IMG/VR virus record: IMGVR_UViG_3300037247_001777
Span: 1-30,440 of that record
DNA: 30,440 bases
From: a virus
Direction: 5' to 3' (one strand)
Shown here: positions 1 to 30,440 of the stretch, one piece after another
Layout of the letters: each line of letters begins with the position of its first letter
Position numbering within the stretch: the first letter of the stretch is position 1
The notes under the pieces: model-generated
Told to the model about the DNA's origin: nothing
Database searches by the model: none
Seen by the model: the letters and a program-made list of their open reading frames with translations, nothing else
Program-made: the position numbers and the translations under genes

Positions 1-16
1 GAGCTTTTGTTATCCC

Positions 17-45
17 TTCCAAATTTTCTTCCTGCCGCTTATACT
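17..45 (+). promoter_or_regulatory. Possible sigma-70-like promoter, weak
   Basis: A TATACT hexamer at 40-45 matches five of six bases of the bacterial -10 box. Seventeen bases upstream, TTCCAA at 17-22 is only a poor match to TTGACA. Transcription from here would start near base 52, just before the inverted repeat and tRNA-like element at 71-215, which makes the position attractive. The -35 match is weak and no second copy was found, so this is a tentative call. Confidence 0.2.
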
Positions 46-76
46 ATTCTCGTCTTGCAAGGGCCTGTACGGGTGA

Positions 77-107
77 GGAGCAGTGAGTTAAGAGTTACTT
101 CTCTATG
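77..107 (+). repeat. Left-arm repeat, copy 1
   Basis: This 31-base segment matches 585-615 at 27 of 31 positions, sharing the core GGAGCAGTGAG followed by AAGAGTTACTTC. It forms the left arm of the hairpin enclosing the tRNA-like element. Copy 2 has the same arm but only a short loop where the tRNA-like insert would be. The two copies flank the gene at 258-578. They could be RNA structural arms, regulatory sites or protein-binding sites; closeness to the packaging genes also allows a packaging-site role. Confidence 0.7.
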
Positions 108-185
108 CAAGAGGGAGGTCGCAGGTTCAAATCCTGCCACGCCTATCAAGTTCTGCGTGTAGCTCAGTTTGGTTAGAGCGCCTTG

Positions 186-212
186 TTACCTCTTTTCAAT
201 TTTCTCTCCTCA
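186..212 (+). repeat. Right-arm repeat, copy 1
   Basis: The stretch TTACCTCTTTTC..TTTTCTCTCCTCA matches 624-651 with two substitutions and one inserted base. It is the right arm of the hairpin around the tRNA-like RNA, and its CTCCTCA end pairs with TGAGGAG at 74-80. The CU-rich end is complementary to a Shine-Dalgarno sequence, so it could also mask ribosome binding sites. That is inference. Confidence 0.65.
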
Positions 213-242
213 CTTCCCGGTTGAAAAACCCATACCCCTTCA

Positions 243-256
243 TTACACTCTCCTCA
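243..256 (+). repeat. Truncated third copy of the right-arm repeat
   Basis: TTACACTC followed directly by TCCTCA matches the two ends of the right arm at 624-651, with about 14 internal bases missing. It lies immediately before the possible GTG start at 258. It looks like a deletion derivative of the same element, which suggests that these arms were duplicated and have been decaying. Confidence 0.4.
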
Positions 257-257
257 T

Positions 258-578
258 GTGAGATGGCTCAGATGGCTCAGAGAAAAAATCGCAGATTGGA
301 TCTGGTACTTTCTTATGGTCAAGAAAAAATCAACGGCCCTGGTCCGACACGCCCCTGACGCCGAGCAATTCGCTACTGACCTGGAAGATTTGGAATCCAT
401 GAGCCAGAAGGCGATTGGAGCGGAGTTTAAGGCCAAGAAGGCTCACGACTTCATTCGTCGCTATCGCCGCTGGCGAAACGGGATGCTCGATATGGAGGCC
501 AAGTTCTGGTCAGAAGCGGCTGAGATCCTGGGTGACCCGCCGCCGGTCGTCGTGGAAGAAGAAGAACCCGAGGAGTAG
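258..578 (+). CDS. Small hypothetical protein, helical with acidic tail
   Basis: I do not recognise this 106-residue protein. The centre is helical and charged (an FIRRYRRWRNG stretch around residues 65-75), and it ends in a Pro-Val run followed by an acidic tail rich in Glu. The start is uncertain. GTG at 258 gives an N-terminus rich in Trp, Arg and Leu that partly comes from a tandem 9-base repeat (agatggctc, 262-279). ATG at 315 gives an 87-residue protein beginning MVKKKS. Neither start has a convincing ribosome binding site, unlike almost every other gene here. The gene sits between two copies of the inverted-repeat element (71-215 and 583-650), so its expression may be tied to those structures. 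Coding is supported by the uninterrupted frame and composition rather than by a family match. Confidence 0.55.
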   Translation: MRWLRWLREKIADWIWYFLMVKKKSTALVRHAPDAEQFATDLEDLESMSQKAIGAEFKAKKAHDFIRRYRRWRNGMLDMEAKFWSEAAEILGDPPPVVVEEEEPEE

Positions 579-582
579 TCTT

Positions 583-651
583 GGGGAGCAGTGAGGGAAG
601 AGTTACTTCGCTTTGAAACCGTATTACACTCTTTTCGGTTTTCTCTCCTCA
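583..651 (+). ncRNA. Hairpin element, second copy without tRNA-like insert
   Basis: This intergenic element has the same arms as 71-215. The left arm (585-615) is 27/31 identical to 77-107, and the right arm (624-651) is nearly identical to 186-212. GGGGAG (583-588) pairs with CTCCTC (645-650), and GAAGAGT (597-603) pairs with ACTCTTT (628-634), giving a two-helix hairpin. The loop is short (about 14-25 bases) where copy 1 carries the 78-base tRNA-like insert. The ribosome binding site of the next gene (AAGGAGG, 661-667) follows within 12 bases and could pair with the CU-rich right arm, so translational control is possible. Confidence 0.5.
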
Positions 652-673
652 AACTCAAAAAAGGAGGTCGATA

Positions 674-1051
674 ATGGCGAGAAGAATCACTCCAGGTATA
701 AGAACTCCAAATGTGAGAGGGGCAGGCGTAAGAACCGCCAGGACCAAAACACGGGACCCCCACGCTCGGAACCGACAGGTTGCGAAACAGGCCAAGATAG
801 CTACGGGTAACGTCATGAGAGCGCAACAAGGAACCAGATCGGTCGGTCGCGGAGGCGTCGTGACCAAGAGCGGTACTACTGCCGCAGCGTTCAGAGCGGG
901 AGCACCTGTGGACAAAACGGAGCCTGCTAGGATTGCGGCTGCTAGGGCTACTGGAATGAAAGTTGGACTACCGATCGCTACATCGAGGCCCGTGAGCCGA
1001 AAAGTTACGCGGGTCCCGACCCGCATTCCCAGCAGGGGTGGCAGAAGGTAA
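674..1051 (+). CDS. Arg-rich basic protein with C-terminal SRGGRR tail
   Basis: This 125-residue protein is strongly basic and rich in Arg, Ala, Thr and Gly, with almost no acidic residues and no visible domain. Such composition suggests nucleic-acid binding or a packaged virion protein, but no family is recognised. The start is supported by a strong AAGGAGG site eight bases upstream. The C-terminus, PSRGGRR, closely resembles the ends of the proteins at 17466-17897 (SNRGSTRR), 17913-18197 (STRGGSRR) and 18208-18450 (SSRGGGR). The shared tail may be a targeting or interaction signal. The gene follows the second hairpin element directly and precedes the structured RNA at 1068-1141. It could be a DNA-condensing or internal head protein; this is inference from composition. 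Confidence 0.75.
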   Translation: MARRITPGIRTPNVRGAGVRTARTKTRDPHARNRQVAKQAKIATGNVMRAQQGTRSVGRGGVVTKSGTTAAAFRAGAPVDKTEPARIAAARATGMKVGLPIATSRPVSRKVTRVPTRIPSRGGRR

Positions 1052-1067
1052 CACTCCTCAAAAAGCA

Positions 1068-1141
1068 AAAGACTCAGGGTGGAAAGGAGAACTTACTGGT
1101 GAGATGATGTCTCAAAGGTAGGTTCTTCAACCTGAGTCTTT
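1068..1141 (+). ncRNA. Three-helix structured RNA hairpin
   Basis: A 74-base segment folds into one long hairpin. The outer helix is 11 perfect pairs (AAAGACTCAGG 1068-1078 with CCTGAGTCTTT 1131-1141). The middle helix is 10 pairs with two G-U pairs (GAGAACTTAC 1087-1096 with GTAGGTTCTT 1118-1127). The apical helix is 5 pairs (TGAGA 1100-1104 with TCTCA 1110-1114) closed by TGATG. Asymmetric internal loops (1079-1086 against 1128-1130, and TGG against AAG) separate the helices, as in regulatory or protein-binding RNAs. It lies 80 bases upstream of the packaging operon. A few U follow the last helix base, but there is no clear U-tract, so a simple terminator is less likely. No known family is recognised. 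Confidence 0.6.
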
Positions 1142-1220
1142 CAGCCCTCAGAATAGCATAAACCCCCGCCTTTCCCAACCCATTCTCTTGACAGCGCCAA
1201 TACTCTGAAAGAGGAGTAAT

Positions 1221-1670
1221 GTGGACATCGAGACCCAAGCCTTGAACACAACTGACGCTGCAGCCTATATCGGAGTTGCCCGTTCAACGCTCTATCTTTA
1301 CATTCAAAGGGGCATCCTGACCCCTTTCTATCTTCCCCCCGGCAGGCATGGTTCAAAGCCCATAGCCAGAATCAGACTCGCGGACCTGGACCGCTTCGTC
1401 TACGCGGAAGGTGTGGGGGACCAGAAGAATCTGTTCAACCCAAAGACCATTCATGAGCTGCCCGTTCCTTTAGTGGCTAGGCTTCTGGGGATCTCCATCG
1501 ACGGTGTGTGGATGGCTCTCGGGAGCGGGGCGCTCAAAGACCGGTCTCCGGAAACCATACGCCAGTATCACACCAAGCAAGTGTGCCGGCGGGTGCGCGG
1601 CTGGGCGAATGACTGGATCCCCAGGAAACGCCGAGCCGATTTCAAATCTTTCGTGGAAAATCTAGCATGA
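1221..1670 (+). CDS. Two-module helix-turn-helix DNA-binding protein
   Basis: The 149-residue product begins with a MerR/excisionase-type winged helix-turn-helix. Residues 8-33 (LNTTDAAAYIGVARSTLYLY...) form the helix-turn-helix, a basic GRHGSKP wing lies at about 41-47, and a closing R-x-x-L-x-D-L-D-R-F motif at 50-59 is typical of this fold. A second, weaker helix-turn-helix-like segment is at about 82-105 (VPLVARLLGISIDGVW), followed by a basic C-terminus. The GTG start at 1221 is preferred because GAGGAG lies five bases upstream. The gene overlaps the next by four bases and opens the packaging operon, so it may be a small terminase subunit, a terminase-associated DNA-recognition protein or a regulator. 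The DNA-binding fold is well supported; the exact job is inferred. Confidence 0.75.
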   Translation: MDIETQALNTTDAAAYIGVARSTLYLYIQRGILTPFYLPPGRHGSKPIARIRLADLDRFVYAEGVGDQKNLFNPKTIHELPVPLVARLLGISIDGVWMALGSGALKDRSPETIRQYHTKQVCRRVRGWANDWIPRKRRADFKSFVENLA

Positions 1671-2263
1671 GCAATCATCACCCCACCCCAACCGAGCAGC
1701 ACGAAAAGTTATTGGAGAAGATCAATGACGACCGCCTGGTGCGCTATGAGGCCGGTGAAACCCTCATAGAGATAGCCGAGAAAGATGGGATTTCCATCGA
1801 GTCCGTTGCTTCCTCCATCAAGGACATAGAGAAGCGGATTGATTTCTCAAAGCTGCGAGAGTTGCGGGTCCTGAAGTTTAACGGGGCCATCTCCAACGAG
1901 AAGATCCGCAACCAATACCGGAAAGACCTGGCTGCAGCGAACAAAAAGGCGATCAAGGCATTACTTTCGTCTACTGACGATAAATCCAAAGCCGAAGGCG
2001 TCAGGCTCTATCTGAAGGTTGTGAGCCTGGAAGAAAAGCCCACGGCCCCCACCACAACAGTCAACGTGCAGCAAACCAATGCCAACATCAGCGAATCTAG
2101 CGGTCCTCCTCAAAAGATGGAAGAGAGGATCGCCCGTATCCGCAAGATGCAACTGGAAGCCCATAAGGTGATTGACGTAGAGCCTGTCCCGGAAAAGAAG
2201 CCTCGAAAGAAAAAGAAGCCAGCGCGGACTACGACTCGGAAAGAAAACAGAGGGGAAGCATGA
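1667..2263 (+). CDS. terS: Probable terminase small subunit
   Basis: This 198-residue protein has an N-terminal helix-turn-helix around residues 22-58 (GETLIEIAEKDGISIESV), a helical middle resembling small-terminase oligomerisation regions (about 60-125), and a very basic tail with a PRKKKKPARTTTRK run. Small terminase subunits bind the packaging start site as rings and hand the DNA to the large subunit. The position two genes before the large terminase, the DNA-binding domain and the length fit that role. Its start overlaps the upstream stop in an ATGA junction, implying translational coupling. An alternative is that the protein at 1221-1670 recognises the DNA while this one has another role; only a profile comparison would settle it. 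Confidence 0.65.
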   Translation: MSNHHPTPTEQHEKLLEKINDDRLVRYEAGETLIEIAEKDGISIESVASSIKDIEKRIDFSKLRELRVLKFNGAISNEKIRNQYRKDLAAANKKAIKALLSSTDDKSKAEGVRLYLKVVSLEEKPTAPTTTVNVQQTNANISESSGPPQKMEERIARIRKMQLEAHKVIDVEPVPEKKPRKKKKPARTTTRKENRGEA

Positions 2264-2844
2264 AGATACTCGAGCGGGCCGTTGTCGCTGCCGATCGATT
2301 CATTGTGAGGCCATCCAGTAGATCCTGGAAGCGGATCATTCTCGGCTTCGCCGGTCTTTTCCGAATAAGAACGCTCGGCCTGGTGGTTGCCGTCCTGGTG
2401 TTCTGGTTTGTGATCTCCAACCTTCACCTGGTCGCTGCCTATCTCGTGGGAGTAGAGCAGACGATTGGAACCTCGTCCCTGGCAGTCATTTCAGCCTTTC
2501 TCTTTTCCCTTGCGTTCTTCTTGCTGGCTTTCGCCCTGACCCTCTACGTCTTGTTCCATTTCATGACGGCCAGCCTGCAAATGCTCAGGAGTGGCATGGG
2601 CGCGCAGCTCGGCCAGAGAACCCAAGCCAATGCCATCACCGAGTTGGAAGAAGAGATGGGCACCGGATCTAAGAAGGACGGAAGTAGCAGTTGGACTCCC
2701 TACGACGAAGAAGAGCACAACGTCATAACCCAGCTGGAGAACATGCGCAAAGAGTACGGGTTTACTGAAGACGAGATGGATGAGTTTAGGGCGAGGGCCA
2801 CAGGAGCAGAGAGCGAAGATAGCGAAAAAGAGAGCGTCCAGTGA
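2260..2844 (+). CDS. Two-helix membrane protein within the terminase operon
   Basis: The 194-residue product has a basic N-terminus (Arg/Lys to about residue 36), two strongly hydrophobic segments at about 39-60 (LGLVVAVLVFWFVIS) and 74-100 (LAVISAFLFSLAFFLLAF), and a long acidic, soluble C-terminal half (about 125-194). The likely topology places both termini on the cytoplasmic side, judging from the positive N-terminal flank. It overlaps the small-terminase candidate by four bases and the large terminase by four bases, so it is translated with the packaging motor. No family is recognised. Possible roles include a holin-like or membrane-anchored assembly factor, a superinfection-exclusion protein, or an injected virion protein. 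Its placement between the two terminase subunits is unusual. Confidence 0.75.
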   Translation: MKILERAVVAADRFIVRPSSRSWKRIILGFAGLFRIRTLGLVVAVLVFWFVISNLHLVAAYLVGVEQTIGTSSLAVISAFLFSLAFFLLAFALTLYVLFHFMTASLQMLRSGMGAQLGQRTQANAITELEEEMGTGSKKDGSSSWTPYDEEEHNVITQLENMRKEYGFTEDEMDEFRARATGAESEDSEKESVQ

Positions 2845-4817
2845 TCATTGAGATTCCCAGAAAAGACCCGTTCGTGAGTGAGATCGTCGATTACTTCGAC
2901 AATCGCTTGCTCGATTGTAATTCGGTTATCGATGATGCTTGGGCCAGTCTGACTCCCTCTGAATTGAAAGTCATAGACGGCGAACTGGCCAAGGTGCAGA
3001 GCCCGGATCCGGACTCCCTGCGCTACTATCTGGAAAACTATCACGTCATCGCCACCAAGGGAGAGGATTGGGAACCTCCGGAAGAGAGGACGCTCTATCC
3101 GTTTTGGGAATCCCAGGAAATCCTTTGGGAAGACCTCGAATATTGCTGGGCAGAAGGGTTGCCGGTCTTTTGGCTACTCCTGAAGGCCCGCCAGGTGGGA
3201 TGGTCAACGCTCATCCAGGCGCTGTGTTTTGCCCGTACCATTTTCAACCGCCTCACCAACAGCTTGATCCTCGCGGATGAGAAGGTGCGATCCAATCACA
3301 TCTTCGAAATGAGCCATCTGGCTTTAGAGCGAATCCCCTGGTGGATGTGCCCTGAAATCGCCAATGACATTTTCGGGGAGCTCCTGAAGTTCGACCGCAA
3401 AGACAAGAAAGAGAGATCCATTCGGCCAGGGTTGAGGTCTCATTTCTTTGTCGATGCCGCCAACAAGCTCACCGGCTCCAGTCGGGGATTCACCCTTCAG
3501 AACGTGCATATCACCGAGCCCAACCTGTTCAATAACGTGAAGGTCCTCACGCGCCACGTCTTCCCGGCCATTACCAAGAACAACCCCCTGACCATTGCGG
3601 CCATCGAGGGAACTGCGGAAGGACGGAACAACTTCTACCATCGGCTCTACAAAGCAGCGGAGGCCAAGGGGGCCACCCTGAAGTGGAGGGCCAAGTTTGT
3701 CGGTTGGTGGCAACAGAAGACCTACAGTAAGCCCTTCAAAACGCCGGCACACAAAGAAGGCTTTTCGCTTCAGCCTGGGGAAGTCCACATCTACAACAAA
3801 GTCCTGCACGAATTCGGAAAGAAAGTCAGTAAAGAGCAATTCCACTGGCGGCGGCAGGAAGCAGCTGATTTCGAGGCGGCTGAAGGGGACCAGGAAGGGT
3901 TTGAGCAGGAATATCCCTCCTATCCCGACGCGGCCTTCCAACTCCAGGGATTGACGGCTTTTCCCAAGCGCACTCTCAAACTGGTTGAAGTGCGCGACGT
4001 ACGGAAGCCGATCTGGTTCGGGGACATCAAGCTCGTCCGTCGTCGCAACGGGAAAACCGTCCCCAAGCTGATCCGGTACCCGGATATGCACGATTCCCCT
4101 CTGTGGCTCTGGGAGACAAGCAGGCCAGGGGTGACCTACTACCTGGGGGGAGATCCTGGACACGGTGTCCCGGGCAAGGATTTTTCCGCTGCTTCCATCT
4201 GGGCGGCTCCTGACGTTATGTCGAAAGGGGGCGTCCACCAACCGATGCGCCAGGTGGGTGAATGGATGGGGTATCGGGGAGCCAGGAAGTTCGCGGCAAC
4301 CGTTGTGGCTCTTGGCTATTTGTTCAATACCTGCGAGTTGTCGATCGAGTACAACTTGCCCACGGTCATTGATGAGCTCATTTCCGTCCACGAGTACGAA
4401 CAGCTCTATCGATGGCGGCATTTAGACAAGATCAAGAACCGCTATACCAACTATTACGGGTGGGTCACCAACCACAAGAGCCGGGATGCCCTCATTGATC
4501 GATTTCGAGATTTCATGGTCGAAGAATCGATTGAGATTCGTTCCCAGCGGCTTCTGGATGAGTGCTTCACCTTTGTGGATGACGGCACAGGCCGCTTCGA
4601 TCCCGTAGGCGACAACGCCCACGACGATGTTCTGTTTGCGGCCATGATCAGCGTGTTCTGCCTCAAAACCATCATGCCCATGGTGACACCGGCCGGCGAA
4701 CTATCGGAACAAGAGGCAGAGGTGGATCCCAACCGTGATTACTACAACACCGACTATTCCATTCTTCACGACAAGCAGACCGACGAGCTCAAGGAAAATG
4801 ACTACGCGATGCTTTAA
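2841..4817 (+). CDS. terL: Terminase large subunit (packaging ATPase and nuclease)
   Basis: This is the DNA-packaging motor that cuts concatemeric DNA and drives it through the portal using ATP. In the N-terminal ATPase domain, Walker A is KARQVGWST (115-123), the Walker B/catalytic Glu segment is VHITEPN (222-228), and a motif III-like EGTAEGRNNF lies at 256-265. The linker holds the typical FEQEYPSYPDAAF (354-366). The RNase H-like nuclease domain has the expected acidic residues: D438 and D447 in GGDPGHG...DFSAASIW, E503 in SIEYN, and D595/D596 in NAHDD. At 658 residues it is within or slightly above the usual range, with an N-terminal extension of about 100 residues. The GTG start overlaps the previous stop (GTGA). 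All motifs appear intact, so it should be active. Confidence 0.95.
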   Translation: MIIEIPRKDPFVSEIVDYFDNRLLDCNSVIDDAWASLTPSELKVIDGELAKVQSPDPDSLRYYLENYHVIATKGEDWEPPEERTLYPFWESQEILWEDLEYCWAEGLPVFWLLLKARQVGWSTLIQALCFARTIFNRLTNSLILADEKVRSNHIFEMSHLALERIPWWMCPEIANDIFGELLKFDRKDKKERSIRPGLRSHFFVDAANKLTGSSRGFTLQNVHITEPNLFNNVKVLTRHVFPAITKNNPLTIAAIEGTAEGRNNFYHRLYKAAEAKGATLKWRAKFVGWWQQKTYSKPFKTPAHKEGFSLQPGEVHIYNKVLHEFGKKVSKEQFHWRRQEAADFEAAEGDQEGFEQEYPSYPDAAFQLQGLTAFPKRTLKLVEVRDVRKPIWFGDIKLVRRRNGKTVPKLIRYPDMHDSPLWLWETSRPGVTYYLGGDPGHGVPGKDFSAASIWAAPDVMSKGGVHQPMRQVGEWMGYRGARKFAATVVALGYLFNTCELSIEYNLPTVIDELISVHEYEQLYRWRHLDKIKNRYTNYYGWVTNHKSRDALIDRFRDFMVEESIEIRSQRLLDECFTFVDDGTGRFDPVGDNAHDDVLFAAMISVFCLKTIMPMVTPAGELSEQEAEVDPNRDYYNTDYSILHDKQTDELKENDYAML

Positions 4818-4835
4818 CCAAAAAAGGAGTAAATC

Positions 4836-5327
4836 ATGAGAGAAGAAGAACGACGAGAAACAGTAACCGATGTGCCCAGCCTGGGGGATCCCCTTGCCCC
4901 TGCGGGTGAAGCGCGAGATGCGCTCATTCCCAAGGGTGACGTGCGCCAGCCGCCAAAGGACGAGCGGCACCCACCCAAAATGCCACCGCCAAATCCTCAA
5001 GTAGAGAAGGCAACGGCAGTAACCACGACCGCTTCAAGTTCGGACAGTCCGACGACAACGGTGGACCTGAACCTGATGAAGGCGGAGGTACCTGACACAG
5101 AGGCCCCCAAGAACACCGAACCCGAGCTTCCGCAGTTCATCCTGGCTCCCGCGTTCATGGATATTGTCTGCCCCGAGTGCGGTGCCTTGCTCCAGGGCGC
5201 TTCCCCCACGAACCTGAAGAACCGGCAGCTCCGACATCCCTTTGGCGATCCTCCGCTGGGAGGAACGCCGTGCCGATTCAAGGGACGCTTGTTCAAAACG
5301 CCAGTGGTGCGAATCGATTTGCTTTAA
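4836..5327 (+). CDS. Disordered protein with C-terminal zinc-binding motif
   Basis: The 163-residue protein has a long Pro-, Thr- and charge-rich N-terminal region (1-100) that looks disordered. A compact C-terminal segment carries C112-x2-C115, H134 and C146, a possible CCHC zinc site, within the pattern CPECGALLQG...LRHP...CRFKG. The same pattern recurs in the next gene (5337-5507), so the two C-termini are paralogous. The start follows AAAAAGGAG. It is the first of five consecutive genes with Cys-rich zinc-ribbon-like motifs between the large terminase and portal. The role is unknown; a small head-assembly or DNA/RNA-binding function is possible. The C-terminal metal site is inferred from residue spacing. 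Confidence 0.75.
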   Translation: MREEERRETVTDVPSLGDPLAPAGEARDALIPKGDVRQPPKDERHPPKMPPPNPQVEKATAVTTTASSSDSPTTTVDLNLMKAEVPDTEAPKNTEPELPQFILAPAFMDIVCPECGALLQGASPTNLKNRQLRHPFGDPPLGGTPCRFKGRLFKTPVVRIDLL

Positions 5328-5336
5328 GGAGAAATC

Positions 5337-5507
5337 ATGGCAAAGAAAACGACGAAAACCGTAGTGGCCGCTAGTCCTACTGAGTTCACCTGTTCCTGCG
5401 GATCTGTGCTGAAAGGTGGAGCGACGCTGAAGCATCCGAAGAAAGCAAGCTGCGACGCATCAGGAAAGACATTCCGCCGGCCGACGTTTCAGCTGATGGA
5501 AATCTGA
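5337..5507 (+). CDS. 56-residue CCHC zinc-motif protein
   Basis: This short gene encodes 56 residues starting MAKKTTKTVV and ending FQLMEI. It has an AAGGAG ribosome binding site six bases before ATG. C19, C21, H33 and C39 form the pattern C-x-CG...LKHP...C, followed by GKTFRRP. This aligns with the C-terminal part of the preceding protein (CPECG...LRHP...CRFKGRLFKTP), so it looks like a stand-alone copy of that domain lacking the disordered arm. The basic N-terminus suggests nucleic-acid contact. It is likely a tandem duplication, and its role is not known. Confidence 0.75.
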   Translation: MAKKTTKTVVAASPTEFTCSCGSVLKGGATLKHPKKASCDASGKTFRRPTFQLMEI

Positions 5508-5571
5508 CGGATTGACTCCGCAGAGACAATGAACCCAGGGCTGTCGGCAGTCCTAGCAAAAGGAGGCTTTT

Positions 5572-6150
5572 ATGCCTGACATAGTTACGAGTACAGAGCT
5601 TTGTCCCCGGTGCCAGTTTGGTGGCGTTCACTCAAACTATCTCAAGAACCAGGAGGGTCGATGGGAAGCCTTCTGCGATGGAGGGCACAAGTTCCCGGAT
5701 ACCGAGGGGTTGCGCGCGGAAGTTAAAGCTGCCCAAGCTGCCTATCCGGACACTGCTCCGCAGAAGGCCGTAGCTGCTCCTACTCCTCCAGTGCCAACGC
5801 TCCAGATCGGAGTGGACGACAAGCAAGAACTGGAACGAGTGCTGGGAGTGGCATTTACAGGAGCTCAGGACCTCAAGGGGGCGATTTACTCCCTCCAAGA
5901 GGATCTGAAGCAGGCCAGGTTAGAGGCGCAAGGTGCTAAGTTGAGCGCCGAAAAGGTGACCAGTCAGCAAACGGGCGCATTGGGACCTGGCCAGGTCATC
6001 GTCACGATTCCAGAGTGGGGCGTATCCGCTGTTGAAGAACAGGCTCAATTCACAGGTACGTTGCCTACCGTTTGGGTCCAGGAGCAGTTCGAGAATTTCT
6101 TGGAAGCTAACCTCAGTGCCGTCAGACCGGTCGCGCCCGTGGGAGCCTGA
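5572..6150 (+). CDS. Zinc-ribbon protein with helical and C-terminal domains
   Basis: The 192-residue protein opens with a zinc-ribbon-like segment: C11-x2-C14, C35 and H39 (CPRCQFGGVH...FCDGGH). An Ala/Pro-rich linker (about 50-80) is followed by a predicted helical segment (83-130, LERVLGVAFTGAQDLKGAIYSLQEDLKQA) and a C-terminal region of about 45 residues. The start has a strong AAAGGAGG site. It is the third of the Cys-rich genes before the portal and overlaps the next gene by one base. No family is recognised beyond the metal-binding motif. A role in head assembly is inferred from position only. Confidence 0.75.
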   Translation: MPDIVTSTELCPRCQFGGVHSNYLKNQEGRWEAFCDGGHKFPDTEGLRAEVKAAQAAYPDTAPQKAVAAPTPPVPTLQIGVDDKQELERVLGVAFTGAQDLKGAIYSLQEDLKQARLEAQGAKLSAEKVTSQQTGALGPGQVIVTIPEWGVSAVEEQAQFTGTLPTVWVQEQFENFLEANLSAVRPVAPVGA

Positions 6151-6500
6151 TGCCTAGATGGGATTTTCAGTGTTCCGAGTGCAAGAAAAAAGAGCTTGAC
6201 CTTGTCCACCACCGGTGCGACCCAGAACTCATATGGCCCAGCTGTTGCGGTCAACGGATGGAGATGTTGTTCGCCAACTGGGAGAACCCGGTCACGGTCT
6301 TTGAGACTTTCACGACCAACCATCTCCATCCTGACGGACAAGAGATTACCGTCACATCCCAAACGCAACTGTCACGCCTTCAAAACGAGATGGGCTGCCA
6401 ACGGGTCGATGATCCGCATCTGAGGGCTGACGAGGGCCGCTTTGTGAGAGAGACCGCGGCGAAGCAAGATGTTTTCGACCTCGGAAGGAGGGGCCGTTGA
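6150..6500 (+). CDS. FmdB-like zinc-ribbon protein
   Basis: The first 45 residues resemble the FmdB/C4 zinc-ribbon pattern: an aromatic-rich start (MPRWDFQC), C8-x2-C11, C23 and then a CC pair at 32-33 followed by GQRMEML. FmdB-like ribbons are common as small accessory proteins in phage head modules, although their function is unclear. The rest of the 116-residue chain is polar, with no known domain. Its ATG overlaps the preceding TGA by one base, and its own stop overlaps the next start (TTGA), so the block is translationally coupled. The fold call is moderately supported by spacing; the role is unknown. Confidence 0.75.
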   Translation: MPRWDFQCSECKKKELDLVHHRCDPELIWPSCCGQRMEMLFANWENPVTVFETFTTNHLHPDGQEITVTSQTQLSRLQNEMGCQRVDDPHLRADEGRFVRETAAKQDVFDLGRRGR

Positions 6501-6829
6501 CTCAACTGGTGTTCCAAACCCAAGCCATCAAGATCACCACAAAAGCGGGATTTATTTCCCCGCAAACGGGGAAACGGGTCCCAGGCAGTGATTACGCCGT
6601 ATTTAAGTGCCCAGGTTGCCTCAAGCGCAACAATCAGTGCGTGGTCAATGCCCTCTACCAGATGGACGATGGGGTTCTGGTCTTCCGTTGCAATCAAGGT
6701 TGCGGCCGGGAGATTGAAGTGAGTAAGCCCCAGGCCGAGGCTCCAGAACAGACCTTGATCGTCACCCCAGAGGAATTCGAACGGGAAAAACAGCAAGCAG
6801 GACACATCACCCGGGTACCGGGATACTAG
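6497..6829 (+). CDS. Zinc-ribbon-like hypothetical protein
   Basis: This 110-residue protein contains C38-x2-C41, C48, C65 and C69 (FKCPGC...NNQC...FRCNQGCG), a complete four-cysteine zinc-ribbon arrangement. A beta-rich N-terminal part (1-30) precedes it and an acidic, helical tail (75-105) follows. TTG at 6497 is the likely start: it overlaps the upstream stop, and GGAAGGAGG lies just before it. It is the last of five Cys-rich genes before the portal gene. Such ribbons bind nucleic acid or stabilise small domains; nothing in the sequence tells which applies. Confidence 0.75.
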   Translation: MTQLVFQTQAIKITTKAGFISPQTGKRVPGSDYAVFKCPGCLKRNNQCVVNALYQMDDGVLVFRCNQGCGREIEVSKPQAEAPEQTLIVTPEEFEREKQQAGHITRVPGY

Positions 6830-6838
6830 GAGAAACGC

Positions 6839-8761
6839 ATGGCAAAACCCTTTCCCCCAGCCGGTAGCTCAAGTCCCGTTGACCTTCTCGAGGAGCGGGC
6901 GGATCTGACTCCACAGCAAAACATGGTCCGTCGGCAGATGTGGTGTCGTTACGCCTTCGAAGAAGGCAAGTATTTCATGAAGGGTTCCGAAGAGGTCCAG
7001 AAGCAAGATGAATACATTGGCTACCTGCTGGGGAAGCAATGGCCCAAGAATCGGCCCTCCTACAAGGCGACCCCAATCAACAACCGCTTGCTGAGGCAGA
7101 TGGAAAAGCTGGAAGCGGTCTTGACGGATCTAAAACCCAGCTTCGAAGTTTCCACCCACAACGCAGCCTACGCGGATCAAGCCGAAATTCTCACCAAGAC
7201 AACCAAGTCCTGGTGGACGACCAATGACAATGACTTGAATTTGGCCATGGCGGTGATCCATGCGTATCTCTCGACAGGCTACCTGCGCATTAAGTGGAAC
7301 CCCACTCTCGCGGGCGGAATGGGTGATTTTGAGCTCGAACCCCTGGGTATCTCGGAGGTCATGCCGATCGGCCCCAGTTTTCATTTACAGAAATGGGAAG
7401 GAGTCATCTTCCGATCCATTCGGCCGATGAGCTGGTTCCAAAGAACCTTTCCCACAAGAGGCCACCTGGTTAAGCCCAGCCATGAGTACAGCAGCTACCA
7501 GATGTCGTTCAACCGACCCCGCTGGATTGGTCAGCACTCTTTCGATCTGCTTTCTCCCCAGATGAAAAGAATTCTGGGTGGATCTCCCAAATACGTTGAC
7601 AGCATTGTTCCCCAAGCCCCGTACACGGAATTCTGGATCCGCGACTGGAGTCGAAACACTTCAAGCAACACCGTGCTCATGGGTCCTGCGGACGTGAATT
7701 GGTCCTACAAGGTCCCGCCTGGTGAATTGCTTTACCCACGGGGTCGAGTCCTGGTCACCGGTGGCGACTCTTTCGAGATCATGGATGATGGGCCCAATCC
7801 CAGATGGCACGGCCGGTGGCCCTTTATTGCGCTTCGGATCAAGCCGGTGCCCTGGCAGTTCCATGGGCTTTCGGAACTGATGACCAAAATTCCTCACCAA
7901 GACATCATCAATCACATCCTGGCCGGAACTATGGATATGATCAAAAAGGCGATCAACCCGCCTTTGATGTTTCCGAACAACGCCTTTAGCCCTTCCGTGC
8001 GCCAGAACATGGATCCGTCCATGCCGAATGCCAAGATCGGCTATTCTCCCCTGTCTCCCAACAAACCTGAATACGCCAGACCCCCTGAGTTGCCCAGTTG
8101 GGTCTTCAACACGCTCATGTATATGCAAAATGAGATGGACGACGACTCGGGCCTCCTCGATTTACCAGGCCTCGCGCGCAAGAAGGTGACTCCTGCAGGG
8201 GACACCCTGGAAGAGCTCAAGGAAAGCCAGCAAACCATCATGCGGCTGCGCGGGCGATTCATCGAGTACACCATGAGGGAAATTGGCGAACAGATGGCCC
8301 CCAACTTCATGCAGATGTATACCGTCCAGCGCCGAATGTATATGTTCGGAGCCGGGGGCGTATCTGGGCAAGACGTCTTTGATTGGAACCCTGAAACGAT
8401 GGTCCCGACCGGGATCCCTCCGGAAGAACACATCAAGAACTTTGTCTTCTCTATCCAGCCTGGGAGCTTGCTGAATACCAACAAGGGCAATGAGACTCTG
8501 CTGAAGATGGCTCTCAGGAGACAAGGAGATTATAGTCTCCGGTCGCTGTTTACAGACCTTGGCATTGGCGCGAAATACGACGTAGTGATCAAGGAGCTCG
8601 AAGAAGAGGGAGGAAGCGCCTTCCAGGCGGCTGTGAAAGAACTCCTCACGCAGGCCCTCGCGCAGAGTGGTCTTGGGGATGCTCTTGGGGGTGCTGGTGG
8701 CGGAGCTGGCGGAGGTAAAGGGTCAGTTAATTTGGAAAACCTTTTGAAAACAACCGGATAA
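6839..8761 (+). CDS. Portal protein
   Basis: The portal forms the dodecameric ring at one head vertex through which DNA enters and leaves. The 640-residue size and position between the terminase and scaffold/capsid genes fit. Residues 58-110 carry the typical portal opening: EYIGYLLGKQW, then R72 and P79-x-N81, a helix (LLRQMEKLEAVLTDLKP) and the SFEVSTHN segment. The body is a mixed fold, followed by long helices (about residues 445-500, including EELKESQQTIMRLRGRF) typical of portal stem and crown regions. It ends in a Gly-rich tail (GGAGGGAGGG). The start has TAGGAG seven bases upstream. No frameshift or truncation is seen. The class resembles podovirus-type portals. Confidence 0.85.
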   Translation: MAKPFPPAGSSSPVDLLEERADLTPQQNMVRRQMWCRYAFEEGKYFMKGSEEVQKQDEYIGYLLGKQWPKNRPSYKATPINNRLLRQMEKLEAVLTDLKPSFEVSTHNAAYADQAEILTKTTKSWWTTNDNDLNLAMAVIHAYLSTGYLRIKWNPTLAGGMGDFELEPLGISEVMPIGPSFHLQKWEGVIFRSIRPMSWFQRTFPTRGHLVKPSHEYSSYQMSFNRPRWIGQHSFDLLSPQMKRILGGSPKYVDSIVPQAPYTEFWIRDWSRNTSSNTVLMGPADVNWSYKVPPGELLYPRGRVLVTGGDSFEIMDDGPNPRWHGRWPFIALRIKPVPWQFHGLSELMTKIPHQDIINHILAGTMDMIKKAINPPLMFPNNAFSPSVRQNMDPSMPNAKIGYSPLSPNKPEYARPPELPSWVFNTLMYMQNEMDDDSGLLDLPGLARKKVTPAGDTLEELKESQQTIMRLRGRFIEYTMREIGEQMAPNFMQMYTVQRRMYMFGAGGVSGQDVFDWNPETMVPTGIPPEEHIKNFVFSIQPGSLLNTNKGNETLLKMALRRQGDYSLRSLFTDLGIGAKYDVVIKELEEEGGSAFQAAVKELLTQALAQSGLGDALGGAGGGAGGGKGSVNLENLLKTTG

Positions 8762-8776
8762 CCAAAGGAGAGAAGG

Positions 8777-9139
8777 ATGGAAAACAAAAAGCTAGAGGCT
8801 CTTGCTCAACTGGACCATTCGATTACAGCCAGTGAGATCGCAGAACTGAGGAAAGGCATCGCGGGAGCCAGCCAATGCGATCAATGCGTAGCGATCGCCA
8901 CTTGGGTGATCAAGGCAGCTGCGCCCTTGGGATGCGTTGCAGGATCGGCAGCGATCACCGGACTCTTCGTGCTGGCAGATATCATTTTTGCGATCGCTGA
9001 TGAGATCCTGATTCCGCTTGAAGCGGTTGTAGAGGTCGCTTTCGAGGTCGCTTGTCAATCGATCGGGGCTGCGGAACTGGAGAAAGAAGCAGCCAAGTTC
9101 GCTCGGGAAATGTGCGCCACTGCGAAGATCTGCAGCTGA
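8777..9139 (+). CDS. Six-cysteine hydrophobic helical protein
   Basis: The 120-residue product has a polar leader (1-33), then a Cys-paired hydrophobic region with C34-x2-C37, C53, C93, C113 and C119. A central, very hydrophobic stretch (about 48-77, including GLFVLADIIFAIA) could span or insert into membranes. The layout of a polar leader, then CxxC, hydrophobic helices and a terminal C-x5-C is reminiscent of halocin C8-like peptides, which have more cysteines; the resemblance is only by eye. AAAGGAG precedes the start. It lies directly after the portal and two bases before the next gene. It might be a membrane-active virion or lysis-related protein. No firm family is assigned. Confidence 0.7.
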   Translation: MENKKLEALAQLDHSITASEIAELRKGIAGASQCDQCVAIATWVIKAAAPLGCVAGSAAITGLFVLADIIFAIADEILIPLEAVVEVAFEVACQSIGAAELEKEAAKFAREMCATAKICS

Positions 9140-9141
9140 TC

Positions 9142-9348
9142 ATGCCCAAAGAGATCACGAAAAAGCAGCAGGGTTTGTTCTTTGGCGATCAATCCCCCTT
9201 TTCTGAAGCCAAGAAGAGGAAGATTGCGACAGAGATTCGAGAGGGCAAAATCCGCATCAAGGGGAAAAGTGCAAAAAGAACCGGCAAAAGGAAGGCGACA
9301 CGCACGAAAAGTCGAGCGCGAGCGCGCCGCGCGGTATCGCGCCGCTAA
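9142..9348 (+). CDS. Lys/Arg-rich basic protein
   Basis: This 68-residue protein starts MPKEITKK two bases after the previous stop, implying coupling. The first half is mixed (QGLFFGDQSPFSEAKKR) and the second half is an extreme Lys/Arg/Ala-rich run ending ARARRAVSRR. The strongly basic tail suggests nucleic-acid binding, as for an internal head or DNA-condensing protein. It belongs compositionally with the basic proteins at 674-1051 and 17466-18450, but its C-terminus lacks their Gly-Gly element. A longer version starting at 9052 would overlap the previous gene by 88 bases and is disfavoured. Confidence 0.65.
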   Translation: MPKEITKKQQGLFFGDQSPFSEAKKRKIATEIREGKIRIKGKSAKRTGKRKATRTKSRARARRAVSRR

Positions 9349-9471
9349 GAAAAGGCAGCGCATAAGGCGTCGGTGCAGGCGTGAAAATGGTCGTAATAAG
9401 TCTCGGCACTTGACGAGTTCCTTAGACTGAGATCAGAAGGAAAATATTTAACTTCAAAGGAGGATCAAAAA

Positions 9472-9684
9472 ATGAAAGGACACGGTTACAAGTACGAAGG
9501 TCACGACTCGGGGACCAAGCCCCCCACCAGGTCTCCCAATGGGTACACTTCCCCCGCCACTCATTGCAACGTCAGTGATACGGCCACGTCTGTGAATTCG
9601 AAGAATACGTCGGCCATCAAGGGCGGAGCTGGAGGCGGCACCGTTGGTGATCGAGGTAACAGGGGCGGAGGAATGGGGTACTAA
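9472..9684 (+). CDS. Small Gly-rich protein
   Basis: The 70-residue product is rich in Gly, Ser, Thr, Asn and Lys and has no hydrophobic core, so it is probably disordered. It ends NRGGGMGY; the NRGGG part recalls the Arg-Gly tails of the basic proteins in this window. An AAAGGAGG site precedes the ATG. The preceding 123 bases (9349-9471) hold no gene and only a short CTCG/CGAG hairpin at 9402-9417. The next gene starts directly after its stop. The function is unknown; a small virion or assembly accessory role is inferred from the head-gene context. Confidence 0.6.
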   Translation: MKGHGYKYEGHDSGTKPPTRSPNGYTSPATHCNVSDTATSVNSKNTSAIKGGAGGGTVGDRGNRGGGMGY

Positions 9685-10389
9685 TTGGCTTACGGAACAG
9701 GCATTGGCGATTCACCGATGCCTCCCCCTGAAGTTTTAGCTCAGATGCAGCCAGAGCAAGCACCTCCTGGCATGGGAGGAGCACTCGCTCCACCCCAAGC
9801 TGGCGGCGGCGCTCCTGCTGGCGATCCAGATATGCTCATGATCGAAGGATTGATGAGCGATCTCGCCCGGGACGTTCCAGCTCTGGCTCCCGATGTGGAT
9901 TTACTGCTGACGAAGCTGAAGTCCACGATGCCTGCGAACCTTCCAGCACCGCCAGGAGGGAGCCCGGTACCGTTTGGAGCGGATCAGCGGCCAGGACCAG
10001 GCGCGCCACCAGGGCCACAGAGCGCACTACCGCCAGATCCAGTGGGGCTACCGTCGCCAGAGGCAGGGGGTCTCACCGGCGAAGGCAGCGCAGCTCCTTT
10101 AGGTCCAGATCCAGGTGGCCCATTAGGCCTGGGCGCCGCTATGGGACCTGAACAGGTTCCCAACGCCAGCCCGCAACCTGCAGGCGGCGTTCTTCAAAAA
10201 GCCGTCCAATTAGAACTCAAACTCTTCAGACTGGCCGGCAAAAACCCTGACATTGCTCCAGACATTCAATATTTTGTTGTTCGCATGAGGGAGCAAGTTC
10301 CGAAAGTTCACGAATCGGCTATTCCGCGCCGTATCCCGGTCGCGGATAGGCCCGACGAGCGGTCCACTGGATTAGCCGTGGCCGTGTAA
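9685..10389 (+). CDS. Pro/Gly-rich structural protein
   Basis: This 234-residue protein has a low-complexity body rich in Pro, Gly and Ala (about 13-165, with repeated PPG, GPG and APP steps). A short helical island (LMIEGLMSDLARDV, about 51-64) interrupts it, and a more ordered C-terminal helical segment (LQKAVQLELKLFRLAGKNP, about 168-190) follows. The TTG start directly follows the upstream TAA and has a GGAGGAATGGGG stretch before it; ATG at 9718 is an alternative. Proteins of this composition often sit between portal and scaffold genes in phages of this type, without known function. A role in head assembly is inferred. Confidence 0.65.
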   Translation: MAYGTGIGDSPMPPPEVLAQMQPEQAPPGMGGALAPPQAGGGAPAGDPDMLMIEGLMSDLARDVPALAPDVDLLLTKLKSTMPANLPAPPGGSPVPFGADQRPGPGAPPGPQSALPPDPVGLPSPEAGGLTGEGSAAPLGPDPGGPLGLGAAMGPEQVPNASPQPAGGVLQKAVQLELKLFRLAGKNPDIAPDIQYFVVRMREQVPKVHESAIPRRIPVADRPDERSTGLAVAV

Positions 10390-10459
10390 TAACCGACGCG
10401 CAGCCCACCAGCACAGCCCCCCAGGGAAGCAGGGCGGGAAGCAGAGGAGGAAGAAAGCA

Positions 10460-11353
10460 ATGGCTTTCAAAGAAGCACTCGAAGAAGCATTAGGAAAGAT
10501 CCCGGACGAGGGGTATCGAAATCAGATGAGGGAACTTCTCAGCAGACCTGAAGGCCGAGAGATGGCCGAGGGTTGGCTCCGACAGAGCGAGTTCGACAAG
10601 AACTTCCAAACGCTCAACGAGGACAAGGCAGCCTTCAAAACTGATCAGGACTCATTCAACGCCACCAAAGAGGGTTGGCAGAAATGGCACAAAGACGAAG
10701 CCAGCCCTGCCTTTGAAAGAGCCAAGGCAATCGAAGCCAAGTACGACAAGGACATCGGCGCCAGAGATGCGCGGATCAAGGAGCTCTCCGAGAGATTCGC
10801 CGGTGGTGAGCTCGATGAGGACCAGGAAAACGCAATAGTGAAGGAAGTGACCACTCTGCGAAGCGAGATTTCTCAACTGCAAACTGCCATCAAGGAAGGT
10901 GGCTATATCACCCAAACCGAGATGGAAGCACAGTTGCAGAAGAAATCCACCGAGTTCGCAGACAATTTCGGTGAAGTCATTCTCAAGATGGATGACATTT
11001 CGGACTCCCATCACAAGACGTTCGGAAAGAGACTGGATCGCAGGGCACTTCTGAAGTTTGCCCAGGAGAAAGGCATCCAGGATTTAGACGATGCCTACTC
11101 CAAAATGACCCACGATGAGGCTAGTGAAGTGAGAGAAAAAGAAATCCGCGAGGATGAACGCAAGAAGATTATGTCTCAACAGGGTCATCCCACTGATGGC
11201 AACGGGTATGCACCCCCAACACTGGGCCATCTGCAGGCGCGAGTTCAAAAGGGCAAACACGAAGACGGACTCCCAGAGGATGCGACTGTTACTGAAGCAG
11301 CGCAAGCCGCAGCGGCGGAGCTCCGTGCAGAGGGGAAGATTTTCCCCGAATAG
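10460..11353 (+). CDS. Probable capsid scaffolding protein
   Basis: The 297-residue protein is highly charged and almost entirely helical, with coiled-coil-like stretches (about 95-155 and 215-240), no cysteines and a disordered C-terminus. It lies between the portal and the major capsid gene, where scaffolding proteins are usually encoded. Scaffolds guide coat assembly around the portal and leave before or during packaging. The start has GGAGGAAG before it. The upstream gap (10390-10459) has no gene. I see no protease motif. The call rests on composition, size and position rather than a conserved motif. Confidence 0.75.
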   Translation: MAFKEALEEALGKIPDEGYRNQMRELLSRPEGREMAEGWLRQSEFDKNFQTLNEDKAAFKTDQDSFNATKEGWQKWHKDEASPAFERAKAIEAKYDKDIGARDARIKELSERFAGGELDEDQENAIVKEVTTLRSEISQLQTAIKEGGYITQTEMEAQLQKKSTEFADNFGEVILKMDDISDSHHKTFGKRLDRRALLKFAQEKGIQDLDDAYSKMTHDEASEVREKEIREDERKKIMSQQGHPTDGNGYAPPTLGHLQARVQKGKHEDGLPEDATVTEAAQAAAAELRAEGKIFPE

Positions 11354-11384
11354 AGTCTGACCAACGGTCATTCGTCCCAGCCTA

Positions 11385-11423
11385 GAGGCCGCAAGCCACC
11401 TTTGGCCAGGTGGAAAGGCCCTC
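11385..11423 (+). promoter_or_regulatory. Stem-loop in the major capsid gene leader
   Basis: In the 166-base gap before the major capsid gene, GAGGCC (11385-11390) pairs with GGCC(C)TC (11417-11423) and encloses CCACCT (11396-11401) paired with AGGTGG (11408-11413). The loop is TTGGCC and the side loops are GCAAG and AAA. There is no U-tract, so it is not a standard terminator. It may be an RNA-processing site or mRNA stabiliser that raises capsid expression; this is inference. Confidence 0.5.
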
Positions 11424-11458
11424 CGGGAAGTCGAGATTACCGCAGGGAAGATGCAGGT

Positions 11459-11488
11459 TTCTCTCGTTGAGAGGACCGTATTTTCGGT
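11459..11488 (+). promoter_or_regulatory. Paired small hairpins upstream of the capsid gene
   Basis: CTCTC (11461-11465) pairs with GAGAG (11469-11473) across a GTT loop and extends by two further pairs. Directly after it, ACCG (11475-11478) pairs with CGGT (11485-11488) around TATTTT. The capsid ribosome binding site (AAGGAGG) follows at 11507-11513. Together with the hairpin at 11385-11423, this makes the capsid leader the most structured leader within the head block. Its function is not known. Confidence 0.35.
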
Positions 11489-11519
11489 AATTGTTAACGA
11501 CAGCGAAGGAGGATAAACC

Positions 11520-12488
11520 ATGGCTTTTACATGGGATGATGTGAGTTCAAAGACTCGCAAATTCATCATTCCTCGGCTGGTGGACCAAGTCTACAAGAGC
11601 TCTCCCGTCTTCGTGCGGTTCCGCGCTAATAACGCAGAACGGTTCGAGGGTGGTACCTCCATCAAGCACCCCATCATGTATGCGGAGCTTAATGGGGCGG
11701 CTTTTGGAAGAGGCGGGACGTTTGACACATCTTACGTGCAGACCGACACAGCGTTGGAGGTCGACGTAAAATACTACTACGTCAACGTCACCCTTTTCGG
11801 TACGGACAACGTCCTCAACCGAGGCCCTGAGTCCTCGATGAGTTATGTTGAAAGCAAATTGGTCAACGCTTCGGCGAAGATGGCCAAATTGCTGGCGACT
11901 GACTTCTATCTCGATGGCCAGGGGACCGATTCCGGAACCCTTCAGATTGACGGTGCGAACGCTGGGCTCGACAACGGTACCCTTTTTGGGAGTTATGCCG
12001 GAATCGATCGTAGCGACATCGTTTCTGACGGCACCAACAACACGGGTATCAATGGTTTCGTGAAGAGCGTTGCCACCTTGACTCTAAAAGAGGTACAGAC
12101 CGCTTTTGGAGCTGCATGGTTCGGCGCGGAGCACGTTGACCTGATGCCTACCACCCAGACCATCTGGGACATCTTCTGGAACAAGATCCAGCCTCAACAG
12201 AGGTTCATGGAGGAGTCCAGCGATGTAGCGAAGATCGGCTTTATGTCGCTTCGCTGGAATGGTGCTCAGATCACGGTGGATCAGTACGCTCCATCCGGCA
12301 ATCTGTACGGTTTCAACACCAAACATATCCAACTGTGGATCTCGACGTTGCCGAAATACCAATTTGGCTTCACGGGGTTCAAAGAGGCGCAAAACACAGA
12401 CGACGTTGCAGGGCAATACCTGTTTGCCGGCAACCTACTGTTCACTGGCCCTCGGTTGGGTTTTCGCATCAAGGACATAACAGGATAA
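11520..12488 (+). CDS. Major capsid protein, HK97-type
   Basis: The 322-residue product follows the scaffold gene and has features of HK97-fold coat proteins. The N-terminal arm and helix (about 5-35, RKFIIPRLVDQVYKSSPVF) lead to an E-loop-like segment with GGTSIKHPIMY (44-54) and a Gly-rich turn. A helical spine (about 110-125, KLVNASAKMAKLLATDFY) and the peripheral/axial region follow, with LPKYQFGFTG near the end. The length is typical for a coat without an inserted domain or a cleaved delta domain. A strong AAGGAGG site and a structured 166-base leader suggest high expression. The family assignment is by pattern and position. Confidence 0.85.
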   Translation: MAFTWDDVSSKTRKFIIPRLVDQVYKSSPVFVRFRANNAERFEGGTSIKHPIMYAELNGAAFGRGGTFDTSYVQTDTALEVDVKYYYVNVTLFGTDNVLNRGPESSMSYVESKLVNASAKMAKLLATDFYLDGQGTDSGTLQIDGANAGLDNGTLFGSYAGIDRSDIVSDGTNNTGINGFVKSVATLTLKEVQTAFGAAWFGAEHVDLMPTTQTIWDIFWNKIQPQQRFMEESSDVAKIGFMSLRWNGAQITVDQYAPSGNLYGFNTKHIQLWISTLPKYQFGFTGFKEAQNTDDVAGQYLFAGNLLFTGPRLGFRIKDITG

Positions 12489-12504
12489 CTGGAGGCGATC
12501 AATC

Positions 12505-13023
12505 ATGGCAGGAGAAAGATTTGGTTTAGAGACTCAGACCGTGCAGATCTCCACCGGAGATCCTACCACCGTCAATGATGAGTTGGCTCAGAATCCGTTG
12601 GGTACCGTCATTTTGTTCAAGGGTTTGAAGTACCGGTATGTCAAGTTTGACAACGGTGCTGCCGTGGCTTCGGCGGCCAATGGTGCGGCGCACTGGAAGG
12701 TGCTGACCCCCACCACGAATCCGCCTGTGTTCACAGTCACTTCGGATCAAACCGATGCGATTTCCACAATCCAGAGTGTGGCCGGAATTTTTGGAGGCAT
12801 TGTTACCGACTTGTTCCACTGCTTCATCCAGATTTCGGGTCCCGCAGAGGCCACTGTCGATACGGCTGTCACCATTGGTGATGCCATCATTGGTAGTACC
12901 ACTGATCTGGAGTTTGGGCGAATTGCTGAGGCGACCGATGTGCGTGGAACCCTGTATGGAACGGCCCTGACCACTGGCACCAGCGGAACAGCGACGGTGT
13001 TGCTACAAAACCTTGACTGGTAA
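12505..13023 (+). CDS. Probable capsid decoration or head-associated protein
   Basis: This 172-residue protein is rich in Gly, Ala, Thr and Val with alternating hydrophobic residues, as expected for a beta-rich virion protein. Recognisable parts are an N-terminal strand region with LGTVILFKGLKYRYVKFDNG (about 32-51) and a C-terminal half containing IAEATDVRGTLYGTAL. It is encoded 16 bases after the capsid gene with its own GGAGG site. Genes at this place often encode decoration proteins that cement the shell. No specific fold can be named from the sequence, so the role is inferred from position and composition. Confidence 0.6.
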   Translation: MAGERFGLETQTVQISTGDPTTVNDELAQNPLGTVILFKGLKYRYVKFDNGAAVASAANGAAHWKVLTPTTNPPVFTVTSDQTDAISTIQSVAGIFGGIVTDLFHCFIQISGPAEATVDTAVTIGDAIIGSTTDLEFGRIAEATDVRGTLYGTALTTGTSGTATVLLQNLDW

Positions 13024-13040
13024 AGGAGGAGGAAGAAACT

Positions 13041-13445
13041 ATGTCTCTTACCATTACCAATGTCGATGAAATGTCGATGGGCAACAAGAAGGTCGTGAGA
13101 GCCGACATCCAATTCGATGCGTCCTATCCAGCCGCCGGGGAGCCTTTGGCCCCCGGTGACATTGGGATGGGCTCATTTGATTTGGTGCTCGTTGCTCCCT
13201 CGGGAGGTTTGATGTTCGAGTTCATTCACTCGACCAACAAAGTGAAGGCTTGGTTCCCAAGCGGAGGGGCTGCGACCACAACGCTGGCCGATCCCACCGT
13301 TGCGGTTGCTAGTGGCGGAACAGCCGTCACTTCGACAGCTGCCCAACCCGATCTCACTGAAACCAGTGGGCGAGGGAAGGAACCGGGAGCCACAACCGAC
13401 CTCTCGACAATTACGTGCCGTCTTTGGGCCGTCGGTGGTGTGTAG
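13041..13445 (+). CDS. Beta-rich hypothetical head protein
   Basis: The 134-residue protein has a hydrophobic-polar alternating N-terminal half (SLTITNVDEMSMGNKKVVRAD, then FDLVLVAPSGGLMFEF) and a Gly/Ala/Thr-rich middle, suggesting a small beta-sandwich virion protein. AAAGGAGGAGG precedes the start, a very strong site suggesting abundant production alongside the capsid. It lies between the putative decoration gene and the methyltransferase. It could be a second decoration or head-fibre component. No family is recognised. Confidence 0.6.
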   Translation: MSLTITNVDEMSMGNKKVVRADIQFDASYPAAGEPLAPGDIGMGSFDLVLVAPSGGLMFEFIHSTNKVKAWFPSGGAATTTLADPTVAVASGGTAVTSTAAQPDLTETSGRGKEPGATTDLSTITCRLWAVGGV

Positions 13446-13461
13446 CAGGTAGGCAGGACGT

Positions 13462-14028
13462 GTGATAGCGACCAGCATCAACACTCCAGAATACTGGAAC
13501 ATGGAGTGGGACCGGAGGTTATTCCAGTTCCATTCCGTGTTCGCAGTAATCTCTGCGACGTGTCCGCCAGGATCGAATGTCCTGGACCTGGGATGTGGGT
13601 CGGGATTGTTGATGTCGCTGCTCTCCATCTACAAGGAGTGCAGCTGCGTTGGAATCGATTTAAGCCAGAGTGCCGCAGATCGTTTCAACGACAAGGTCAA
13701 CAACTGCCGAATCATCCCCTGCAGCATTGAATTCGCGCCCGACATACTGGACCGCGAGTTTTTTGATGTGGTGATGATGGTCGAAGTTCTGGAGCATCTG
13801 GAAGAGCCTAAAAAGGCGCTGAAAATCGCTCACTCCCTTCTCAAAGAAGGAGGGGTGGGCTATTTCAGTGTGCCGGATGATTGTCTCGGTCCTGAAGACG
13901 AACCGGAGCACTTGAGGAAGTACACACCGCTTGAGTTTCGGGATCTTGTTCGTTCCGTCTTTCCAAAGTCGGGCTCGGGCAAGATGGTCTCTGTGGATCA
14001 CAGAATCCTGGCCGAGGTGCACAAGTGA
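13462..14028 (+). CDS. SAM-dependent class I methyltransferase
   Basis: The 188-residue protein carries the Rossmann methyltransferase motifs: motif I NVLDLGCGSG (39-48) binding S-adenosylmethionine, an acidic end of strand 2 in VGIDLS (63-68), and a motif near EVLEHLEEP (108-116), followed by LLKEGGVGYFSVP (126-138). An HLRKYT segment (150-155) recalls methyltransferases found beside glycosyltransferases. The substrate is unknown; O-methylation of a sugar or small molecule is plausible because a glycosyltransferase follows with a four-base GTGA overlap. The GTG start has AGGTAGGCAGGA upstream. Placement inside the head block is unusual for a DNA methyltransferase, and no DNA-methylase motif (DPPY/NPPY) is seen. 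Confidence 0.85.
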   Translation: MIATSINTPEYWNMEWDRRLFQFHSVFAVISATCPPGSNVLDLGCGSGLLMSLLSIYKECSCVGIDLSQSAADRFNDKVNNCRIIPCSIEFAPDILDREFFDVVMMVEVLEHLEEPKKALKIAHSLLKEGGVGYFSVPDDCLGPEDEPEHLRKYTPLEFRDLVRSVFPKSGSGKMVSVDHRILAEVHK

Positions 14029-14627
14029 GCGGTCCAAAGGTGATCGTGAGCTATCCCGTGTACGAGGCAATGAAGCCGAGGCCTCTTTTCGCTAATTTCA
14101 TGCTTCAGAGGAGGCTCATGAAGGATGAAATGTTAGGGAAATACTCGACCAAGACCGTCGTGTTTGGTCCCCGGTCACCCATTCGGGTGATTCGCAATAA
14201 GACGGCCCAGATCGCCATCGATTCCGGAGCAGACGCTTTTCTGTTCATCGATGACGACATGATGCCGCCCGAGGACATACTCGATCGGTTGCTGGAGGCG
14301 AAGCAGGAGATTGTCGCTCCCCTGTTTCACGTTTGGAACGCCAACTCGCCCCCGTGTGTCTTCAAAAAGAACGGGAACGGGAAGCCCGAGCAGTGGTTCG
14401 ACCATCCCCAGAACGAGTTGTTTGAATGTGACGGTGTCGGCAGCGGAGTGCTGCTCGTACAGACGTCTGTACTCAAAAAGATACCGGAACCGTGGTTCTT
14501 CTTCGACAAGGGGGAACACAGCATGGACGTGAACTTCTGCAAAGCAGCTCAAGAAGCCGGAGTGTCCATCTGGTGTGACTCCAGGATCCCGGTGCACCAA
14601 CTGGGAGAGAATTTGGTTGTGGTGTAA
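14025..14627 (+). CDS. GT-A-type glycosyltransferase
   Basis: This 200-residue protein has the hallmarks of a GT-A glycosyltransferase. There is an N-terminal VIVSYPVY strand-loop (6-13), a DxD metal and nucleotide-sugar site in FIDDDMMPP (74-82), a conserved CDGVGSGVLLVQTSVL segment (135-150), an acidic E164-x3-D168 catalytic-type pair, and a late His (H191). It would transfer a sugar from a nucleotide donor to an unknown acceptor. The GTG start overlaps the methyltransferase stop, so the two are co-translated and may act on the same glycan. Targets could be capsid proteins, tail proteins or host surface sugars. The length is short but complete for this family. Confidence 0.8.
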   Translation: MSGPKVIVSYPVYEAMKPRPLFANFMLQRRLMKDEMLGKYSTKTVVFGPRSPIRVIRNKTAQIAIDSGADAFLFIDDDMMPPEDILDRLLEAKQEIVAPLFHVWNANSPPCVFKKNGNGKPEQWFDHPQNELFECDGVGSGVLLVQTSVLKKIPEPWFFFDKGEHSMDVNFCKAAQEAGVSIWCDSRIPVHQLGENLVVV

Positions 14628-14629
14628 CG

Positions 14630-15796
14630 ATGCCCACTCGACAACAAGAGAATTTCAGGCAAATGATCGACCATGTTTTGGGAAATTTCCCCCACTTTCC
14701 CGAGCAGGCGGTTGAGCGATCCATCAACGATCATCTTCAAAAAATGATGGCAAAGCGCCCTTGGAGCGGCCTGACTGTGTATGGACTGCTCGCCGTTCCG
14801 GACGAGTTTAAGGACGGAACCGTCAGCAACACTCTCGGCAGCATTGTCGTGACCGGGGTTGCGACCGGATGGCCCGTGGACGATAAGACCGACACGACCG
14901 TCAGTGTCACCACGACCGAGACTGGAATCATTGATATGACGCCAGCCTCCATGACCGACATCGAGGAAGGCATTTACCTGTTGATCGATGGGGGTGGCGC
15001 AGCGGAAGAAGCGGTTTTTGTTCTCCAGGTCAACACCAACACCGGCACGTTTCAGGCCGATTTTGCCAACGTGCACGCTTCGGCCGAAACGATTACACGG
15101 TCCTCTTTGACCAACTTGCAGTTTCGCACCGATTTCAACGCCCCCTTTGTCACGGTGACGGCTGTTACTTCGCCCACTCGACTCTTGCTGGAAAAGCCTT
15201 GGGCCAATGGCGATACCACGGGTAGGTCTTACACCATCGCCCTGGTCTGGACCACTTTCGGCCGAGATCTGAAGTGGCTCTATACCTGCGTCAACCTGAC
15301 CAGGCGATTCCAACTCATCGTCAATTACACGAAGCAGGTCCTGGACTTTTCGGATCCGCAGCGCGCGGCCACGCAATCCACGTTTATGGCTGTCTTTCAC
15401 GAGACCGACCCGGGGGGATCCCCGTTGTTCGAGCTCTATCCGCGTCCACTGACCGATAAAGCCTTCCCCTTCTTTTACATCAAGGTCGCGGCTCGTATGA
15501 CGCAAGACAATGAGTTTTTACCGAACGGGATCCGATCCGACGTCCTTGTGAAGTTTGTCGAAGCCGATGCCTTCCGTTGGGCGCAGCACAAGAAGGTCGC
15601 TGGAGGCATCTACTACGACCCTGGCATCGCTCGGGACATGATAGGCGAGGCCCACGTAGAGACTGAGGAGATGGCTCAAGACGACGACAACACCCACATC
15701 ATGAGGATGATGTGGGATTACCGCAACTGGCCCATGCGCTTGGGTTCGGAATTCTGGCAGAGCCATGATCCAGACAGCTTTTACGGGAACATTTAG
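14630..15796 (+). CDS. Probable neck/head-completion protein with inserted beta domain
   Basis: The 388-residue product has an N-terminal helical part (4-45, NFRQMIDHVLGNFPHFPEQAVERSI) of the kind seen at the start of head-completion proteins. A Gly/Thr/Val-rich beta domain follows (about 62-180, possibly Ig-like), then a mixed domain (about 195-388) with FGRDLKWLYTC and LFELYPRPL. It is the first of three consecutive neck-type genes after the head block. Such proteins attach below the portal and bind the tail. The family is not certain, and the repeated beta segment could instead serve virion decoration. It starts two bases after the glycosyltransferase stop. Confidence 0.6.
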   Translation: MPTRQQENFRQMIDHVLGNFPHFPEQAVERSINDHLQKMMAKRPWSGLTVYGLLAVPDEFKDGTVSNTLGSIVVTGVATGWPVDDKTDTTVSVTTTETGIIDMTPASMTDIEEGIYLLIDGGGAAEEAVFVLQVNTNTGTFQADFANVHASAETITRSSLTNLQFRTDFNAPFVTVTAVTSPTRLLLEKPWANGDTTGRSYTIALVWTTFGRDLKWLYTCVNLTRRFQLIVNYTKQVLDFSDPQRAATQSTFMAVFHETDPGGSPLFELYPRPLTDKAFPFFYIKVAARMTQDNEFLPNGIRSDVLVKFVEADAFRWAQHKKVAGGIYYDPGIARDMIGEAHVETEEMAQDDDNTHIMRMMWDYRNWPMRLGSEFWQSHDPDSFYGNI

Positions 15797-15805
15797 GAGA
15801 GTGAA

Positions 15806-16468
15806 TTGGCAATCTCAGGAGAGTCAGTCATCGATACAATCCTGGAAAGGCTGGAGGAGCCCCTTCTTACTCCCGTTTTTTGGAGTCGTGCGGAGATCCT
15901 GGGCTACCTCAACGAAGGGCTGTTCGAGCTAAACAACATCGCTGGCAAGCTGCACACCACCGATAGCGTGGTGGTTTCAGCCAGCAACTTCTACACCACC
16001 CCTGACGCCACAGTGGCCGTCATGCACGCTTCGATAGACGGAAGGGCGCTCGTCCGGACGAATCTTGAGGCCCTGGATCGACGAGACAGCAAATGGGAGG
16101 CCGCAACGGGGAAACCGAAACGATGGGTACCGATTGGAGTCAATCTGTTCGCTATTCATCCTCGGCCGGCCAGCGGAACCGAATCGGTGGAGTTCACCGT
16201 CCTGAAAGTACCGGTAGACGTCACCGATGATGCCACGGCGATCGATCTCGATGATGAGTTTGTCGACCTCATTGAAGATTACGGCTTTCACATTGCCAGG
16301 TTCAAAGAGGGTGGACCGGAATTCGCCAACGCTATGTCGGCACTCGAGGATTTCGCTTCGAGAGTTGGGGATGTGTCCACCAAGGTCACAACCCAGCAAC
16401 CGCAGATACACGCGGCAGAGCCCAATGTGGACACAGGAAAGAGCGATACAACGATCGACAGGGCATAA
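15806..16468 (+). CDS. Phage adaptor-type protein, paralogue 1
   Basis: The 220-residue protein has an N-terminal helical adaptor-like signature (about 8-45, VIDTILERLEEP...FWSRAEILGYLNEGLFELN), a beta-rich middle (50-150) and a C-terminal helical tail. Corresponding blocks occur in the next protein: FWSRAEILGYLN against FWSETEVIDYIN, and LVRTNLEALDRRDSKWEAATGKP against LFRTNRWQLDAGNRDWKNLTGRP, so the two are paralogues. Adaptor proteins join portal and tail. The TTG start at 15806 is supported by TAGGAGAG ten bases upstream. Alternative starts downstream would cut into the conserved helix. Confidence 0.65.
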   Translation: MAISGESVIDTILERLEEPLLTPVFWSRAEILGYLNEGLFELNNIAGKLHTTDSVVVSASNFYTTPDATVAVMHASIDGRALVRTNLEALDRRDSKWEAATGKPKRWVPIGVNLFAIHPRPASGTESVEFTVLKVPVDVTDDATAIDLDDEFVDLIEDYGFHIARFKEGGPEFANAMSALEDFASRVGDVSTKVTTQQPQIHAAEPNVDTGKSDTTIDRA

Positions 16469-16470
16469 AA

Positions 16471-17457
16471 ATGGCACTGAATACGATTAACAACAGGACC
16501 GTGGCTTCGGCGGGAACACCCGTGCCGCTTTCCGCTACGACGATCTTGTGCAACTGGATCCTGATCCAGGCTCTCGCGGGTAACGGCGGGAAGATCTACG
16601 TGGGGGATCTCACTGTTCTCAATACCGGCCTGGGTGGTGTCACGCTGCAAGCGCCGTTTTTGGCCGGAAATCTGCCCTTTCAGACCATGGAAACGAGCTC
16701 GCTGACGGCCCTGCTTGATCTCAATCTGATCTTCATCGATGCGGATTCCAGTACCGATGGCGTGAACGTCGTCTATGCCCAGATCGTCGCGGGAACCCCC
16801 TCCACAGGACTATCAACCAAAACCGTCCAGGACCTGCTCGACACCATCATCCTTATGACTCAAGAGGATTCAACCTTCTCCTCGGGGTTTTGGTCGGAAA
16901 CTGAGGTGATTGATTACATCAACATCGTTGAGAGGAATTTCTTTCAACTGACAGGGTCCGTCAAGGCCCAGACCGATATTACCGGCACCGCTGGAGAACG
17001 CCTCTTCAACGAACCCACCGATTCGATGGAGCTCGACAGGATTACGTTCAACGACATTCCTCTCTTCAGGACGAACCGCTGGCAGCTGGACGCAGGAAAC
17101 CGGGATTGGAAGAACCTGACAGGCCGACCGCGACAGTTCCACCAGGACCTCCTGGCGACGAAGCAGTTTGAGTTGGATCGAGAAATTGTCACGTTGGGCA
17201 CCATTGGGACGACTTACACGAAACTCCCTGTGGTGAGGACCGCCACGACGGACATCTTGAATGTTCCTGACGCCTTTTGCCATTACGTCCTCTATGGCGT
17301 CCTTTACAGAATGCTCAACAAGCAGGGAGAGGGCCAGGATTTAGCGCGCGCGCAGTATTGCCAGATGCGCTATCGAGCGGGGATTCAAATTGTGAAAGCG
17401 ATGATGTTGGCGCGAGGGGGCTCGGCGTCCAGTCTCTTTAACGCAAACGCAGCTTAG
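16471..17457 (+). CDS. Adaptor-type protein fused to a small beta domain, paralogue 2
   Basis: The 328-residue protein joins two parts. Residues 1-112 form a beta-rich domain with WILIQAL (29-35) and GKIYVGD (40-46) and a DGVNV end (96-100). This part is repeated as a free-standing protein at 18694-19008. Residues 118-328 match the adaptor at 15806-16468 in the FWSETEVIDYIN helix and the RTNRWQLD...DWKNLTGRP segment. The fusion suggests that the beta domain hangs from the neck, while the separate copy may occupy another site. A start two bases after the previous stop suggests coupling. Domain assignment is by internal comparison; the adaptor role is inferred. Confidence 0.65.
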   Translation: MALNTINNRTVASAGTPVPLSATTILCNWILIQALAGNGGKIYVGDLTVLNTGLGGVTLQAPFLAGNLPFQTMETSSLTALLDLNLIFIDADSSTDGVNVVYAQIVAGTPSTGLSTKTVQDLLDTIILMTQEDSTFSSGFWSETEVIDYINIVERNFFQLTGSVKAQTDITGTAGERLFNEPTDSMELDRITFNDIPLFRTNRWQLDAGNRDWKNLTGRPRQFHQDLLATKQFELDREIVTLGTIGTTYTKLPVVRTATTDILNVPDAFCHYVLYGVLYRMLNKQGEGQDLARAQYCQMRYRAGIQIVKAMMLARGGSASSLFNANAA

Positions 17458-17465
17458 GAGGATCT

Positions 17466-17897
17466 ATGCCAGACAAAAAGAAATCTAGGCCAGCTCAAAA
17501 GGTTCCACTGGATTACGCCAACAAGAAGGCAAAGGTAACAGTGACCCCTATCACGAAGAAGGAGTTTGATGGGTCAGTGAAGCGTGGCGCAAAGGCCTTT
17601 GCCCGTGGTGCCTTGGCTGGTCCCACGTCCTTACTCAAGAACCTCAAGAAGATCAAGAAGATAGAATTCAAAAGATTTTCGCGGCTCGGTTTGGGCCGGG
17701 GCTTCCCTGGGGATCCTGGAATGAAGCGCAGGAAAGAGGGTGTCCCGTTTGAGCGGGGCAGCCTTGGCCTGAGAAAGAAAGCCCGCGAGAAAACCCGTAC
17801 TTCGAAGTCGCAAGTCGGGTCCGCCACAGGCGAAAAGCGTGAACTGAAACGGCAAAACAAGAAACGTCAGTCAAACAGGGGCAGCACCCGACGGTAA
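17466..17897 (+). CDS. Lys/Arg-rich basic protein with RG-type tail
   Basis: This 143-residue protein is strongly basic, with Lys/Arg stretches throughout (KNLKKIKKIEFKRF near 58-71; KKAREKTRTSKS near 104-115). It contains one hydrophobic patch (AFARGALAGPTSLL, about 44-57). It ends SNRGSTRR, matching the RG-type tails of the two following genes and of 674-1051. AGGAGG precedes the start. High charge and small size suggest a nucleic-acid-binding virion or ejected protein. It is the first of three basic genes in a row between neck and tail genes. No known family is recognised. Confidence 0.7.
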   Translation: MPDKKKSRPAQKVPLDYANKKAKVTVTPITKKEFDGSVKRGAKAFARGALAGPTSLLKNLKKIKKIEFKRFSRLGLGRGFPGDPGMKRRKEGVPFERGSLGLRKKAREKTRTSKSQVGSATGEKRELKRQNKKRQSNRGSTRR

Positions 17898-17912
17898 ACA
17901 AAGGAGGAATTT

Positions 17913-18197
17913 ATGGCTCAGAAGACCTACAGAACCGGGAAGAAGGGAATCGTATCGTTTGACAGTCGCACGGGAGCCACTGAATCGCTTCCTATTGGCA
18001 GGAAGAAAACGATTGATAGGGGGAAGCCAATCAAGAAGCCCAGCCGACCCATTACCTTGCCGATAAGAAAGGCTCCCAAGGGCGGCGCAGCTGCAGAAGG
18101 CAGAACACCCAAGGCCAGGAAGCTGACGAGTTTGATGAGGAAAGGCTATCGGAAGGGGTACCGAGTCAAATCCACCAGGGGTGGCAGTCGACGATAG
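17913..18197 (+). CDS. Basic protein with STRGGSRR tail
   Basis: The 94-residue product is basic (many KK, RK and GRKK steps) and probably disordered, with a repeated Pro/Lys pattern in the middle (about 39-57). It ends STRGGSRR, the fullest form of the tail shared by four proteins here. The start has AAAGGAGG. The gene is 15 bases after the previous stop and 10 bases before the next start. The role is likely the same as its neighbours: DNA or RNA contact or packaging inside the virion. This is inferred from charge and repetition, not from a known domain. Confidence 0.7.
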   Translation: MAQKTYRTGKKGIVSFDSRTGATESLPIGRKKTIDRGKPIKKPSRPITLPIRKAPKGGAAAEGRTPKARKLTSLMRKGYRKGYRVKSTRGGSRR

Positions 18198-18207
18198 GGA
18201 GAAACCC

Positions 18208-18450
18208 ATGTCTCATAAATCGAAAGAACTGCAGCGCAAGGAGTCGAAGAAGCCGCGCAAAGAGGGAATTGTCGAAAGTGCCAGGAACCTGATAATCGTC
18301 CCTATTAAACGCAACATCAAAAGGGGCTACATCGACATCTTCAAGCATCCATTTGGGTCAAAAAGTCCCAGAGTAGTAAAGAAAAAAACAAGCCGCGAAT
18401 CCACCAAGAGGAAAACCAGCCGCCAGTCGAGTAGGGGCGGCGGACGCTAA
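18208..18450 (+). CDS. Basic protein with SSRGGGR tail
   Basis: The 80-residue protein starts MSHKSKELQRKE and contains two Lys/Arg-rich ends around a central less basic segment (GYIDIFKHPFG, about 43-53). It ends SSRGGGR. AGGGAGA lies just before the ATG at 18208, making this start better than an upstream GTG at 18181, which lies inside the previous gene. It completes a cluster of three basic proteins with related C-termini. The coding DNA of the tails also shares an AGGGGYGGC-like core in two of these three genes, suggesting common origin or constraint. The function is unknown. Confidence 0.7.
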   Translation: MSHKSKELQRKESKKPRKEGIVESARNLIIVPIKRNIKRGYIDIFKHPFGSKSPRVVKKKTSRESTKRKTSRQSSRGGGR

Positions 18451-18459
18451 GGAGGAAAC

Positions 18460-18693
18460 ATGCACAACCACCACAAAAACAACAAAAGCGATGATGCTTC
18501 TCACTATCCGGACACCCGTCAGGAGAAGTTCGACAACGGTACTGGAATCATGACCACGGCAAAGCCGATTTCCTCGCAGACCGGACAGATAACTCCGAGC
18601 GGCATCCCTCCGGATCCTGCGCCGAAGATCCCTTGGAGCAAGAGCCGATTTGAATGGGACTCCAGCAACCCTGGCAAGGGGGGCGAGAAGTAG
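18460..18693 (+). CDS. Small polar hypothetical protein
   Basis: This 77-residue protein is polar and His/Asn/Ser-rich, starting MHNHHKNNK with a His-rich N-terminus that might bind metal. The second half contains a Pro-rich segment (PSGIPPDPAPKIP, about 46-58), and the end is PGKGGEK. TAAGGAGG precedes the start. It lies directly before the stand-alone beta-domain protein, with no gap between the two. No domain is recognised; a virion accessory role is inferred from the surrounding structural genes. Confidence 0.6.
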   Translation: MHNHHKNNKSDDASHYPDTRQEKFDNGTGIMTTAKPISSQTGQITPSGIPPDPAPKIPWSKSRFEWDSSNPGKGGEK

Positions 18694-19008
18694 ATGCCAC
18701 TCAGGCTCCTGTCGAACGTCACTTTGGCTGCTAGTCCCGCTGCGAAGCCGTTGACCGCGGCTTCGACGCCTACGTTTTGGGTGTTGATTCAAGTCTTGGA
18801 AAACAACGCCGGGAAAATCTACGTGGGAGACAGCGGGATCACAGCCGACGGACTGTCAGGGTCAACCCTTCAGATCCCGGTCACCGGTTCGCAACTCCCG
18901 TTTATCGGGCTACCGGCGCCGGGGAATGATTCGATCAATCTGAATGAAATCTTTATCCATGGTGACGTCGGCCTGGACGGTGTCAACGTGCAGTATTTCG
19001 AGGAATAA
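18694..19008 (+). CDS. Stand-alone beta-domain protein homologous to the adaptor N-terminus
   Basis: The 104-residue protein aligns almost without gaps with residues 1-105 of the protein at 16471-17457. Both have W-[IV]-LIQ-x-L at about 29-35, GKIYVGD at exactly 40-46, STLQ/VTLQ at about 57-60, LPF at 68-70 and DGVNV at 95-100. The domain looks like a small beta-sandwich. Here it is free rather than fused, and it sits immediately before the large repeat-containing fibre-like protein. It may attach that protein to the neck or decorate the virion. The start directly follows the previous stop, implying coupling. Confidence 0.7.
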   Translation: MPLRLLSNVTLAASPAAKPLTAASTPTFWVLIQVLENNAGKIYVGDSGITADGLSGSTLQIPVTGSQLPFIGLPAPGNDSINLNEIFIHGDVGLDGVNVQYFEE

Positions 19009-21987
19009 ATGGGCGTAGCTGGAATTGCAGTTCTTGGTGGCGCGGTAGGTGAAAACGCCTCGTTCCCTGGCACGAAGACGGTGCAGGCCCTGGCCATCAC
19101 CGATGCCACGAACATGATCGTGTTCGATTCGGACGGTGCCAATACGGGTACGATCACCATGGCCTCGCTCACCGCGTCCAGGATTTATACGTTCCCGGAT
19201 GCCAATGTGACCTTCACGGCCGGGACCGGCGTGGTCAATACGGGAACGCCTCTCGATAACCAACTGGCTGTCTGGACGAGCGCAACCGCCATTGAGGGGG
19301 ATCCGAACTTCACCTGGGACGGAAGCACTCTTTTAATGGTCGGCGCTTTGAACATGGGAACTGGAGCTCTGACTACCGGAGTCATCACTGGCACAAGCCT
19401 CAATCTGACGGCCGCGACCAACCAGATCGTCCTCGACTCTGATGGTACCTTCACCGGAACGATCACCATGGCAGCCCTCTCGGCCAGCCGCACCTATACC
19501 TACCCTGATGGCGATATCGTCTTTACGGCGGGTACGCTGCCCACCCTCAGTGGTACGCCGGTCGACAACCAGGTGGCTATCTGGACAAGCGCGACGAATA
19601 TTGAAGGCGATGCCAATTTCACTTTTGATGGGACGAACCTGGCGATTGGAACCTCTGGCTACATCGGCTGGACCGACACCCAGATCCACAGAGATGCCGC
19701 CAACACTTTTGCCTTCTACAATGGCAGCAACAGTCAGCAGCTCAACCTCTATAACACGCGCACGGACGGCAGCAACTACGAGCGGCTTGAAATTTCGTCT
19801 GACGGTAGCACCTGGTCAATCAATAGCGCGAGTGCGGGAAGTGGAGCAGACCAAGATCTCCTTTTGGAAATTGGTGGCGTCAACCTGCTTGGCATCACCA
19901 CTACCGAGCTGATCCCGTACGTCACCACGCGACCGAATACCACGAACGCTCAAGACCTTGGACTGATTGCGACCAACTGGAGAACGGGCTACTTTGGGAC
20001 TTCTCTCCAAGCCGGGATTGCCCTTACTTCTCCCGCCGATGTGGTGATCCTCGACGCTCCTGATCTCGGTGGCGCGGGACAGCAGGATTCCCACTCGCTC
20101 TTGTGGACCGGACTGGCCTTCGATTCCGTTCCCCATGATGCGGACTGGAAAGCCTTCGTCGATGTGACCAGCAACGCGGGTGTTTCGACCTGGACGCTCC
20201 AGAGTCGGATTGATGCCGCCAGTTACGCCACGCGGATGAGTGTCACCGACACTGGGGTAGCGACCTTTTCTGGCACCTTCTCGACAGCCAATCTCGCCCT
20301 GACGGATCCTACTCTCCAAATCGTGCTGGATTCCGATGGTACCTTCACCGGTACGATCACCATGGCCTCTTTGACAGCCTCTCGCACCTGGACGTTCCCA
20401 GACGGAAATTTCATCATGACGGCCGGTACAGGAGTCGTGAACTCTGGAACTCCGGTCAACAATCAGTTGGCCGTCTGGACGACTGCTACAGCGATTGAAG
20501 GCGATTCTGGCTTGACCTGGGACGGAAGTGTGCTTCTCACCACCGGCGTTTTCGAGGGCACGACCCTCAACCTGACAGCAGCGAGCAGTCAGATTGTGCT
20601 GGATTCCGATAGTGTTTTCACTGGAACGCTGACCCTGGCGGCGCTGTCAGTCAGTAGGACTTACACGTTTCCCAATGCGACCGGCAACGTGACCCTTACC
20701 AGCGGATTTCCTCTGAATAACCAACTGGCCGTCTGGACGAGCTCATTCGAGGTTGAGGGGGATTCTGGCTTGACCTGGGATGGGAGTGTGCTTCTCACCA
20801 CCGGCGCTTTCACCGGCACGAGCCTTAATCTCACTGCCGCGACCAACCAGATCGTATTGGATTCTGACGGTACCTTCACTGGGACGATGACCATGGCTGG
20901 TTTATCAGGCAATCGGACCTACACGTTTCCGGATGAAGACGTCGTCTTCGGATCGGGAGGCGTAGTGGCTGCAGGAACTCCTCTGCTCAACGAATTAGCG
21001 GTTTGGAATGACGCCACAACCATTCGAGGCGAACCCGACGTGACCTTCAACGGTTTGGTCCTGACCACAATAAGGCTGGATCTGACGGCTTCCACGAACA
21101 TGATCAGGTTCGGTGTGGGTGGAGCTCCTGGCACCCTAACATCGGACCACACAAGCACCCGCGTTTGGACCTTACCGGATATCTCGGGAGACATACAAGT
21201 CAGCAACGGGCCCCTGCTCGGCGATAGCCTCAACCTGAAGGATATCACCAACCAGATCGTGCTGGATTCGGACGTTACCAACACCGGCACGATCACCCTG
21301 GCCGGTCTCTCAGCGCCTCGCACTTACACCTTCCCGAATGCCTCGGGAACGATATTGTTAAGCGGCGCGACCCTGACCATGCCGACCCTCAACCTGGAAG
21401 ATGCGACCAACCAGATCGTGCTGGACTCGGATGGTACCTTCACCGGAACTGTTACGATGGCTGGTCTCTCAGCCAGCCGCACTTACACCTTTCCGGATGC
21501 AGACATCACCGTCGGAAATGTCTCCAACACGGGAACTCCCGTTAATAACCAACTGGCCGTATGGACCACTGCCACGGTCGTCGAAGGTGACGCCAACCTG
21601 ACCTGGGATGCCACAACGCTTTCTGTCCTGAACGTCACGATCACCAACGATCTGAATCTGTCGGGCGGAGTGGCCCATGGGATCGAGTTTGACAACGGCA
21701 CCGCTGGTGCCGCCGATACGATCGACTGGAACGCGGGCAACAACCAAAGATCAACCCTCGATGAAAACGTGACCTATACCTTTACCGACCCACCAGGGCC
21801 GACCAAGTTAGTGTTGCGAATCATCCAGGACGCCGGCGGAACGAACACGGTGACCTGGCCTGCTTCGGTTGAGTGGGAAGGCGGGGCAGCTCCGACGATC
21901 AGCGCAGGCTCAAACGCCATTGATGTGGTTTCGTTCTACCACGACGGAACCACCTATTACGGATCATTTTTGCAGAACTTCTCATAG
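19009..21987 (+). CDS. Repeat-rich tail fibre or spike-like protein (992 residues)
   Basis: This large protein holds eight copies of a repeat beginning near residues 35, 138, 436, 527, 613, 697, 748 and 801. Each repeat has a core of NQIVLDSDG, then FTGTITMA, SRTYTFPD and, in most copies, NNQLAVWT and EGD...TWDG. The sixth copy is degenerate. Copies 2 and 3 are separated by a different insert (about 216-435), and the C-terminus (about 888-992) is a distinct beta-rich domain ending YHDGTTYYGSFLQNFS. Such beta-repeat chains with a C-terminal cap are typical of fibre or spike proteins that reach host receptors. Near-identical DNA blocks at 20503-20548 and 20761-20806 show recent duplication. No S74 chaperone motif is present at its end. 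Confidence 0.7.
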   Translation: MGVAGIAVLGGAVGENASFPGTKTVQALAITDATNMIVFDSDGANTGTITMASLTASRIYTFPDANVTFTAGTGVVNTGTPLDNQLAVWTSATAIEGDPNFTWDGSTLLMVGALNMGTGALTTGVITGTSLNLTAATNQIVLDSDGTFTGTITMAALSASRTYTYPDGDIVFTAGTLPTLSGTPVDNQVAIWTSATNIEGDANFTFDGTNLAIGTSGYIGWTDTQIHRDAANTFAFYNGSNSQQLNLYNTRTDGSNYERLEISSDGSTWSINSASAGSGADQDLLLEIGGVNLLGITTTELIPYVTTRPNTTNAQDLGLIATNWRTGYFGTSLQAGIALTSPADVVILDAPDLGGAGQQDSHSLLWTGLAFDSVPHDADWKAFVDVTSNAGVSTWTLQSRIDAASYATRMSVTDTGVATFSGTFSTANLALTDPTLQIVLDSDGTFTGTITMASLTASRTWTFPDGNFIMTAGTGVVNSGTPVNNQLAVWTTATAIEGDSGLTWDGSVLLTTGVFEGTTLNLTAASSQIVLDSDSVFTGTLTLAALSVSRTYTFPNATGNVTLTSGFPLNNQLAVWTSSFEVEGDSGLTWDGSVLLTTGAFTGTSLNLTAATNQIVLDSDGTFTGTMTMAGLSGNRTYTFPDEDVVFGSGGVVAAGTPLLNELAVWNDATTIRGEPDVTFNGLVLTTIRLDLTASTNMIRFGVGGAPGTLTSDHTSTRVWTLPDISGDIQVSNGPLLGDSLNLKDITNQIVLDSDVTNTGTITLAGLSAPRTYTFPNASGTILLSGATLTMPTLNLEDATNQIVLDSDGTFTGTVTMAGLSASRTYTFPDADITVGNVSNTGTPVNNQLAVWTTATVVEGDANLTWDATTLSVLNVTITNDLNLSGGVAHGIEFDNGTAGAADTIDWNAGNNQRSTLDENVTYTFTDPPGPTKLVLRIIQDAGGTNTVTWPASVEWEGGAAPTISAGSNAIDVVSFYHDGTTYYGSFLQNFS

Positions 21988-21995
21988 GAGGGAAT

Positions 21996-22238
21996 ATGGC
22001 AACTCACACTTTGAAATTAACGCCGACACAAGAAGGTGTCCTTAGCACGGCGACCAAGAAACACAACGACGAGAATGAAGACAAGCTCACGAAGGACGAG
22101 TACATCGCCAAGGTTATGAGCCACGCGATCGAGTCCTGGAAGCGTCGTTTCGCGGATCAAGAATTGGAAGACGTCAAGGACATTTGGGCCAAGGCCTCCA
22201 AGGCCAAAAGAGCCGCAGCACTCGAAGCATTGGAATAG
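21996..22238 (+). CDS. Small helical hypothetical protein
   Basis: The 80-residue protein is charged and helical (AIESWKRRFADQELEDVKDIWAK in the second half is written here only in part: AIESWKRRF near 49-57). It begins with a short beta-like THTLKLTP segment. TAGGAGG precedes the start. It lies between the repeat-rich fibre protein and another small gene, all in one transcript direction. Such small helical proteins can be fibre-assembly chaperones or connectors, but nothing here shows that directly. Confidence 0.6.
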   Translation: MATHTLKLTPTQEGVLSTATKKHNDENEDKLTKDEYIAKVMSHAIESWKRRFADQELEDVKDIWAKASKAKRAAALEALE

Positions 22239-22250
22239 AAAGGAGCCGTC

Positions 22251-22544
22251 ATGGCTACAAGAAGCAAGAAGAAAGAACAGCAGAAGACGAAATGGGAATT
22301 GACTGGATCTCAACAGGAGATCGTTCGCCAAACTGGGCTACGCCAGGACAACGAAATCCAGATGCTTAAAACGCATCACACTCGAGAGATGGCCGTCTAC
22401 ATCAGCACGGTCAGGAAAGAGCTGAAGGTTCCATCGGGGATCGCTATCGGCTTGGATGCGGAGAAGTCTCCGATGTTCATCCGCAAGCTGACGGCAGACG
22501 AAACGAAGAAGATGATGAACGGAGACAAGGAGCCGAATGGCTGA
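22251..22544 (+). CDS. Small hypothetical protein upstream of the large tail protein
   Basis: This 97-residue protein has a Lys-rich N-terminus (RSKKKEQQKTKW), a helical middle (about 20-60) and a C-terminal segment with MFIRKLTADETKK. An AAAGGAG site is present. Its last eight bases overlap the start of the 1213-residue tail protein, so the two are translationally coupled and may be made in step. The role is unknown. A chaperone or minor tail component is possible from its position. Confidence 0.6.
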   Translation: MATRSKKKEQQKTKWELTGSQQEIVRQTGLRQDNEIQMLKTHHTREMAVYISTVRKELKVPSGIAIGLDAEKSPMFIRKLTADETKKMMNGDKEPNG

Positions 22545-25500
22545 AGAACAGTCAGTCGGAATTGATCTGGAGAACTTGGGCCTGACCCTGTCCCGACCAG
22601 GTGATGTGCTGGAGGAAGGTCATTTCGTCCGCCTGGACAACATGACCTCTCGCCGGAGTGGGTTCATCGAGACTCGGGCCGGTAGTGTCAAGGCAAACGG
22701 CACCGCCATCCCGGCGGTTCCTGCTTCGGTGCATTCTCTGGCCCGCATGATTGTCTCCGGAACAGGCATCAACTACCAGGCGGCCGGCACTGAAATCTTC
22801 CGAAACTTCACCAGTATTTCCAGTGGCCACTCAGGGGACCCTGTCATTTTCGAAGACTTCAAGATCGACCTTTCGTTGATCCCGCACATGATCGTCTTCG
22901 AGGCCGACAAGAAGATCAAGGATGATGGGACCACGACCACGGGTTTCGGGATAGCGCCTGGGCCGGTTGCTACGGCTGTAGCGGATGCCGAGCAGGCTGT
23001 GATCATTGACAATTTCGACAATTTCACAAACTACACGGGCGTCGAGATGGCCCTGGAAGACGATGGGGTCATCAAGCAAGAGGGCGCCAACTCCATGAAG
23101 ATGACCGTGGAAGCCCTCGCGCGTGGGACTGCGACACGCACTATCGCCCTGGATCTGGGGCAGTTCGTGATCCCCGACGACAGCGACCAGTTTGACTTTA
23201 TCCATTTTTGGCTTCGTGTCGATCAGCCCAAAAACCTGAAAGAAGTCAGGGTCATGTTCGACGTGGATCCCGTAACGAATGACTTCACCCGGAATTACTA
23301 CTGGAAGGCGATTGAAGCCAACCTGTTTACCCCCGTGATTGATTTTGTCCAAACTGCACAAGAAGGGCGTGATGACGGCCTTCGTGAAACCCAGCTGGAC
23401 GCAGCATTTACTGACGCTGAATTCGATAGTTCCTTTGATTTTGAAGAAATCACCCGAGGTGAACAACAGTGGACTGAATTCTACATCAAGAAAAATGAGT
23501 TCCAGCGAGTCGGTAGTGATCCCAATGATTTTTCCAATGTCGCTGCCATCCGGATTGTGGTCGAGGCCAACGAGTGCGGGCCCGTTGTCGTCCATATCGA
23601 TGACGGTAAGATGGTGGGTGGAGTCGCCTACCGTCTTTTTGGAAATGAGGAATTCGGCAGTGGATACGATTGGCGCTACGTCTACCGGAACAGCAGCACC
23701 GGCAGTATCAGTCCTCTCTCACCGACAGACGATCCGATCACGGTTGAAAGAACCCGGGCCGACGTCACGATCACGTTCTCAACGGACCTCCAGGTAGATA
23801 AGATCGACGTCTATCGCAGGGGCGGAGAGCTGGCTGCGCAATGGCTATTTTCGGACACCATCGACAACAATACCGGTGGCGGCACCATTTCCTTTTTCGA
23901 TGGGCTTCCGGACTCCGACCTGGGATCGATCATCGAGACCAGTCAGATCGAGGTTCCCGCAACGGCCACGGTTGTGGCCATTCACCAAAATCGGGCTTGG
24001 CTAGATGATTCAGCCAATCCTGATCGACTTTGGTATTCCCGGAAACTCAAGATCGAGGAATTCGAATCAAGCGGCTTTATCGTCGCTTCACAGGGCGGTG
24101 ATCGGGTGCGCAGGCCTTTCGCGCTGAACGATCAACTCTACGTCTTTACTGACCGTTCGATCGAGCGAATTGTCGGAACCTCTCCAAGCCAGTTTCAGCC
24201 CTTAGCCACAGGAGCTCAACGCGGCCTGTTTGCGAAGTATGCCATGGTGCTCGGCGGAGGCGTGATCTTCTTCCGTGCTTACGATGGCATCTACGCTTTC
24301 GGAGGAAGTGGCAGAGCTGAGAAGCTGACGGAGCAGATCGATCCTCTATTCGAAGGCTTTGCGGTCGAGGGATTCCTTGCCATCGACGGTACGCAATCGG
24401 ACAGCGAACGCCTGGGATTCTTCGATAACCGACTCTTCTATGCCTACACCGATACGGGAGCCACGCGGCGGGAAATGGTCTATGACTTTCTAGCGAAGAG
24501 ATGGGAACCTTCTGACCGTCCTTCCACTTCCTTTCTGCTCCTGGACGACCTGGGCGACTTCCATTCGGGTCGGGCCGATGGCTTCGTCATGATCCGAGAG
24601 AGGCTTAACCAGGACGATGGGACCAACATCACCTTCGAGGCCCGCACCAAATTCTACGACTTTGGAGCCAAGCAGCAAGAAAAGAACTTCACCGAACTGA
24701 TCGTGGATGCTGACACCGGCAGCCAGAACGTCACGATCACGGCCCACTTCGACAACGACGCCACAAGCGCAGTTCTGGGAACCCTCAATACCAGCAGCCG
24801 CACCCAGGTCCATTTCCCGATCAACTCTGGGGAGGGGACCTTTGCCCGAAACATGGCTATTGGCATTACCGGAGACAACGGCAATGTCAGGATGCGCTTT
24901 TACAAGGTCGTTCCTAACTTCTGGGTTGAGCCTCGAACTCAGCTCCAGACGATCACGGATTGGGCGGATTATGGAACCCCCAAGCGGAAACATCTGCGCC
25001 AGCTCCTCCTCGAACTGGACACGGGTTCTACCACAGCCGACGTCAGAGTCTTTTGTGACGGCAGTACCTCTGCAGTGGGGACTTTCTTAGCTGTATCCAC
25101 AACCGGCCGGCAGAGAAAGGTCCTCTCTCTGCCCTTTGATACGACCTGCAAGGTGGCTCGGATCTCCGTCAACTCCACTTCGGCCACGGTTCCGGTCAAA
25201 GTCTACAGCCATACCTTCGACTGGCTTGACGATTCCTTGGAAACGACAACCCGGATGCAGACCAACTGGGATGACTCTGGAATTCCAAGCGAGAAGTATT
25301 TCGTTCAGTTGATCTTGGAGATCGACACCCTGTCGCAAAACGTGACGGTGACTCCTGAAGTGGATCTCGTGGACCAAACTCCCTTCACGGTCAACACCAC
25401 GGGCCAAAAAAAGGTTTATCTCTCGTTCGACAAGGATACGAAGGGCTCCCTGATTCGGCTGAAGATCTCGGCAGTTACCAGCACCGAGTTTATTTACTAC

Positions 25501-26178
25501 AGCCACCAGTACGAGGCTCTAGCCGAACCCAGGCCGGTCATCGGGAACCAAACAGAGTGGTCAACGATGGCCTGGGCCGGGGACAAGCGCCTGCGGCAGT
25601 TGATCTTGGAGATCGACACCCTCGGGCAACCTCTCGATGTCAGCGTAGAGGTCGACGGAGTGATCTCGGAAACCTTCTCGGTCACCACAACGACTGGCCG
25701 CGAAGTCCAGATCATATCCCTGAAGAAAGATACGATTGGCAAGATCTGTCGCCTTACTTTTAACTCCCCCGGATCCAATGCCTTCTCGTACTACACGCAC
25801 GATTTTGAGTTTCTGCGTGATCCGCTGGACGTCACCCGCTGGGACACCTACGAGTTGGATTTTGGCTATACCCGCTGGAAATACATTCGTCGACTCTGGA
25901 TTGCTGCGCAAGGAGCGTCAGCGATCACTCTCGATGTGTTCGTCGATGAAGCAACCCCGGCGTCCTTCACGACCGGCTTCACGCTCAATAAGGCATCAGG
26001 TTGGACGCGGCTGGAAATCACCTTTCCTCCTGCGTTGAAAGGTCAGCTGTTCCGCTTCGTTTTCACTTCGTCTGCGGCCTTCAAGTTGTGGCTCGAGGAG
26101 TCGGACGTGGAATGGCATCCCCTGGCCGGTGAGCGCGGTTATGAACGAGCGCGATTGGTCTCTCCTCGCGCTGCTTAA
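22537..26178 (+). CDS. Large tail structural protein with C-terminal repeats (1213 residues)
   Basis: The N-terminal region (about 1-60, with LDNMTSRRSGFIETRAG) and the middle (about 480-640, DRLWYSRKLK, QLYVFTDRSIERI, VIFFRAYDGIYAFGG) resemble large podovirus tail/stabilisation-type proteins with beta-propeller-like blades. The C-terminal third carries five repeats of about 96-102 residues starting near 710, 806, 908, 1005 and 1100. Each repeat has a Trp or aromatic lead, a basic segment, then LRQLILEIDT-like strands and a SHxF/YTHDF-like end. Two repeats share 26 identical bases (25306-25331 and 25597-25622). It is probably the central tail tube or hub component. ATG at 22537 has AAGGAG before it. 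The chain is intact. Confidence 0.7.
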   Translation: MAEEQSVGIDLENLGLTLSRPGDVLEEGHFVRLDNMTSRRSGFIETRAGSVKANGTAIPAVPASVHSLARMIVSGTGINYQAAGTEIFRNFTSISSGHSGDPVIFEDFKIDLSLIPHMIVFEADKKIKDDGTTTTGFGIAPGPVATAVADAEQAVIIDNFDNFTNYTGVEMALEDDGVIKQEGANSMKMTVEALARGTATRTIALDLGQFVIPDDSDQFDFIHFWLRVDQPKNLKEVRVMFDVDPVTNDFTRNYYWKAIEANLFTPVIDFVQTAQEGRDDGLRETQLDAAFTDAEFDSSFDFEEITRGEQQWTEFYIKKNEFQRVGSDPNDFSNVAAIRIVVEANECGPVVVHIDDGKMVGGVAYRLFGNEEFGSGYDWRYVYRNSSTGSISPLSPTDDPITVERTRADVTITFSTDLQVDKIDVYRRGGELAAQWLFSDTIDNNTGGGTISFFDGLPDSDLGSIIETSQIEVPATATVVAIHQNRAWLDDSANPDRLWYSRKLKIEEFESSGFIVASQGGDRVRRPFALNDQLYVFTDRSIERIVGTSPSQFQPLATGAQRGLFAKYAMVLGGGVIFFRAYDGIYAFGGSGRAEKLTEQIDPLFEGFAVEGFLAIDGTQSDSERLGFFDNRLFYAYTDTGATRREMVYDFLAKRWEPSDRPSTSFLLLDDLGDFHSGRADGFVMIRERLNQDDGTNITFEARTKFYDFGAKQQEKNFTELIVDADTGSQNVTITAHFDNDATSAVLGTLNTSSRTQVHFPINSGEGTFARNMAIGITGDNGNVRMRFYKVVPNFWVEPRTQLQTITDWADYGTPKRKHLRQLLLELDTGSTTADVRVFCDGSTSAVGTFLAVSTTGRQRKVLSLPFDTTCKVARISVNSTSATVPVKVYSHTFDWLDDSLETTTRMQTNWDDSGIPSEKYFVQLILEIDTLSQNVTVTPEVDLVDQTPFTVNTTGQKKVYLSFDKDTKGSLIRLKISAVTSTEFIYYSHQYEALAEPRPVIGNQTEWSTMAWAGDKRLRQLILEIDTLGQPLDVSVEVDGVISETFSVTTTTGREVQIISLKKDTIGKICRLTFNSPGSNAFSYYTHDFEFLRDPLDVTRWDTYELDFGYTRWKYIRRLWIAAQGASAITLDVFVDEATPASFTTGFTLNKASGWTRLEITFPPALKGQLFRFVFTSSAAFKLWLEESDVEWHPLAGERGYERARLVSPRAA

Positions 26179-26196
26179 GGAGCTTTTGCAGGAAAT

Positions 26197-26412
26197 ATGA
26201 GCAAGGACGCGATTCGACCAGCTGACAACATCAAACTGGCCGAGATAGAGCTCAACATCGAGCGTGGCGGAAAGACCATGCTGGAGGACGTTCAGAGCCT
26301 GATCGAGCGGATCAAGGCGGACGAGAAGAAGATCCGCCAGAGGGAGAAGGAGATCAACGATCACCACCGGCACATGGATGGGATTTACCGCGATCACCTG
26401 GATCGGGGATGA
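26197..26412 (+). CDS. Small coiled-coil protein ending in an HMDGIYR motif
   Basis: The 71-residue product is mostly a charged coiled coil (about 14-55, LAEIELNIERGG and SLIERIKADEKKIRQ) followed by EINDHHRHMDGIYRDHLDRG at the end. The last part is encoded by DNA that recurs at 29126-29158 inside the GNAT-like gene, in the same reading frame. An AAGGAGC site lies upstream at 26178-26184, somewhat far, and GCAGGAA is nearer. The coiled coil suggests a trimeric linker or tail connector. The shared motif could be a docking peptide or a footprint of recombination. Confidence 0.65.
   Translation: MSKDAIRPADNIKLAEIELNIERGGKTMLEDVQSLIERIKADEKKIRQREKEINDHHRHMDGIYRDHLDRG
26361..26393 (+). repeat. 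33-nt direct repeat, left copy
   Basis: These 33 bases match 29126-29158 with two mismatches, including 24 consecutive identical bases (26370-26393). Both copies encode an HHxHMDGIYR segment in the same frame, but in otherwise different proteins. The copies bracket a 2.7 kb block of fibre-like genes (26425-28982). The match is far better than expected between unrelated genes and suggests a shared peptide module or a recombination joint. Confidence 0.8.
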
Positions 26413-26424
26413 CGGAGTTATTTT

Positions 26425-26868
26425 ATGCCAAATGAAACAGCTGGGCAGCTTCAAGTGGAAGAAAACGATTGGGATTACCTCAACTTCATCCTGCGCGATA
26501 TTCAAGGAAGGATCGATGCTCAAGGAGGGACCAGCGGAGATTTCACGCATCAGGCCGACATCGACGCGGGAGACAATCGCGTTGTCAATATCGCGGATCC
26601 GGTCGAGCCCCAGGACGTAGTGACTTTGCTGTACCTTGAGACCAACTTCGTCGCCAAGCCGGACACGGACACCACCAAGACAGATACCGAGTTGAACAAA
26701 GTAGCCAACCCCATCGTCAACGTCGGTAAAGGCTTTTCGGAAACCTCAATGGATATCGGAAATGACCCCATCAACGGCGCGATTCTTACTGCCAACTCGG
26801 GAATCCGGGGAAGGTGGAAATGGAACAACGCCCATGAAATCCACACGATTGTGTCAGGTGTTTACTAA
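26425..26868 (+). CDS. Fibre-like protein with a trimerisation-type motif
   Basis: The 147-residue protein begins with a helical segment (VEENDWDYLNFILRDIQGRI, about 11-30). It then has a pattern typical of phage fibres and head fibres: ADIDAGDNRVVNIADP (44-59) followed by QDVVTLLYLETNF (63-75), where a Gly/Asn-Pro turn leads into an aligned helix. The C-terminal half is beta-rich with GRWKWNN near the end. It probably forms a trimeric attachment or base part for the small proteins that follow. ATG is the start, preceded by GACGGAG. Its stop overlaps the next start (TAATG). Confidence 0.65.
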   Translation: MPNETAGQLQVEENDWDYLNFILRDIQGRIDAQGGTSGDFTHQADIDAGDNRVVNIADPVEPQDVVTLLYLETNFVAKPDTDTTKTDTELNKVANPIVNVGKGFSETSMDIGNDPINGAILTANSGIRGRWKWNNAHEIHTIVSGVY

Positions 26869-27278
26869 TGACGACTCTTTGCGAAACCGAACCGAGTCGA
26901 ATCGTTGATTTCGCTGAAATCTGCCAGGTCGTGTTGCCGTTGAACCTCGATGAAATATGCCGTATCGGAGCAGGCCGCAACGTGCTTTCGCTTTTGATCA
27001 TCGCCTGCAATTTCACCAGCATCGGCAGAGGCTATGATCTCAAGGCAAGCATTCTTGGCTTGGGAGGGAACTCGATCTTTTTACGAGGTAGCAAAACAGG
27101 GGTTCAAAGATTCCTGCAGGCAGGGGGTACAGAATGTTGGAATATTCACCTGAGAGCCAGGGAGGATTGGATCCTTGAAGGAGGTGCGTCTGCAGCCGCC
27201 AGTATAGCGATGACGATCAGCTCCACAGATCTCGTAACCGAATTGGTCGATCCCGACGGCAGCGCGAAGTGCGCTTAG
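26868..27278 (+). CDS. Small beta protein, paralogue 1
   Basis: This 136-residue protein and the next gene are clearly paralogous. Both contain an AGR...L..II.CNFT block, GYDLK, a G..N..F.RGS segment and an AGGTE.W....R block with a terminal SIA.T.S strand. The shared fold is likely a small all-beta domain used in fibre tips or decorations. The start overlaps the preceding stop (TAATG), showing coupling. The N-terminal 25 residues are not shared with the paralogue. No database family can be named from the sequence alone. Confidence 0.6.
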   Translation: MTTLCETEPSRIVDFAEICQVVLPLNLDEICRIGAGRNVLSLLIIACNFTSIGRGYDLKASILGLGGNSIFLRGSKTGVQRFLQAGGTECWNIHLRAREDWILEGGASAAASIAMTISSTDLVTELVDPDGSAKCA

Positions 27279-27282
27279 AGTT

Positions 27283-27636
27283 ATGGCACAAAACGAAGTA
27301 TTTTACCCAGAACCGGCTCAACTCGAAATTCCTCTAGCTTTGACGCTGGTCTATCAAATCACAGCTGGCAGAACGGCGCTGCAGCTGGAAATCATCGTCT
27401 GCAACTTTACGATTATTGATACTGGATACGATCTCAAAGTACACCCGGAGGGCCTTACTGGGAACCAGTATTTTTGGCGAGGGTCAGCAACGGCACAAGC
27501 CGGGAGACTCCCCGCAGGCGGGACGGAAATTTGGCACTTGAATGTCAGGCCGGGGGCTTCCTGGGAAATTGAGGCTGCGGCTGAAACGGTCAACAGCATC
27601 GCTATTACGGTTAGCCCAGCAGAAAAGGAAGACTAA
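27283..27636 (+). CDS. Small beta protein, paralogue 2
   Basis: The 117-residue product is the second copy of the family above: it keeps TAGRTALQLEIIVCNFT, GYDLKV, NQYFWRGSATA and PAGGTEIWHLNVRP. The overall identity looks moderate, so the duplication is not recent. It starts a few bases after the previous stop; no strong ribosome binding site is present, so translation probably depends on its neighbour. It may form a heteromer with paralogue 1 in a fibre or tip structure. The function is inferred only from the fibre-block context. Confidence 0.6.
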   Translation: MAQNEVFYPEPAQLEIPLALTLVYQITAGRTALQLEIIVCNFTIIDTGYDLKVHPEGLTGNQYFWRGSATAQAGRLPAGGTEIWHLNVRPGASWEIEAAAETVNSIAITVSPAEKED

Positions 27637-28077
27637 GTGAAAGAGAGCGAAATTTCATTTCCACAGCCAGGACAGGACAAAACCACGGGTCGCGGTACTT
27701 TGCCCAATCCGGTTGGCACTGGAGTTGAGCAACTTCCAGACCCAGTGGGTGCTGTAGTGGGTCTCCAGACTACTCCAATACAAATTGACGATTACTCGAC
27801 CCCTATCCCCAACGTAACGGGCTTACTCGTTTTCGGCGTGAATGACTACACGAACGAACGATCTTTTATCATCAATAGGGGCATGATAATCACAGTTGAC
27901 CCTGCGTTCCCGATATCAGATGAAGCCGCCATCTCGTCCTCAATCATCGCCCGATTCGCTACAACCCAACCGGATCCACTGACCGAGGTCGTGATCCGCT
28001 ATCTGCCTCTTCCCCTAGGCGCACATCCACACGAGGACCGCACAGTTTTTTTCTCTATTGTGACTTTCAACCCATGA
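27637..28077 (+). CDS. Hypothetical fibre-block protein
   Basis: The 146-residue protein has a Pro/Gly-rich N-terminal region (1-50) and a beta-rich C-terminal region with VTGLLVFGVNDYTNERSF near 60-77 and alternating hydrophobic residues. The GTG start immediately follows the upstream stop, and GAAAAGGAAGAC provides a modest binding site. It overlaps the following gene by four bases (ATGA). It is likely part of the tail fibre or tip complex, but I do not recognise a family. Confidence 0.55.
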   Translation: MKESEISFPQPGQDKTTGRGTLPNPVGTGVEQLPDPVGAVVGLQTTPIQIDDYSTPIPNVTGLLVFGVNDYTNERSFIINRGMIITVDPAFPISDEAAISSSIIARFATTQPDPLTEVVIRYLPLPLGAHPHEDRTVFFSIVTFNP

Positions 28078-28982
28078 GAAAAATTATAGACACATTGCCC
28101 GGATCTGGATTTCCTAAATTGGTTGGTGGCGTTTCTAACATCACTGGTCAGTTCACATACCTTGGGCTCGGTCCCACTCTTTTCGGCCAGCCCGGTGGTA
28201 CAGGGGATCTTACGGCGACCGCCGAGCTCGGTAGCCAGTTTGGAGGCGACCCATCGGACCTGGACACGTCGGTCTTGATGGGTTTATCTGGTTCTGGGCC
28301 TGGGGGGCTTGCAGTCGTCAGGGGAAACGGCTTTGACGCTGTAAACGCCAGCGCCTTCTGGGAGTTTGTGGACGGAGACACGATACGGTTAACCCGAACT
28401 GCGGACGACAATAACGACCTCGTCATGGCCGGTGCCTCCTCCCTTGAGTTCAACGACTTCCCGGTCGATATTACACGAGGAATCGTAACGCTGCTTGGCA
28501 GTCAGACGATTGCCTCTACCACTCTGGCATCCCCCGTTGCTGTGGGTAGATCCGCCGTGGTCTTCCGTGGCACCCAGGCACTAAGCGGCTCTGGGGATTC
28601 GGATGAATGGATGGTCAACATTTACCTGTCTGACGTTGTTGGTGACAACTACACCACCATCACCGTTGAAACAGGCAACACGGGCGGCGGTACTCAGGAG
28701 ACCCACTGGACCATTCTTGCGTTCGAAGAAGATGCGAATGTCCTCGTCCAGCAACATGAGGCGATCATGGCCGGCACAAGCACCACGAACACGCTCAGTC
28801 CTGCTGTCGATGTCGACAAAACAGTTCTTTGGCCGATGGGCGTAGGCTTTACCGAAGAAGAAGAAAATCCCCGAGAACTTGCACATGAGATCACACTGAC
28901 CAATTCTACAACCGTCACTACCACGAGGAACATGGCCGGGGATACTCTTCATCAGTGGTTCAATACTCTTGAGTTCCTTTAG
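28074..28982 (+). CDS. Hypothetical tail/fibre-associated protein (302 residues)
   Basis: This protein is rich in Gly, Ser, Thr and Asp with alternating hydrophobic residues, suggesting beta-structure. Notable pieces are a Gly-rich N-terminal half (TYLGLGPTLFGQPGGTGDL around 28-46), a central VVFRGTQALSG block (about 162-172) and a C-terminal TRNMAGDTLHQWFNTLEFL end. It has no signal peptide or transmembrane segment. Its ATG overlaps the upstream stop. It closes the gene block that lies between the two 33-nt repeats. It could be a receptor-binding or tip protein; the assignment rests on composition and position. Confidence 0.6.
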   Translation: MRKIIDTLPGSGFPKLVGGVSNITGQFTYLGLGPTLFGQPGGTGDLTATAELGSQFGGDPSDLDTSVLMGLSGSGPGGLAVVRGNGFDAVNASAFWEFVDGDTIRLTRTADDNNDLVMAGASSLEFNDFPVDITRGIVTLLGSQTIASTTLASPVAVGRSAVVFRGTQALSGSGDSDEWMVNIYLSDVVGDNYTTITVETGNTGGGTQETHWTILAFEEDANVLVQQHEAIMAGTSTTNTLSPAVDVDKTVLWPMGVGFTEEEENPRELAHEITLTNSTTVTTTRNMAGDTLHQWFNTLEFL

Positions 28983-29021
28983 AGAGATGACAGCACCGAT
29001 AGAATGAACACAGAGGTAATT

Positions 29022-29612
29022 ATGGCATCCATACCAACAAGCATGACTGCAACCAACGGGATCGTTGCGTATCCCTGGTGGTCCAACAAGGACCTCTTTC
29101 CAGCGGACATGGTGGAGAACATCTATCACCACTTGCACATGGATGGGATTTACCGCGAAGTCATGCACGAGCGGGAGCTCCCCAAAGAGGAATTCGTGGC
29201 CATGATGAGCGGTTATCCCAACACGATTCTGACGCTCTTTGTGGATACGAATACAGGGAAGTACCCGGGGATCGGCTGGATAGGCGATATTTCCAGGACG
29301 GACACGATTATGAGGGGAGTTGGGGCTTTTGCCTTCTTCCGTGAATTCTGGAACCCGAAAATAACCAAGGCGTGTGGGATCCGGGTCCTAGATAATTGGT
29401 TCAATGACATTGGATTCGATCTGATCTATGGACTGACGCCCCAGCCAAACATACTGGCAAGGCGCTATTGCCAACAGTTGGGCTTTCGATACATCGCGCA
29501 CCTGCCTGGATTTACTTGCTACCACGGGGAAACCGTTGATGGCTTGATTTGTATGCAGACCAAAGAAGAATTCAATGCTTCTCTTAACTACAAGGAGTTG
29601 ATCAATGGGTAA
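29022..29612 (+). CDS. GNAT-like acetyltransferase domain protein
   Basis: The product (196 residues from ATG 29022) has features of the GNAT N-acyltransferase fold. An N-terminal helical part leads to a central beta-region (TILTLFVDTNTGKYPGIGWIGDI), a helix with RVLDNWFNDIGFDLIYG, and a late NILARRYCQQLGFRYIAHLPG segment resembling the acyl-CoA-proximal A-x-R-x5-GF motif. The start at 29022 is preferred over ATG 29004 because AGAGG lies nearby. The HHLHMDGIYRE segment near residues 36-46 is encoded by the right-hand 33-nt repeat. Such domains occur in phage virion-gene blocks, where their substrate is unknown. Catalytic activity is not proven. Confidence 0.6.
   Translation: MASIPTSMTATNGIVAYPWWSNKDLFPADMVENIYHHLHMDGIYREVMHERELPKEEFVAMMSGYPNTILTLFVDTNTGKYPGIGWIGDISRTDTIMRGVGAFAFFREFWNPKITKACGIRVLDNWFNDIGFDLIYGLTPQPNILARRYCQQLGFRYIAHLPGFTCYHGETVDGLICMQTKEEFNASLNYKELING
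29126..29158 (+). repeat. 33-nt direct repeat, right copy
   Basis: This copy pairs with 26361-26393 with two mismatches (24 consecutive identical bases, 29135-29158). It lies inside the GNAT-like gene, in frame, encoding an HHLHMDGIYRE segment. Together the copies flank the fibre-like genes at 26425-28982. Homologous exchange between them would delete or swap that cassette; this is an inference. Confidence 0.8.
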
Positions 29613-30387
29613 ATCGGCAATGAAGACGGCAGAGAGCTCTCTGGGTGCGTCAGCCGAGCGCTTTGCAGCTTTGCAGGAGAAGCTAGAAGCCGAGTCCGCT
29701 CCACAGCGGAAACAGGTCGGGACCTACTTTTCGGACATTATCAGCGGTGACCGCCAGAAAGCCACACGAGCCCTGGCACCCCAGATTGAAGCCACCAGAG
29801 CTCAATTCGGGCAAGCTGGTAAGGCTATTGAGCGCAATCTGCCGCGTGGCGGGGTGCAGCAGCAGGCCCGATCCGATGTGGCCCAGGCCGAGGCCGGCGC
29901 AATCGGCAGCATTTATACCGGAGGTGTGAATGAGGCTTTGGCCCGATTGGCCGCACTTTCCACCTTTGGTACGCAGGCTGGCATCAGCGCTGGTGGCCAG
30001 GGTATAAGCGCAGGCACCGGTCTGGCGGAACTCGGAGCAAGTCAAAACCGCGCCGCTATGGGCGCTATGGGTTCGGCGGCTGGTGGCTTCGGCTTCTTGT
30101 CCTCCATGGCTCTCAAAGAAAACATTCAGATGTTGGAATTGGAGGAGTTCGAAGCGCTGAAAGATGCGCTTCTCGCCACTCCTCTCTTCAAGTACACCTG
30201 GAAAGACGACCCAACAGGAAAACAGTGCTCAGGTGTCATTTTAGAGAGGTCGGACCCCATTTTTGCTCACCCTGACGGTCAGAGCATCGACTTGCAGACC
30301 TTGATAGGAGCATTGTTGGCCACCGTCAAACAACATCAAATAGAAATAGAGCAGCTGAGGGAATCACTGAGGGAATCACATGCCTAA
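29605..30387 (+). CDS. Ala/Gly-rich virion protein with S74-type chaperone end
   Basis: The 260-residue protein has an Ala-, Gly- and Gln-rich helical N-terminal part (about 1-160), like internal or ejected virion proteins, and a C-terminal domain (about 166-260) resembling the S74 intramolecular chaperone. That domain has SSMALKENIQ (166-175), where S166 and K171 have the five-residue spacing of the known Ser-Lys self-cleavage pair, then PLFKYTWKDDPTG, CSGVILE and a long terminal helix (TLIGALLATVKQHQIEIEQL). In fibres, this domain trimerises the chain and cuts itself off. Here the N-terminus does not look like a fibre stalk, which is unusual. AAGGAG precedes the ATG, which overlaps the previous gene by eight bases. 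Confidence 0.7.
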   Translation: MGKSAMKTAESSLGASAERFAALQEKLEAESAPQRKQVGTYFSDIISGDRQKATRALAPQIEATRAQFGQAGKAIERNLPRGGVQQQARSDVAQAEAGAIGSIYTGGVNEALARLAALSTFGTQAGISAGGQGISAGTGLAELGASQNRAAMGAMGSAAGGFGFLSSMALKENIQMLELEEFEALKDALLATPLFKYTWKDDPTGKQCSGVILERSDPIFAHPDGQSIDLQTLIGALLATVKQHQIEIEQLRESLRESHA

Positions 30388-30440
30388 TGTAACTGTAGCC
30401 GCCAGCATGATTGGCCAATTTCTGAAGGGCGTTCAGGCCA
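30380..30440 (+). CDS. Start of the next gene, cut by the window end
   Basis: ATG at 30380 opens a frame reading MPNVTVAASMIGQFLKGVQA that continues past the window end. It overlaps the previous stop by eight bases, and GAGGGA lies eight bases upstream, so it follows the spacing rule of the surrounding genes. Too little is present to name it. Its position after the Ala/Gly-rich protein suggests another virion or ejection protein. Confidence 0.5.
   Translation, partial: MPNVTVAASMIGQFLKGVQA

What the first reader, a model, noticed from the sequence alone, without database searches (positions are those of the whole stretch)
71..215. Permuted tRNA-like fold closed by a long outer hairpin
The sequence shows a tRNA 3' half (T-arm, 116-142) before a 5' half (D-arm, 155-185). 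The acceptor-like pair CACGC/GCGTG and anticodon-stem-like pair CAAG/CTTG both close in this reversed order, and an extra outer helix (73-80 with 206-213) holds the whole unit. Known permuted tRNA genes are described from some algae and archaea; I know of none from phages. The anticodon loop is replaced by the outer arms, as the tmRNA P2 helix replaces an anticodon arm, but the 4-bp D-stem is tRNA-like. It may be a tRNA mimic that recruits RNase P, a synthetase or CCA-adding enzyme, or a decayed gene.
Basis: partly seen in the sequence, partly recalled or inferred. Interest (0 to 1): 0.72.

Follow-up and report, generated by a model that had tools for sequence, protein, structure and literature searches.

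The report
Phage Y RNA that mimics tRNA
The odd "back-to-front tRNA" at the start of this phage contig is a bacterial-type Y RNA (YrlA), a known small RNA that copies part of a tRNA's shape and is carried by many bacteria and phages next to the gene for its protein partner Ro60; what is left open is that this phage piece holds two Y RNAs but no visible Ro60 gene.

Summary
It is not a permuted or decayed tRNA gene. It is a bacterial Y RNA of the YrlA type, in which exactly this permuted tRNA-like module sits on a Ro60-binding stem. Evidence: the only Rfam match in the whole window is YrlA (32.7 bits, E 0.0015, below the curated cut-off). A covariance model built from 16 other phage and bacterial YrlA-like RNAs matches 74-212 at 86.8 bits (E 6e-19). 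All five helices of that model covary. The same motif lies on the same strand as a Ro60/TROVE gene in 72 of 117 viral and 95 of 119 bacterial loci. Full-length model matches flank the Ro gene of five cultured phages. A second, shorter Y RNA without the tRNA module lies at 582-651 (E 2e-8). One detail is corrected: the family-consistent anticodon-like stem is 181-184/112-115, not CAAG/CTTG. No Ro60 gene is found in the 30.4-kb contig; the contig starts 72 bases before the RNA, so Ro60 may lie outside. Phage YrlA RNAs are already reported, so this is a new member of a known kind. Function (Ro60/PNPase scaffold or tRNA decoy) is inferred.

The parts
73..213 (+). Y RNA 1 (YrlA type): Ro-binding stem plus permuted tRNA-like module
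   Evidence: Model R1, not trained on the window: 74-212, 86.8 bits, E 5.7e-19, full length; Rfam RF02553 YrlA at 114-182, 32.7 bits, E 0.0015 over the window, GA 69
73..80 (+). lower (Ro-binding) stem, 5' strand, pairs with 206-213
   Evidence: 8 perfect pairs by sequence; covarying helix 1 of A1, 6 of 7 pairs with changes on both sides
81..87 (+). CAGTGAG, conserved unpaired strand between lower and inner stem
   Evidence: conserved in other phage and bacterial loci
90..94 (+). inner stem 5' strand AAGAG, pairs with CTCTT 190-194
   Evidence: covarying helix 2 of A1; coordinates
95..101 (+). TTACTTC, conserved strand after the inner stem
   Evidence: present in every training sequence, partly because the search pattern required it
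112..115 (+). anticodon-stem-like 3' strand AGGG, pairs with CCTT 181-184
   Evidence: tRNA-register pairs 27-43 and 28-42 kept in 92% of 166 modules
121..137 (+). T-arm: stem 121-125/133-137, loop TTCAAAT
   Evidence: 100% paired and covarying in A1
138..159 (+). acceptor-like hairpin CACGC / GCGTG with 12-nt loop (closed, no CCA end)
   Evidence: 100% paired, all 6 pairs with changes on both sides in A1
162..179 (+). D-arm: stem 162-165/176-179, loop with GG
   Evidence: 100% paired, covarying
190..194 (+). inner stem 3' strand CTCTT
   Evidence: pairs with 90-94
200..213 (+). conserved TTTTCTC (200-206) and lower stem 3' strand (206-213)
582..651 (+). Y RNA 2: short form, same Ro-binding stem and conserved strands, tRNA-like module replaced by a short loop; starts 4 bases after the stop of ORF 315-578
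   Evidence: R1 42.6 bits, E 2.4e-8 with the module deleted; 84-89% identical to the outer arms of Y RNA 1

Best explanation
Window 73-213 is a phage-encoded bacterial Y RNA of the YrlA type, and 582-651 is a second, short Y RNA. Shown by sequence: the 5' and 3' ends form a Ro60-binding stem with its conserved unpaired strands, and the far end is a tRNA-like module in the permuted order T-arm, closed acceptor-like hairpin, D-arm. Inferred: the stem is bound by a Ro60/Rsr ring protein, encoded elsewhere in this phage genome or by the host, while the tRNA-like elbow is read by proteins that recognise tRNA shape (tRNA-modifying enzymes, PNPase or tRNA-directed nucleases). As described for Deinococcus Y RNA in the held papers, it would tether Ro60 to PNPase to steer RNA decay during infection, or act as a tRNA decoy.
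For: Rfam: the only match in the window at E <= 1 is YrlA at 114-182. Model R1, built without the window, matches 74-212 at E 5.7e-19 and 582-651 at E 2.4e-8; a tandem tRNA array gives at best 33 bits. Training alignment: 88.6% of cells paired against 42-52% in slid controls, 24 of 29 pairs with changes on both sides. Ro60/TROVE gene on the same strand near the motif in 72 of 117 viral and 95 of 119 bacterial loci, never on the opposite strand. Five cultured phages found through their Ro protein, not through the motif, carry full-length R1 matches beside the Ro gene: 10KY502B 101 bits, Atuin 88, phage G 86.5, BRock 72, Alone3 65. Phage contig L006 has three copies of the stem motif just upstream of a Ro-like ORF. 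Literature: bacterial YrlA is a circularly permuted tRNA mimic, PDB 6CU1 (PMC11472068), with a basal stem for Rsr and a tRNA-like domain binding PNPase (PMC8394870).
Against: The Rfam score is below the curated cut-off (32.7 against 69), although none of 16 related records, most of them with a Ro gene, exceeds it either. No Ro60 gene is found in the 30.4-kb record. The search pattern used to gather relatives came from this RNA, so part of R1's sequence signal is circular; the helices, the Ro linkage and the cultured phages are not. No transcript or binding data. No good promoter or terminator was found around the RNA.
Confidence: 0.95

Rival explanations
1. A permuted tRNA gene: the RNA is cut and its ends rejoined (as in red algae) to give a functional tRNA.
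For: The halves are in the right order and rejoin to a tRNA-like fold.
Against: ARAGORN assigns no amino acid to any rejoined form. The acceptor-like stem has 5 pairs, positions 1-72 and 2-71 do not pair, and there is no CCA. The outer arms are the conserved Ro-binding stem, present also without any tRNA module (582-651, and L006 loci).
Confidence: 0.01
2. A remnant of a tandem tRNA array: the 3' half of one tRNA followed by the 5' half of the next.
For: The only phage DNA match (66 bases, 82%) is such a junction in Escherichia phage BYEP02.
Against: Neutral debris would not keep the outer stem, the conserved strands and covarying stems across unrelated phages and bacteria. BYEP02 tRNA junctions score at best 33 bits, in the tRNA part.
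Confidence: 0.01
3. A Y RNA fossil: a YrlA copy in a phage that has lost Ro60 and no longer uses the RNA.
For: No Ro60 in the record. The inner stem of Y RNA 1 is short (5 pairs, then mismatches).
Against: Both copies keep every conserved strand. Y RNA 1 keeps all T-arm, D-arm and five acceptor-like pairs. The record is a fragment starting 72 bases before the RNA.
Confidence: 0.05
4. A Y RNA used with the host's Ro60, or as a free tRNA decoy, the phage having no Ro60 of its own.
For: 10 of 20 viral records with a strong YrlA match and no Ro near the RNA show no Ro60 anywhere by Pfam or by a phage-Ro profile, among them records of 77, 100 and 106 kb. A competitive-inhibitor role of the tRNA-like domain against an anticodon nuclease has been proposed (PMC7790460).
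Against: None of the nine of these records that were checked has end repeats, so all may be fragments. Ro60 can lie upstream of the Y RNA (17 of 72 viral cases), that is, outside this window.
Confidence: 0.2

Closest known systems
YrlA, bacterial Y RNA (Rfam RF02553; PDB 6CU1 from Salmonella)
   Same: Outer stem joining the 5' and 3' ends; tRNA-like module in permuted order T-arm, acceptor-like hairpin, D-arm; Ro60/Rsr partner gene next to relatives
   Different: Scores below the Rfam cut-off, like the phage and bacterial relatives tested here; no Ro60 gene in this record
Y RNAs beside Ro genes of cultured phages (Bacillus phage G, Arthrobacter phage Atuin, Streptomyces phages BRock and Alone3, Xanthomonas phage 10KY502B)
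   Same: Full-length matches to the same model, 65-101 bits
   Different: Those phages carry the Ro60 gene within about 2.5 kb; this record shows none
Y RNA pair of the Salmonella rsr-yrlBA-rtcBA operon
   Same: Two Y RNAs close together (operon named in PMC7790460)
   Different: Here the RNAs precede terminase and head genes, not an RNA-repair operon; yrlB was not compared by sequence
Permuted tRNA genes of red algae and archaea
   Same: 3' half before 5' half
   Different: Those mature into tRNAs; this keeps a closed acceptor hairpin and a Ro-binding stem
tmRNA
   Same: tRNA-like domain with a long helix where the anticodon arm would be
   Different: Not permuted in this way and carries a tag reading frame; none found

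Membership tests
YrlA / bacterial Y RNA | match to the curated Rfam model at its gathering score | tested here: not met
   32.7 bits against 69, though the only family matched in the window; none of 16 related records reaches 69 either, 14 of them with sub-threshold matches. This is a score threshold of one library rather than a structural feature of the family.
YrlA / bacterial Y RNA | permuted tRNA-like module: T-arm, closed acceptor-like hairpin, D-arm | tested here: met
   covariation in relatives
YrlA / bacterial Y RNA | basal stem of 5' and 3' ends with conserved Ro-binding strands | tested here: met
   same strands in Y RNAs beside Ro genes
YrlA / bacterial Y RNA | Ro60/Rsr (TROVE) gene in the same genome | tested here: inconclusive
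   none in the 30,440-base record; record is linear, without end repeats, and starts 72 bases before the RNA
YrlA / bacterial Y RNA | binding to Ro60; modification of D and T loops; transcription | not testable with these tools
   needs experiment
Permuted tRNA gene | rejoined halves give a complete tRNA with anticodon and 7-bp acceptor | tested here: not met
   ARAGORN returns only tRNA-? with two- or four-letter anticodons; 5-bp acceptor-like stem
tmRNA | tmRNA gene with tag peptide | tested here: not met
   no tmRNA or tRNA by ARAGORN or Rfam in the window

The most novel reading that the evidence does not exclude
This phage, like some other Y-RNA-bearing phage contigs in which no Ro gene could be found, carries Y RNAs without its own Ro60, and uses them to take over the host's Ro60/PNPase machine or as tRNA decoys against tRNA-cutting defences.
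Probability: 0.17. Interest if true: 0.6.

Novelty: new member of a known kind. Interest (0 to 1): 0.35.

Why it matters
It turns a puzzling "permuted tRNA" into a recognisable part of a known RNA machine and shows that tRNA finders and the Rfam cut-off miss most phage Y RNAs: two short DNA patterns pulled out 167 loci with a Ro60 gene on the same strand. If Ro60-less phages with Y RNAs are real, they offer a direct test of what Y RNAs do on their own, for example as tRNA decoys against tRNA-cutting phage defences.

Tried and rejected
Permuted tRNA gene and tandem-tRNA debris: rejected. Close relatives of this phage: only one terminase relative, a 4.9-kb piece that does not reach the RNA, and distant capsid or terminase matches. 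An exact permuted-module pattern found nothing. A search of IMG/VR with the L006 Ro protein returned only L006 itself. The third conserved-looking hairpin at 1064-1146 is not matched by the Y RNA model. The primary papers on bacterial Y RNAs (Chen 2014, Wang 2018, Sim & Wolin 2018 and 2020) are not held, so their content is cited through later papers or from general knowledge. End repeats were sought in nine of the ten Ro-less records and in the window to prove completeness: none found.

Full report
What was checked. The window is a 30,440-base linear viral record with terminase, portal and capsid genes. ARAGORN finds no tRNA or tmRNA in the window, and rejoining the halves gives only an unassigned tRNA.

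First false lead. The only DNA match among 50,697 phage records is a 66-base stretch of Escherichia phage BYEP02. It is a junction in an ordinary tRNA array with a partial duplication. This shows that any tRNA 3' end followed by a tRNA 5' end can look permuted, so the outer parts had to be tested.

The outer parts gave the answer. The arms around the module recur at 582-651 without a tRNA module. A pattern made from them hit an unrelated phage contig, L006, where three tandem copies lie directly upstream of an ORF with a weak TROVE (Ro60) match and a sequence match to TROVE proteins of known structure. Ro60 binds Y RNAs, and bacterial YrlA is known to be a circularly permuted tRNA mimic (PMC11472068; PMC8394870). 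Rfam's YrlA model is indeed the only family matched anywhere in the window at E <= 1: 114-182, 32.7 bits, E 0.0015, gathering score 69.

Family test. From these and the earlier hits, 16 RNAs other than the window were aligned (A1). Their structure has five helices: Ro-binding lower stem, inner stem, T-stem, acceptor-like stem, D-stem. 88.6% of cells pair against 42-52% when partners are slid, and 24 of 29 pairs show changes on both sides. A covariance model of A1 (R1) matches the window at 74-212 with 86.8 bits (E 5.7e-19) and at 582-651 with 42.6 bits (E 2.4e-8, tRNA module deleted); the next match is at E 0.7. The BYEP02 array scores at most 33 bits, in the tRNA part. The low Rfam score is usual for this group: none of 16 related records reaches the cut-off.

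Link to Ro60. A profile of six phage Ro proteins (A3) applied to all fetched loci finds a Ro ORF on the same strand in 72 of 117 viral and 95 of 119 bacterial loci that carry the pattern, never on the opposite strand; the median distances are 230 and 73 bases. Pfam TROVE is found in 11 of 13 viral records and 10 of 10 bacterial genomes with such RNAs, against 1 of 14 control genomes. Because my pattern came from the window, an independent route was also taken: cultured phages were found by their Ro protein. Five of the six fetched have full-length R1 matches beside the Ro gene: Xanthomonas phage 10KY502B (three RNAs, up to 101 bits), Arthrobacter phage Atuin (88), Bacillus phage G (86.5), Streptomyces phages BRock (72) and Alone3 (65). 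The sixth, Nitratidesulfovibrio phage SRB7757, gave no match in the stretch fetched.

A correction. In 166 related modules the tRNA-register pairs 27-43 and 28-42 form in 152 and 153 cases with six pair types each, and 29-41 in 106. In the window this helix is C181-G115, C182-G114, U183-G113, U184-A112.

No Ro60 here. Neither Pfam TROVE nor the phage Ro profile finds Ro60 in the record. The Y RNA begins at 73, so anything upstream is missing; in 17 of 72 viral loci Ro60 is upstream of the motif. Still, 10 of 20 viral records with a strong YrlA match and no Ro in the first stretch have none in the whole record, including records of 77, 100 and 106 kb. The nine of these tested have no end repeats, so completeness is unproven. 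This is a lead, not a finding.

Mechanism. Shown: anatomy, conservation, covariation, linkage of the family to Ro60. Inferred from published work on other bacteria: the stem is held by the Ro60 ring, and the tRNA-like end is read by tRNA enzymes or PNPase. In D. radiodurans, Y RNA tethers Rsr to PNPase for structured-RNA decay (PMC7790460, PMC8394870). A decoy role against anticodon nucleases has been suggested (PMC7790460). For a phage, both steering RNA decay and shielding tRNAs are plausible; nothing here separates them.

Novelty. Y RNAs in phages are already reported: mycobacteriophages (Chen et al. 2014, cited in PMC12282133), other phages (PMC7765460), and TROVE proteins in jumbo phages (PMC7824862). 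This is a new member of a known kind. The practical lesson is that standard thresholds miss most of them, and that at least one appears to be annotated as a tRNA.

Noticed in passing
window 1064-1146: Very stable intergenic hairpin (-39.8 kcal/mol, z -6.4) between ORF 674-1051 and the HTH gene at 1221; not matched by the Y RNA model or convincingly by Rfam.
   Followed up: partly
L366 2116-2249 (OQ622092.1, Xanthomonas phage 10KY502B): The annotated tRNA-Thr (L366 2121-2188) lies inside a full-length YrlA match of 101 bits, so it is probably a misannotated Y RNA; in Alone3 (L367) a tRNA-Ser call overlaps a weaker match (52.6 bits, 1858-2003).
   Followed up: partly
L006 6130-6400: Three tandem Y-RNA-like stems upstream of a divergent Ro60 ORF (6732-8390) in an 8.5-kb phage contig.
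   Followed up: yes
L123 147-4195: RNA ligase gene (PF09414) close to a Ro60 gene and at least two Y RNAs in a phage contig, like the bacterial link of Ro60 with RNA repair.
   Followed up: partly
viral records holding L198, L202, L203, L139, L209, L232, L218, L231, L180, L183: Strong YrlA matches but no detectable Ro60 in the whole record; two have homing-endonuclease-like ORFs upstream of the RNA (L202, L139; judged by eye).
   Followed up: partly
window 19102-21512: Imperfect repeats of about 100-160 bases within the 992-aa tail-fibre-like ORF 19009-21987.
   Followed up: no
window 26349-26393 and 29114-29158: 45-base near-identical stretch (89%) in two different ORF regions.
   Followed up: no
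L004 1462-1560 (Escherichia phage BYEP02): Partial tRNA duplication in the tRNA array that produces a pseudo-permuted junction.
   Followed up: yes
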